NCBI GenBank assembly: GCA_003141855.1
Contig: PLNS01000009.1
Coordinates: forward strand, 14,591-65,781
Reading direction: 5' to 3'
DNA: 51,191 bases
From: Candidatus Bathyarchaeota archaeon
Lineage (GTDB): Archaea > Thermoproteota > Bathyarchaeia > Bathyarchaeales > Bathycorpusculaceae
Shown: in pieces, positions 1-51,191 of the stretch
How the letters are laid out: every line of letters starts with the position of its first letter
Numbering within the stretch: position 1 is the first letter of the stretch
Program-made: the position numbers and the translations under genes
The notes under the pieces: generated by a model
The model's input: only the letters and a program-made list of their open reading frames with translations
The model's database searches: none
What the model was told of the DNA's origin: nothing

Positions 1-50
1 CCGCATCTGGGGCATTTTTGGTTCATTTTAGTATCCCCCCAGGATAGGCC

Positions 51-236
51 TTATAGAAGAAAAAGATGTATGCAATCACGCTTTTTCGTCGCCTCGACCA
101 AGTTTCTCTCTCTCTCTTCATTAAAAACATCAGATAATCTTTTGAGGAAAATTAGTGGAAGTATGAAATCCTTGTATTTTGGTGCATCGACGGGACCGCG
201 TATTTTGCAGGTTGCATCCCACAACCAGCCTTCCAA
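51..236 (-). pseudogene. HsdM N-terminal fragment (type I DNA methylase relic)
   Basis: The reading frame matches the conserved N-terminal segment of type I restriction methylase subunits: [10 protein letters not shown], then [20 protein letters not shown]. This corresponds to the helical HsdM_N domain that precedes the SAM-binding core. After about 50 residues the similarity stops (…VEATKK) and the frame ends, so the catalytic domain with its NPPY motif is absent. The open frame runs a few codons upstream of the TTG start before an in-frame stop at about 249-251. It lies next to an integrase fragment, which fits a decayed mobile or defence insertion. The identification rests on motif resemblance only. 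Confidence 0.6.
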
Positions 237-323
237 GGTCCTCTTAGGTCAAATTAGTATATAAAATTCAAGCATTGCTTTTCCAATATGCCAACCAAAC
301 AAAAATTCTAATACGGAAAAAAA

Positions 324-1160
324 CTATGATTTTAAGTGTACAGGTACATTCTTGTTTGCTTTTTCATTGGTAAATGGATTACTGGAATAGGTTCGAATAT
401 CAACATTATAAGTCCCCGTCTTTCTATTCATTGTCAAGTCATTAATCAGTACCTTGCATTTTATTTGTCCCCCATCAATTGGGCCTGTGTCAAACGATAT
501 ATAATCAGCAAGTCGAGATTTCAGCCACATATTCATAAGCTCTTCTTCAATTTTTGGGGTTAACGCCGCTCCTTTTAAGTGCATGATAGGCGATTTATTG
601 CCTAGATACTTTCCAACGGTTATCCCACTCTTGTTATAGTTTATCTGCTGTAAGTTGGACATGTTGTCTTCACTCTTTTTTATGTCAGCGATAATTAACT
701 TCGCTTGCTCACTATCAGAAAACAAACCTTGTAGAAGATTCTGGTCTGCCTTTTCCGAAAACCTATTTGTCCAATCTAAGGGCATAATAATTGGTGAGCC
801 TTCTTCTGAGGCAATTTCTTTCATTAATTTCTCAGAAGAAGATTTCTCAACAAAGGAATCGCTTAAGCGGTAAGCAATGCTTTTGGGAAACAGAGCAAGT
901 CGCTTCTGGTCTGGCAACAATTTGACTGCTTGATGTAGCCATTCTATGCAATTGTCCAAGTTTTTCTGCTGGCAAGTAATCTGAATAATTCCATTGCAAG
1001 TTATATTAATAGAAGCATCCTGTATCAATGGCATTTTTTTAATGCTTATGCCATATTGTTCTGCTCTATCATATTGCCGATTGGCTTTGATTCCAAATCC
1101 TTGTAATTCTGAATGGACTCCAACTTGATTGATAGTCGATATTAGAATAGTAAAATACAT
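324..1160 (-). CDS. hypothetical protein, accessory region
   Basis: An intact 278-aa frame with an ATG start that I do not recognise. No signal peptide, convincing membrane segment or known catalytic motif is visible. The protein is soluble-looking and Lys/Asn/Ile rich, with a central charged stretch (SEKADQNLLQGLFSDSEQAK). The base composition is AT-richer than the smc operon to its right. It is flanked by an HsdM fragment and an integrase fragment, so it may be cargo of a degraded integrated element. Its start lies at the upstream limit of the integrase frame on the other strand, so it may itself have been trimmed at the N-terminus. Confidence 0.45.
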   Translation of the reverse strand: MYFTILISTINQVGVHSELQGFGIKANRQYDRAEQYGISIKKMPLIQDASINITCNGIIQITCQQKNLDNCIEWLHQAVKLLPDQKRLALFPKSIAYRLSDSFVEKSSSEKLMKEIASEEGSPIIMPLDWTNRFSEKADQNLLQGLFSDSEQAKLIIADIKKSEDNMSNLQQINYNKSGITVGKYLGNKSPIMHLKGAALTPKIEEELMNMWLKSRLADYISFDTGPIDGGQIKCKVLINDLTMNRKTGTYNVDIRTYSSNPFTNEKANKNVPVHLKS

Positions 1161-1570
1161 CTATATTAAAACGAAATCGCTCTGGAAAATTCTTCCAAAC
1201 CACCTATGGTGTCATGTCAGGCAGTTACATTCGCATGCGAAGAAGATGTGCTGAAGTCCACAAAAACCCACGCTTACTATCCATTGAACTCAGAACTTTT
1301 AGACATTGGGGAGGAAGCATGCTTGCACACTACACCAACGGCAATGTTCCAAAAGTCCAGAAGATACTTAGGCATAAACGGGTGGAAAGCACCATGAAGT
1401 ATATTCAGCTACTGAATTTAGAGGACAACGACTTTGAAGTGACAAGTGCAAGCACCCCTGAGGAAATAAAGCAACTGGGCATGGCAGGCTGGGCTAAGTA
1501 TGACGAAATGACTTTAAATGGAACACAGATGCATTTCTACAAAAAACCTAAAAGATTCTCAAATCTATAG
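1154..1570 (+). pseudogene. tyrosine recombinase (integrase), C-terminal fragment
   Basis: Only the C-terminal catalytic portion of an archaeal tyrosine integrase is present. It shows NPRLLSIELRTFRHWGG, corresponding to the H-x-x-R box, followed by LRHKRVESTMKYIQL, corresponding to the LGHK...Y box with the nucleophilic tyrosine. The first ATG is at 1214, but family-like sequence continues upstream in frame to a stop at 1151-1153, so the 5' part has been lost. The His of the HTFRHW motif is Arg here and the Gly of LGHK is Arg; both changes suggest decay. The frame ends 20 bp before an inverted repeat that precedes smc. Confidence 0.65.
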
Positions 1571-1590
1571 CATACGTATAAACGCAGTAG

Positions 1591-1616
1591 CATATGTATA
1601 AGCTTTTATACATATG
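1591..1616. promoter_or_regulatory. 11-bp inverted repeat upstream of smc (putative operator/promoter)
   Basis: Two perfect 11-bp arms (CATATGTATAA and TTATACATATG) are separated by 4 bp. The left arm is repeated in near-identical form (CATACGTATAA) 20 bp upstream at 1571-1581, giving a two-site arrangement. The TTTATA inside the repeat lies about 60 bp before the smc start and could be the TATA box, so a protein bound here would block TBP. An alternative is a recombination-site remnant, because the integrase fragment ends just upstream. Confidence 0.45.
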
Positions 1617-1669
1617 TTGACGAGAGATGTTAAAAAGAAAATACCTGCTTCCGAGAGGATAAAGACTAA

Positions 1670-4600
1670 ATGCCCTACATAAAAAAAATCGAGTTAAAAG
1701 GCTTTAAGTCTTTTGGGCCGCAAACAGTTAAAGTAAATCTAGATAAAGGCTTCACAGCCATAACTGGTCCAAACGGTAGCGGCAAAACCAACATTATGGA
1801 TGCTCTGCTTTTCTCGCTTGGAGAACTTAGCACAAGAAGGCTTCGAGCTGAAAACTCGGCTAAACTGATTTTTCATGGTTCGGAGACGGCTGGGCAAGAA
1901 AAATGCAAAATGGCAAAAGTGGTAGTTCAATTCGATAATTCAGATGGTTTAATGCCCGTTGACACTACAACCGTTACGATTTCGCGTGAAGTTTACCGCA
2001 ACGGGCAAAGCGTTTACAGGTTAAACGGACGCAGGATGTCTCGCGGGCATATTACAGAAACTCTCTCTATGGCTTCAATAAGCAGCATGAGCCAAAACAT
2101 CATTCCGCAGGGCACAATTACAAGATTAACCGATATTACTCCGATTGAAAGACGAAAAATCATCGAAGACCTCATCGGCATAGCCCAATATGACGACGAG
2201 AAGACGGAGGCAGAAGAGAAACTGCGCGCCGCGGACATTTCAATCCGCACAGCCATGGGCAGAATAGATGAAGTCCAAAAACGCCTCGACGATTTAGAAC
2301 GTGAACGCAACCAACTTTTACGCTACAACTTCATTCAGTCCGAAACCAAAAAATTCCAAGCTATAAAAATCTCAAGCGACATAACCCAAATGAACACAAA
2401 AATAAACGAAAGCACAGGACAAACAGTTAAGGTGAAGGAAAGGGTTGACAAACTAAAGGAGCAACGGAACCTTCGCAGAACCAAACGTCACGAAATCGAG
2501 GGTGACTGGCGAAAACTCAGCGGCGAGGGCCTTGAGCAGGGCGGCTCAGAGGTTCTTAAGGTTCAGATAAAGATTGGAGAATTAAAATCTAGACTTACCG
2601 AGTTAACCACGAAGATTAGTTCAGGGCAAGCTAGCCTTGAAAGTTTTAAGCGTGTTAGAGAAAACAATCTTGCACAACACGAGAACCTGAGAAATGAGAT
2701 TAGGGAAAACCGCTTAAAAATCCGTTCCTTCCGCAGTGAACATGAAAAACTCAAAGCCCAAATAACAGAAAAGGAAGCGGCGCACACTACGTTGGCGCAG
2801 GAAACTGCCCAGCTTTGGGGAGGACTCGACGATAATAACCTGCAGATACGAGCCTTGGAAACCCAAATCGAAAATCACGTTAAACGAATCGCCTATTTAC
2901 GCTCAGAATACACGCAGGACAAATCGGCACTTCGGCTTTGCACTGGACGAATCAAAAACTTAACCGTTAGAAAAGAAAAATTCCAAACAAGCCAAGTTGA
3001 AATTGCGAAATCCCTATCCGAGCTTGAGCAGGTTCAGAGGGACCAGAAAACACAGCTTAAGAATTTTGAGCACACAATCGAACGCAAAACAGCCCAGAAA
3101 GAAACCGTTCAAAAAGAAATCACCGATGCGGAAAAAATAGCGAGTTCCGCTAAAGATGCCGTCATAGAGTTTGCTACTCAAAGAGACCTTGCCGCAACCA
3201 TAGCTAATGAAGAAAAAGCTCTCCGAGGCATCGAGGAAATGGGTGATGTCGGCGCAATCGCTGGAATCCATGGCAGGCTGCGTAATCTCATAAAAATTGA
3301 TAAAAGCTTCAAGAAAGCCATAGATGCGGCTGCCACAGGTTGGCTTGATGCTTTAGTCGTAAAAGACATTGACATCGCCTTTACGTGTATGGAAACGCTT
3401 AGGCGCATGAAACTTGGCAGGATTAAAATCATTCCGCTTCACGGCGCAATCAACATAAAAAACAAGGAGCCGCCAAAACGAGAAGGCATAGTTGGACCCG
3501 TTTCAAGCTTTATGAAGTACGAGAGTGCCTTTGAGCTTGCAGTTAACTACGTTTTCGGCGACACAATAGTCGTCTCAAGCGATAAAACGGCTTTTGCGCT
3601 TTCAAACGAGGGCTATCGTGCGGTCACGGTTAATGGTGACTTGTATGAGCCGGGCGCTTTTGAAAGCGGCTACTACCGTGCACCTATAGATTTCTCCACG
3701 ATAATTCCCAGCGAGAACGCATTAAAGAGCTTGGATGAAGCGGTTAAAGCGCTTCAGCAGCACCTCACACAGCGAGGCACTGATATTATAGGTATTGAAG
3801 AGGAACTTGAGTATACCAAAATCGCGGTTACAAGGCTCACAGAATCCGTAGCCACTCTGGAAAGGGAAATAATTAGGGTAAAACGGGGCGTTAAAAGAAC
3901 CCAATTCAACATTCGACACATAGAAAAGTACGGTGGCAAACTTGAGCGTGAAGCGGCATCCTACAAAGGCCGCATGGACATGTACAGAAACGAGAGAAAC
4001 TCCATCCGAAAAAACCACCAAAAAATCCACGCAGAAATTGCAACTTTAAGATTGAAAACTGATGTTGCACACATCCAAGAACTCGAAGTCCACCGCGAAA
4101 AAATCGGCGAAGAATTAAACACCCTACGTCAACGTTTAGGTTCTGCGCAGACGGAAATTTCAACTCACCAGTCGCAATTCGATAGAGTTCTACGGATTGG
4201 CTACAAGAACACAAAGATTCAGCTTTCAAAGATTGAGCAACAACAGCGGAAGCTTGAGAAGGAAGTAGCCGAGGCACTTTCGGAACGAGAAATAATCAAG
4301 AAAGAAACAGATGAACAAGAGAAAAGCCGTGTTGACCTTTCTAAAGCTGTTTTCTCGGCTCGTGAAGAATCCAAAAAATTCACTTCCCAAATTGACTCTA
4401 TTGACTCGGAGTTAAGGTTGCTGGATTCGGAGTATGAGCAGGCGGAGAGGCTACTAAATCAGCTTCAACTAGGCATAGAAACAAGCCAGTTTCGTTTGCA
4501 GCAGCTTCAAGGTCAACTTAGAATGTTTGGTTATGAACAGCCTTTGGAAACTAACCCTCGGCAGGTTCAGGAAGCTGAAACCACCATTCGCATGATGCAG

Positions 4601-5221
4601 TTTGAAATGGAAAGAATAGGGGCTATAAACCAGCTTGCCCTTTTACACTATTCGGAACAGATTTCAAGGTACAGAGAATTGTCCGTGCGTTTAAACGAGT
4701 TGGAAAGAGAAAAGCAAGCCATCGTACTGTTTATGGATGAGATTGAATCTAAAAAGCGCAAGGTTTTCATGGGGGCTTTCGAAAAAATCAACACGAGCCT
4801 AAAAGTTTACTTTGCAAAACTTACTGGCGGAGGCGAAGCCACGCTTAAGCTTGAAAACCCTGAGGACCCCTTCAACGGCGGCATAGACATGATGGTGCAG
4901 TTTCCCAATAAGCCGTCGATTGTTGTGAGTGGAGCAAGCGGTGGTGAACGTTCCATTTCAGCAGTCAGCTTCATATTCTCGCTCAAAGAGTTTACGCCAG
5001 CAGCATTCTACGTCCTCGACGAGGTAGATGCACACTTAGACGCTTTCCACACCACAAAGCTTGCCGAAGTGCTTCTTGAGGAAGCAGGAAAAATCCAGTT
5101 CATAGTAATCAGCCTGCGACCAGAGATGGTTAACAAGGCACAGAAAGTCTACGGCGTCTACGAACGCAACGGAGTTTCAAACGTTGTGACAGCAAAGTTC
5201 CCACCGGAGGCACCAAGATAA
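1670..5221 (+). CDS. smc: chromosome segregation protein SMC
   Basis: A full-length SMC ATPase of 1183 aa that organises and segregates the chromosome together with ScpA and ScpB. The N-terminal Walker A is GPNGSGKTN at about residues 34-42. Long heptad-rich coiled coils follow, with a hinge domain at about 525-670 (starting near GAIAGIHGRL). The C-terminal head has the ABC signature SGGERS at about 1088 and Walker B YVLDEVDAHLD at about 1112. The length is normal for the family and no frameshift is visible. The stop codon abuts the scpA start, indicating one operon. The ATG opens the canonical IKKIELKGFKSF, which supports this start. Confidence 0.97.
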   Translation: MPYIKKIELKGFKSFGPQTVKVNLDKGFTAITGPNGSGKTNIMDALLFSLGELSTRRLRAENSAKLIFHGSETAGQEKCKMAKVVVQFDNSDGLMPVDTTTVTISREVYRNGQSVYRLNGRRMSRGHITETLSMASISSMSQNIIPQGTITRLTDITPIERRKIIEDLIGIAQYDDEKTEAEEKLRAADISIRTAMGRIDEVQKRLDDLERERNQLLRYNFIQSETKKFQAIKISSDITQMNTKINESTGQTVKVKERVDKLKEQRNLRRTKRHEIEGDWRKLSGEGLEQGGSEVLKVQIKIGELKSRLTELTTKISSGQASLESFKRVRENNLAQHENLRNEIRENRLKIRSFRSEHEKLKAQITEKEAAHTTLAQETAQLWGGLDDNNLQIRALETQIENHVKRIAYLRSEYTQDKSALRLCTGRIKNLTVRKEKFQTSQVEIAKSLSELEQVQRDQKTQLKNFEHTIERKTAQKETVQKEITDAEKIASSAKDAVIEFATQRDLAATIANEEKALRGIEEMGDVGAIAGIHGRLRNLIKIDKSFKKAIDAAATGWLDALVVKDIDIAFTCMETLRRMKLGRIKIIPLHGAINIKNKEPPKREGIVGPVSSFMKYESAFELAVNYVFGDTIVVSSDKTAFALSNEGYRAVTVNGDLYEPGAFESGYYRAPIDFSTIIPSENALKSLDEAVKALQQHLTQRGTDIIGIEEELEYTKIAVTRLTESVATLEREIIRVKRGVKRTQFNIRHIEKYGGKLEREAASYKGRMDMYRNERNSIRKNHQKIHAEIATLRLKTDVAHIQELEVHREKIGEELNTLRQRLGSAQTEISTHQSQFDRVLRIGYKNTKIQLSKIEQQQRKLEKEVAEALSEREIIKKETDEQEKSRVDLSKAVFSAREESKKFTSQIDSIDSELRLLDSEYEQAERLLNQLQLGIETSQFRLQQLQGQLRMFGYEQPLETNPRQVQEAETTIRMMQFEMERIGAINQLALLHYSEQISRYRELSVRLNELEREKQAIVLFMDEIESKKRKVFMGAFEKINTSLKVYFAKLTGGGEATLKLENPEDPFNGGIDMMVQFPNKPSIVVSGASGGERSISAVSFIFSLKEFTPAAFYVLDEVDAHLDAFHTTKLAEVLLEEAGKIQFIVISLRPEMVNKAQKVYGVYERNGVSNVVTAKFPPEAPR

Positions 5222-5926
5222 ATGGCGACCGCGCCGCTTAGAAAGCCGTTTTATCTCCGTCCCCCTTGGAACATCCTCTTTGAAGTAAGTAAGCTCGAGA
5301 AGCTTACGCCATGGAACGTTAACATAGCTTATTTGCTTAGGTCGTTTCTTACTGAGATGGAGAAAACAGAAAAAGTTGATTTCCGCGCCTCAGGAATGGC
5401 ATTGGATTCTTCCGCTTTGATTTACTTGATGAAATCCAAGTTGTTGCTTACGCTACAGGAGCCGCCTGTTCTGCCGAAGGCGCCGACGGATTTTGTTCCG
5501 CCACCCCTATTCTTGCCACTGCGACATGAGTTAACTTCTACCACTATTCAGAATTTACTCGAAGTCTTAGACGGCGTTTTGAAAGGTGAAAAGCTCCTTA
5601 GCCTCAACCATGTGGTTGAGCAGCATCCTGTTTTGCCAGCAGTCACGGATTTGCTGCCTCAATTCGACAAGTTCATCGCTGAACTCGGGTTGCAGGTTGA
5701 CAAGTTGTACGCTATTTTGTGCGAGAAAGTGCAGGGTCAAGGAATAATTGATTTTTCAACCCTCTCGAAGGGTGCAACGCGCATTGAAGCGTTGAGAATG
5801 TTTATTTATTTGTTGTTCCTTGCGCAGGATGGCTTAGTTAGTCTATGGCAGAATGAAGAAACCGAAGAATTGTACATAGCTGTGGGGAAACTGAACGTTG
5901 GAAAAGCCGAAAAACCAAACAGTTGA
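5222..5926 (+). CDS. scpA: segregation and condensation protein ScpA (kleisin)
   Basis: A 234-aa kleisin-family protein expected to bridge the SMC heads. It starts with PPWNILFEVSKLEKLTPWNVNIAYLL, which resembles the conserved ScpA N-terminal helical region. It ends in a winged-helix-like segment (GATRIEALRMFIYLLFLAQDGLVSLWQ). The ATG follows the smc TAA with no spacer, so translation is probably coupled. The last 29 bp overlap scpB. The protein is somewhat shorter than many bacterial ScpA proteins, as is usual for archaeal forms. Confidence 0.9.
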   Translation: MATAPLRKPFYLRPPWNILFEVSKLEKLTPWNVNIAYLLRSFLTEMEKTEKVDFRASGMALDSSALIYLMKSKLLLTLQEPPVLPKAPTDFVPPPLFLPLRHELTSTTIQNLLEVLDGVLKGEKLLSLNHVVEQHPVLPAVTDLLPQFDKFIAELGLQVDKLYAILCEKVQGQGIIDFSTLSKGATRIEALRMFIYLLFLAQDGLVSLWQNEETEELYIAVGKLNVGKAEKPNS

Positions 5927-6497
5927 ACAGAACCCAGAGGCTGAGCAAACTCAGGATGCCGAGCGGAAAACTCATTGCTTGGAGCTGTTAGAGGCTGCTC
6001 TGTACATTGCTGGTCGCCCATTAGACCTAAACGAGCTTTGCCAGGTCATAGGCAGCCGTTCCAAGAAGAAGGCGAAAATGTACGCTGATACACTCAAGCA
6101 AGAGTATAGCTCACGGGAAACGGCGCTTGAAATTTTGGCGTTGAAGGATGAGCGTTATGTTTTGCAGGTGAAAGCAGAATTTACGCCCCTAATCAAGAAA
6201 CTTGTTAACCGGCCTTTGCTGTCTTCTGGTCCCCTAAAAACGCTCTCCTACATTGCATATCGCCAGCCCATCTCACAGAAAAGAGTAATCGACGTCCGAG
6301 GGCAACATGCGTATGGACACGTTAAGATGTTGAAGGAAATGGGGTTGATTGCGGCTGAAAGAAGCGGACGCTCCATGGCTCTGAGGACCACTGATTACTT
6401 TGCAGACTATTTCGGCTTAACAACAGATACTTCAGCGATGAAGAAAGACTTGAAAAAGATTTTCGGCGAAGCATTAAAGGAAGATGCACAACCTTAA
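5898..6497 (+). CDS. scpB: segregation and condensation protein ScpB
   Basis: A 199-aa ScpB-like protein made of two winged-helix domains. It contains LELLEAALYIAGRPLDLNELCQVIG and then LKTLSYIAYRQPISQKRVIDVRG, both typical of the family. In the SMC complex it dimerises and stabilises the ScpA kleisin. The TTG start lies inside scpA, giving a 29-bp overlap and making smc-scpA-scpB one translationally linked unit. The first 25 residues are a poorly conserved Glu/Gln-rich lead, so a start slightly downstream is possible. Confidence 0.9.
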   Translation: MEKPKNQTVEQNPEAEQTQDAERKTHCLELLEAALYIAGRPLDLNELCQVIGSRSKKKAKMYADTLKQEYSSRETALEILALKDERYVLQVKAEFTPLIKKLVNRPLLSSGPLKTLSYIAYRQPISQKRVIDVRGQHAYGHVKMLKEMGLIAAERSGRSMALRTTDYFADYFGLTTDTSAMKKDLKKIFGEALKEDAQP

Positions 6498-6513
6498 GCG
6501 AGAATCTTACTGG

Positions 6514-6813
6514 TCAAATGTAAACCGTCTCTTCAAGAATCTTGTCTTTAATTATCGGCTTGAGAGCGCTCTTTTTTACTAGGTCCACTTTTATCTTGAG
6601 CTTCCGCCTTAAGAATTGCTTGATTTCAATAAAATCGACAAGGTCGATATCATTTGGCTCAACGAAAGTAACAAGAATATCTATATCACTTTTACTCTTC
6701 TGTTCTGCACGGGTGTAAGAACCAAATACCCCTATAGTTTCCACTTGGAACCTTTGCCTTAGAATAGGCTTCAACTCTTCTATCTGAGTCTTTATTTCCT
6801 CCAGCGTCTTCAT
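6514..6813 (-). CDS. MNT-family nucleotidyltransferase (MntA-like)
   Basis: A 99-aa minimal nucleotidyltransferase. It carries the exact GSX10DXD signature: GS at residues 31-32 followed ten residues later by DID, with a further acidic residue in KVDLV. Stand-alone proteins of this type often act as antitoxins that modify a HEPN toxin. No HEPN gene lies on either side: scpB is convergent on one side and an intergenic stretch lies upstream. It is therefore an orphan here, either because the partner was lost or because it acts alone. A TATA-like CTTAAAAAG on the minus strand near 6857-6866 could serve as its promoter. Confidence 0.8.
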   Translation of the reverse strand: MKTLEEIKTQIEELKPILRQRFQVETIGVFGSYTRAEQKSKSDIDILVTFVEPNDIDLVDFIEIKQFLRRKLKIKVDLVKKSALKPIIKDKILEETVYI

Positions 6814-7024
6814 TAAAGAACCATCTGTTAAACAATCTAAAGTATTACGTTCCCTTTTTAAGTTTTGACGTTTTCCATGCCGCCGATTCAGTTCTCACAA
6901 ATATAGCATAAATCCACTGAAACTTGCCAAGATGCTAATAAAATGTCCTTTCGGAGAAAGCATCGTAAAATCCATACCTAAAACGTTATTCTAACTGGAG
7001 AACAATAATCTTCAAACGGATATG

Positions 7025-7032
7025 TTTATATT
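7025..7032 (+). promoter_or_regulatory. TATA box of rps8e
   Basis: TTTATATT lies about 54 bp before the S8e ATG at 7079. An archaeal start of transcription about 26 bp downstream would give a leader of roughly 20-25 nt. It is the only strong AT-rich box in the 265-bp spacer 6814-7078, which otherwise holds no gene I can support. Confidence 0.45.
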
Positions 7033-7078
7033 GAAATTAACGGTTTTAGTGACTACTCGAACTAAGGAAATGTAGAAT

Positions 7079-7471
7079 ATGTCTACCCATAGCAGTTTAC
7101 GCAAAAGAAAACTTACAGGCGGCAAAAAAAGAGCTTACCGATCAAAGAAAAAGTACGAAGCAGGCGGATACCCAGCAGAAACAATCCTAGGTGAGCCAAG
7201 ACGCAAGAGCACCCGAGGTATGGGTGGCAACGGTAAAATCAAGGTCCTAAGCGACAAGTACGCTTCAGTAACTGACCCTAAAACCGGCAAAGCCGAAAAA
7301 ACTGAAATCACGCGCGTTGTTAAAAACGGCGCGAACGTTGACTATAACCGCAGAGGCGTCATTACGAAAGGCGCTGAAATCGAGACTGTATTGGGACTTG
7401 CAAAAGTTACCAGTCGACCCGGTAGCGACGGCGTAATCAACGCTGTTCTCATAACTAAAGAAAAAGCCTAA
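7079..7471 (+). CDS. rps8e: 30S ribosomal protein S8e
   Basis: A 130-aa archaeal/eukaryotic S8e protein of the small ribosomal subunit. It has the basic N-terminus with GGKKRAYRSKKKYEAGGYPAETILGE, the conserved RRKSTRGMGGNGKIKVL core, and the C-terminal TKGAEIETVLGLAKVTSRPGSDG, all diagnostic. The length is normal. It is a single gene convergent with srp19, whose stop is only 18 bp away; the T-run just after the S8e stop (near 7473-7479) probably terminates it. Confidence 0.97.
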   Translation: MSTHSSLRKRKLTGGKKRAYRSKKKYEAGGYPAETILGEPRRKSTRGMGGNGKIKVLSDKYASVTDPKTGKAEKTEITRVVKNGANVDYNRRGVITKGAEIETVLGLAKVTSRPGSDGVINAVLITKEKA

Positions 7472-7489
7472 AATTTTTTCTTTAATATC

Positions 7490-7795
7490 CTAATGCTTTG
7501 CTGGCTGAGGCTGGCTTTTAATTTTCAACAGTTGCTTTGCAAGTTTTTGAATTATCTTTTCTTTTGCTTCTTTCTTCTCAACAAGCAGCATCCCCGTTTT
7601 AGCCCACGGCATCTTGGGAAAATGAGCCTCAAGGTTAACCTCGTTTTGTAGGCCTAGTTTGTCGGCTGCTTCTTTGATTTCCGCTATTTTCGGGGATTGC
7701 ACGGCTATGTTTTTTGGGACTCGGCGTCCATCTTTTCTTGTTTTGTTACAGTCGAAGTAGATTGGCCAGATTATTGCTTTATCGAGTTTTCTCAT
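7490..7795 (-). CDS. srp19: signal recognition particle protein SRP19
   Basis: A 101-aa SRP19, which binds 7S RNA and promotes SRP54 assembly for membrane targeting. The N-terminal IIWPIYFDCNKTRKDGRRVPK is the family hallmark, followed by the RNA-contacting helix region and LEAHFPKMPWAKTGMLLVEKK. It begins 12 bp after the gltX stop and is the last gene of the leftward ipk-fni-idsA-gltX-srp19 cluster. The length fits archaeal SRP19. Confidence 0.93.
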   Translation of the reverse strand: MRKLDKAIIWPIYFDCNKTRKDGRRVPKNIAVQSPKIAEIKEAADKLGLQNEVNLEAHFPKMPWAKTGMLLVEKKEAKEKIIQKLAKQLLKIKSQPQPAKH

Positions 7796-7807
7796 GCTGT
7801 TTCACCA

Positions 7808-9559
7808 TTATTTGTGAGCGTAATAAACGATTAGTTTTTGGTTTACTTCGTTTATCCGCACGAATCCGAAGCGTTCAAACTGTATGATGGCGTCTGGCTT
7901 TAACTTTTTGCAATCAGCTTCAGCAAACCCTTCGGTAACTGACGCGTCTGGCATGACAACTTGGCAGGGAAACTCGGTGCCTTTGGGTATCCATTGGATG
8001 AGTTGGACTTTGATTTTTCTAACATCCTCGTAGGATTCGCTGGCAAACTTTGCGGTCACGGAACTATCGGTTTTGCTTTCTATTTTGATGTTGAAGAGTT
8101 CCATGAGCCTGAACACTTTTTCCGGTTCCATCGTTTCCGAGTCTTTTTTTGAAACCCAAAAGCTGACGGCTTTATCTTCGCCTTCTGGAGTTACCGTGTA
8201 TTCTCTGAATCCTCGTTCCGGTTTCTCTGGATGCAAGGACAATTTAGCATTGAAAACTTTGGGTACTTGCAACACTTTTAGCTCTACAGGCTGGGGCACG
8301 AAGAAGTACCTATCGCTTGAGGCGTCTAGGATTTTGCGGTTGTACGAAAACAGGTTCTCCCAGCTCAACGTAACATCGTTGGATTTTATGCCCACGTCAA
8401 TCATCATTTTTTTGATGGCTTCTGGCGTTATGCCTCTTTTTCTCAGGGCGGCGAAGGTGCCTAACCGTGGGTCGTCATAGCCCGTGTAGAGGCCTTCTTT
8501 TACGCCTTGAACAATCTTTGATTTGCTCAGGAAGGCGCCTGTGATTTTTAGTCTGCCGTAGTGTATGGCTTCGGGGTACGTCCAGCCTAGATAATCATAC
8601 ATGTATTTTTGGCGGACCATGTTGGTGTAGTGTTCTTTGCCGCGGATGATGTGGGTCATGCCCATCAAGTGGTCGTCTAAGCCTGCGGCTAAGTTGTAGA
8701 GTGGCCAAACGATGTATTTGCTTCCAACCCGCGGATGCGGATACTTCTTTGTATCAATAATGCGAAGTGCTGGCCAGTCTCGGACGGCCGGGTTCGGGTT
8801 TTCAAGGTCAGTTTTTACACGAACAACCGCTTGTCCTTCCGTGTAACCGCCGTTTAACATGCGATGCCAACGTTCCAATTGTTCATTGGCTGGCACATCT
8901 CGGCATGGGCAAGCCTGCTTAGCTATAGTTATTTTCCTAAATTCTTCTGAAGGGCACTCGCAAACGTATGCATTGCCATCTCGTATGAGACGTTCAGTAT
9001 AGTCGTAGTAAATGGGCAATCGGTCGCTCTGGATGTATTCCTCGTCAACTTTGCAGCCCAGCCACTTCAAATCCTGCCTGATGCTGTCATAAAACTTCAA
9101 TGACGGTCTTTTGATTTTCGGGTCAGTGTCCTCAAAGCGCAGGATGAATTTGCCGTTGTATATGCGGGCGTACTCATGGCTTAGAAGTATGGCTCTTGCT
9201 GAACCCAAATGCAGAACGCAGTCGGGGTTGGGGGAGAACCGCGTCACAATCTTTGGGTACTTGTCAGCGTTAGGCAACGATGGGAGACGTTTCTCTTCAG
9301 CCTTTTCCTTCTTTTGGGTTTCAGGCCAGTTCTTCTCAACAATTGCCTTCTGCTCAGCCAACGATAAACTGTTAACTTCATTTACAACCGTGTTAATTAC
9401 GCCTGAGAGCTCCTTTACGCGGCTTCGAAGTTCCTGTTTTTCTCCAAGAATCTTTCCAACCATCGCGCCTGCTTGCGCTTTGCCGCCGTGCGAAACCGCG
9501 TTTAACAGGGCGGCTTTTCGAATAAGCTCTCTAAGGTCATTATCGTTTTCTAATGCCAA
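7808..9559 (-). CDS. gltX: glutamyl-tRNA synthetase (archaeal type)
   Basis: A 583-aa class I synthetase that charges tRNA-Glu. An archaeal/eukaryotic-specific N-terminal helical extension of about 100 residues precedes the catalytic fold. The catalytic part has RFSPNPDCVLHLGSARA (HIGH equivalent, HLGS) at about residues 107-123 and FLSKSK (KMSKS equivalent) in the second half. A beta-barrel anticodon domain follows and ends in QFERFGFVRI. A Cys-rich insertion (CECPSEEF…CPC) probably binds zinc. The start is TTG. It lies 22 bp downstream of the prenyl synthase gene, an arrangement seen in several archaea. Confidence 0.96.
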   Translation of the reverse strand: MALENDNDLRELIRKAALLNAVSHGGKAQAGAMVGKILGEKQELRSRVKELSGVINTVVNEVNSLSLAEQKAIVEKNWPETQKKEKAEEKRLPSLPNADKYPKIVTRFSPNPDCVLHLGSARAILLSHEYARIYNGKFILRFEDTDPKIKRPSLKFYDSIRQDLKWLGCKVDEEYIQSDRLPIYYDYTERLIRDGNAYVCECPSEEFRKITIAKQACPCRDVPANEQLERWHRMLNGGYTEGQAVVRVKTDLENPNPAVRDWPALRIIDTKKYPHPRVGSKYIVWPLYNLAAGLDDHLMGMTHIIRGKEHYTNMVRQKYMYDYLGWTYPEAIHYGRLKITGAFLSKSKIVQGVKEGLYTGYDDPRLGTFAALRKRGITPEAIKKMMIDVGIKSNDVTLSWENLFSYNRKILDASSDRYFFVPQPVELKVLQVPKVFNAKLSLHPEKPERGFREYTVTPEGEDKAVSFWVSKKDSETMEPEKVFRLMELFNIKIESKTDSSVTAKFASESYEDVRKIKVQLIQWIPKGTEFPCQVVMPDASVTEGFAEADCKKLKPDAIIQFERFGFVRINEVNQKLIVYYAHK

Positions 9560-9581
9560 ATCCTTTACGCTCGCTGAAAGT

Positions 9582-10652
9582 TTACTTGTTTCGTTTAATC
9601 AAGAATTCAGCGAACGCTTTTAATTTTTCCTTAGCCTCAGGCGTCGGAAGAAGCTTTTCTGCTTCACTCCAGCTTTCCCTAACCATCTTTTCCGCGGTTT
9701 GTTTCACGTGTTCCATGGCACCATATTTCTGCATTAGTGCTATGGCTTCGTCGCGGAGTTTCTGGTCGGAGGTGTGAAGGTTTAGAATTTCGATTAGCCG
9801 TTTTTTGTCGGCGTTGTTGGCTTTTTTGAGCGTGTAAATAACCATCAGGGACCGTTTGCCCTCAGTGATGTCTTGTCCGACACCGCCCTTCTTTTTGGCA
9901 AACTCTTGCCCAGTCAAATCCAAAATGTCATCCTGCATCTGGAAGGCAACGCCTATGCTTTCAGCAAAACACCCGAGCTTTTCAACCAGTAGTCTGTTGG
10001 CGCCTGCTAGAACCGCCGCCATTTTTGCTGCCATGCGGGCGAGGGTGCCTGTTTTATAAGCGCACATTTGCAAGTAATCATCTTCGCCAAGCTCATCCGC
10101 GTTTGCTATGCCCCTGTGCCACGCTATGTCCATGGCTTGCCCCATGCTCAAGTTAATCATTTCCTGCACGTAAACCTCGTAAACATCCCGCTGCACTTCA
10201 GGCGAAAGCTTCTCTCTTTGCGCCATCAACGGCAGAAGAGGCAGGTAGTACATGGCGTTTCCAGCGTTAACCGCTATGTCCATCCGAAAAATCTTGTAAG
10301 TGCAGGGCTTGCCACGACGAAGCTCCGAGGAATCCTCGATATCATCAATAACTAACGTGCCGTTGTGGATGACTTCGGGGATAATCGAGAAGTCTAAGCA
10401 GTAATCCGACTTTTCACCTAACGCCTCGCAAATTAGCAAGAAGAGGGCTGGGCGCCATCTTTTTCCGCCGCGGTCCAGCATATCCCAGATAGGCTCAGCA
10501 ATCGCCTTGTTGAGCGGCTCAAGCGTGTAGCTGTACATTGGCGGATTAACCTTGAAGAGAACCGCGTCCTTAGTGAATTTTCGTGGAATGTACTTTTCGA
10601 TGGCTTTGTCGATTAGAGGTGCTGTTTCTTCAAGAAACTTTTCAATATCCAC
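9582..10652 (-). CDS. idsA: geranylgeranyl (polyprenyl) diphosphate synthase
   Basis: A 356-aa trans-prenyltransferase that condenses DMAPP with IPP into the C20 precursor of archaeal lipids. The first Asp-rich motif is DDIEDSSELRRGKP and the second is QMQDDILDL. The chain-length-determining residues before the first motif are small, so product length cannot be fixed by eye. The start is GTG, 2 bp after the fni stop, with a GGAG Shine-Dalgarno inside the end of fni. Co-localisation with fni and ipk supports a lipid-biosynthesis operon. Confidence 0.94.
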   Translation of the reverse strand: MDIEKFLEETAPLIDKAIEKYIPRKFTKDAVLFKVNPPMYSYTLEPLNKAIAEPIWDMLDRGGKRWRPALFLLICEALGEKSDYCLDFSIIPEVIHNGTLVIDDIEDSSELRRGKPCTYKIFRMDIAVNAGNAMYYLPLLPLMAQREKLSPEVQRDVYEVYVQEMINLSMGQAMDIAWHRGIANADELGEDDYLQMCAYKTGTLARMAAKMAAVLAGANRLLVEKLGCFAESIGVAFQMQDDILDLTGQEFAKKKGGVGQDITEGKRSLMVIYTLKKANNADKKRLIEILNLHTSDQKLRDEAIALMQKYGAMEHVKQTAEKMVRESWSEAEKLLPTPEAKEKLKAFAEFLIKRNK

Positions 10653-10654
10653 GC

Positions 10655-11758
10655 TTAGTGTGCTCCTCTTTTGGCGTATTTTTGTAAGTTAAAGCCTCTG
10701 GCTTGCAGCCACTCGCCAGTCTTACCCGTAATTACTACAGGCGTCTTTGCTAAATCACTCAATTTTTCTGCCCCCACAAGAAACAGGGCGTTGCGTAGTT
10801 CCTCAATTAAACATGAAAGTTTATCCTCGGTTTCTTTTGCGCTTTTAACTGCAGTTTGAAGAATGGGTTGAGTAATGCTTGCTAAACTTGCGTTAAGCGC
10901 TAAAGCTTTAGCTACATCGGTGCCGCTTCGGACACCGCCCGAAGCAATCACGGGCAACTTTACTGTCTGCACAGTTTCTATCAGGCTGATAGCTGTTGGG
11001 ATGCCCCAGTCCCAGAAAGCTTCACCCAAAAAATTCTGAACGGCATCCTTTTTTGTTGATGAGCGGTAGTATTCGACGGCTGCAAAACTTGTTCCTCCAA
11101 CGCCGCCAACATCGATGGCTTTCACGCCAGCGTCTTCAAGCGCTTTAGCATCTTCAGCTGAAATACCTGCCCCCGTCTCCTTAACTATCACTGGCGTATC
11201 GAGTGCACACGCGATTTCACCGATTTTCGCTAAAACACCCTTAAAGTTAGTTTGGCCTTCCGGCTGAACTGCTTCCTGCAATGCGTTCAAATGAATTGCT
11301 ACTGCGTCGGCATCGATCATTTCGACGACTTTTTTTACTTCTTTTAAGCCGTAGCCGTGAACAAGCTGGACTCCGCCGATATTGGCGATTAAGAAGGCGT
11401 GGGGTGCTTTTTCGCGTGCCACCTTGTAGGTTTTTTCGAGCTCTCGGTTTTCTATGGCTGCTCTTTGGCTTCCAACACCCATGCCCAACCCGAGTTTTTC
11501 CACAGCCTCAGCGATTGAAGCGTTAATTTGTGTGGCTTGTTCGGTTCCGCCAGTCATGGCACCGACGATTATTGGGGCATTAAATTTTTTTCCTAAAAAA
11601 GTGGTTGATAGGTTGATTTTTTCTTTGTTGACTTCTGGCAGGGCGCGGTGGACGAGTTGGATGTCTTCGAAGCCTGCAGTGGCGTTTTTAGCTTGAGCTT
11701 TGTTTCCTAAGCAAATCCTAATGTGGTCTTCTTTGCGTTTGCCAGTTTCGTGAGCCAT
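10655..11758 (-). CDS. fni: type 2 isopentenyl-diphosphate delta-isomerase
   Basis: A 367-aa FMN-dependent IDI-2 that interconverts IPP and DMAPP. It shows APIIVGAMTGGTEQA, GMGVGSQRAAIEN, VKETGAGISAEDAKAL, DVGGVGGTSFAAVE and VIASGGVRSGTDVAKALAL, the phosphate- and FMN-binding loops of the TIM barrel. The start codon is one base away from the ipk stop, so the two are certainly co-transcribed. The length is typical. No type 1 isomerase is seen in the window. Confidence 0.96.
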   Translation of the reverse strand: MAHETGKRKEDHIRICLGNKAQAKNATAGFEDIQLVHRALPEVNKEKINLSTTFLGKKFNAPIIVGAMTGGTEQATQINASIAEAVEKLGLGMGVGSQRAAIENRELEKTYKVAREKAPHAFLIANIGGVQLVHGYGLKEVKKVVEMIDADAVAIHLNALQEAVQPEGQTNFKGVLAKIGEIACALDTPVIVKETGAGISAEDAKALEDAGVKAIDVGGVGGTSFAAVEYYRSSTKKDAVQNFLGEAFWDWGIPTAISLIETVQTVKLPVIASGGVRSGTDVAKALALNASLASITQPILQTAVKSAKETEDKLSCLIEELRNALFLVGAEKLSDLAKTPVVITGKTGEWLQARGFNLQKYAKRGAH

Positions 11759-11759
11759 C

Positions 11760-12563
11760 TTACGCCTTCTCTATTTCAGTGCCTAACACGCTTTGGTCTG
11801 TTAGTGCTCTGTAAATAGATAACCCTTTTGTGGCTCCCGTAACAGTAACATGGATTCCCGCCTCGATTGCTGGGATGAGCGCTGCTATCTTGCCTGCCAT
11901 GCCGCCTGTAACGTCCTTGCCTGCGGCTTTGCCGAGTTTAGGCTGAATCTGCTTTAGCTCCGCCAGCGTCAAGTGCTTGTAGGGTTTAGCATCCGGGTTA
12001 GTTTTCGGGTCTGCGTCAAATAAGCCGTCTGTGTCAGTGCCGACAACGATTTTTGAAGCGTTGTACTTTATGGCTAAGTAAGCAACTAGTTGGTCGCCTG
12101 AGAGGATTGTGAAGCCTAACTTTTCATCTAAAACCGCGTCGCCGTACATGACGGGGGTGAACGCCATTTTTGTCATGGCTTTAAGGACGGTTTCGTCGAA
12201 GAATTTTATTTTTCCGTTCTCGGTTAAGAAGCAGGATGATGGCGCGATGCTTACGGCGGCAATTTCGTGCCAAATCATAGCGTCCATGACTAAGCCGTTG
12301 AGCACGGTCATAACGTGGTGGGTTTCGGCGAAGCCCAGTTTTTGGGTTGGCTCTTCATTGTAGCCGTCTTTTATGCCGTATTTCTCTGCGGTCGGGTGCC
12401 CAAAGCTGCCGCCTCCATGCACAACAATCAAGTTGTCGAGGTCTGCCCGCTTGATTTCTTCCGCTAAGCGGTTTATTATTTCGGTTTTTGCGGCTAATTG
12501 TCCTGTTTTGTCGGTGATGGCTGAGCCGCCGAGTTTTAGGATTATGGGTCTTGAATCGTTCAT
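11760..12563 (-). CDS. ipk: isopentenyl phosphate kinase
   Basis: A 267-aa amino-acid-kinase-fold enzyme that phosphorylates isopentenyl phosphate to IPP, the last step of the archaeal mevalonate route. It has ILKLGGSAITDK at the N-terminus, VVHGGGSFGHP with the conserved His that recognises the substrate phosphate, GDAVLDE and ILSGDQLVAYLA. It heads the ipk-fni-idsA-gltX-srp19 group. A minus-strand TATA-like TGTTAAATTA at about 12600-12609 lies some 40 bp upstream, so it appears to have its own promoter despite the restriction system placed upstream. Confidence 0.94.
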   Translation of the reverse strand: MNDSRPIILKLGGSAITDKTGQLAAKTEIINRLAEEIKRADLDNLIVVHGGGSFGHPTAEKYGIKDGYNEEPTQKLGFAETHHVMTVLNGLVMDAMIWHEIAAVSIAPSSCFLTENGKIKFFDETVLKAMTKMAFTPVMYGDAVLDEKLGFTILSGDQLVAYLAIKYNASKIVVGTDTDGLFDADPKTNPDAKPYKHLTLAELKQIQPKLGKAAGKDVTGGMAGKIAALIPAIEAGIHVTVTGATKGLSIYRALTDQSVLGTEIEKA

Positions 12564-13172
12564 TGTAATCGTAACCGTACTATTTCTAATCGGGTTCTGC
12601 TAATTTAACATTACAGTCCATCGACTGCCTCAACCTGTAAGGTGACGCAGCGTAAGTTTTAATCTTGAATGCGTCTGTTTTAGTATGTACAAGTTTGGGC
12701 TCAAAGTTGTAGCGTTTGATTTTTTCTACGTAACCTTTTGGATAGCTATATCAAACCGTTTTCTTCTCTTTGTGTGGGTGTGGGCATTTTTAGGCTGCCA
12801 CAAGACTGCTAGTGGAACAAGCTGCTTTTTGCTTCTGCAACGGTTTTCTACGCCCATCTAGTTGTGAGATACGTGTTTTCCTCCACACGCCCTGCATGGC
12901 TGCATGTTGAAGAAGCCACTGTGTGGATGTGGAGGCATGTTGAGGTTGCCCTAAAATTCACAAGCCATCAAAAGAACAGCAGTGAACAGCGCAATTCAAT
13001 TCGGGCATTCGCATGGTCCATTCAGAAGTTTCCCGCACACCCAAACCACACCAACCACCCCATAAAAACAATCCCACCACACAAAAAACCAAACAAAAAA
13101 CAACATTTTCAACCCACACAACGTAGACAGGTCGTGCCAACAACCACAAGCAGAAGCATTTCGTTCTAATCT
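12564..13172. other. gene-poor accessory stretch with a G-free tract
   Basis: About 600 bp in which I cannot support a gene. A 58-codon rightward frame (12685-12861) and longer overlapping frames after 12864 have odd, low-complexity translations and no recognisable family. Positions 13036-13122 contain no G on the + strand (87 nt of A, C and T), so the minus strand is C-free and has closely spaced GG runs near 13040-13061. The first 50 bp contain the likely ipk promoter. The stretch may be the scar of the insertion that brought in the neighbouring restriction system. Confidence 0.5.
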
Positions 13173-13271
13173 TTAAGCCTTAACTTTTTTCATTAGTTCC
13201 TGGGCAGATACTGTTAAGTTATTTGACCCCGCCGAGATTTCCTTGAACTTGTCTACCAAGGTGACAATCAT
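13173..13271 (-). CDS. possible 32-aa protein coupled to the S-subunit gene
   Basis: A short frame whose ATG overlaps the TGA of the S-subunit gene as ATGA, a normal arrangement for coupled translation in compact operons. It encodes MIVTLVDKFKEISAGSNNLT… and ends in VKA. The peptide is predicted to be mostly helical, and I do not recognise it. It could be a small accessory or control peptide of the restriction system, or the tail of a lost longer gene. Support is limited to the coupling and a clean stop before gene-free sequence. Confidence 0.35.
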   Translation of the reverse strand: MIVTLVDKFKEISAGSNNLTVSAQELMKKVKA

Positions 13272-14230
13272 TGTGTGGCGATTGAGAGTCTTTTTATCTC
13301 CCTTGAGTATTGCAATGACATCATGTAATTTTCTATAAATTCCCAGTCAGGTTCACCGTTATTATTGACTGGTAAAAATATCGTGCTTTTCTCCATTCGT
13401 TCTTTGTGCCACTTTCGACCATAATTAAATCGGAACTTTTCTTTCCTTATCAGCGTTACTAAAAACAAAGCTATGAAAGGGGTCAGTGTAAATCTGGGAT
13501 ATAGTATGTTTACGCTGTCTAATGCCCAAAACGGTTCATCTTGGTAGTAGGCTTCCGCTACCCCATTTCCATCATAGTTTACTGTAATTACGTTACTTTG
13601 CTGATTTGGCGCTAGGTTAGTCTTGCAGAAAACGCCATTATTGTAGTCTATTGCGGAGACAAAATTATGCTTACCGTTCTTCTTTAGTATCTCATCGACG
13701 AGTACTCGCTTCCCTTTCTTTACCTCAAAAAGGTCTGTATAACTAAACTCCTTCCAGTTGCTAACATTCAATTGCGTTTTAGAATTGACGAGTGATGCAT
13801 CGATTCCTTCAAAGGAAGGGAGAGGTTTTTGATTTACCCAGCTAGGAATAGCGCTTGGAACGGCAGTGTTGCCTAAGCGTTCTGGTGTTACTTTTCGCCC
13901 GTAATTATACCTGTGGACTTCTTTTCTGACTAATAGAGTAAAATAGACCATTTCTTGGACTGAATACTTTTGTTTTGGCATCATCACCAAACAATCGTCA
14001 TCGATGCAGCAATCAACGCCTTGATAAAAGGCTTTGCAGATACTTCCAGTACTTGGAACTGATATAACATGCTTAAACTTTGGAGTGATGTTGTAATAAC
14101 CATATATCCCTTGGTTAGTTCCCCTTGAAGAAATAAGAGGTGTACCATGTTTGAGCGGCGCTAAGTCTCTCTTTGAGTGGTACTCATGTTGACCCCAGAT
14201 TATGTTAAAAAAATCGTAGTATACAGCCAT
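13268..14230 (-). CDS. restriction-modification specificity (S) subunit, two TRDs, BcgIB-like
   Basis: A 320-aa DNA-recognition subunit built from two half-repeats. YNYGRKVTPERL at about residue 106 recurs as FNYGRKWHKERM at about residue 266, each closing a target-recognition domain; the 160-residue spacing is exactly half the protein. The two TRDs imply a bipartite recognition sequence. It begins one base after the stop of the endonuclease-methylase gene. Size and partner match the BcgI B subunit better than a classical HsdS, which is usually larger and accompanied by HsdR. No HsdR gene is present in the window. Confidence 0.8.
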   Translation of the reverse strand: MAVYYDFFNIIWGQHEYHSKRDLAPLKHGTPLISSRGTNQGIYGYYNITPKFKHVISVPSTGSICKAFYQGVDCCIDDDCLVMMPKQKYSVQEMVYFTLLVRKEVHRYNYGRKVTPERLGNTAVPSAIPSWVNQKPLPSFEGIDASLVNSKTQLNVSNWKEFSYTDLFEVKKGKRVLVDEILKKNGKHNFVSAIDYNNGVFCKTNLAPNQQSNVITVNYDGNGVAEAYYQDEPFWALDSVNILYPRFTLTPFIALFLVTLIRKEKFRFNYGRKWHKERMEKSTIFLPVNNNGEPDWEFIENYMMSLQYSREIKRLSIATQ

Positions 14231-14231
14231 A

Positions 14232-16031
14232 CTAGAGACCCACTTGTTTATACAGAATAAACTTTCTAATTTCGTTCTCGAAATCCTCGTCTTGAAGGTC
14301 AGAATAGTCAGTTTTCATATATGCTTCAGCACACCACTCGTCATCTGAACTGACTTTGTGTTTAATACATTGCCCTGCAATTTCTCGTTTATTCCTAAAG
14401 TCATCTATCCAAGTCTTCCTTATCTCGCTCCACCTGTTATATTTGTCGACTCTGCCTTCATTCTTGATTTTGATGAACCCGTCCCTTTTCCAGTAGCCGA
14501 ACCAAGTGTCTACGTCTTTGTTGTGGGGAACATGCGCCTTGAATACCATAATGCAAGTTATTGTGCCTAAGGGATAGAACAACTCATCGGGCATGCTCAT
14601 TACAGCTTCTAATGTATGCTTTTTGAGCAATTCTTGTTTTTGTACACTATTCTTTATCGCACAACTCATCGGCACTATAGCAATGGAGATGGCGTTTTTC
14701 TCCAAAAACTCCATGCAGTTTAGTACATAGCTTAGTTCTTCGGAACCCTCTTTCTTCTTTGAGTAAGGTGGATTCAGAAAGCCAACTGTCGGTTTCAAGT
14801 TTCTTATTAGACTCTTGTTTATCCCAAAGCAAGTGTTGTAAAAAATGTTTGATTTGCCGTCCCCTCTTAGCAGCATATTCGAGCATGCTAGGCAAAACAT
14901 TTTTGGGTTGTTTTCGATACCAATCAATTGTTTGTCGTGAATAGCCTTTATCTTCGCACTGTCCCCAGAAACTTGAGTGCTCATCTTCTTCATGGCGCTT
15001 ATTAGAAAACCTGCCGTTCCACAACAGTTGTCAAGCGCAACGCTGTCCTTATCCACGTTTGCTAGCTCGACAAAGAGTTCCGTTACCTCTCTAGGGGTAA
15101 GTACAATGCCTAAACCCTCGTCACCATTGGCATACCGCAAAAATTCACCATAGAATTGACCGAGTACATCATGGTACTTGTAATCCTTCATGAAAGCTCG
15201 GACTTTGCTGTTTATTTCAGTTATCAGGTCTCTGAGTTTTGTATTTCTCTCCTCGTTTAGGTCTTCAGCGATGTTGTTGTTGGTTTCTATAAAGCTGTAC
15301 ACATTAACCATATCAGCTCTCTTTTTCTGTTCTACTTGATGTTGTTCAAGTATTTTCTCAATAGTCGATGTCAATGACTTCGCTAGGTCAATAGCTCTCT
15401 TCTCTTTTAGGTAGGAGGACCCAAAGGCTTTACTTTCGAGAGCGATTAGTATGCCGCTCACTAGTAGAGGGCGTTGCCCTTCTTCGAGCTCAAAATCGTC
15501 TCTCAGTTGGTTGTTTAGTTTCTTTGAGTATTTTATCAGTTCATCTATAGCTATTTTTTCCTTTTCAGGGTCTTTTCTGTAGAGTTCCAGATAGTCCTCA
15601 AAAGTCAAGAGCTTGGTGACCCCTAAATTTTTTGGAGGATTATTATTTAACTGGAGGAAAGTTGAAATTACCGCTTGTGCCTCGTCTTCCCCTGAAATGG
15701 CTACTGACATTACATCGTACTCCTTCGAGAGAAACGATGAGTATAAAAGGGCTCCATCAACAGCGTATTCGGTGTACCTGTCCAGTTTTGGGCTTGCGTG
15801 TTTGCTTACATCAGATTTGCATTCGACAACAATTAAGAGGGTGGGTTCATCTGCGAACGATACTATAAACTCCGGCTTTCCGCATCCGCTTCCTGATTTT
15901 GAAGCATTTCGCAACAATTTATTTATCTTCGGAAAATCGGATTTTTGTTCCTCTATCTTTGCCGAGTGGAAATTTATCTTATTTTCCTCAAATTTCCTTC
16001 TAACTATCCCCTCAGTTTTTCTCTCGTTCAC
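14232..16031 (-). CDS. fused endonuclease / N6-adenine methyltransferase subunit, BcgIA-like
   Basis: A 599-aa restriction-modification protein. The N-terminus has a PD-(D/E)XK-type nuclease signature, PE at residues 53-54 and ECK at 70-72 (EFIV…LLIVVECK). A helical HsdM-like linker follows. The methylase core comprises LTPREVTELFVELA, SAM motif I DNCCGTAGFLI at about 331-341 and catalytic NPPY at about 419-422. Nuclease and methylase in one chain with a separate two-TRD S subunit is the architecture of type IIB enzymes such as BcgI, which cut on both sides of their site. The GTG start lies 42 bp after the dehydratase small subunit, and a weak TATA-like CATAAATCA near 16058-16066 may allow separate expression. 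Confidence 0.82.
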   Translation of the reverse strand: MNERKTEGIVRRKFEENKINFHSAKIEEQKSDFPKINKLLRNASKSGSGCGKPEFIVSFADEPTLLIVVECKSDVSKHASPKLDRYTEYAVDGALLYSSFLSKEYDVMSVAISGEDEAQAVISTFLQLNNNPPKNLGVTKLLTFEDYLELYRKDPEKEKIAIDELIKYSKKLNNQLRDDFELEEGQRPLLVSGILIALESKAFGSSYLKEKRAIDLAKSLTSTIEKILEQHQVEQKKRADMVNVYSFIETNNNIAEDLNEERNTKLRDLITEINSKVRAFMKDYKYHDVLGQFYGEFLRYANGDEGLGIVLTPREVTELFVELANVDKDSVALDNCCGTAGFLISAMKKMSTQVSGDSAKIKAIHDKQLIGIENNPKMFCLACSNMLLRGDGKSNIFYNTCFGINKSLIRNLKPTVGFLNPPYSKKKEGSEELSYVLNCMEFLEKNAISIAIVPMSCAIKNSVQKQELLKKHTLEAVMSMPDELFYPLGTITCIMVFKAHVPHNKDVDTWFGYWKRDGFIKIKNEGRVDKYNRWSEIRKTWIDDFRNKREIAGQCIKHKVSSDDEWCAEAYMKTDYSDLQDEDFENEIRKFILYKQVGL

Positions 16032-16073
16032 CGTTCGCTCCCCATCTTCTTGTCCAACTGATTTATGGGCTGT

Positions 16074-16493
16074 TCATTTAAGCTTTTTCCAAGCGAGCTC
16101 TGAACATAGCCAGATCGAAACTGCGTCATTTTCTATGATTACTTTATCGCCTGTTTTTATCTTACAAATATCAACTTTGTCTATGGTGGGGATTTCGCTG
16201 ATGATGGCGCCGACTGCTATGATGGTTTCGCATTCCCGATTTATCATGCCTGCTGGGGCAACGCCGTTTTTCTTCATGCGGTAGAGCGTGTATGAGCCGA
16301 CGGTTGAGCCTTTGCCTTGGGGGAAAACGAGGATTTTGCCTTTGACGCTTTGTCCCTGCAACTCGTGCCCTTTCTCGATTACAACGCCAGTGTTGGGGTC
16401 AACTCCGCCATAGAACGAGATAGGCTGGGTTGTAACGAGGGCTTCTCCTTCGCCCTTGCCTTTGTAGATTATTCTGCCTTTTAGCTGTTCCAT
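16074..16493 (-). CDS. phosphomevalonate dehydratase small subunit
   Basis: A 139-aa DUF126/aconitase-X swivel-domain protein. With the large subunit it dehydrates mevalonate 5-phosphate to trans-anhydromevalonate phosphate in the archaeal mevalonate pathway. It shows GGVDPNTGVVIEKGHELQGQ and FPQGKGSTVGSYTLY, where the Ser of the GST loop is the expected active-site residue, and APAGMINRE. I chose the ATG at 16493 (MEQLKGRII); an upstream start would add nine residues unlike the family. It overlaps the end of the large-subunit gene by 13 bp. Confidence 0.9.
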   Translation of the reverse strand: MEQLKGRIIYKGKGEGEALVTTQPISFYGGVDPNTGVVIEKGHELQGQSVKGKILVFPQGKGSTVGSYTLYRMKKNGVAPAGMINRECETIIAVGAIISEIPTIDKVDICKIKTGDKVIIENDAVSIWLCSELAWKKLK

Positions 16494-17680
16494 TTTCCAG
16501 TCACCGCTGCATTTACGCATTCTTGTATGCTGCCCATTTTGGTTTTCATGTTATTCTGCCGTGAATAGAAGCAGCCTTTCGCTGAGGTTGTGGCTAAGGA
16601 TTTGAATCTGCCTTTGAGGGGGGCTACTGCCATGCAGGTGTCACAGGCGAATTTGCCGCCAGCTACCTCGATGGTCGCTGTGTAGCCGCGCTTATCTGCC
16701 AACTGCTTAGCGGTTCGGGATGTGGCAACCCAAAACTCCGTGCCCTGAGCCACTTTCTTGCCTTGCACTAACTCGGCGATTTCAGCGATTTCCTTAATTG
16801 AACAGTGCGGGCAACCCACGCAAACAAGCTCAATGTCGCTTACGTCGTCGTTTATGTTATCATACGCGTTTTTGATGTCACTCTGCTCTATTATCACTTT
16901 ATCTTTGAGTTGAGGCTGCTGTTCAGCTCCAGGCGTTACGCCTTTCATGTAGAAAAGCGGTTTCGCGCCGTAAGTTACCACTGATGCGCAGAACGATTTG
17001 AGCTCGTCAAGTTCTGCTGCTTTTATGCCTGTGATGTAGGGGATTTTGTTCTCCGCCTTCTTGCCAATCGCGTAGCCCAATGCGCCCCAATCCGAGAGCT
17101 TGGTTAATTCTGCGTTAACTTGAACGTGGACATCGGGCACTCGGTTCTCATCGAGGTGCAAGCCGTAGCATGGTGTTTTGCCGACGAATGCTGCTGCGAG
17201 CGCGGATGGTCCGCCTTCCCGGTTGGTTTTTGCCCCAAGCACCGAGTTTGCGAATGTTACTGCGCTGCTTTCTGACCAGGCGATATGTTCACCGTAGAGC
17301 GGCAAGTTGCCAATCAGGTAGGGTGTGCAGGTGCAGCTGATGAGTATGCCCATGCGTTTGAAGGCGTCGATGACGAGGTTTTGTTTCTCGGCGAATTCGG
17401 GGCTTATGCCGAGTTGCCGCCAGTTTTCCAGGTCCATGCCCGCGGGGTTTAGGGTGGTGAGAACGCGGACTCTGCCGTCGACTGCCAGTTCGTTTAGGAA
17501 TTCTAAGCCTGCGTCGCCGAGGTTGTGGTAGGATACGCCTGCCACTTGGACGCTGCCCACTTTGATGAGGTTTTTTGCGCCGAAAATTTCGCCGAGGGCA
17601 ACGAGGATTTCCATGCTTTTACGGACTGCATTGCCCTCTTTGCCATCCAGCATTGCTTGTTCTTGTTTGGTTAACTGCAT
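16481..17680 (-). CDS. phosphomevalonate dehydratase large subunit (aconitase X)
   Basis: A catalytic AcnX-type subunit of about 399 aa. Cysteines that could hold the iron-sulfur cluster appear in CTCTPYL, CVGCPHCS and the C-terminal CDTCMAVAPLKGRF. Other family landmarks are GREGGPSALAAAF-like TNREGGPSALAAAF and WGALGYAIGK. A GTG three codons upstream (17689) overlaps the decarboxylase stop as GTGA; I prefer the ATG at 17680 (MQLTKQEQAML), which fits the family N-terminus, but either is possible. The placement between the small subunit and the UbiD-type decarboxylase gives it the dehydratase role rather than another aconitase-X activity. Confidence 0.9.
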   Translation of the reverse strand: MQLTKQEQAMLDGKEGNAVRKSMEILVALGEIFGAKNLIKVGSVQVAGVSYHNLGDAGLEFLNELAVDGRVRVLTTLNPAGMDLENWRQLGISPEFAEKQNLVIDAFKRMGILISCTCTPYLIGNLPLYGEHIAWSESSAVTFANSVLGAKTNREGGPSALAAAFVGKTPCYGLHLDENRVPDVHVQVNAELTKLSDWGALGYAIGKKAENKIPYITGIKAAELDELKSFCASVVTYGAKPLFYMKGVTPGAEQQPQLKDKVIIEQSDIKNAYDNINDDVSDIELVCVGCPHCSIKEIAEIAELVQGKKVAQGTEFWVATSRTAKQLADKRGYTATIEVAGGKFACDTCMAVAPLKGRFKSLATTSAKGCFYSRQNNMKTKMGSIQECVNAAVTGKWNS

Positions 17681-17685
17681 ATGGG

Positions 17686-18993
17686 TCACAGGTACTTGTT
17701 TAGGTTAACTTTAACGTAGTCCACTTTCTTAAAGCCCTTGCCTGTTGTGACGAGCGGTGCGGTAGCGTCCAAGCCTGCTTTGGCGGTGGTGGCTTTCTTT
17801 CCTTCTGACAAGTCACCCGACGGGTCAAGCGATGAGCCAGGCTGGTTTGAGAGAACAACAGCATTCCTGTCGGCTTGGAAACGCGTGGCAATAGCCCACT
17901 CCACATCTTGGGGGTCGTAAATGTTAATGTCCTCATCCACCACAACACAATGCTTCAGCGACTTGTGCCCCTCAAACGCAGCAGCAATCGCTTTTTTGCC
18001 GTCATCGGCGTTCTGCTTTTTGATTTGCACAACCGCATGAAGCCAACTGCATCCGCCTGGCGTGATGTAGACGTCTTTGCATTGGCAGACCTTGCCAACT
18101 TCGTTGTAGATGGTGGGTTCTTTTGGCATGCCCATGAGGAACTTGTGCTCGTTTTTGCCCGCGAGGATGGTTTGGTAAATCGGGTTTTTGCGGTGGGTAA
18201 CGCATTTAATTTCAACTACGGGCTGCTGTCGTACGCGGTCAACGATGCCGGTTAAGTCAAGGAATGGTCCTTCAGAAACTTTCTCGTTAGTTATTCTGCC
18301 TTCCAGCACGAACTCGCAGTCAGCAGGAACCTCAAGGTCGATGGTTTTGCATTTGACAAGCTCGGTTTTTTCCAAGGCGTTTGCCATTCCCAGCTCGTCT
18401 ACGCCCATCGGTAAGGTGGTGGCTGCGGAAAGCAAAACCGCGGTGGAGTTGCCGAGGCATATGGCAATGTCGAGTTCTCCGCCTGCCTTCTTGAGTGCTG
18501 AGTCCGTTCCGCGGTTCTCAACGATTCGGGCAACAAAGTGGTTCTTGTCTTTTAGCATGAGGCGGTGGAAGCACATGTTCCTGCCAAGTTGCGGGTCTTT
18601 GACGATGGATACTGCCGAGGCGACGTATTTTCCGCCGTCTTTTTCGGTGTAGCGCATGATGGGAAGTTTGGTTAAGTCAACGTTGGTTTCAACTACTTCT
18701 TGGCAGGCGCCCTTCTGCACGAGGGGCGGCGGAACTGGGTGCTCGATGGCGGCTAACAGCTTTGGCAAGAGCTGGTCTTTGCTTATGCCAAGCGACCGCG
18801 CAATCAAGTCTTTGGAGGAAACGAGTCCTGCCACGACAGGGTAACTTGATTCCTTAACATTTTCAAAGTAAACTGGTTTTTCGCCGAGCGCATTGATTAT
18901 TCCTGCAATCTCGTACTCGGTTGAAACTGGCGTGGCAATTCTAGTTAATTCGCCTTTTTTGTCTAGTTGCTCAATGAAATCTCTTAAGCCCAA
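17686..18993 (-). CDS. UbiD-family decarboxylase, probable anhydromevalonate phosphate decarboxylase
   Basis: A 435-aa UbiD-fold enzyme that should decarboxylate trans-anhydromevalonate phosphate to isopentenyl phosphate using prenylated FMN. Typical segments are LRDFIEQLDKKGELTRI at the N-terminus, ENRGTDSALKKAGGELDIAI, VPADCEFVLEGRI and GPFLDLTG. The frame is open to 19074, but I place the start at the TTG at 18993: a GAGGCG Shine-Dalgarno precedes it and a TTTATAAA box sits at 19031-19038, which would put the transcript start near 19006. No UbiX (the prFMN synthase) is found in the window, so the cofactor must come from elsewhere. Confidence 0.9.
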   Translation of the reverse strand: MGLRDFIEQLDKKGELTRIATPVSTEYEIAGIINALGEKPVYFENVKESSYPVVAGLVSSKDLIARSLGISKDQLLPKLLAAIEHPVPPPLVQKGACQEVVETNVDLTKLPIMRYTEKDGGKYVASAVSIVKDPQLGRNMCFHRLMLKDKNHFVARIVENRGTDSALKKAGGELDIAICLGNSTAVLLSAATTLPMGVDELGMANALEKTELVKCKTIDLEVPADCEFVLEGRITNEKVSEGPFLDLTGIVDRVRQQPVVEIKCVTHRKNPIYQTILAGKNEHKFLMGMPKEPTIYNEVGKVCQCKDVYITPGGCSWLHAVVQIKKQNADDGKKAIAAAFEGHKSLKHCVVVDEDINIYDPQDVEWAIATRFQADRNAVVLSNQPGSSLDPSGDLSEGKKATTAKAGLDATAPLVTTGKGFKKVDYVKVNLNKYL

Positions 18994-19030
18994 GTTGCAT
19001 TCGCCTCTTTCAAAATAACCTATTCGTCTC

Positions 19031-19038
19031 TTTATAAA
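19031..19038 (-). promoter_or_regulatory. TATA box of the decarboxylase-dehydratase operon
   Basis: A symmetric TTTATAAA sits 38 bp upstream of the preferred TTG start of the UbiD-family gene. The expected transcript start is near 19006, a leader of about 13 nt containing GAGGCG. This excludes the longer frame to 19074 as the translated product. Confidence 0.55.
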
Positions 19039-19246
19039 AGAATCGCAAGACCGATAGATGATTCTCCAGCTCAAATTCTTCTAGTTTCAAGTTTTTTATC
19101 CGATTCAGGGTTGATTGATTTATTTTAGGTGGAGAAACAGCGTTTTCCTTTTTCCCAGTAATATAGTAGGGCAACTTGAGCGAATTCAATCTGAAACAGC
19201 GAGTTTTCTAAAAGAGCACCAGATAATAGGATAGAGCAAAAATTTT

Positions 19247-19261
19247 GGCGGTTTTTCCGCC
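19247..19261 (-). terminator. hairpin terminator after mevalonate kinase
   Basis: A perfect 5-bp GC stem with a 5-nt loop (GGCGG, five T or A, CCGCC) begins about 40 bp after the mvk stop. On the minus strand it is followed by AAAATTTTT. The rest of the 225-bp spacer 19075-19299 shows only the downstream operon promoter. Confidence 0.45.
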
Positions 19262-19299
19262 TTCCCCTTTTTTAAAGATAGCTTTTGGTTTGATGGTTT

Positions 19300-20241
19300 T
19301 TATGTTGTTTGAACGCCAATCTTGGTGCTTAGAACTTCGAAGCCCAAGTTTTTGATTGCGTTTGCAACTTTGCCCTGCAATTCTTTGCCCGGTGTCAGCG
19401 CGGTCATGCATCCTCCGCCGCCTCCGCCTGTAAGTTTTGCGCCATAGGCTCCTTGTTTTCGGGCTACATCAACCAGTAAGTCTAGTTCTTTGCTTGAGAC
19501 TTCGATTTCTTGCAGTAAGCGGTGGTTTTCGTTCATGAGTTCGCCGATTTTTTTGAGGTTGTAGAATTCCAAGGCAGCTCTGCCTTCATACGCCAGTTCC
19601 TCGGCTCGTTTGAAGATCGTGTTGTATTTTTGGGGGTTTTTGCGTTTGCGTTCGGCGACGCCTTCCACCATGGCTTTAGTGTTGGCGACTTTGCCTGTGC
19701 TGCCGATGACGATTTCAACGGGCGCCTCTATGCTTAAATGTTCAACTTTGTCTGGTCCGCCAGCCATGTTTTTCCTAAACCACATTAAACCGCCATACGT
19801 TGCCGCGGTGTTGTCGATGCCTGAGGGATTGCCAGCATAGGCTTTCTCGGCTTCATAAGCAACCTGATTAATCTTCTCATCCGCAACTTTCATGTTGAGT
19901 TCTTGGGCGATGGCACGTGCGATGGCGACGCTGCTTGCAGCTGAAGCACCTAAGCCGCTGAAGCCTGGAAGTGTGCCGCCAACCCAAATGTCCAGCGCTA
20001 TTTTCGGGTCTATGCCCATGGCTTTTAGCATTCTCTCGATTGACTCAAGCTGCTGGAGACGTTTTTCTTCACTGTAACCCTTAGCGGTTTTCCGCTCATC
20101 TTTAACGTTGATTCCACTCTGCGCTTTTTTTACTTCTGCGTCAGTCGTAGAATCAATGGCTGATACGATGCCCGGGACACCGTGAACCACGAAGTGTTCG
20201 CCGAACAAGATTACTTTTCCATACCCTGAACCTTTACCCAT
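19300..20241 (-). CDS. mvk: mevalonate kinase
   Basis: A 313-aa GHMP kinase that makes mevalonate 5-phosphate, the entry step of the pathway encoded around it. It has GKVILFGEHFVVHGVPGI at the N-terminus, the GHMP ATP loop PGFSGLGASAASSVAIARA and the C-terminal LTGGGGGGCM. The length fits archaeal enzymes. The ATG is preceded by CAAGGTG as a Shine-Dalgarno. It is transcribed toward the decarboxylase-dehydratase operon but is separated from it by a hairpin and a promoter, so it probably forms its own transcript. Confidence 0.95.
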   Translation of the reverse strand: MGKGSGYGKVILFGEHFVVHGVPGIVSAIDSTTDAEVKKAQSGINVKDERKTAKGYSEEKRLQQLESIERMLKAMGIDPKIALDIWVGGTLPGFSGLGASAASSVAIARAIAQELNMKVADEKINQVAYEAEKAYAGNPSGIDNTAATYGGLMWFRKNMAGGPDKVEHLSIEAPVEIVIGSTGKVANTKAMVEGVAERKRKNPQKYNTIFKRAEELAYEGRAALEFYNLKKIGELMNENHRLLQEIEVSSKELDLLVDVARKQGAYGAKLTGGGGGGCMTALTPGKELQGKVANAIKNLGFEVLSTKIGVQTT

Positions 20242-20389
20242 TAGTTTACACCTTGATGGGTAGCTATTACGCTGTTTAGATAAAAATGTTCTTTTAAAGT
20301 AGGCTTCTTAATTGTAGGTTAGCGTTTGTTTTTAGCATGTTAATTGCTTGAAAAACTGCCAATACCACATATTCTCTTAGGGGCTTTTG

Positions 20390-20440
20390 ACCTCCCCTCT
20401 ATAGTTTCTGCAATGAGTTTCTAATAGGCTCCTGATATGT
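20390..20440 (+). repeat. dispersed ~52-bp repeat, copy A1
   Basis: It starts GACCTCCCCTCTATAG and ends TCTAATAGGCTCCTGATATG. It aligns end to end with copies at 20452, 28053 (inverted) and 30724. The 267-bp spacer 20242-20508 contains this copy, copy A2 and the mvk promoter region, and no gene. Confidence 0.65.
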
Positions 20441-20451
20441 TCGTTTGTCTC

Positions 20452-20504
20452 CTACCTCCTCTATAGGTCTACTGCATAGATTGAATATTAGGATCCAAAT
20501 ATGC
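20452..20504 (+). repeat. dispersed ~52-bp repeat, copy A2
   Basis: A second, more diverged copy lies 62 bp after A1 in the same orientation (CCTACCTCCTCTATAGG … AGGATCCAAATATG). The shared flank TATGyTCGTTT after both copies shows a 62-bp tandem unit. It ends directly against the stop of the neighbouring membrane-protein gene. Confidence 0.6.
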
Positions 20505-20508
20505 TCGT

Positions 20509-21573
20509 TTACTCTTGGTTTTCAAGGGCTTTGTTGAAACTCGCTACTTGCGACTTATTGGCAAAGTAAAATGCGATTACGCCAACGGCAATCAGTAAGA
20601 TCCCGCCGATTAAGCCAAAGTAGTTGTATTCGTCCCAGGCTCGGTATACTTGAACGGTGACTTGCTTATCAAAAGCTTCGGGATTTGACAACACAAGGTA
20701 TACATGATTGGCTGAACCCCCATCCATAGTCCCACTGATGCCCTGTGAGCCCCTCCAGTTCTGCCAATATGGTTCATACTGCCCCTGTGAAAACGTAGCA
20801 AAATCTTCCACCGAAAGCACTGTCGAATTCATCGTTCCATTATCAACTTTTAACATGAAATAATGGAAGCCGGTTGCGTTATAGCGAACGGATTCATTTA
20901 CGCAGCTGCCAGCAGGTACAGCCAATGAATTTGTAGCAGTAATTTCTTCATGGTGAAATGTCTGCGAATTGGTGGTTACCAAAAATATTCCTGAAACAAT
21001 CAAAGTTAAAGCAATCACAACAATGAGCGTACGCTTGCTCACCGAAAACGCAGCCGCCAACCCCGATACCGCTCCTGCCGCTATCAGAAAAATGCCAAAC
21101 CCCAAATTAAATGTGTTATACACTGGTTCTGTCCACTGCTCACAAATCTTGAACGTTACCTCTTTGCTGATTGTCGAGTCGGGGTTCCAAAAAATGTAGT
21201 ACAAACGTTCTTGAGAGACAGCGCTTAATGGCCAATAATCGTCGCCACCCTGTGACCAACCTGGACTGGGCACTTCACGCCATGACGGTTTATACGAACC
21301 ATTTAGCCAAGCCTGATAAATTTCTTCAGCCACGGCGTCCTCACGTAGGGTTCCGTTGCTTATGCTCATGGAGAAGTAATAGTTCTCCTGGGATGAGTTT
21401 TGTTGGAGAAGGAAGTGTCCGTACCCATTTGGGGGAACAACCACAGAATCGGTTGACACGGGGGTTTGTCTTGTTAATTGGCTTGTGTAATTGTTGACGT
21501 ACGATATGCCTGCAAAGACAGCCACTAGGGCAGCAAACATAACGACAAGTGCGAGAATCTTTTTGATAGACAT
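20509..21573 (-). CDS. membrane protein with internally duplicated extracytoplasmic domain
   Basis: A 354-aa protein with predicted membrane helices at about 5-25, 156-176, 182-200 and 318-338, leaving two exposed domains. The two halves resemble each other: SNGTLREDAVAEEIYQAWLN with SYKPSWRE and FWNPDSTISKEVTFKI in the first half correspond to DNGTMNSTVLSVEDFATFSQ, QYEPYWQN and LSNPEAFDKQVTVQVY in the second. This points to duplication of a helix-domain-helix unit. Many NGS/NGT/NAT sequons lie in the exposed parts, consistent with a cell-surface glycoprotein. I do not recognise a named family. Confidence 0.75.
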   Translation of the reverse strand: MSIKKILALVVMFAALVAVFAGISYVNNYTSQLTRQTPVSTDSVVVPPNGYGHFLLQQNSSQENYYFSMSISNGTLREDAVAEEIYQAWLNGSYKPSWREVPSPGWSQGGDDYWPLSAVSQERLYYIFWNPDSTISKEVTFKICEQWTEPVYNTFNLGFGIFLIAAGAVSGLAAAFSVSKRTLIVVIALTLIVSGIFLVTTNSQTFHHEEITATNSLAVPAGSCVNESVRYNATGFHYFMLKVDNGTMNSTVLSVEDFATFSQGQYEPYWQNWRGSQGISGTMDGGSANHVYLVLSNPEAFDKQVTVQVYRAWDEYNYFGLIGGILLIAVGVIAFYFANKSQVASFNKALENQE

Positions 21574-21683
21574 ACAATCTATATTTGGTGGCTTGGTTGA
21601 GTAATGACTGATTGTGCGTAGCAGTTAGTACGTCAAAGCCTTAAACCAAAACGCGCAGCCACCTTACGATAAAGGGTATAAGT

Positions 21684-22331
21684 ATGGAGCAGGTTAAACA
21701 GGTTGCATACGGCTTTGTAGCGATGGCAAGCATTGTTGCGCTATTTGTTAGTGCCATCTGGTTGCTTACTGCTTACTTGAACCCCTGGATTGGAGTGCCG
21801 GTTTTCCTGTTTCTAGCAGTCCCATTAGCCATAAACTGCGTCAGTCTCCTCAAGGCGATAAACGGAAAAAAGCCCACCCAAATCAGGGTTAAACAGGCAA
21901 AAAACATTTTGATGGCACTGCCAGGCGCCGGAGTTGCATGCTGGTTTTTTGATGTCCTGTCAACAACCCTTGTGATAGATATCGCTCAGTCAGGCACCGA
22001 GCTTAACCCCTTAGGCTGGCCTTACAGTGCCCCAGCAGCCTTAGCCTACTACATCCCTATCACAGTTATCACTTACTACTTGCTGTTTAAAATCAAGAGA
22101 AAACTATCATTTTACGCAGCGGTAGCTGTGTCTGCTGCAACACTATTTATGGCTGCAAGAAACTTTCTCGCTAGCCTCAATAACTTTGGTCCAGAAATTA
22201 TCGCTGAATATTCGCCAACCCCGTCAATTGCAGAATTGGAAGTGCTCTGCATCTGGGTTGCTGTCGTCGCAGTTTTAGCAGTAATCAACATTGCCGCTAT
22301 AGTAAAAGCAAGAAAACCGCTCATCGCTTAA
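21684..22331 (+). CDS. polytopic membrane protein, DUF5658-like
   Basis: A 215-aa protein with about six hydrophobic helices. The segment WFFDVLSTTLVIDIAQSGTELNPLGW resembles the D-x-x-ST…ElNPl signature of DUF5658 membrane proteins, whose function is unknown. It is divergently transcribed from the duplicated membrane protein to its left, with about 110 bp between them. Its 3' flank carries a partial copy of the dispersed repeat. The DUF assignment is from memory of the motif and is tentative. Confidence 0.7.
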   Translation: MEQVKQVAYGFVAMASIVALFVSAIWLLTAYLNPWIGVPVFLFLAVPLAINCVSLLKAINGKKPTQIRVKQAKNILMALPGAGVACWFFDVLSTTLVIDIAQSGTELNPLGWPYSAPAALAYYIPITVITYYLLFKIKRKLSFYAAVAVSAATLFMAARNFLASLNNFGPEIIAEYSPTPSIAELEVLCIWVAVVAVLAVINIAAIVKARKPLIA

Positions 22332-22336
22332 CCTGA

Positions 22337-22370
22337 AAGCCCTAAGAGGGGTAGGTCACTATTGGCGTTT
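22337..22370 (-). repeat. dispersed repeat, partial copy B
   Basis: CCCTAAGAGGGGTAGGTC followed by a TATTGGCGTTT-like flank matches the reverse complement of one end of the 30724 copy, including its flank (CCCTGAGAGGGGTAGGTC…TATTGGCGTTT). Only about 34 bp are shared. The remaining spacer 22371-22642 contains no gene I can support. Confidence 0.5.
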
Positions 22371-22642
22371 TCTTGGGTCAATAGCATGTTGAATTTCAGT
22401 GCTTAAATGAGAGGGGTATAGATAAAAGGGCAGTTGGCACAGGTTAGCCTGGAATGGTCTAAAAAAGTACATAAAAGCGCAAAAAAGACCTAAATTCCAT
22501 TTCAACAGGTCACGAACACAACAAGCACGCATACAAGCCGCCCCAAAAATTTTTTCCCAAACGCCAAAGCGTATGATTCGGTTTTCCGAAACCTAAAATA
22601 AGCGCGTAACAAAAGTATAGCCTCTTGAGGTTTAATTGCCCC

Positions 22643-23896
22643 GTGTCATCAATCATTGAAGACCTCATTGCTAGAAAAGTTTTCAACAATCGTGGAGAAG
22701 AAACCATAGAGGTTGATGTAATCACCGCTTCCGGGTTCGGAAGGGCAGCCGCTCCAGCAGGCAAAAGCCGCGGAAAGGCTGAGGTGGTTTATTATCCGCA
22801 AGGCGGCGTGGAGCAAGCCATCAAAAAAGTTGATGATTTAATTGCTCCTGAACTTGCCGGGTTAAACGCTGATTTTCAAGAAGAAATCGACAACACCCTT
22901 CACGAAATCGACGGCACCACCGATTTCAAGAACATCGGCGGAAACACCGCGTTCGCAATCAGCCTTGCCAACGCTGAAGCCGCAGCGAACTCTCACAATT
23001 TACTCTTATTCCAGTTCCTTGGAGGAAACGCCGCCAACACCATGCCTTATCCCCTTGGCAACTGCATAAGCGGCGGACAACACGCCCGCGGCAAAGCACC
23101 CGATATCCAGGAGTATTTAGCGTTGCCGCATGGCGCAGAGAGCTTTCTTGAAGCCCAAACCGCCAACACCCAGATCCACAAGAAAATAGGCGATTTCCTA
23201 AAGAAGAAAAGCAGCACGTTCAACGGCGGAAAAAGCGATGAAGGCGCATGGATAGCCAACATCGATACCATTGACGCGTTTGAAGTTATGGCTAAAGCCT
23301 GCGAAGAAGTCGGCAACGAACTTGACTTTGAATGCGGCTTTGGCCTTGATGTGGCTGCTTCCTCATTTTGGAAGCCAAAAGAAGAAAAATACATTTACGA
23401 GAACGAGGGCAAGAAACGCGACACCGCTGAACAATTAGAGTTCATGCTGGAATTAATTGAAAAGTACCACCTTGCCTATGTTGAAGACCCGTTCAACGAG
23501 GATGACTTCGACAGCTTCGCCGAGTTAACCCGCAAAGCCAAAAATTGCTTGATTTGCGGAGACGATTTGTTCACAACCAATACTGAAAGGTTAAATAATG
23601 GAATTAAGATTAACGCTGGAAACGCCATCATCATAAAAGTCAACCAGATAGGCACCCTAACCGACGCAACTGAAACAATCGAAACAGCCCAAAGGCACGG
23701 TTACGACGCTGTCGTGTCTCATCGCTCCGGTGACACGTGTGATTGGCACATAGCTCATTTGGCTGTAGCCTACAAGTGCCCCCTAATCAAAACGGGCGTG
23801 GTTGAAGGCGCACGCATAGCCAAACTAAACGAGCTCATCCGCATTGAGCATTTCCTTGGTAACAGAGCCAAAATGGCTGACCTAAAAATACGCTAA
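22643..23896 (+). CDS. eno: enolase
   Basis: Phosphopyruvate hydratase of glycolysis/gluconeogenesis, 417 aa from the GTG at 22643 (SSIIEDLIARKVFNNRG). An alternative TTG at 22625 adds six residues; GAGG lies about 12 bp before the GTG. Conserved segments are GNTAFAISLANAEAAA, the metal-binding VEDPFNEDDF and GDDLFTTN, the catalytic-lysine region IIKVNQIGTLTDA and SHRSGDT. After SHRSGDT the usual acidic ExxTIADLAVA is CDWHIAHLAVA, a mild divergence. The eno-rps2-memo order is common in archaea. Confidence 0.96.
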   Translation: MSSIIEDLIARKVFNNRGEETIEVDVITASGFGRAAAPAGKSRGKAEVVYYPQGGVEQAIKKVDDLIAPELAGLNADFQEEIDNTLHEIDGTTDFKNIGGNTAFAISLANAEAAANSHNLLLFQFLGGNAANTMPYPLGNCISGGQHARGKAPDIQEYLALPHGAESFLEAQTANTQIHKKIGDFLKKKSSTFNGGKSDEGAWIANIDTIDAFEVMAKACEEVGNELDFECGFGLDVAASSFWKPKEEKYIYENEGKKRDTAEQLEFMLELIEKYHLAYVEDPFNEDDFDSFAELTRKAKNCLICGDDLFTTNTERLNNGIKINAGNAIIIKVNQIGTLTDATETIETAQRHGYDAVVSHRSGDTCDWHIAHLAVAYKCPLIKTGVVEGARIAKLNELIRIEHFLGNRAKMADLKIR

Positions 23897-23912
23897 GAGA
23901 AGATGAAAAATA

Positions 23913-24674
23913 ATGTCTGAAGATGAAGGAAAAGAAAATCAACCAGTTGAAGACCAAGAAGAGGAAGCAGTAGAGGCTCCTCAAGAAGAAACAACTGAAA
24001 CCGTTAGCACTGAGCCTGAAGCCGAAGAAAAGACTCAGGAAGCAAAAGCTCCAGAAGAAACACTTCTTTTACCCAGAGACACCCTGCTATCTGCAGGCAT
24101 CCACATCGGAACCCGAATGAAAACCCTCGACATGGAACCATTCATCTACCGCGTACGACCCGATGGCTTATTCGTTTTAGACGTTAAAAAGACTGATGAC
24201 CGCATCAGAGTTACAGGAAAATTCCTCTCACGCTACGAACCAGCCAGAGTAGCCATAGCAGCAACCCGACTGTACGCTCATGAACCAGTCAAAAAATTCT
24301 GCCAACTGACAGGCGCAACACCGCTGATTGGCAGATTCATCCCTGGGCAACTTTCTAACCCGCAGTACTCAAGCCGCATCGACCCAGAAGTCATCCTTGT
24401 ATGCGACCCAAGAGCAGACGCGCAAGCAGTCAAAGAAGCATCCAAAGTCGGAATTCCAATCGTAGCCTTATGCAGTACCGATAACGAGTTTGTAGGCGTA
24501 GACCTAGTTATTCCAACCAACAACAAGGGCCGAAGAGCCTTAGCAGTTGTGTTCTGGCTACTGGCAAGACAAGTGCTCCGCGAACGTGGCGAACTTGGCG
24601 CTGACAGAGACCCACCAGCAACCATCGAGGACTTTGAAGCTAAAGTGACACGTGAAGAGGACGAGGAGCCCTAA
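23913..24674 (+). CDS. rps2: 30S ribosomal protein S2
   Basis: A 253-aa small-subunit protein. The S2 body starts near residue 47 with LLLPRDTLLSAGIHIGTRMKT and includes RPDGLFVLDVKKTDDRIR, IGRFIPGQLSNPQ and ALCSTDNEFVGVDLVIPTNN. It is preceded by an unusual, very acidic leader of about 45 residues rich in Glu and Gln, with no resemblance to the fold. The gene follows eno by 16 bp and overlaps the MEMO gene by 23 bp. Confidence 0.96.
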   Translation: MSEDEGKENQPVEDQEEEAVEAPQEETTETVSTEPEAEEKTQEAKAPEETLLLPRDTLLSAGIHIGTRMKTLDMEPFIYRVRPDGLFVLDVKKTDDRIRVTGKFLSRYEPARVAIAATRLYAHEPVKKFCQLTGATPLIGRFIPGQLSNPQYSSRIDPEVILVCDPRADAQAVKEASKVGIPIVALCSTDNEFVGVDLVIPTNNKGRRALAVVFWLLARQVLRERGELGADRDPPATIEDFEAKVTREEDEEP

Positions 24675-25533
24675 CAGTTTGCCGACGATTCGGCGTCCAA
24701 CTGTAGCTTCTCAATTTTATGAGGGCGACGCTGAAGCGCTTAGGGCGCAAATTAGCTCTTGTTTTCTCCATACGCTTGGTCCAAAAAAACTCCCACAAGT
24801 TAATTTTCATATTCACCCGCGACGCATCGTGGGCTTGATTTGTCCCCACGCGGGCTACATTTATTCTGGTCCCGTGGCAGCATCTGCATTCTACGAGTTA
24901 GCCATAGATGGCAAGCCTGACACCGTCGTTCTTTTAGGTCCCAACCACACAGGTTACGGCAGCGCTCTAGCATTGATGCGGGAAGGCGTTTGGCGTACAC
25001 CGCTTGGCGATGTGGAAGTCGATGGTGGATTGGCTGATGCGATACTTCATGAAACCAGCCTCGTTGACGTGGACGAGTTGGCGCACCGTTACGAGCACTC
25101 GATTGAGGTGCAGTTGCCCTTTCTCCAGTTTCTTTACGGTGACGCGTTTAAGATTGTGCCGATTTGCTTCCAGTTGCAGGATTATGACTCGGCAGTGGAA
25201 GTTGGAATGGCACTCGTCGAAGCATTGGACGCCACAAACACGGTAGTCATAGCTTCATCTGACATGACGCATTATGAACCTGCGAAGGTTGCAGAGGCAA
25301 AAGACCATGCTGCACTCAAAGCCGTCACAGACATGGATGCCAAACGCTTCTATGGAATGGTCGAAGCTCAAAACATAACTGCGTGCGGTTACGCGCCGAT
25401 TACGTCCTTAATCACCTACGCGACAGGCGTGAACGCCCAAGAAGCCACGCTTTTAAGCTACCACAACAGCGGAGACATTACCGGCGACCATTCAAGCGTG
25501 GTAGGGTACGCAGCTGTAAGTTTCAGAAAATAG
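24652..25533 (+). CDS. MEMO1-family protein
   Basis: A 293-aa MEMO/AmmeMemoRadiSam-type protein related in fold to class III dioxygenases. It shows RRPTVASQFYEGDAEAL, GLICPHAGYIYSGPVAASAFYEL, VVLLGPNHTGYG, HRYEHSIEVQLPFLQ and IASSDMTHYEP. The histidines at these loops are the expected metal-site residues. It overlaps the end of rps2. The first dozen residues before RRPTVASQFY are unlike the family, so the start may lie slightly downstream. The molecular function in archaea is not established. Confidence 0.9.
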   Translation: MKRTRSPNSLPTIRRPTVASQFYEGDAEALRAQISSCFLHTLGPKKLPQVNFHIHPRRIVGLICPHAGYIYSGPVAASAFYELAIDGKPDTVVLLGPNHTGYGSALALMREGVWRTPLGDVEVDGGLADAILHETSLVDVDELAHRYEHSIEVQLPFLQFLYGDAFKIVPICFQLQDYDSAVEVGMALVEALDATNTVVIASSDMTHYEPAKVAEAKDHAALKAVTDMDAKRFYGMVEAQNITACGYAPITSLITYATGVNAQEATLLSYHNSGDITGDHSSVVGYAAVSFRK

Positions 25534-25551
25534 TTGGTTTAAAAAAGAGGC

Positions 25552-26319
25552 TTAAAATTTCTTTAATAGCCTTTCAAAAAGCGCTTTGGTTTTGGCGATT
25601 TCTTCTATGGGCGTGTTGTGTTCTAGTTCAAGAGTTATCGGACCCTTGTAGCCGAACCCATGCAGCTTAGTGAGAAATGATGTTAGGTCTGGGGTTTCCT
25701 CTGTAAAAGGTTTGTGAGACCTATTAGCCATGTGGACGTTGCAGACGCGCCTGCCATACTTTTCCAGCAGATTATCGGTTTGTTTGGTTTCTAAGGCATG
25801 GCACAAATCAAACGTTATACCCATGTCACCCTCAGCGTCGATGACGCATAGGACTTCCTCGAGTTGCTCAACGTTTTTGCCAAAACCAGTCGAAGTATAA
25901 GACAAATTCTCCAACGCCAACTTTACGCCCATCTGTTTGGCAAAGGGTTTGATTTCACCAAAAATCGCGGCTAAACACTCTTCTCTAACCTGCTCGGGCA
26001 ATTTTTTTGAAACATTCGAGTGCACCGTCATGATTGGCGCACGGAGCGCGTGGGCACACTCAAGCGAAATTTTGCCATAATAAATGGCGCGGTGAACTTC
26101 AACTGGGTCTTTCACGTGCAGGGTCGCAGAGTGAAGGGTTAAGCAATTTAACCCCGTCGCCTTTAGCAATCTTTGTTCCCGATAAACATCGGTGTCATTT
26201 TCTTTCTTCATGCTTTTCATGTTAAACTCAAGGTTCTCAAACCCCAACATCTTAACGGACTCGAAATTCTTCTCCAAGCCCAGCTTGCTAAAAATCCCAT
26301 TAGACAAACTCAACCTCAT
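25552..26319 (-). CDS. sugar phosphate isomerase/epimerase-like TIM barrel
   Basis: A 255-aa AP-endonuclease-2/xylose-isomerase-like TIM-barrel protein. The landmarks are MTVHSNVS, LALENLSYTSTG, MGITFDLCHALET, VCNVHMANRSHK and GPITLELEHN. The Glu, Asp/His and His/Glu residues in these strands would bind the divalent metal. Substrate specificity cannot be told from sequence; the superfamily includes epimerases, isomerases and DNA repair nucleases. It is convergent with the MEMO gene, with 18 bp between the stops. Confidence 0.8.
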   Translation of the reverse strand: MRLSLSNGIFSKLGLEKNFESVKMLGFENLEFNMKSMKKENDTDVYREQRLLKATGLNCLTLHSATLHVKDPVEVHRAIYYGKISLECAHALRAPIMTVHSNVSKKLPEQVREECLAAIFGEIKPFAKQMGVKLALENLSYTSTGFGKNVEQLEEVLCVIDAEGDMGITFDLCHALETKQTDNLLEKYGRRVCNVHMANRSHKPFTEETPDLTSFLTKLHGFGYKGPITLELEHNTPIEEIAKTKALFERLLKKF

Positions 26320-26385
26320 ACCGTAAACCTTCCATTATTATACTGACTGAAACACAATACTTGGTTATTCTCATTTCTTATTCAA

Positions 26386-27330
26386 TTAGTAATGTTCTTC
26401 ATCAGGCAGTTCTTCAGTAATCAAAGCAGCCCCTGAGGAATTTCGAATCTTATATCGCAAACCTCCAACTTTTTCAGGGCAATCTTTTGCATATATGGTC
26501 GTCCAGATAGGACCTTCGACCCCCGCTGGAAATTTTACCATTAATTCAGCTATAGTCCAATGAATTATTGTGCTTGGATGGAATACTCCAACATTGTTAA
26601 TGCATGAAAGTCGCTGAATAGGAATATTCATTTTAACCCAATTAACTTCGTTATTGAGATTGTTTATAATAAAAACGCGAAGCTCAGGAGGGAAATCTAC
26701 AAAAATACAAATAAACCGTGCCAAGGCTTTGCCGTTATTTTGGACAGCTAAGCTTAGTTTTATCGGTTGTGAAAGACCTGTTTCATCAAAGTACAAAAGA
26801 CTTGGTTCAAATTTCAACCAAACCTTAAGGTCCGGTCTAACTCTTCTTCCCATTAAGGCTCTAACTTCATCATCCTCCATTGGTACCGATTGAAAATTAA
26901 AGCGTTTAAAATACCGATTATTTGCCATGTGTGGGGCTGAATGGCTTTCAGGAATATCAACAATCAAAACAATGTTATTAGCATCATTTTCGGAAGGTAT
27001 CGCTTTCACAACTAAGCGGTCTATCCTTGGTTGTATAAGTGATAATAAAACATTTTCAAGGGTTTCTTTAGGGTCGCCTTTTTCGTTTCTTTTATCGATC
27101 CATACTTTGTTTTGTGGATAATGATCGTTACTCTCTGCCACACCATATATGATAATGCCCCCTGCAGAATTAGCAAAGGAGGATACATCTTTAGCTACCT
27201 CAAAATGATTTTTTAAAGCTTCTGGACTTTTGTATTCTAGTGTTCGGCTTTCTTGAACTTTGCCATCGATAAGATTTTGAAGGTCTTTTTCGCTTCTAAA
27301 ATGATCTGAAAGCCTATCGTTCGTAAGCAT
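26386..27330 (-). CDS. AlbA_2 (Schlafen-type) domain protein
   Basis: A protein of about 314 aa. The N-terminal half matches the AlbA_2/Schlafen nucleic-acid-binding domain: ESRTLEYKS, VAKDVSSFANSAGGIIIYGVAES, a predicted strand-helix core and IVLIVDIPESHSAPHMANNRYFKR. The C-terminal half (RPDLKVWLKFEPSLLYFDE onward) is predicted to be a beta-rich domain that I do not recognise. AlbA_2 proteins often occur in defence or mobile regions. I place the start at the ATG at 27330, where AAGGGA lies just upstream, rather than at the TTG eight codons earlier. The gene is AT-rich compared with its neighbours. Confidence 0.75.
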   Translation of the reverse strand: MLTNDRLSDHFRSEKDLQNLIDGKVQESRTLEYKSPEALKNHFEVAKDVSSFANSAGGIIIYGVAESNDHYPQNKVWIDKRNEKGDPKETLENVLLSLIQPRIDRLVVKAIPSENDANNIVLIVDIPESHSAPHMANNRYFKRFNFQSVPMEDDEVRALMGRRVRPDLKVWLKFEPSLLYFDETGLSQPIKLSLAVQNNGKALARFICIFVDFPPELRVFIINNLNNEVNWVKMNIPIQRLSCINNVGVFHPSTIIHWTIAELMVKFPAGVEGPIWTTIYAKDCPEKVGGLRYKIRNSSGAALITEELPDEEHY

Positions 27331-27486
27331 GTATATCCCTTGCTCTTTATGCAATTAAAGAGCTAATATTTCTTATGTAAAAAGTAAAAAGTGTTAATGC
27401 CGTCTTTTTCATCAACGCACTTGTCGCGTTATTTTTTCATGAATGCAGGAAAAGTGATTCCAAAATGGAAGAACATTTAATCAAGG

Positions 27487-27606
27487 CTAGCTTTTTTCTT
27501 CTTCCCTTATTTTTCTCACGTGTGCGTCATGGCTTGGGTCGCTGGCTTCATCCATCGGCGGCCTGAAACTTCTCTTTTTGACATTTTTTTTCTCTTTAGT
27601 GGTCAT
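27487..27606 (-). CDS. possible 39-aa charged protein
   Basis: An open frame from an ATG at 27606 to a TAG. It starts MTTKEKKNVKKRSFRPP, continues with an acidic middle (DEASDPSHDAHV) and ends REEEKS. The charged pattern resembles small archaeal orphan proteins. No clear Shine-Dalgarno is visible and there is no homologue I can name. It is the only candidate gene in the 388-bp spacer 27331-27718, which otherwise holds the promoter of the MoaD-like gene. Confidence 0.3.
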   Translation of the reverse strand: MTTKEKKNVKKRSFRPPMDEASDPSHDAHVRKIREEEKS

Positions 27607-27718
27607 GATAGAAACATAACATTTCTTTTTGGATAAGGCTTTGTTGTATCAAACTGTTACTAAACTGACGTAATAGTTATTTTCCTATCCTGTTATTACT
27701 TAACTTGGTGCCAAAATA

Positions 27719-28012
27719 GTGGAAGTTAAAGTTCGCTTCTTCACCAATCTTCGGGAAATCGTGAACAAACGAGAAGAAACCCTAACGTTCCCAGACGGCG
27801 GAAAGGTAACCGTGGATTTGGTTCTTAAAACGCTCTCCAAAAAATACGGGAAACCCTTCACCGAATACGTTTACAACGGCGAAACGGGGCTGCCCAAGAA
27901 TTTTCTTCAGTTCCTCGTTAACGGGACAAGCACCTCAACACTCAACGGTTTAGAAACTGTCCTCGAAGCGGGCGATGTTTTAGCGGTTCTTCCTCCAGTC
28001 GGCGGAGGCTAA
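27719..28012 (+). CDS. MoaD/ThiS-family ubiquitin-like small modifier
   Basis: A 97-aa beta-grasp protein with a GTG start. It begins VKVRFFTNLREIVNKREETLTF and ends in DVLAVLPPVGGG; the exposed C-terminal Gly-Gly is the site of adenylation or thiocarboxylation. Such proteins donate sulfur for molybdopterin or tRNA thiolation, or act as archaeal SAMP modifiers. No E1-like or MoaE gene is adjacent, so the role cannot be chosen. It is isolated and convergent with aIF5B, with a repeat copy between them. Confidence 0.85.
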   Translation: MEVKVRFFTNLREIVNKREETLTFPDGGKVTVDLVLKTLSKKYGKPFTEYVYNGETGLPKNFLQFLVNGTSTSTLNGLETVLEAGDVLAVLPPVGGG

Positions 28013-28052
28013 GCAGATGGTTAGATTCGCAAGTTAATTCGGTTTGTCACGG

Positions 28053-28104
28053 CATATTTGGAGCCTAATAGAAATAGAATGCAGAAACCTATAGGGGGTA
28101 GGTC
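28053..28104 (-). repeat. dispersed ~52-bp repeat, copy C
   Basis: A full copy in inverted orientation (CATATTTGGAGCCTAATAG … CCTATAGGGGGTAGGTC) in the convergent spacer between the MoaD-like gene and aIF5B. It matches copy D over its whole length with few changes. Confidence 0.7.
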
Positions 28105-28129
28105 AAAAGAGCACTAGCCCACTAAGGTC

Positions 28130-29914
28130 TTAAATTCCGCCCCAGAACAGCGTTTGCTTGCGCATGAGGGTAATGTATTCTTTGAGGACTTCTTGTTCTT
28201 CGCTGGTTAAATCATCCAAATGCTTGGTTAACAATGCTTTTGCGTCTGCTTCAGGCACCTTCACAAACAAAACATCCTTCTCGAACACGTGTCGTCCAAC
28301 AATGGGTTTATCCATCGAAACAGCCACCTGCGCCCCAACTTTGGCTTCGCCGATAGCTTTGCCTTTGTCTTGAATCTGCTGCACCTCACCTAAATCAGAG
28401 TGATCCTGAGCACGCAAAAGCCCAACCCTTGGCTTCAAGCGTCCGCCCAAAACTTCCACGCCGAAAATTGCTGGCTTCGCACGACGGAAAATGCAGTTAG
28501 GCAAAACCGTAACTTTTCCAGGTTTTACAAGTGCCTCGAATTCTTGCTCGCTTTTTGCTTCGCGCTTGTTCTTCACCCATTCTAAATACTTGTCAATCAG
28601 ATTGTAGATAATTGGCTCTTTGAAAATGGGAACATTACTCGCGGCAGCTTCCTCCTCAGCATCAGGCAACGTCTTAACTCCAAACGCCAAAATTGCCCCG
28701 ACCAATGGTTCCCGCGTCTTCACTACCGCCGCCTCGATGACGTCGCGTTTACTGATGTCTCCGATGTCAGCTATGCGTACTTGTACGTTGTTGGCTTTGA
28801 GAATTTCAGCCATAGCCTCCAAGGAGCCAAGGGTGTCAGCTTTAACGATGACGCCTTCAATTTCTTTGGTAATTCTGATTCTGCCTATTTCTTCTGTGAT
28901 GAGCTTGCGGTATTTTGCTGGGTCTTCGCCAGCGGGGACAGCAAACAAGGGTGCGCCAGCCAAAGCGCCCTCTAAATCAGGTGCAACAACTTTGACTCCT
29001 GCCGAAGCATAAACGCAGTCGACGCTGGTGAATTTGTCTCGCGGGTCACGCATTTCATCGAGGGGTTTTGGCACCAAAATCGCTCGGACACGGGCTGAAA
29101 TTGGACCATCTCTGCCGCCGACGACGATTAAATCGTCCTTGTGCAAGGTGCCGTCATAGATAATCGCGTTGAGGGTTAAGCCTAAACCTGGCTCTTCCTT
29201 AACCTCCAAAACTGAGCCTTTCGCTGCGCCCTCAGTAGTCTGCAAACGCACCTTTAGAAACTGCTGAGTCAACCCGACCAAAACCATCATTAGTTCCGCT
29301 AAACCTTCGCCTGTTTTTGCGCTGGTGGGCACCAGAGCCACGTTGACGCTGAAGTCTCGGATGTGGTCGAAGCGGTCGGTTTTGAAGCTTAAGCGGGAGA
29401 ATTCGCCCATGACTTGGTAGAGGCGGTTGTTGAAGTCTTCCTGAACAAAGCGGTCTTGGATTTCATAGGATTTTAAAAATGGGGTTGATTGTTGGGGTTT
29501 CCAGCCGGGGATGCGGTCGATTTTGTTGACTGCAACGATGAAGGGTGTTTTTCGCGCCTTCAGGATTTCTATGCACTCAAAAGTCTGTGCTTCAAAACCC
29601 TTCAAAATATCCACCACAAGAATGGCGATGTCGGCGACGCTTCCGCCTCGGCGCCTCAAATTCGTGAAGGCTTCATGCCCAGGCGTATCAACGATGAGTA
29701 AACCGGGGATTTCGATGCCCGTTTTAAAATTAGACATGTACGGACCGATGAGTTGTTTGAGGGTTTCAACGGGGAAAAAGCTTGCGCCGATATGCTGGGT
29801 CATTCCTCCAGCTTCGCGAGCTTGAACACTGGTTTTTCGCAGTTCGTCGAGGAGCGAGGTTTTACCTGTGTCTACGTGACCTAAGACACATACGATTGGT
29901 TGGCGCGTGGGCAT
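28130..29914 (-). CDS. infB: translation initiation factor aIF5B (IF2-type GTPase)
   Basis: A 594-aa GTPase that promotes subunit joining and Met-tRNAi placement. It has G1 GHVDTGKTSLLDEL at about residues 12-25, switch 1 region AGGMTQHIGASFF, G3 DTPGHEAF, G4 NKIDR and G5-like TSAKTGEG. Domain II, the EF-P-like barrel, and the C-terminal domains ending in EEQEVLKEYITLMRKQ follow. It has no intein. An AGGAG Shine-Dalgarno lies 10 bp before the ATG. The length is standard for archaea, which lack the bacterial N-terminal extension. Confidence 0.96.
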   Translation of the reverse strand: MPTRQPIVCVLGHVDTGKTSLLDELRKTSVQAREAGGMTQHIGASFFPVETLKQLIGPYMSNFKTGIEIPGLLIVDTPGHEAFTNLRRRGGSVADIAILVVDILKGFEAQTFECIEILKARKTPFIVAVNKIDRIPGWKPQQSTPFLKSYEIQDRFVQEDFNNRLYQVMGEFSRLSFKTDRFDHIRDFSVNVALVPTSAKTGEGLAELMMVLVGLTQQFLKVRLQTTEGAAKGSVLEVKEEPGLGLTLNAIIYDGTLHKDDLIVVGGRDGPISARVRAILVPKPLDEMRDPRDKFTSVDCVYASAGVKVVAPDLEGALAGAPLFAVPAGEDPAKYRKLITEEIGRIRITKEIEGVIVKADTLGSLEAMAEILKANNVQVRIADIGDISKRDVIEAAVVKTREPLVGAILAFGVKTLPDAEEEAAASNVPIFKEPIIYNLIDKYLEWVKNKREAKSEQEFEALVKPGKVTVLPNCIFRRAKPAIFGVEVLGGRLKPRVGLLRAQDHSDLGEVQQIQDKGKAIGEAKVGAQVAVSMDKPIVGRHVFEKDVLFVKVPEADAKALLTKHLDDLTSEEQEVLKEYITLMRKQTLFWGGI

Positions 29915-30070
29915 TTCAATTTTTCTCCTTTCTATAATGGATGGTTGAGTTATTTGTTGTGAGTGTTGATTAATAATTACTCATTTTATTTGTGTTGCGC
30001 CTTGTTTGTAAAGTTTTGCTTGGCGGGTAAGGTTTTTATTTTATCGGGTGTTTTCTGGTTTGGTGATTGT

Positions 30071-30388
30071 TTGCCTTATTGCGTCAAGTGTGGGGCTCCA
30101 TTAAAGGAAAATGACAAGTTTTGTACGGTTTGTGGTGCTACAGTGCCCAAGTTTACACGCGAAGAATACACGGTTTCTGGAAAAAATCTGGTTGACCGAG
30201 TTGGGGAATTGTTGCATGAAGGAAATGTGACGCGCGTGATTGTTAAGGATGAGGCAGGTAAAACTTTGTTGGAGATTCCTGTAACGGTGGGTGTGGTTGG
30301 AGTGGTTGTGGCGCCTTGGTTGGCGGCTTTAGGCGTTGTTGCTGCTTTAGTTGCTAACTGCAGAATTATTGTTGAAAGAAGAGAATAA
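30071..30388 (+). CDS. zinc-ribbon plus DUF4342-like small membrane protein
   Basis: The frame is open from 29963, but a TATA-like TTTTTATTTTA near 30030-30040 puts the transcript start at about 30060, so I choose the TTG at 30071 (105 aa). The N-terminal zinc ribbon is YCVKCGAPLKENDKFCTVCGA. It is followed by VDRVGELLHEGNVTRVIVKDEAGKTLLEIPVTVG and a hydrophobic hairpin, a pattern seen in DUF4342 proteins of unknown function. It is divergent from aIF5B and convergent with the next small membrane protein. Confidence 0.75.
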   Translation: MPYCVKCGAPLKENDKFCTVCGATVPKFTREEYTVSGKNLVDRVGELLHEGNVTRVIVKDEAGKTLLEIPVTVGVVGVVVAPWLAALGVVAALVANCRIIVERRE

Positions 30389-30398
30389 GGGGAAAAGC

Positions 30399-30599
30399 CT
30401 ATTCAGGCGGCTTAACAAGAAGCAGGAAGATGCCCAAAAGTACTAGAATAACGCTTAGAGCACCGAAGAGCACACTAAATCCGCCCAAAGTGTCCGTGCT
30501 TGTAGCTGTGTAGTAGAGCATTATTGCTCCAATTACTATAAGGAGTAATCCAAAGAGTCTTTCGGCTAATGAGACCCAGAATGTGTCGCCTTCGCTCAT
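30399..30599 (-). CDS. small two-helix membrane protein
   Basis: A 66-aa protein starting MSEGDTFWVSLAERLFGLLLIVIGAI, with two membrane helices at about 14-32 and 40-61 joined by a short TSTDTLGG turn. It ends in a cytoplasmic-looking KPPE. The function is unknown. The stop lies 10 bp from the stop of the zinc-ribbon gene. It is a clean ATG frame with a normal two-helix pattern, so I consider it real. Confidence 0.65.
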   Translation of the reverse strand: MSEGDTFWVSLAERLFGLLLIVIGAIMLYYTATSTDTLGGFSVLFGALSVILVLLGIFLLLVKPPE

Positions 30600-30723
30600 G
30601 TCTTGTTTCTTCCTTGCGCGTTTTCTTTATGTGTTTCTTTGATATAAACAAGAGGAGTTATTTTAAATTATTCCATGATTCTACGGGTCTGGTCAGTTAA
30701 TAGCTGCCGTAAACGCCAATACG

Positions 30724-30775
30724 GACCTACCCCTCTCAGGGTTCTGCATCCTATTTCTATTAGGCTCCAAATACG
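30724..30775 (+). repeat. dispersed ~52-bp repeat, copy D
   Basis: A full copy (GACCTACCCCTCTCAGGG … TCTATTAGGCTCCAAATACG). Its 5' flank (AACGCCAATAC) matches the flank of partial copy B. The CCCTCTCAGGG end is itself a short palindrome that could fold. It lies between the small membrane protein and a decayed histidine kinase. Confidence 0.7.
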
Positions 30776-30849
30776 ACGCTGAATTGCCAATGAAATGGGC
30801 ACTAGAATAGCCCGAAATCGCTAAATTACTCCATCTCACACCTCGCGTG

Positions 30850-31040
30850 CAATCGCTCTCCCAATCCAATGAAAGAAAAACCAGAATCTGGTCATCAATG
30901 CTGTTCAAGCCATGCCTGAGGGGGGGAACACTCAAAAAAGCGTACAAAAGCAAATGATTCAATCACAACCGTGGCGGATACTGGCACAGGTATTCCTGAA
31001 GTAGCAAAAATAATCTTCTTGAATCAGCTTCTTGCACCTT
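30850..31040 (+). pseudogene. histidine kinase relic (HATPase fragment)
   Basis: In one frame, from about 30884, the sequence reads NLVINAVQAMPEGG, the N-box of a two-component histidine kinase ATPase domain. A frame change follows, then VADTGTGIPEVAK from about 30970, the G1 box. An in-frame TGA lies just upstream of the N-box. No phospho-acceptor His or G2 box remains. The spacer 30600-31154 contains nothing else except a repeat copy. Two ordered kinase boxes at the right spacing make chance unlikely. Confidence 0.7.
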
Positions 31041-31154
31041 TACCAATAATGTTCTCTGATGGCTTTTTACGCTGATAAGATTTAACTTAAATTGCAGAAA
31101 AAAGCTGTTTCTTTCAACGAGCAGAAATCGTTTTGCATGGCAAATTCTGCTAAG

Positions 31155-31832
31155 CTAAGACGGGGTTTGCGAGGTTATTGCCTTGTAAATCTCCTTAGCG
31201 ATTAATATTGCTCCTTCACCGTTGGGGTGGACTCCGTCAGGAAAAAAATCCGAGCTGTTAGCCAAAGCCGAGTACAAGTTGATTATTGGCAAATCAGTCT
31301 GGTTTGCTACCTGTTCAATGGCAGGAATCACATTGCCCCTAAAATATTCAGCGTTTGGACACGTTCCATTGCTGAAGACTGGCGGCGGCTTCACAAGGTA
31401 TATCTTTGGTTTGGTTGAAAGCGCTTGGAATGCCCCAACCAATTTCACGTAGTCCTCAACAAAGCTGTCATTGTTTGGGCTAATGAGTGGGTTAGCGTCG
31501 TTTGTTCCCAGCATAATGATTACTATGTTGGGTTGGAACTCCTTGGCTTCTTGAAATACGCTCTCGTTCATGTACGGTTTCCCAGAATCCAGAGAGACTG
31601 TGGAACCGCCAACTCCAAAGTTGCCGACCGTATAGTTTGCGCCAAGCAACATCCAAAGTTCCACTGGGTAATCGGTTCCTCCCGTGATGCTATCGCCGAC
31701 ACATGCAACCCGGATTTTATCTGCGGAAGGTTTTTTGTTTCCGAAAGTTAAAAAGAGCAATGATGCTACTCCTGAGGATGCAATCAGAATGGCTAATCCA
31801 ATCGCCAGCAACATTAATTTCTTTTTATTCAT
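31155..31832 (-). CDS. SGNH/GDSL-type lipase-esterase, membrane anchored
   Basis: A 225-aa SGNH hydrolase. An N-terminal hydrophobic helix (residues about 6-28) exports or anchors it outside the cell. Block I is VACVGDSITGG with the nucleophilic Ser, block III is IIMLGTNDAN and block V is FFPDGVHPNGEG with the Asp-x-x-His pair. Such enzymes deacylate or deacetylate lipids and polysaccharides; the substrate is not predictable. It is a single gene, with spacers on both sides. Confidence 0.9.
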   Translation of the reverse strand: MNKKKLMLLAIGLAILIASSGVASLLFLTFGNKKPSADKIRVACVGDSITGGTDYPVELWMLLGANYTVGNFGVGGSTVSLDSGKPYMNESVFQEAKEFQPNIVIIMLGTNDANPLISPNNDSFVEDYVKLVGAFQALSTKPKIYLVKPPPVFSNGTCPNAEYFRGNVIPAIEQVANQTDLPIINLYSALANSSDFFPDGVHPNGEGAILIAKEIYKAITSQTPS

Positions 31833-32007
31833 TTTACGTTCTCGCTATACGCTAATCTGGTTTATCCACCGAATTAATTGTGAATAACTGCTCATTAAAC
31901 TTAGCGTGAAAACTCAAATTTTTGGTTGTACTGGATTAGCACCAGAAAATATGTTAGTGTGTTAGTACAATCACATAGAAATAAATTTGTTCCACAGGGT
32001 TAGTTGC

Positions 32008-32466
32008 ATGGTGTTTTTAATGGAAAAAAAAGAACTGTTAGTTGAAATTAAGGAGAAAACAAACGCGATTATCATAAAAGAATTCAACGCTGACGGCGCA
32101 ATGTTGCAATACAATTCTGCAGGTGAAGTTAAAGGCAGATACCACGGCATCCACATGGAAACTGTCGACGTTAAATTGAAGATGGATGGATCAAACGAGT
32201 GGGAAGTTAAAGCGATTGAAACCACCAAAGAAGGCGATATAATCATGATGACTGGCAAGGGCACGGGGCAGCAGGAGAAACCTATGGAGGGCACAATCAT
32301 GGGGGAAGTAACCTGCATGACCAACTCGCCAAGGCTCAGTTGGCTAAACAACTCAAAAGGCTCCATTGAAGGCATGATTGACCAGAAAAGCGGGGACATA
32401 AACCTAAGAATCTACGCTGCGCCCATTAAAGAAGCCGCGCCCCAAGTAGCAGCACCCATGATGTAA
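32008..32466 (+). CDS. hypothetical beta-rich protein
   Basis: A protein of about 152 aa from the ATG at 32008; a TTG at 31987 and an ATG at 32020 are alternatives. A TATA-like AAATAAATTTG just before 31990 favours a leaderless start near 32008. The sequence alternates short strands with Gly/Asp turns (NADGAMLQYNSAGEVKGRYHGIHMETVDVKLKMDG), suggesting a beta barrel. It ends with an Ala/Pro-rich tail. It has no signal peptide. I do not recognise the family. It ends before a T-rich stretch (about 32508-32535) that may terminate it. Confidence 0.6.
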   Translation: MVFLMEKKELLVEIKEKTNAIIIKEFNADGAMLQYNSAGEVKGRYHGIHMETVDVKLKMDGSNEWEVKAIETTKEGDIIMMTGKGTGQQEKPMEGTIMGEVTCMTNSPRLSWLNNSKGSIEGMIDQKSGDINLRIYAAPIKEAAPQVAAPMM

Positions 32467-32631
32467 AATAACAACAAACAAAAACCAGCAAACGCGACAC
32501 AGATAGGTTACTTTTTATTTTTTTATTATTTTTCAGATTTTAAAAGTATCAGTCCAGATTTTCACGTTTTATTTTACGTTTTCCAGTGCAAACCTCAAAC
32601 AGTAAACTAACAAGGATTATTTTCGATAAAA

Positions 32632-32639
32632 CTTTAAAT
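32632..32639 (+). promoter_or_regulatory. TATA box of tRNA-Ser
   Basis: CTTTAAAT sits 57 bp before the mature tRNA 5' end, predicting a transcript start near 32662. The leader then contains a perfect 8-bp hairpin (32665-32672 with 32682-32689), which RNase P would remove. Confidence 0.45.
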
Positions 32640-32695
32640 TCTGCAAAGGTCAGAGAAAAGGTGCAAACCAACCCATCAAGAGTTGGTTTTTGTTT

Positions 32696-32809
32696 GCCGG
32701 GGTATCCTAGCCAGGCAGGGAGCAAGCCTGGAGATGCCGCCTTCAAGGGGCACCAATCAGCTTGTGGCCTTTCGGGGCCGCGGGGGTTCAAATCCCCCTC
32801 CCGGCGCCA
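32696..32809 (+). tRNA. tRNA-Ser(GGA) with 25-nt intron at 37/38
   Basis: Acceptor strands GCCGGGG and TCCCGGC pair, with discriminator G73 and an encoded CCA. The D arm has A14, G18G19 and A21. The anticodon stem is CAAGC/GCTTG, and the T arm is GGGGG-TTCAAAT-CCCCC. A long variable arm (TGGCC/GGCCG) makes it class II, and G73 indicates serine rather than leucine. The loop is C-T-GGA-G-A once the intron 32734-32758 is removed. The intron folds on itself, with TGCC/GGCA near its ends. The bulge-helix-bulge is relaxed: one C-A mismatch in the 4-bp helix, with bulges AGA and TCA. Confidence 0.93.
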
Positions 32810-32970
32810 TCCACAACATTTATGTCGCAAAGAAAACCGAGTTTTTTTCTAAACAACAGAAGGCAAACTAACACAGAAAACCAAAGTACCTAAAAGTTAC
32901 TGAAAGTTACCAATTTGTTTTTTCAATAGAACAACCAAAAAAATAAAGAAAAAAAGAAAAAGATGGTGTT

Positions 32971-33252
32971 TTACATTTTGTGTTCTTTGATGTTTGTCGC
33001 TGGCATCGTTAAGGTTTCGTTTACGCCTTCAATTGACCTGATTTTTTCGCCTACAAAGTGAATTGCGTTTTCGTTGCTGTCAGCTTCAAACCACACAGCG
33101 AAATCCCAGCTTCCGAAGACATTGTAAGACGCATTAACTCTTACGCCTTCCATTGGCCGCTCAGAAATAGCGCTCAACGAATTAAAGAAAGTCTCTGTTT
33201 TTGCAGGGTTTAATTTCACTAAAACAAGGTATTTCTGCATGTTTTTTTCCAT
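32971..33252 (-). CDS. stand-alone Lrp/AsnC ligand-binding (RAM) domain protein
   Basis: A protein of 89-93 aa. It starts with YLVLVKLNPAKTETFFNSLSAI, includes ASYNVFGSWDFAVWFEADS and ends IEGVNETLTMPATN, the alpha-beta RAM fold of Lrp regulators without the DNA-binding helix-turn-helix. Such proteins bind amino acids or modulate full-length Lrp proteins. The ATG four codons in (33240) is an equally good start. The target is unknown. The neighbouring genes give no metabolic hint. Confidence 0.8.
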   Translation of the reverse strand: MEKNMQKYLVLVKLNPAKTETFFNSLSAISERPMEGVRVNASYNVFGSWDFAVWFEADSNENAIHFVGEKIRSIEGVNETLTMPATNIKEHKM

Positions 33253-33331
33253 TAAAAATCACTGAGAAATGAATGCAAGAAACGATGCTTAAGGATGTGT
33301 GATTGTGAGGAGTCAACAACAACTAAACGAG

Positions 33332-33616
33332 TTAAGCATTCTGCAATATCGACAGCGCTTCCTTGATTTGCGCCTGGCATGCCCTGCATTTCTCCATGAA
33401 CGCCTCAGATGCCAACGGACCGCAAGTGTCGCAAACTATTCGCGAACAAGCGTCATACGTGAAGCAGCACACTGGATAACGTTCGGATTCTTTGAAAGCG
33501 CCTTTAATGATTGATAGTTGCGCGACGACGTTGTTGGAAGTTTCCTCATCAGGCTCTGCGTCCATGCGTGATAGCTCGTTTAGGACGTTGTCTAAGCGTT
33601 TTTTTAGACTAGTCAT
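33332..33616 (-). CDS. Cys-rich hypothetical protein
   Basis: A 94-aa protein with two predicted helices around a cysteine cluster (YPVCCFTYDACSRIVCDTCGPL … EKCRACQ). The six to seven cysteines could bind zinc or an iron-sulfur cluster. It has no membrane segment. The start ATG is preceded closely by GGGGTAAAGGG. I do not recognise the family. It lies directly downstream of the thioredoxin reductase relic but is separated by 120 bp, so shared function is only a possibility. Confidence 0.6.
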   Translation of the reverse strand: MTSLKKRLDNVLNELSRMDAEPDEETSNNVVAQLSIIKGAFKESERYPVCCFTYDACSRIVCDTCGPLASEAFMEKCRACQAQIKEALSILQNA

Positions 33617-33736
33617 CCCTTTACCCCCTAGCTCATCTGAAGGGATAATGGAACTATTAAAAACTAACCATACAAGAGAAAGAAAAAATCAGGCAAAAAA
33701 CCTTAAAATCGATTATAAACCAGAAACCTCGCTGAG

Positions 33737-34671
33737 CTAGGCAGCGCCTTTTCTAACGTACCCTGAAGCCTTCATCGCCGCCATCGCGCCTTCTCCAGCC
33801 GCCGTAACCACCTGCATCCCGCCGCAGGTGCAATCTCCCGCTGCAAAAACGCCTTCAACGTTTGTCTTCTGCTGCCGATCAACCGTTAAGCAGCCATTAC
33901 GATCCGTATCTATTCCAGCATTCTTTACTATTGCCGTCATGGGCACACCGCCTAAAGAAACAAACACGCCCTTCACCTCTCGTTCCACCTCCCTTTGCGT
34001 TTTGTATTCGAGGATTTTTATGGCTTTGACCACTTGTTCACCTATGATTTTGGTAACTTGATCCTTGATGATTTCCACGTTAGGTCTACTTTGAAGCCTA
34101 ATAAGTAAGGTGCCTTCGATGTCTAACTCCTTTTCATGAGTAACTATCGTAATCTTGCTTGCAACATCAGCTAGAGATAAAGCTTCAATCGCAGCCGCCT
34201 CCCCATTACCAACATAGCTACTGCCTTATTTCGAAAGAAGGTGCCATCACAAACAGCACAATAACTAACGCCTCGACCCAAAAAATCTGTTTCACCGGGA
34301 ACACGAAGTTTGCGTCTTTGCGTTCCAGTGGCAATAATCAAAGTTGACGCTTCATAGTTCTGCTTTCTCGATACTACTTTTTTTATTTCACCCTTCAAGT
34401 CTAAACCGACCACTTCCTCAGAGCTCTTAAACTCTGCATTGAAGCGTGCAGCTTGCTGGATCATCCTGTCAACCAACTCGCTCCCTTTGATGCCTTCTGG
34501 GAAACCGGGGAAATTCTCTATTTTAGGCGCCAACCCTGCTCTGCCGCCGGCAATGCCTGTTTCCAAAACAACGGTTTTTAGTCCAAGCCACGCGGAATAT
34601 ATGGCTGCGGTTAAGCCTGCTGGTCCAGCCCCGATTATTAGAATGTCGCATTTTCGATTTTTCTCACTCAT
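33737..34671 (-). pseudogene. trxB: thioredoxin reductase, interrupted by one frameshift
   Basis: The N-terminal part (34171-34671) has the FAD motif GAGPAGLTAAIYSAWLG, IENFPGFPEGI, IIATGTQRRKLRVPGE and the redox pair CAVCD. After KAVAM the frame is lost at about 34213. Reading on with one extra base gives VGNGEAAAIEALSLADVASK, the NADPH-binding region. The C-terminal part (33737-34078) then ends with VEGVFAAGDCTCGGMQVVTAAGEG. Restored, the protein would be about 311 aa, the family length. A single missing base could be a true mutation or an assembly error; every motif is otherwise intact. Confidence 0.85.
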
Positions 34672-34770
34672 CGGTAAAACCTTCAGAAAATAAGCTGTTA
34701 TCTATAAAATCTCTAGGTGAACTAAAATCTTTTGGATTCAGTCAAAACGGCAAAGAGTAATAAAAAAAAA

Positions 34771-35112
34771 TTATTTTATTTCTTCGTCATCAACATTCAA
34801 AAAGCGCTTTATAGTCGCCATAATTTCCTGCAACCCCTTATCCGTCAAAGGCGGATTATAAGGAATCCTAAGAACATCCCAGCCCTGAGCCGTTAAAAGA
34901 TCAGTGATTTCCTCGTCACGCTCTATTGCCTTGTCTTTTTTATGCACGGGTATGCCGTCTAAGTAAATGATTTTGCGTTTTTCCATCCAGCAAAAATCGG
35001 GAATGGTTGATTTTAGGATGATTGGTTGCTGTGTTATCATGCCGCCGGTTAATCCAGCCATGCTTAATTCTTTAAAAACTTCGATTTCTGCCCTGCTGAC
35101 TTTTGGATGCAT
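34771..35112 (-). CDS. DUF559/Vsr-like endonuclease-fold protein
   Basis: A protein of about 113 aa with the small PD-(D/E)XK layout: a basic HPKVSRAEIEVF start, TIPDFCWMEKRKIIYLDGIPVHKKDKAIERDEEITDLLTAQGWDVLRIPY, and a C-terminal helix. In DUF559 proteins the second strand normally carries Glu (IElDG); here it is Tyr (IYLDG), so nuclease activity is doubtful. I chose the ATG at 35112; a TTG at 35130 would add six residues. It may be a repair-type or regulatory DNA-binding protein. Confidence 0.65.
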   Translation of the reverse strand: MHPKVSRAEIEVFKELSMAGLTGGMITQQPIILKSTIPDFCWMEKRKIIYLDGIPVHKKDKAIERDEEITDLLTAQGWDVLRIPYNPPLTDKGLQEIMATIKRFLNVDDEEIK

Positions 35113-35274
35113 GCGTTCTTTATAACTCAAAGTGGCTCACGAAAGGTAGCATTGCATCTAACCCTTAATAAATTATATACAAGAAACCAACTAAACCATT
35201 AATGAACGCTGTAACAAAAAGTAGGCTTGACGGATCGCCAGTGTTAACCCAAGGCGCGAATCAAAAATAGTGCC

Positions 35275-35466
35275 CTAATCCTTCTTTAGGGGGTAAGCGA
35301 TGCGCGTCATGGTTAACGGCTGACCCGTCAAGCGTGGGTGTACCTCTTGGATGGCTATTTCTCGCAAAATAACAAGTATTCGACGACTATAAATGGCGTT
35401 GTGACTGTGTTCTAGTAGCAACAAGCGTGCGAGTTCCACGTTTAGGGTGGACCTTGAAATTGGCAA
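35275..35466 (-). CDS. possible small hypothetical protein
   Basis: A 63-aa frame with a TTG start, 11 bp after the preceding small membrane protein gene. The sequence (MPISRSTLNVELARLLLLEH…) is predicted helical and then basic. It has no known motif. It could be real through its position in a two-gene operon, but codon-level evidence is weak. The spacer 35131-35274 shows nothing else. Confidence 0.3.
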   Translation of the reverse strand: MPISRSTLNVELARLLLLEHSHNAIYSRRILVILREIAIQEVHPRLTGQPLTMTRIAYPLKKD

Positions 35467-35477
35467 ATGATTGGGAA

Positions 35478-35702
35478 TTAGCGCCTGCTTGCTGGATTAT
35501 GCATTCTTATTTCCTGTTGTTCTTCAAAAATGATGGGCAACAGGGTTACGTTGTCTTTTTCTGCTGGTCTTCTATGTGTTGGTTTTCGGTTGTTGTCTAT
35601 TGAGTACATGAACCAGCCCATGACGCCTATCAAGATGAGTGCTGGGAGAAGCATTATTGTGAGGGCTTTGCTGCGTTTGCGTTTGACTTTTTTGTAAACC
35701 AA
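35478..35702 (-). CDS. small single-pass membrane protein
   Basis: A 74-aa protein with a strongly basic N-terminus (YKKVKRKRSK), one membrane helix (ALTIMLLPALILIGVMGWFMY, about 13-33) and a polar exposed tail. The start is TTG. The basic-then-hydrophobic order fits an N-in, C-out anchor. The family is unknown. It is separated from the Lon-like gene by 120 bp. Confidence 0.55.
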   Translation of the reverse strand: MVYKKVKRKRSKALTIMLLPALILIGVMGWFMYSIDNNRKPTHRRPAEKDNVTLLPIIFEEQQEIRMHNPASRR

Positions 35703-35825
35703 CTTTGGACCCGGTCATCCCTCTGCTGATTGGTAAAATAAGCTTTGATAAGTCAGAATAAGGATTCAAAATCAGCAATTAAAAAAGACAAATAAAGGAA
35801 GAGAAAACTTGGTGAACTAAAGTTA

Positions 35826-38237
35826 TTATTCGACTTTTTTCTGTTGCACCTGCACGCCTGGGTATTCTTTTAGTTTCTCCGCCATCTCCCGTAGCTGCTT
35901 ATCTACCAGGTAATTCACTGTACCTTCCTCATAGGTTCCGTCTGCCCGCCGCTGCCCCGCTTTTGCTCCTGTGAGAACCTCTATGCCTTCGTCGATTGTT
36001 TTAACCGAGTAAACGTTGAATTTCCCAGCTTTAACTGCGTCAACGACTTCTTCTTTAAGCATCAGGTTTTGCACGTTGCTGTCGGGAATCATAACGCCTT
36101 GCTCACCGGTTAATCCTTTGGCTTTGCACACTTCAAAGAAGCCCTCAATCTTCTCGTTTACGCCGCCGATTGCTTGGACTTCTCCTTTCTGGTTAACGGA
36201 GCCTGTGACGGCTAAGTTTTGTTTTATTGGCAGTCCAGAGAGCGAGGAGAGTATGGAGTATAGTTCTGTGCTTGATGCGCTGTCGCCTTCCACGCCTTCG
36301 TAGTTCTGTTCAAAGACCAGTCTTGCTGAGAGGCTCAAGGGTTTGTCTCGTGCGTATTTGTCGTTTATGTAGCCGCTAAGGATTAAGACGCCTTTGGTGT
36401 GGATGGGTCCGCCCATTTTAGCTTCTCTTTCAATGTCCATTACGCCTTCCCTGCCTAAGCCGATGCTGGCGGTGACGCGTGAGGGAATACCAAAAGCAAA
36501 ATCTCCCAACCCCATAACCGACAAACCGTTCACCTGCCCAACCGTCTGATCAACCGTATCAATCAGGAAAAAGCCACGGGTAATCATTTCTTGGATTTTT
36601 TCTTGAATGAGTTTTGAGCGGTAAATCTTTTCTTCTATGGCTTTCTTAACATGGACTCCCGTTATGAACTCCGCGTTTTCTTGTGTCGCGTAATAGTTTG
36701 ATTCGCGAATGATGTCAGCGATGTAGGAAAACTGAGTTGATAGCTTGTACTGGTCTTCTATAATCCTTGAACTATATTCAACCAGTTTTGCTAATCCACT
36801 GCCGTCGAGGTGTTTTAGGCCTTCTTTATCGCAAAGACCGCACACGAAGGCGCCGTATTGTTGTATTTTTTCGTCCGTTCTGGGCATAGTTGTGTCGAAT
36901 TCTGCTTTTATTTTGAAGAGTTCGTGGAAATCTGGGTCTAAGCTGAACATGAGTTGGTATAAGTAGGGAGTGCCGATTAGGATTATTTTTGCTGTCAATG
37001 GGATGGGTTGAGGCTTGAGTGTTTTAACGCTTAGGAATCCGTAGCGTTCTTCGGGTTCTTCTATGGACATTTTTGCGTCTCTGATGTCTCGCTTTAAGCC
37101 GTCGTAGGAGAGTGGGTTTCGCAGTAGGTCTTCGACGGGTACGATTAGGTATCCGCCATTGGCTCTATGGATTGCTCCTGCCCTAATCATGCTGAAGTCA
37201 GTGGTGAGGGCGCCGAATTGGGCTTCTTTCTCTGTTCTGCCAAGCAAGTTGTGGTATGTAGGGTTGGTTTCCATGACTACTGGCGCGCCTGCAGTCTTGG
37301 AGTTGTCGATGACGAGGTTCACCTCGTATTTTTTGTAGGGTTCTTCTTTCATCCAAGGCATAGGAAAGGGAAACTGCTGTTCAGGTTCCCCTCTTCTAAT
37401 GAATTGCTGCAGGTTATCTAAAATTTCGTTCTCTACGTCCTTGAGGAAAGTTGTTACTTCAGGGGTGTCTTTGTATTTCTCCTTGAGGCTTTCCACTTGG
37501 TTTCCCAGTGCATAGAGGGCAACTTCCTTGTTTAGCTTCTTTAGCGCTTCATGGATTTTACGTTCCATGTCGATTAGCTGCCGCATGGTGTTTCTGAATT
37601 CTGTTTCTAACTTTTCCCTTTTCTCATTCAACTTATCCTTTGTTTTTTGGGGCAGAGCCAGCATTTCTTCTTCGCTGAGCGGTTTGCCGTCTAATACTGG
37701 GATGAGTAGTAATCCAATTGGTGTTGTTTGAATCACAAACCCTTCATGTTGGGCTTTGCTGCTCAATTCGTCGATTAACTGTTTGCGCTGGTTTTCTAAA
37801 ACCTTGATTGTGGCTTCCCTTCGAGCTATGTAATCATCACTTTCAAAAGCCTTCGGAAGTGCAGATTTAACATTCTCGATGAAGTTTTTCATTTCTTCGC
37901 GGAATTCTTTGCCCTTTCCCGCTGGCAACTTTATGGCTTTTGGCTCATACTGGTTGCCGAAATTGTTCACATAACACCAGTCAGGTGGAACGGGCTGGGT
38001 TTTAGCTTGGGCTTCAACAAAGTTTTTTACGGCGGTTTTTCTGCCTGTTCCAGGGTAACCAGCCACGTACACGTTGAAGCCGTGGTCTTTTATGCCTAAC
38101 CCGAATTTTAAGGCTCGGACAGCTCTTTCTTGACCGATGATTTCGCTAAGTGGAACCAGGTCCTTGGTTGATTCACAATGCAAAGAATTAGCATCACAAA
38201 CATTCCTTAACTTCTCTACGGGCAATTGATTAACCAA
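35826..38237 (-). CDS. Lon-family ATP-dependent protease (AAA_32 type)
   Basis: An 803-aa protease. The ATPase part has SEIIGQERAVRALKFGLGI and Walker A GYPGTGRKTAV, interrupted by a long coiled-coil insertion at about 110-240, typical of AAA_32 proteins. A C-terminal Lon domain carries the Ser of GDSASS and the Lys of NEKIEGFF as the catalytic dyad, with GLPIKQNLAVTGSVNQKGEVQAIGG before it. It lacks the transmembrane segment of archaeal LonB. The TTG start at 38237 is set by a perfect AGGAGG (38247-38252) nine bases upstream; the frame extends 12 codons further but has no signal. Confidence 0.92.
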   Translation of the reverse strand: MVNQLPVEKLRNVCDANSLHCESTKDLVPLSEIIGQERAVRALKFGLGIKDHGFNVYVAGYPGTGRKTAVKNFVEAQAKTQPVPPDWCYVNNFGNQYEPKAIKLPAGKGKEFREEMKNFIENVKSALPKAFESDDYIARREATIKVLENQRKQLIDELSSKAQHEGFVIQTTPIGLLLIPVLDGKPLSEEEMLALPQKTKDKLNEKREKLETEFRNTMRQLIDMERKIHEALKKLNKEVALYALGNQVESLKEKYKDTPEVTTFLKDVENEILDNLQQFIRRGEPEQQFPFPMPWMKEEPYKKYEVNLVIDNSKTAGAPVVMETNPTYHNLLGRTEKEAQFGALTTDFSMIRAGAIHRANGGYLIVPVEDLLRNPLSYDGLKRDIRDAKMSIEEPEERYGFLSVKTLKPQPIPLTAKIILIGTPYLYQLMFSLDPDFHELFKIKAEFDTTMPRTDEKIQQYGAFVCGLCDKEGLKHLDGSGLAKLVEYSSRIIEDQYKLSTQFSYIADIIRESNYYATQENAEFITGVHVKKAIEEKIYRSKLIQEKIQEMITRGFFLIDTVDQTVGQVNGLSVMGLGDFAFGIPSRVTASIGLGREGVMDIEREAKMGGPIHTKGVLILSGYINDKYARDKPLSLSARLVFEQNYEGVEGDSASSTELYSILSSLSGLPIKQNLAVTGSVNQKGEVQAIGGVNEKIEGFFEVCKAKGLTGEQGVMIPDSNVQNLMLKEEVVDAVKAGKFNVYSVKTIDEGIEVLTGAKAGQRRADGTYEEGTVNYLVDKQLREMAEKLKEYPGVQVQQKKVE

Positions 38238-38349
38238 AACAAAAATCCTCCTATAAAGACTACATGAAAACACACACTTTTAACTTTTAACCCTCTTCGC
38301 CAGTAGGCAACATACTAGATAGCGATAACTTGGGAAAATCAGGGCATTT

Positions 38350-38892
38350 TTATAGTTCTGTGAAGCGTTTTAGGATTTCTTGGTTCCGCGCTTCAGGATG
38401 AAACAGTACCCCGTAGATGTCTTTCTGCTTGTGTTTTATTGCTTGGATACATTTTGAGGATTTGGCAATTGCTTCAAAGTTTTGGCAAGGTCCGACTGAG
38501 TAATTGTGGAGCGCGTAAGCTTCAAAGTCGCCTTGGAACAATGGGTTGTCTTTTAGGGTTGTGATTTCGGTCATTCCGATTTGCAGGCAATTCATCAAGG
38601 GTTCATCGAAGACTAGGCTGATTGTTTGCATGCCTGCGCAAATACCCAGAATATGCTTGTCGCACATTTTAACCCAGTTGAACTTGTCAACCTGCTTTAG
38701 CGTCGCATGGTCTTTTAGCGCTGTTCCTGAGAGCACAATCTTACTGTAACCGTTTAGTCCTGCTGGGTCGAGGTCCAAAAAATGCTTTACCTTGCATTCT
38801 TCAAGCGGTTGGACAACGGAAACGATGGGCAAAACAAACTCGTTAAACGCCAAAGAATCCCGCTTCCAGTTCATGTCCACAACCAGAATCAT
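38350..38892 (-). CDS. class I glutamine amidotransferase
   Basis: A 180-aa GATase1 domain with a complete triad: the nucleophile in LGICAGMQTI and His-Glu in LFHPEARN. It releases ammonia from glutamine for a partner enzyme. The start overlaps the stop of the diphthine-ammonia-ligase-like gene as ATGA, so both are made together. No other synthetase is adjacent, which makes that ATP-pyrophosphatase the natural ammonia acceptor. It is a stand-alone domain, shorter than GuaA or CarA. Its coupling to diphthamide synthesis is inference. Confidence 0.85.
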   Translation of the reverse strand: MILVVDMNWKRDSLAFNEFVLPIVSVVQPLEECKVKHFLDLDPAGLNGYSKIVLSGTALKDHATLKQVDKFNWVKMCDKHILGICAGMQTISLVFDEPLMNCLQIGMTEITTLKDNPLFQGDFEAYALHNYSVGPCQNFEAIAKSSKCIQAIKHKQKDIYGVLFHPEARNQEILKRFTEL

Positions 38893-39569
38893 TTCGTAAC
38901 CAACCGAGCCTGCTTAATTATGAAAACTCCACAGTTCCCTTTCGCCTCAACCGCGTAATCGAGGATTTCAATTTTCTGCTTAAACATGGGGGCATCCAAA
39001 ACTGTCGTCTCAATCTCTCCCCCCTCCCCTGATGGACTTATGCCAAACTTGCTTTGAAGCTCCACCAATCGGGCTATCACCTGTGGGCCTATTTGTTTTC
39101 CAAGCCACTTCTCGTCAAGCGGGTAAGCAAAAACGCCTGAAATTATTACTTTGAACTGTCTGTCAACAAGCGTTTCTAACAGCGCTTTTTGGTCATGCTT
39201 CCACAAGGGGTTAAAGCACCAGACATCAAGGCGGTTGCAGATGCGCTGAACCCGCGACGCTTGATAAACCGACTCCACCGCACCCGTAACTATGCCGTCG
39301 ATTTGGAATTTGCTTTTTGCCTCCGCGATTGCCCTCTCCAAATCGGCAAGCTCCTCTTCCTTTCGCCCCTCCGTAACCACCGAAACCAGCGGCAACCCCA
39401 AAGCTTCCGCCTGAAGCGCCGTCACGTCGATGTTTGGGGTGTGAAACATGTAGCTTTCCTTGTTCTTAGAAACCACAGTGATTAGGCAGGCTACTCCTTC
39501 TTTCTCTTTAGCCAAGTGTAGGGCAAGGGTTGAGTCTTTGCCTCCTGAGAATAAAACTCCCAATCGCAT
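38889..39569 (-). CDS. diphthine-ammonia ligase-like protein (Dph6 family)
   Basis: A 226-aa adenine-nucleotide alpha-hydrolase superfamily enzyme with the PP-loop FSGGKDSTLALHLAKE at the N-terminus and the Dph6 signatures GIVTGAVESVYQASRVQRIC, FNPLWKHDQKALLETL and SGEGGEIETTVLDAPMF. Dph6 amidates diphthine on aEF2 with ATP and ammonia, completing diphthamide. The length is normal for the single-domain archaeal form. It overlaps a glutamine amidotransferase gene by 4 bp. Related paralogues of unknown substrate exist, so the exact reaction is not certain. Confidence 0.85.
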   Translation of the reverse strand: MRLGVLFSGGKDSTLALHLAKEKEGVACLITVVSKNKESYMFHTPNIDVTALQAEALGLPLVSVVTEGRKEEELADLERAIAEAKSKFQIDGIVTGAVESVYQASRVQRICNRLDVWCFNPLWKHDQKALLETLVDRQFKVIISGVFAYPLDEKWLGKQIGPQVIARLVELQSKFGISPSGEGGEIETTVLDAPMFKQKIEILDYAVEAKGNCGVFIIKQARLVTK

Positions 39570-39623
39570 GGCTACTTTAAAGAATAAGGGTGGTTTATAT
39601 GCCTGCTTGAAACAGGCTTTTGC

Positions 39624-40808
39624 TTAAACATTAACGTTGCAGATATTCGGGATAGCTTTGAGTTTGTTTATGATGCCGGGGTTGACTTTTTTGTGTAGAA
39701 CATAAACTGAGATGGCATAGCCGCTTTTTCCGATTTGCCGCGAATAGTTTGCGCGTATGTTGATGTCGCAGTCAGCTAAGACTTTATCGATGTTGGCGAA
39801 CACGCCTGGAACATCTCTGTGGTGGATGAACAGGGTGTAAACGGGTTTTTCCTCAACTTCGATGTTTTCACCCGCGTTAACCGCGTTTGTAAAGTCTCCG
39901 CCTAAGAGGTAGCCTGAGACGACGCGGGCAATCTCGGTTGAAGTTTCTCTTTGAGCTTCGGCTGTTGACGCGCCAAGGTGGCTGCTCATGACTACGTTGT
40001 CGAGTTCTTTGAGTTTGCTCTTGAATTCTGTGCCTTCCGCTTTTGGCTCGTCAGGATAGACGTCTAGTGCTGTGCCCGCGATTTTTCCCTCTTTAAGCGC
40101 TTTGTATAAGGCTTGTTCGTCAACGTTGCTGCCTCTTGAAGTGTTAATGATGTAGGCGGTTTTCTTCATTTGGCAGAGTTCTTTTTCGCCTATGATTACG
40201 TCTTTGCCGCCCGTGTGGATGCTGATGTAGTCGGCTTTTGCGAGAACTTCCTCTTTAGACACAAATTTTATTCCCGATTCAAAGCAGGGTTTGATGTCGT
40301 AGCCGATGACTTCCATGTCAAAGCCGCGTTTAACTATCTGAGCAACTTTTTGCCCGATTCTACCGCAACCAAAGAGACCCAAAGTTTTGTAGGCAAGCTC
40401 GGTGCCTTTGAGTTTGTCTTTTTTCCACACGCCATTTTTTAGTGAGCTGTGGGCTTGGGGAGTGTTTCTTGAGATGCTTAGCATTAAACCAATGGTTAAT
40501 TCTGCCACTGCGTTGGTGCTTCCGTAAGGCGCAGATTTTACAACGATGCCGTTTTCTGAAGCAGCAACAACGTCTATGTTGTCGTAGCCGACGCCTGCAC
40601 GACCAACAATTTTGAGTTTACCTTTGGCACCCGCTTCCAAAACCTCACGCGTAACTTTAGTGGCGCTTCTAACGACTAACGCATCAAACTGGCCAATCTC
40701 TGACACAAGAGCGTTTAGGTCTCTTTTTTTTGTGTCTGTTTCTATGCCAGCTTCTTGGAAGAGTTTTAAGCCTTCCTTCTCTAAACCGTCGTTTAACAGT
40801 ACCTTCAT
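39624..40808 (-). CDS. serA: D-3-phosphoglycerate dehydrogenase with ACT domain
   Basis: A 394-aa dehydrogenase that opens serine synthesis. It has VVRSATKVTREVLEAG, AGVGYDNIDV, the NAD loop GLFGCGRIGQKVAQ, INTSRGSNVDEQALYKAL and SSHLGASTAEAQ with the catalytic His. A C-terminal ACT domain (YTLFIHHRDVPGVFANIDKVLADCDINI) probably gives serine feedback. It lacks the longer intervening domain of 520-aa enzymes. glyA lies 440 bp upstream on the same strand, so serine and glycine synthesis are neighbours. Confidence 0.94.
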   Translation of the reverse strand: MKVLLNDGLEKEGLKLFQEAGIETDTKKRDLNALVSEIGQFDALVVRSATKVTREVLEAGAKGKLKIVGRAGVGYDNIDVVAASENGIVVKSAPYGSTNAVAELTIGLMLSISRNTPQAHSSLKNGVWKKDKLKGTELAYKTLGLFGCGRIGQKVAQIVKRGFDMEVIGYDIKPCFESGIKFVSKEEVLAKADYISIHTGGKDVIIGEKELCQMKKTAYIINTSRGSNVDEQALYKALKEGKIAGTALDVYPDEPKAEGTEFKSKLKELDNVVMSSHLGASTAEAQRETSTEIARVVSGYLLGGDFTNAVNAGENIEVEEKPVYTLFIHHRDVPGVFANIDKVLADCDINIRANYSRQIGKSGYAISVYVLHKKVNPGIINKLKAIPNICNVNV

Positions 40809-40890
40809 GCCAAGGGTCTCCAGTAAAGGTTAATTGAAAAGTTGATTGTTGTTGTGGATAATAAAGTTCTCTGAAAGAATGCTCTGTTGC

Positions 40891-41178
40891 TTATGTTTTG
40901 GATTTAATTTTGGGGATTTTTTTGGTTTTCCTGATTCTGGTGGACGTTACGTTAAAGGTTGATTTCACGTGGCAGTAGGGGCATTTTAGTTTTCTGTTGT
41001 TTCGATATAGCAATGACGTGAAGGTTGCTCCTGGAATCCAATGAAAATTAAAGATTTTTTTGCAGTTCGGGCAAGTAAGCCTCGACGTGTAATGTGGACC
41101 GTACCTTGGGAGTAATAAGAAAATTATCACGAAGCCTATGACGACAATTGGGTAGAGAATGTAGAGGATGTCTACCAT
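40891..41178 (-). CDS. membrane-anchored zinc-ribbon protein
   Basis: A 95-aa protein with one N-terminal membrane helix (about residues 4-24). A cytoplasmic zinc ribbon follows, with CPNC and CPYC knuckles 29 residues apart, and a very basic tail ends in KIPKIKSKT. The function is unknown; the basic tail could contact nucleic acid or lipid head groups. It is a single gene between serA and glyA. Confidence 0.7.
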   Translation of the reverse strand: MVDILYILYPIVVIGFVIIFLLLPRYGPHYTSRLTCPNCKKIFNFHWIPGATFTSLLYRNNRKLKCPYCHVKSTFNVTSTRIRKTKKIPKIKSKT

Positions 41179-41249
41179 GAGTTTTCTTGTCCTAAAAGTA
41201 AAATTGGGGTTAATTAATGTTTAGGGGCTTTTTTGAAAGGAAAGGAGGT

Positions 41250-42587
41250 TTAAGCCTTTTTAATGTATCTCAACGCTTCTTCGACGTTTTGGAAGCAGTA
41301 TTTTACGCCGCTGAACTCTTTTGTGAGCGCCAAAACATCCACCTTAACCTCGGCTGGTGTACGTTTGCTTTTGATGACGTCGAGCATTAGGTCGCAGAGG
41401 TGTTTGATGTCGCCTTCGCGGAAGCCTCGCCTTGTTACGTCTTGGAAGCCAATCCTTAGCCCTGACGGGTCGTCTTTGCTGCTTTGGTCGTCGTATGGTA
41501 GCAGGTTCTTGTTCAGGATGATGTTTGCGTCTTCGAGGTCTTGGGCGATTTTTTTGCCGCCGCCAAAACTGCGGATGTCAACGGCGATTTGGTGGCTCTT
41601 TGTGAAGCCTTTCTTTTCAGCAAGAACATTAACGCCGTTCTCACAGAGGTATTGTCCTGCGGTCTGGGCGTTCTTCACGATTTGTCTGGCTAATTCGGCG
41701 CCGAAAACCTTCATTTCCAATGCGGCTATGCCGAGAGCTGGCAACCTGCCCAAATGCGTGCTCGAAGCGCTAAGCGGGAAAATGGCGAATTGGATCTTCT
41801 TCACCGCCTTCTCCATTGCGGGGTTGGTTGGGCTTCCCATAATGACACCACCCTGTGGTCCGGGGAAAGTCTTGTGAGTTGAAGAAGTGATGAAATCTGC
41901 GCCTTCGCGGAGTGGGTCTTGGAATTGCCCGCCTGCAATTAAGCCCAGAACGTGTGAGGCGTCGTAGGCTATGTATGCGCCGACTTCTTCGCAGACAGCT
42001 CTTAGTTCTTTTATTGGGTGTGGAAATAGGAAGAGGCTGCCGCCGAATGTGACGATGCCTGGCTTGGCAGCGCGTATGACGTAGGCTGATTTTTCTGGGT
42101 CAATGTTGAACTCGTCTATGTTGTAGACGTGATTTATGTTCTCTAAACCTAGAACGTTGCCTGCTAAACCCGTGTAATCGTGACTGATGTGGGCGCCGCA
42201 GCTTAAGGGCGTGACGACCATCTTGTTATTTTTTGAAGCTAACGACAAACCCTTGAAAGTTGCAAGGTTCGCGTGCGTACCTGAGACCAAGCGTACGTCT
42301 GCCCAGGTGGTGTTAAACAGGCTCTTCATGATGTCAGTCGCAAAATCCTCGATTTGGGAAATGTATTTTTGGCCTTGATAATACCGTTTCTTAACGTGGC
42401 CTTGATCGTCGTTTTCGCCTTCAGCGTACCTGCATGCGAGGTCGTGCGAGAGGTCGAGCATTTGGTTGACGGCTGGAGATTTGAGTCCTTCGCTGGCAAT
42501 CATGTTTATGCATTCTTTGTCGCGGTACTGTTCGTGCTTTTTTGTTGCTTCCACTAAATCTACGACTAAATCGGGCAGGTCTTTCAT
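41250..42587 (-). CDS. glyA: serine hydroxymethyltransferase
   Basis: A PLP enzyme of about 445 aa that interconverts serine and glycine with a pterin C1 carrier. It shows INMIASEGLKSPAV, YAEGENDDQGHVKKRYYQGQKYISQIE, DASHVLGLIAGGQF and SSTHKTFPGPQGGVI with the PLP lysine. The frame is open ten codons further, but the ATG at 42587 has GGGAGAG upstream. The YYQGQ segment and spacing differ from bacterial GlyA (YYGG), as in other archaeal SHMT forms, so the C1 carrier may be a methanopterin-like cofactor; that is inference. Confidence 0.9.
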   Translation of the reverse strand: MKDLPDLVVDLVEATKKHEQYRDKECINMIASEGLKSPAVNQMLDLSHDLACRYAEGENDDQGHVKKRYYQGQKYISQIEDFATDIMKSLFNTTWADVRLVSGTHANLATFKGLSLASKNNKMVVTPLSCGAHISHDYTGLAGNVLGLENINHVYNIDEFNIDPEKSAYVIRAAKPGIVTFGGSLFLFPHPIKELRAVCEEVGAYIAYDASHVLGLIAGGQFQDPLREGADFITSSTHKTFPGPQGGVIMGSPTNPAMEKAVKKIQFAIFPLSASSTHLGRLPALGIAALEMKVFGAELARQIVKNAQTAGQYLCENGVNVLAEKKGFTKSHQIAVDIRSFGGGKKIAQDLEDANIILNKNLLPYDDQSSKDDPSGLRIGFQDVTRRGFREGDIKHLCDLMLDVIKSKRTPAEVKVDVLALTKEFSGVKYCFQNVEEALRYIKKA

Positions 42588-42714
42588 TTTCTTGTCTCTC
42601 CCACGCTGAATCATCAACGGAATTAGGCTTTGCAGTATTTAGCCGTTACTGGATAAGAATGGAGGTTCAAAGGTTTGGGGCGCCCTAATGCGTGATGTTT
42701 CACGGACGTTATTT

Positions 42715-42730
42715 TTTAGGCGCGCCTAAA
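42715..42730. promoter_or_regulatory. DtxR-type operator 1
   Basis: TTTAGGCGCGCCTAAA, a perfect 16-bp palindrome of the TTAGG…CCTAA type recognised by DtxR/MntR/SirR regulators. It lies 58 bp before the regulator start. A TATA-like ATTTATTA follows at about 42732-42739, between the two operators. Confidence 0.75.
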
Positions 42731-42754
42731 CATTTATTAGGTTTGAATGCCAAA

Positions 42755-42770
42755 TTTAGGCATACCTAAA
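42755..42770. promoter_or_regulatory. DtxR-type operator 2
   Basis: TTTAGGCATACCTAAA, with the same 6-bp arms as operator 1 and a centre-to-centre distance of 40 bp. It would cover the transcript start and ends 17 bp before the regulator ATG. Paired sites flanking the promoter predict metal-dependent autorepression of the regulator-feoB operon. Confidence 0.75.
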
Positions 42771-42787
42771 AAATAGGGTGAACAAAA

Positions 42788-43519
42788 ATGGAGCAAAAAT
42801 CAACCCAAGATTACCTCAAAGCCGTCTACAACCTAGCCAGAAACGGAGACTTAGTCAGCACCACAGAAATCTCCCAAAAGCTAGAAGTAACTCCAGCCAG
42901 CGTAACAGAAATGCTAAAAAAACTATCCCAAGACGGCTACATAAAATATTCACCCTACCACGGCAGCACCCTGACCGAGAAAGGACTCCAAGAAGCCCAA
43001 AAAGTAACTCGAAAACACAGGCTCCTGGAAAAGTTCCTCTCTGACGTTTTGCACATTGGAAAAGACAAGGTTCACAAGCAAGCCTGCCAGATGGAACATT
43101 CCCTGTCAGACGAAGCAGAAGAGTCGCTTTGCCGCTTACTAAAACACCCCGACACCTGCTCGGACGATGGCAAAACCATTCCCGCCTGCAACCTGCCCTT
43201 CTCAAATTGTGAAGAATGCATAAAATTGCATAACCAAGGACTCGAAGAAGTCGGCAAACGAAACACAAACCTAACCCCAATCCGCGAACTGAAGGGCGGC
43301 AAATACGGCAAAATCAGTTTTATCCGAGGTGAACACAAAGTCCTTCAACGACTTCTGGACATGGGGCTTACGCCTGGAACAAGAATAAAAGTAATCAAAG
43401 TTGCCCCCATGGACGGACCCGTGGAAGTGGCGGTTCGCGGTTCAAAACTGGCGTTGGGGCAAGACATCGCCTGCAACGTCTTCGTCGAAGTTGAACAACC
43501 AACTTCAGAAGGAACATAA
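42788..43519 (+). CDS. DtxR-family metal regulator with C-terminal FeoA domain
   Basis: A 243-aa repressor. The winged helix (DYLKAVYNLARNGDLVSTTEISQKLEVTPASVTEMLKKL) occupies about residues 8-65. The dimerisation and metal part includes HKQACQMEHSLSDEAEESL, and a Cys-bearing insert is CNLPFSNCEECIKLH. The SH3-like FeoA domain is at about 165-235 (LQRLLDMGLTPGTRIKVIKVAPMDGPVEVAVRG). It probably binds Fe(II) and represses its own operon at the two palindromes upstream. GGGTGA lies just before the ATG. feoB starts 3 bp after its stop, and no free FeoA is present. Confidence 0.92.
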   Translation: MEQKSTQDYLKAVYNLARNGDLVSTTEISQKLEVTPASVTEMLKKLSQDGYIKYSPYHGSTLTEKGLQEAQKVTRKHRLLEKFLSDVLHIGKDKVHKQACQMEHSLSDEAEESLCRLLKHPDTCSDDGKTIPACNLPFSNCEECIKLHNQGLEEVGKRNTNLTPIRELKGGKYGKISFIRGEHKVLQRLLDMGLTPGTRIKVIKVAPMDGPVEVAVRGSKLALGQDIACNVFVEVEQPTSEGT

Positions 43520-43522
43520 GCT

Positions 43523-45505
43523 ATGTCATGTCACCCAAATTCGAACCCCACAAGTAAACCATCAAACAACAAAAACGGCAAACACCTAACCTTTGCGCTT
43601 GCAGGAAACGCCAACGTCGGCAAAAGCGTCATCTTCAACCAGCTCACGGGCTCAAACCAGATAATCGGCAATTGGCCTGGAAAAACCGTGGACCGCGCCG
43701 AAGGCACGTTGAGTTTTGAGGGGCATGAAATAAAAATCATCGATTTGCCAGGAATTTACTCTTTCTCGACGTTTTCAATGGAGGAGCTTGTTTCAAGAGA
43801 TTACGTGGCGCTGGAAAAGCCTGATGCAGTCATTAACGTGGTGGATGCTTCGGTTTTGGAGCGGAACCTGTTTTTCACGCTTCAACTGCTTGAGATGCAG
43901 GCGCCATTGGTTTTGTGCCTCAACCAGGTGGATGTTGCTAAAAGCAAGGGCATAATCATTGATAAAGAGAAACTTGAAGAAACGCTCGGCGTCCCAGTCG
44001 TTTTCGCGGTGGCTACACGGGGCGAAGGCATCTACGAGTTAGTCCGAGAAGCCGTCAAAGTCGCCACTCACAAACCCAAACCAAAGCACTTAAAGTACAG
44101 AAGAGAACTCGAAGAAAAGATTGAAAAGTTAAAGCAGGTAATCGAAAAAGAAAACCTCTCTCTTCAATACCCCGCTCGCTGGATTGCAATAAAACTGCTT
44201 GAAGGCGACACGGAAATCACCAAACTCGTCGCTGAAAAATCCAAAGCAGTCGTCGATTCCGCCAAAGCTATAGCACAAGACCTTCAAACCAGCTGCCAAG
44301 AACCATGCTTCTCAGTTATTGCTTCTGAGCGTTATGCACTGGCAAGTTCAATTGTCGCTTCGTCGCTGCAGCAAAGCGAAGTAAGGAACACTTTCTCGGA
44401 TAAACTCGAATGGTTAACCACCCACAGGGTTCTGGGTTACTTCACGTCGATAGGAGTTATCGCGGGCCTGCTGCTATGGACGTTTTTCATAGGGAACGGT
44501 CTTTCCAGCTTGATTTCTGGCGCGTTGAGTTTCATTAAGCCCGTTGACCCAGCCTTGTCTGCGTCCCAGCCGATTTTGGCAATAATTTTGAATGGTGTGT
44601 GGGGTGGATTCAACGCAGGCCTCACACTGATTATTCCTTTCGTGATTCCGTTTTACCTTCTGTTAGCCATTGTTGAGGATTCAGGCATCCTGACCAGAGT
44701 AGCGTTCATGATGGATAGCGCCATGCACAAAATCGGGTTACACGGCAAAGCATTAATCCCAATAATTCTGGGTTACGGTTGCAGCGTGCCAGCGATTCAC
44801 TCGTGCAAAATCATGGAAACCCGTCGCGAGCGGCTCTTGGCAGCGTTCGCCATCACCTTCGCGCCCTGTTCGGCAAGAACAATTGTGCTCTTTGGCATGG
44901 TGGGCTTGTTTGTCGGAGTCCAATGGGCGCTGCTTTTGTACGTGGTGGACATTGCGATAATCTTCGGTTTAGGCAGAATCGCCATGAAGGCAGTTCCGGG
45001 CAAGTCCACGGGCTTGATTATGGAGATGAGCACTTTTAAGATGCCTTCACTCAAAGTCGTTGTCAAGCAGACTTGGGCAAGAACCAAATCCATAATCTAC
45101 GTGGTCTTCCCCATCTACATCATCGGCAGTGCACTCGTTCAAGTGTTGTATACGCTCAATGTGCTAACACCTATTAGTGATGCGTTGTCGCCTTTGACGG
45201 TTGGGTGGCTCGGTTTACCCGTCGCCGCGGGAATTCTGCTTATACTAGGCGTCGTACGCAAAGAATTCGTGCTCCTAGCCGCTGTTGCAATCTTTGGCAC
45301 AACCAATTTGGCACTGTACTTCTCGCCCGTGCAACTGGTGGTTATGGCTTTGGTGGCGATGCTATACATTCCATGCGTATCGACGATTGCCATTCTTGGA
45401 AAAGAGTTCGGGTGGAAAGCAGCAGCAACAATATCGCTAGCTAACATTGCCGCAGCGGTCTTGATTGGCGGTTTAGCCTTCAGACTGTTATCCCTGTTTT
45501 TGTAG
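43523..45505 (+). CDS. feoB: ferrous iron transporter FeoB
   Basis: A 660-aa Fe(II) permease with an N-terminal G protein: G1 GNANVGKS at about 28-35, G2 around [10 protein letters not shown]3 DLPGIYSFS at about 74 and G4 NQVD at about 133. A helical spacer domain follows, then about eight to ten membrane helices with the two gate motifs [12 protein letters not shown] and [11 protein letters not shown]. The frame opens with an unusual 20-residue Asn/Ser/Pro-rich leader before [10 protein letters not shown]. It is co-transcribed with the DtxR-FeoA regulator, which may supply the FeoA function. Confidence 0.96.
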
Positions 45506-45522
45506 GCTGATTGCCACCTTTT

Positions 45523-45937
45523 TTAGAACACGTACATTATGAGGTAGAATATTTCGCCTGAGAGTAAAGCAAACCACCAAAAACCAAACAGAAACTTCAC
45601 AAGTTTGCCGTGCCAGCTTTACGCTTTAGTTGCGAAATGCCAATCGCGAGCACTGCAACCTCCAAAGACACCACCAACACTGCGATTGCGCCATGCACGC
45701 CAAAATAAGCGGTTAAGGTAGAGTTTAACTGGATAGTTGAGCCTTCGACTGCTCTCCAAACGAGCGGTACAGCATGTAGCCGATGGACATGACAAGGTCC
45801 CATGTAATGGCGAGTGCGCCTGTGACGGGGTGGAAACGGTTTTTTCCTCTGCCGCTGAGAAACGCGTGGACAAAGAGGAAGGCGACTGGGATTAAGCCTA
45901 TGGCGATTATTGTGCTTGCAAGGGGCGCGGTTGTCAT
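45523..45937 (-). pseudogene. small multi-helix membrane protein (DUF420-like) with two frameshifts
   Basis: Frame 1 (45725-45937) reads MTTAPLASTIIAIGLIPVAF and FHPVTGALAITWDLVMSIGYMLYRSFG. Near 45757 a missing base moves it to a second frame reading VEGSTIQLNSTLTAYFGVHGAIAVLVVSLEVAVLAIGI. Near 45605 another missing base, in an A run, moves it to LVKFLFGFWWFALLSGEIFYL ending at 45523. Joined, this makes a plausible 4-5 helix protein of about 138 aa. Both losses are single bases, so either an inactive gene or assembly error is possible. The DUF420 label is tentative. Confidence 0.65.
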
Positions 45938-45997
45938 GGTTTTTTGCCTTGTGCTCGTATGGGAGTTTGCGGTTGCTAATTAGGTTGGCGGCGCATT

Positions 45998-46804
45998 TTA
46001 GCTTGTTTGGGTTTGTGTTTGTTCGGTTTGGGTTATTTTTGCTATCGCTACTGCACCTGAGAGGACGCTGTTGTTTAGGAAAGTTATTTCTTTTCCCGAA
46101 TCCAAAAGTACAGTTGTGTGGAAGGCGGTTATCTCCTTGATTGCGCCTTGCTCGTTCATGTAGGATGTGATTACGCGGTCGCCTTCAGTGTAATGCAGCC
46201 TGTTTTCTTGGGTGCCTTCGAACTTGTGGACGGTAGTTATGATTACGCCGCCTGAGGCGATGGCGCTGTTTGGTATGCTGATTTGTCCTACGTCGGTTCT
46301 TATGCGCATTACTAGGGCGGTCATGTCTGTTACTCTTCCAGGGATGTTGTTGACCATGACGTCGTCGCCTATTTTGAACTGGTAGGTTGTGAAAACGAGT
46401 GCTCCTGATAGGATGCCGCCGACGAATGTGGATATTACTAAGCCGACGGTGACGGATATGATGCCTGCACTGGTTAAGAGTGTTTGTGGAGAAACGCCGA
46501 GGGTGTTTAAAACTCCGAACGTCATGACTAGGACGGCTATTGCAAGCATGGCGAACTGTAGTATTGTGGCTGCTTGGATGCCCACGTGTGGTGTCATAAG
46601 CGGTTTAGCTCGTCGAAGCAGGAGAATTGCTGTTAGCCAAAATGCCATGATTATGATTATTCTGAAGGCTTGAACTACAAACATAGGCAGATTTATTGGT
46701 GCGGCCACGAATAAGTCGAAAATGTAAATTGTGCTTATGGCTAAGACCACGATGAATGTTAAGAAAGCACTGAGTCTTTTTAAAGAATGAATAATGCCTG
46801 TCAA
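45998..46804 (-). CDS. MscS-family small mechanosensitive channel
   Basis: A 268-aa channel protein with N-terminal helices at about 10-30, 38-62 and 82-102. The pore helix and beta domain are LLTSAGIISVTVGLVISTFVGGILSGALVFTTYQFKIGDDVMVNNIPGRVTDMTALVMRI, the MscS core. It opens under membrane tension to release solutes in osmotic downshock. The TTG start is preceded by AAGGAACGGG. The C-terminal alpha-beta domain is short and ends in a Thr/Gln-rich tail. Confidence 0.88.
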   Translation of the reverse strand: MTGIIHSLKRLSAFLTFIVVLAISTIYIFDLFVAAPINLPMFVVQAFRIIIIMAFWLTAILLLRRAKPLMTPHVGIQAATILQFAMLAIAVLVMTFGVLNTLGVSPQTLLTSAGIISVTVGLVISTFVGGILSGALVFTTYQFKIGDDVMVNNIPGRVTDMTALVMRIRTDVGQISIPNSAIASGGVIITTVHKFEGTQENRLHYTEGDRVITSYMNEQGAIKEITAFHTTVLLDSGKEITFLNNSVLSGAVAIAKITQTEQTQTQTS

Positions 46805-46937
46805 CCCGACCCGTTCCTTAGCCCAGTATAGGTGAGCGTATTTCTATAGTTTTCTCAGTTATTTGCAGAGATTTGTTTCCTATAGTTTTTTGGAATGCTA
46901 GCAATAATTATATTGAATGTTCTGGTTAGTTTTGGTT

Positions 46938-47051
46938 ATGTCTGCTCCGAATTGTCCCTGCCCCAAAAAAGATTGCCCACGCCACAGCAACTGCGAAGAA
47001 TGCGTGCGGCACCACAAGGAAAAGAACGAATGGCCCTACTGTGCAAGGTAA
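46938..47051 (+). CDS. 37-aa Cys/His-rich mini-protein
   Basis: A short frame starting MSAPNCPCPKKDCPRHSNC and ending PYCAR. The spacing C-x-C-x4-C-x5-C-x2-C…HH…C looks like a compact metal-binding domain, and similar tiny Cys-rich proteins occur in archaea and anaerobes. The next gene starts 5 bp after its stop. A longer overlapping frame from 46895 belongs to that next gene only after 47057; its upstream part is a shadow of this one. Confidence 0.6.
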   Translation: MSAPNCPCPKKDCPRHSNCEECVRHHKEKNEWPYCAR

Positions 47052-47056
47052 CCCAG

Positions 47057-47305
47057 ATGGCTAAAGACTTAGATATTGAAGCTCAAAAGAAACGCGGAAA
47101 AATACAAGCTCATTTTTGGAACATCGTGGGCGCAGTCGAACATATCTCGTTGCCCAAGCTGGAAGATGCTGTTAAAAAAGAGTTCAACTGTGACGATGAC
47201 CGATTTGTTCAAGCTCAAATCAGGTTGATGCAGTCCGAGGCAAGAATAAGGGTGCAGAGCAACGTCAAAGTATGGATAAAACAGCCAGACCGCTTATTAA
47301 AATAA
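47057..47305 (+). CDS. hypothetical 82-aa protein
   Basis: It starts at the ATG MAKDLDIEAQKKRGKI, 5 bp after the Cys-rich mini-protein. The protein is helical and basic, with a winged-helix-like order (AVEHISLPKLEDAVKKEFNCDDDRFVQAQIRLMQSEARIRV) and ends VKVWIKQPDRLLK. The pattern helix, helix, wing could bind nucleic acid, but I do not recognise the family. Its C-terminal SNVKVWIKQP recurs as a relic at 48653. Confidence 0.6.
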   Translation: MAKDLDIEAQKKRGKIQAHFWNIVGAVEHISLPKLEDAVKKEFNCDDDRFVQAQIRLMQSEARIRVQSNVKVWIKQPDRLLK

Positions 47306-47460
47306 AAGTGTTCAAAACGGTTTTTGCCCTTGTTCGGTAGCCGCTGCTTTTAGTTTCGTGTAGCGGTTGGATGCATGTTCCGCAAGAACTTAAGCGTATA
47401 GCACGAAAACTTAAAAAGCAAGCAAACTTTTGTCCATCTTCAAAATGGGGTTCGTGTGAA

Positions 47461-48039
47461 ATGCAAGCATTAAGTATTGTCTTACTGTTAATCAGCGTTG
47501 GAACTATTCTGGGACCAATCGGCGCAGTGGTAATCATTTACCACAACGATTTATCTCAACTGGTCATTCCCCCTCAAATTAGAGACATCATGAACGGGAA
47601 CAGCAACCTCATTCCGCATGGTAACTCAAACGGTAATGGAAACTCGGGTCTGGGCGGATTATTGACCCCCGTTTTTGTAAGTGCACAAAGTAACAAGGCA
47701 ACACACACCTTCACTGGTATCTTTAACGTTACTAATACCCTCAATTTTGACTTGACACTGAATAGTTTTAGCACCGACGTAGAATTCACTCAGGCTAACA
47801 TTCCAGCAGCTAGTTTAAGTCTCAGCAGCCCAGTTACGGTTCTTGCAGGCCAAACGGCGCAACTGACTATTTCAGGGCATTGGACACAGGAAGCTCAGGA
47901 TTATATGACTAACAACTTCCCAGGAATCACATCAGTTGACCTTAGCGTATCCAATGTAGAGATAAATATAAACGGCATAACAATCCAATCTGCTGGACCC
48001 ATCCAAATTGGCAACATCCCCATGAATGCGGTGAGCTGA
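47461..48039 (+). CDS. exported or membrane-anchored beta-domain protein
   Basis: A 192-aa protein from the ATG at 47461, which opens an N-terminal hydrophobic helix (ALSIVLLLISVGTILGPIGAVVIIY). A Gly/Asn/Ser-rich linker follows (NGNSNLIPHGNSNGNGNSG), then a beta-rich exposed domain with FTGIFNVTNTLNFDLTLNSFS and VLAGQTAQLTISGHW, reminiscent of LEA-2/fibronectin-like folds. The frame is open 30 codons upstream, but that part lacks export features. Its TGA overlaps the next ATG (TGATG), so the two genes are coupled. Confidence 0.65.
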   Translation: MQALSIVLLLISVGTILGPIGAVVIIYHNDLSQLVIPPQIRDIMNGNSNLIPHGNSNGNGNSGLGGLLTPVFVSAQSNKATHTFTGIFNVTNTLNFDLTLNSFSTDVEFTQANIPAASLSLSSPVTVLAGQTAQLTISGHWTQEAQDYMTNNFPGITSVDLSVSNVEININGITIQSAGPIQIGNIPMNAVS

Positions 48040-48632
48040 TGCAAAGCAAAATCAACATCATCGCGTTAGCTGCTGGAATATCAACTCTTCTGCTAATCGC
48101 CATCTCAATATTTGTACCCTGGTGGCAACTCAATGTGGGAAAACCCGCGATTGCCTCAGTTAACGTTTCCCCCGTTAACCTGAACCTTGCACTTTTAGGT
48201 GATTCGCTTACTATTCCGCTGGTTTATGCATTGAATATCGCAAGTGCACTATCCCTAGCTTCGGGTGGCATAATCATGCTGATCTATTCCGTGAGACCCA
48301 ACAGATCCTACTCAAAGAAGCTGCTTGGGTTCGGATACAAAAAACCCCTGTACGCAGTAATATTATTTATTGTAGCATTACTTTCTATGAGTTTCATGGT
48401 TCAAAGATTTTCAGGCTTTGCTATTCCATTGGCGGGTTCAGGTGCCATGTCGCTTCCACGAGGTATGGCGCCTGATGGTGTAAACATAAGCGTTGCTGTT
48501 TCGGCAGGTTTCGGGTGGCCTTTCTATTTTGCCATTGTTGTTGCTGGATTATGTGTAGCCGCAAGGATTTACCACCGAAAATTAGTTGCAAGTGACGCGG
48601 TGCTTCCTCCTCCTCCGCCTCCACCTCAGTAA
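48039..48632 (+). CDS. four-helix membrane protein with Pro-rich tail
   Basis: A 197-aa protein with helices at about 8-28, 63-83, 101-121 and 157-177. An exposed loop after the first helix (WWQLNVGKPAIASVNVSPVNLNL) precedes the second, and the tail is a run of seven or eight prolines. It is translationally coupled to the preceding surface-domain protein, so the two may form one membrane complex. I know no family name. Confidence 0.6.
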   Translation: MQSKINIIALAAGISTLLLIAISIFVPWWQLNVGKPAIASVNVSPVNLNLALLGDSLTIPLVYALNIASALSLASGGIIMLIYSVRPNRSYSKKLLGFGYKKPLYAVILFIVALLSMSFMVQRFSGFAIPLAGSGAMSLPRGMAPDGVNISVAVSAGFGWPFYFAIVVAGLCVAARIYHRKLVASDAVLPPPPPPPQ

Positions 48633-48652
48633 GAAACAATTTTTTTTTAAAA

Positions 48653-48700
48653 AGCAACGTTAAAGTGTGGATTAAACAGCCGCCCACTAGCAAATGGAAG
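48653..48700 (+). pseudogene. tail relic of a paralogue of the 82-aa gene
   Basis: The first 29 bases encode SNVKVWIKQP, the same ten residues as near the end of the 82-aa protein at 47258-47286. The two DNA copies differ at three positions, all synonymous. Nothing upstream of it matches; it follows a T/A run after the previous stop. It looks like the last piece of a lost copy. Confidence 0.4.
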
Positions 48701-48754
48701 GCTATGGATTTTTGGGCATGCATAAATCTTATAAACAAACCAACATACATACTA

Positions 48755-49147
48755 TTGAGGATTTTACAGCTGTTTATTGCTGATAAGCCATCTATTCTTA
48801 TCATTGACGACGACACGGCAATCCTGCATGTTTTTAGCCGAATCTTCCAAAGAAAAGGTTACTGTGTCACGGTGGCGGAGAAAGGCAAGGACGCTATAGA
48901 AAAATTAAGCTGTAACCATTACGATGTTGCTTTGATTGATTTGCGCCTTCCCGACATGGAGGGCACCGAGCTTTTTCCACTAATCCAAAAGTTGTCACCC
49001 AAAACCTTGAAAATTATGCTTACAGGCAAAACTCTTCTACAGGACAGCATTGAAGGCGCAGACGTGCTTCTTAAAAAACCAATTCAACCCGAACAACTGC
49101 TTAGCGTTATTGATAGTAAGTTGAAGAACAAAAACATAGAAACCTAA
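48755..49147 (+). CDS. orphan response regulator receiver domain
   Basis: A single receiver domain of about 130 aa. It has the acidic pocket IIDDDTAI, the phospho-acceptor Asp in VALIDLRLPDMEG, Thr in MLTGK and Lys in LLKKPIQPEQLL. There is no output domain. The frame is open to 48665, but a TATA-like CTTATAAA at about 48728-48735 lies 20-27 bp upstream of the TTG at 48755, favouring a nearly leaderless start there. No histidine kinase lies nearby; the only kinase trace in the window is the relic at 30.9 kb. Confidence 0.85.
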   Translation: MRILQLFIADKPSILIIDDDTAILHVFSRIFQRKGYCVTVAEKGKDAIEKLSCNHYDVALIDLRLPDMEGTELFPLIQKLSPKTLKIMLTGKTLLQDSIEGADVLLKKPIQPEQLLSVIDSKLKNKNIET

Positions 49148-49224
49148 TTCGCTATGATTTTGTTCCAAAGCTTTTTAAAAGGATAAAATAGTGGTCAACA
49201 TAACAAACGGTGGCAGCGAGCAGA

Positions 49225-49464
49225 TTACTTGATTATTTCGCCGGTTGCTGCCTTTTCGCCTACTTGATTAATTTTCACTGTCACGCGGTCTCGAGGCTTA
49301 GCTTTGGGAACCTGTATAACATAACCGCGAATCGTAGACATGCCATCCCCATTTGGACATAAGCCATTGATGTTTACATCCAATTCTTCTCCTAACTCGA
49401 CGGGGGGTAGCTTCTCGACATGTTTGATTTTGAATTTCCCGCCTTTTACTCTTCTATGGACCAT
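49225..49464 (-). CDS. TRAM-domain RNA-binding protein
   Basis: A 79-aa stand-alone TRAM domain, a beta barrel that binds structured RNA. It shows LPPVELGEELDVNINGLCPNGDGMSTIRGYVIQVPKAKPRDRVTVKINQVGEKAATGEII. Basic residues precede the barrel. Single TRAM proteins are abundant in archaea and have been proposed to act as RNA chaperones. The gene is monocistronic, with gene-free flanks. Confidence 0.88.
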   Translation of the reverse strand: MVHRRVKGGKFKIKHVEKLPPVELGEELDVNINGLCPNGDGMSTIRGYVIQVPKAKPRDRVTVKINQVGEKAATGEIIK

Positions 49465-49630
49465 TGCAAAACCTTGCCTTATTTTACGTGTAAATAGAGT
49501 ATGAGGGCTTAAGTCTTCCGCAGGTTCTTCCCTGATTTACTTAAGCTCTTACGCGTTTGATAGCCTGTGGGGTAAGTCACTTTTGGAAAAAGTATTAGTT
49601 AAAGAACCTCATTGTTGTGGTGCGAGTAAA

Positions 49631-50158
49631 ATGAGCACCCAAAATTTCCTCTTTGAAACCAGCGACCTCGTGATGAAAAAGAAAATACTTTCCGCACGAG
49701 AGCACTACGACTTTGAAGACGTAAACGGCGCAAAATTAGGCGAGGCTGATGGCAACCTCGTTCAGTTCCCACCTAAATTTGTCATAATTGATAACCACGG
49801 TCAAGAGTTGATGCACCTCGAAGGAAAACTGCTCTCCTTCCGAAACCAATTCACCATTTACGATACCAACGGCGCTGAACTTGGAACCATAAAAAAGAAG
49901 ATTGCAAAGCTGATCGGAGAAGAATATTGGGTAGAAAAAAACGGAGTTGAATTCATGCGAATATACGGAGACTTCACTGAACACGACTACCAAATGGAAG
50001 TCAACGGCGTTCCAGTTGCTTCCGTGCACAAGAAATGGGTCACGTTGCGCGATGAAATAGGCATCTCCATGACGGCAGAAATGGACCATCGAGTAGTTAT
50101 TGGAGCAGTAATCGTCATCGAACACATAGAGGTCACGGAAAGGCAAAGCCGTCACTAA
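49631..50158 (+). CDS. LURP-one-related (tubby C-terminal-like) protein
   Basis: A protein of about 175 aa from the ATG at 49631 (STQNFLFETSDLVMKKKIL); a TTG at 49583 would add 16 residues unlike the family. It is a repeating beta-strand protein: YDFEDVNGAKLGEADGNLVQFPPKFVIIDNHGQELMHLEGKLLSFRNQFTIYDTNGAELGTIKKK. This is the LOR barrel with a central helix, related to tubby and scramblase folds. The function in prokaryotes is unknown. Confidence 0.78.
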   Translation: MSTQNFLFETSDLVMKKKILSAREHYDFEDVNGAKLGEADGNLVQFPPKFVIIDNHGQELMHLEGKLLSFRNQFTIYDTNGAELGTIKKKIAKLIGEEYWVEKNGVEFMRIYGDFTEHDYQMEVNGVPVASVHKKWVTLRDEIGISMTAEMDHRVVIGAVIVIEHIEVTERQSRH

Positions 50159-50353
50159 ATCGTGACCAGAACTAATTTTTTTTGTCTGATTGCCAAAGTG
50201 TGGGAAAAAACAATTTCTCACGAGAGCCCTTTTCCTTCCAATGTTGAATATTTGTGCATTAATCAATCAAAAACTCAGCACAAACACTTTAAATCAAAAA
50301 ACGGGGGCAAACTTCTATATGTTAGGATTCAAGCTTGATTAGCAGAGATCGAT

Positions 50354-50533
50354 ATGAACCCTGAAAATTATAAATCGATAAGAAACAAGCCAAAACGAAA
50401 CAGCGCCATAAGCAGATCCAAAAGCCGAATGCTTGTAAAGCCAAAAATAGCGCCCGCTACTCAAAAATTACGTGAAAATTACGCAACTAGAACCGAATGG
50501 GCAACAAAGATAATTCCCAAAGTAAAAGAGTAG
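50354..50533 (+). CDS. 59-aa basic protein
   Basis: A frame with an ATG start and two consecutive TAG stops. It reads MNPENYKSIRNKPKRNSAI…, is rich in Lys, Arg, Ser and Asn and ends WATKIIPKVKE. A TATA-like TTCTATATG near 50313-50321 lies about 35 bp upstream. It has no cysteine and no hydrophobic core, so it may be an RNA- or DNA-binding peptide. The family is not recognised. The surrounding spacer 50159-50670 has no other gene. Confidence 0.5.
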   Translation: MNPENYKSIRNKPKRNSAISRSKSRMLVKPKIAPATQKLRENYATRTEWATKIIPKVKE

Positions 50534-50670
50534 TAGAAACGCCCAAGTTTGGCTTTCTAAACTTTATTTCTAAATCACTAAATATCCCTATAGATTGCGC
50601 TTCAAAATCGAGCGCGCAACAGCAACTTTTATAATCAATAATTCTCTTCAAAGAAGGAAAGTGAAGTTAC

Positions 50671-50904
50671 ATGACTGAATCAATCGAAAAAAGAGTACAA
50701 AAAGCACTCGACGAAATAAGACCCCAAATCCAAGCTGACGGCGGAGACGTAGAACTTGTAGCAGTTGAAAAACTCACTGTCAAAGTCCGCTTAGTTGGTG
50801 CGTGTGCAGGTTGCCCCATGTCAGCGATGACACTTAAACAGGGCGTTGAGGCTCTCATCAAACAGAGAGTTCCAGAGATACTAAAAGTTGAAGCGGTAAA
50901 ATAA
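50671..50904 (+). CDS. NifU-like iron-sulfur scaffold (Nfu)
   Basis: A 77-aa Nfu domain. It begins KRVQKALDEIRPQIQADGGDVELVAV and has CAGCPMSAMTLKQGVEALIKQRVPEI; the CxxC pair would hold a transient Fe-S cluster for transfer to apoproteins. The length is that of the isolated domain. The ATG is preceded by AAGGAAAGTGA. No suf genes are adjacent in the window. Confidence 0.92.
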   Translation: MTESIEKRVQKALDEIRPQIQADGGDVELVAVEKLTVKVRLVGACAGCPMSAMTLKQGVEALIKQRVPEILKVEAVK

Positions 50905-51106
50905 GTCAAGACGCTCAATCAACACTATTTTATTTTCTTAATCGGTATTCATTAGAAGATTTTTCTATTTTCCAAATTTTAGGAATCCCAAAATTAATTG
51001 AAATTCCCTTCAGACGCCAAGTTGAAAAAACAGTTCTTCCGACACCCACGAAAACAAAAACACGTTTATAATTTACTTGTAGCATTAACCAGTCGAGAGG
51101 AATCCT

Positions 51107-51191
51107 TTGGTAAAAGTTTTTGTCGTTTATGACACAAAGTATGGCAACACAAAACTTGCTGCAGAGAACATTTTGGAGGGCATAAGGGAAT
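51107..51191 (+). CDS. flavodoxin-like protein, 5' part only
   Basis: The gene is cut by the window edge. From a TTG at 51107 it reads VKVFVVYDTKYGNTKLAAENILEGI, the first strand and FMN phosphate loop (Y-D-T-x-Y-G-N-T) of a flavodoxin fold. GAGAGGAA lies just upstream, and a TTTATAATTT box is at about 51064-51073. It could be a flavodoxin or the start of a larger flavoprotein. Confidence 0.75.
   Translation, partial: MVKVFVVYDTKYGNTKLAAENILEGIRE

Follow-up and report, generated by a model that had tools for sequence, protein, structure and literature searches.

Where does the amide nitrogen of diphthamide come from in an archaeon that carries a glutamine amidotransferase gene directly behind dph6? 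The source of this nitrogen has been left open so far: RidA domains and a class II glutaminase have been proposed as donors, and ammonium serves as the nitrogen source of the yeast enzyme. A preliminary description of the present locus suggested that the two gene products form a two-subunit, glutamine-dependent diphthamide synthetase, or else a pair for a related amidation of another substrate. Its premise that Dph6 uses ammonia agrees with the published dependence on ATP and ammonium (PMC5354562), and Dph6 is described as an ATP- and ammonium-dependent synthetase (PMC5354562; PMC3585130). Here, we analyzed the gene pair in a stretch of 51,191 nucleotides (the window) from a Candidatus Bathyarchaeota archaeon and compared it with its counterparts in other archaeal genomes.

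Results

dph6 and a glutamine amidotransferase gene overlap in the window

Both genes lie on the minus strand and overlap by 4 bp, as had been noted before. The upstream gene (38889..39569, minus strand, ATG start) encodes a 226-aa Dph6, a predicted diphthine--ammonia ligase of the N-type ATP pyrophosphatases (TIGR03679, PF01902). Its translation, aligned to PF0828, contains the PP-loop SGGKDS (residues 8-13; 39531..39548, minus strand). Furthermore, it has an EGGEIE motif (residues 182-187; 39009..39026, minus strand), the equivalent of E183, E186 and E188 of PF0828. The downstream gene (38350..38892, minus strand, ATG start) encodes a class I glutamine amidotransferase-like partner of 180 aa, here called GAT (PF00117, AlphaFold2 model). 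The sequence ATGA at 38889..38892 (minus strand) provides the start codon of GAT and the TGA stop codon of dph6. The nucleophile Cys85 of GAT is part of a GICAGMQ motif (Cys codon at 38638..38640, minus strand), and His165-Pro166-Glu167 belong to an FHPE motif (codons at 38392..38400, minus strand). In an alignment with GuaA subunit A, Cys85, His165 and Glu167 matched the catalytic residues, in line with the intact Cys-His-Glu triad of the preliminary description. No RNA element was found near the pair. At another site in the window (33737-34671, minus strand), a thioredoxin reductase-like gene is apparently split into two ORFs (33737-34078 and 34171-34671), which a frameshift or an assembly error could explain.

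The window protein is an orthodox Dph6

Against the TIGR03679 diphthine--ammonia ligase equivalog (NCBIfam), the window Dph6 scored 279.6 bits and thus passed the cut-off of 197.3. It also matched PF01902 (Pfam; 4.4e-68) and the PH1257/PF0828 structures (180 bits). Nine PF0828 residues (S44, Y45, E78, Y103, Q104, A149, E183, E186 and E188) have been proposed to contact EF-2/diphthine (PMC3541065), and all nine are present in the window protein. The genome encodes four PF01902 proteins, only one of which, the window protein, is over the Dph6 cut-off. The three paralogues below it (L002, L003 and L004) share one contig (G000:C13), two of them approximately 3.5 kb apart.

Dph2 and Dph5 are both encoded in the same genome, and its main EF-2 contains the diphthamide loop LHEDPVHRGPAQ with the diphthamide histidine. 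The predicted role of the window Dph6 is the amidation of diphthine on EF-2. Diphthamide is favored over another substrate because the protein is an orthodox Dph6 and the sole one in a genome that has the rest of the pathway. The genome also encodes a second EF-2-like protein of 726 aa (L196/L197; G000:C24:25845-27932), which has GEDEVGGSEVMHGV instead of LHEDPVHRGPAQ and is without the diphthamide loop. EF-2 paralogues without diphthamide have been described in archaea.

GAT fills none of five known class I roles

GAT matched PF00117 (Pfam; 7.5e-14), which identifies the generic family only. It reached no NCBIfam equivalog cut-off; the best score was that for GMP synthase subunit A (60.4 versus 198). 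The AlphaFold2 model of GAT had a pLDDT of 96 and a pTM of 0.92, and its closest fold was GMP synthase subunit A of Thermoplasma (2a9v; TM 0.85). An assignment as GMP synthase subunit A (GuaAa) was rejected given the low score and the complete GuaA encoded elsewhere (G000:C1). CTP synthase, CarA, HisH and TrpG were rejected too, all being encoded elsewhere in the genome or scoring too low. Since GMP synthase, CTP synthase, CarA, HisH and the anthranilate synthase glutaminase were all found elsewhere, GAT fills none of these known roles. By its PF00117 fold and its triad, it is predicted to be a class I (triad) glutamine amidotransferase that hydrolyzes glutamine.

The pairing is conserved across archaea

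In a survey of the class, 257 genomes were searched and 32 of them contained a full-length GAT orthologue, corresponding to 33 genes (one genome has two). dph6 was located directly upstream of every one of the 33, with an overlap or abutment, usually the same 4-bp overlap, and no full-length GAT apart from dph6 was found among the 257 genomes. A scan of named genomes revealed 80 GAT loci across several archaeal phyla, in Bathyarchaeota, Woesearchaeota, Pacearchaeota, Nanoarchaeota, Aenigmatarchaeota, Altiarchaeales, Undinarchaeales, Thermoplasmata, Methanomicrobiales, Methanothrix, Nitrososphaeria and others. In 79 of these loci dph6 was present on the same strand at a distance of ≤4 kb, and the two genes abutted or overlapped in about 67. 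Because the scan searched for G[VC]LFHPEV, FHPE is invariant among the 80 loci by construction; only the class search and a methanogen-family search were independent of the FHPE pattern. The latter covered the family to which the Methanomicrobiaceae genome G264 belongs; here, 24 of 28 genomes have GAT, and dph6 is beside GAT in 20 of the 20 loci examined. The genomes behind this evidence are mostly metagenome assemblies.

Furthermore, we detected natural Dph6-GAT fusions: one 437-aa protein in a Methanothrix genome (L156) and open frames of 465-499 aa in three genomes of the Methanomicrobiales lineage (G264 family). In the model of a natural fusion, the Dph6 half and the GATase half were each confident, the linker (residues 229-252) was disordered and the overall arrangement was not fixed (pTM 0.58). 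The N-terminal Dph6 half resembled 3rk1 (TM 0.94-0.95). In a fold search with the fusion, the matches listed covered one half or the other, never both.

The preliminary description had named unconserved adjacency as an outcome that would refute its reading. Instead, the two genes stay adjacent in several archaeal phyla and are fused in two lineages of methanogens. We conclude that the pairing is far beyond chance (33/33 in the class and 79/80 loci elsewhere, plus the fusions). serA, glyA and a Lon-like gene are conserved neighbors at Bathyarchaeia loci only and were therefore rejected as parts of the system. Neither Dph2 nor Dph5 nor EF-2 was found in the flanks of the pair in other genomes. 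In three DPANN genomes, dph6 and GAT are separated by the gene for a conserved, small protein (KKIYAEAGFGN..., about 85 aa; L154:3760-4014, L169:3709-3966 and L191:3732-4001), possibly a further partner. In genome G096, a second Dph6 fragment follows shortly after GAT (L009:2865-3119; 44 aligned residues, 68% identical).

GAT-linked Dph6 proteins form a subfamily

In all 71 pair-bearing genomes, the protein that exceeded the Dph6 cut-off was linked to GAT. Two such proteins occur only in G086 and G258, where both copies are GAT linked. Dph2 was present in 67 of the 71. In several pair-bearing genomes, mostly DPANN, Dph2 appears as two pieces, a short N-terminal one of ~60 positions and a C-terminal one (G260, G261, G262, G265, G266, G272, G278, G282, G291, G293 and G295).

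In the Dph6 tree, the linked sequences fall on one side, and PF0828, PH1257 and most GAT-less Bathyarchaeia Dph6s are located elsewhere (support 92/96, with the bootstrap not settled). Of the nine EF-2-contact residues, seven show no or almost no variation among 91 linked Dph6s, and positions 45 and 149 vary. Three residues are group specific: N120 (90/91 linked Dph6s; mostly T, A or S in others), Q108 (89/91; mostly E or D in others) and P150 (84/91; G in 15/15 others). By sequence, the linked Dph6s are thus a separate subfamily. The pairwise distances of Dph6 and GAT agree (Mantel r 0.76; none of 1,000 permutations as high), as expected of joint inheritance. W117, E24, A104, V101 and F119 of Dph6 are conserved in the presence of GAT and variable in its absence, in a comparison uncorrected for relatedness, and this is suggestive of a candidate contact surface for GAT. 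In GAT-less relatives (L104, L105, L108 and L109), dph6 is followed by an apparent ribosomal protein L15e gene, a neighborhood unlike that of GAT-linked dph6.

GAT was lost or decayed in several lineages

Within the family to which the window belongs, GAT is missing downstream of dph6 for 24 of 47 same-clade Dph6 sequences. In about ten GAT-less members, the Lon-like gene comes directly after dph6, which argues that GAT was lost (or gained) cleanly. Eleven changes of GAT presence were needed on the tree among 70 rows.

Most GATs have an intact Cys, His and Glu, and the nucleophile Cys is retained in 97 of 110 aligned GAT sequences, spread over the whole range. In the related family f5, all seven GATs examined have Gly for the nucleophile and Thr for His129 and keep FHPE. 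The nucleophile is Asp in one Bathycorpusculum GAT and Ser or Gly in some Methanomicrobiales, and one Dph6-GAT fusion (L205) is without it. The Cys-less f5 genes are under purifying selection, with a dN/dS of about 0.07-0.16, a rough estimate since dS is high and near saturation.

Because several lineages keep a partner without the catalytic Cys, GAT cannot act as a glutaminase everywhere. The loss of GAT with dph6 kept and the nucleophile-less GATs suggest that ammonia from GAT is dispensable or that its use has been reverted. Likewise, the same-clade Dph6s without GAT argue that GAT is inessential for Dph6, and the low dN/dS of Cys-less genes implies another, noncatalytic role in those lineages. 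The simplest reading of lineages with lost or dead GAT would be that they went back to free ammonia and, where GAT is dead, retained the subunit. Such secondary loss has a precedent in the ammonia-dependent carbamoyl phosphate synthetase, whose GATase domain is dead.

Discussion

The best explanation for these data is that Dph6 and GAT together probably constitute a two-subunit, glutamine-dependent diphthamide synthetase. Glutaminase partners are common among PP-loop ligases, GMP synthase being one example. In the proposed mechanism, GAT would hydrolyze glutamine at Cys85-His165-Glu167 and the resulting ammonia would be passed to Dph6, which would activate the EF-2 diphthine carboxylate with ATP and then amidate it. 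Lineages that lost GAT or its nucleophile would use free ammonia again, and a pseudo-GAT could remain part of the enzyme in a structural or regulatory capacity. Both domains, their catalytic residues, the conserved pairing, natural fusions and the remaining diphthamide pathway in the genome were observed here, and we infer a physical complex, glutaminase activity, ammonia transfer and diphthine as the substrate. The glutamine-dependent pair of the preliminary description gains support from conserved adjacency, from the fusions and from the orthodox, sole Dph6, but does not extend to the several lineages whose partner is without the catalytic Cys. As far as genomes can tell, that reading appears to be right.

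Could the two genes be neighbors for the sake of transcription only? GAT can vanish while dph6 stays beside the Lon-like gene, as such an arrangement would allow. However, the pairing spans phyla while serA, glyA and the Lon-like gene accompany it only at Bathyarchaeia loci, the two proteins are fused in two lineages, and 257 genomes of the class held no full-length GAT away from dph6, making mere cotranscription very improbable. A change of substrate, by which the linked Dph6-like protein and GAT would amidate something besides diphthine, has more in its favor, since the linked proteins form a separate subfamily in which Q108, N120 and P150 replace E/D, T/A and G near the EF-2-contact region. 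Yet the linked protein is the sole kind over the Dph6 cut-off in all 71 pair-bearing genomes, nearly all of them with Dph2, the window protein keeps every EF-2-contact residue, and canonical and linked Dph6 substitute for one another across the class. We therefore consider a changed substrate unlikely.

Somewhat less unlikely, although still doubtful, is a GAT subunit with a mainly structural, allosteric or licensing function toward Dph6, for instance in EF-2 binding or glutamine sensing, with hydrolysis secondary or absent. The replacement of the nucleophile by Gly (f5), Asp (Bathycorpusculum) or Ser/Gly (some Methanomicrobiales) while FHPE and the pairing persist, together with the low dN/dS of Cys-less genes (dS near saturation), speaks for this. 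On the other hand, the Cys in 97 of 110 sequences is hard to explain without catalysis, and the carbamoyl phosphate synthetase precedent accounts for dead domains by secondary loss. A broader scheme, which we offer as a tentative possibility, combines both roles: archaea would have two diphthamide synthetases, one using ammonia and the other, widespread one using glutamine through a dedicated class I glutaminase subunit; the latter would have reverted to ammonia several times, and dead GAT would serve as a noncatalytic regulator or EF-2-licensing factor, comparable to eukaryotic Dph7.

Among known systems, PF0828 and PH1257 (DUF71, TIGR03679) share the fold, PP-loop, EGGE motif and EF-2-contact residues with the window Dph6. 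They differ from it in grouping by tree position with GAT-less Dph6s, whereas the window protein belongs to the separate, GAT-partnered subfamily. The archaeal two-subunit GMP synthetase (GuaAa and GuaAb) likewise combines a class I GATase with an N-type ATP pyrophosphatase; GuaAa (2a9v, TM 0.85) is the closest solved fold to GAT, yet GAT stays far below the subunit A cut-off and its partner is Dph6. AsnB, a class II GATase with an asparagine synthetase PP-loop domain, is fused to DUF71 in Methanohalophilus mahii, Methanosalsum zhilinae and Candidatus Nanosalinarum (PMC3541065, 2012), and there too the glutaminase domain was proposed as the ammonia source of Dph6 (PMC3541065). In that fusion the GATase is of class II, N-terminal, accompanied by an extra PP-loop domain and restricted to few species, whereas the GATase of Dph6-GAT is of class I with a triad, encoded by a separate downstream gene or fused C-terminally, and widespread. 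Being class I and a separate gene, the window pair was rejected as an instance of the AsnB-DUF71 type. In eukaryotic Dph6, C-terminal RidA/YjgF domains were suggested to provide ammonia (PMC3541065, PMC3585130); this parallels the pair in adding a candidate ammonia-supplying domain to Dph6, but the domain and its chemistry are unrelated. In the literature searched, with subscription journals mostly outside it and an earlier description thus possible, we found no account of a class I GATase partner of Dph6 or diphthamide. Apparently new here is the class I, widespread variant of a predicted glutamine-dependent Dph6; the class II GATase fusion has been known since 2012.

Taken together, the genomes strongly predict that many archaea feed diphthamide amidation with glutamine nitrogen rather than with free ammonia. 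If this is true, a conserved glutaminase subunit would directly answer the question of the nitrogen source for a large part of the archaea, and the modification of EF-2 would be linked to glutamine supply. The intact, dead, fused and lost forms of GAT would then be natural experiments on how enzymes gain and lose a glutaminase.
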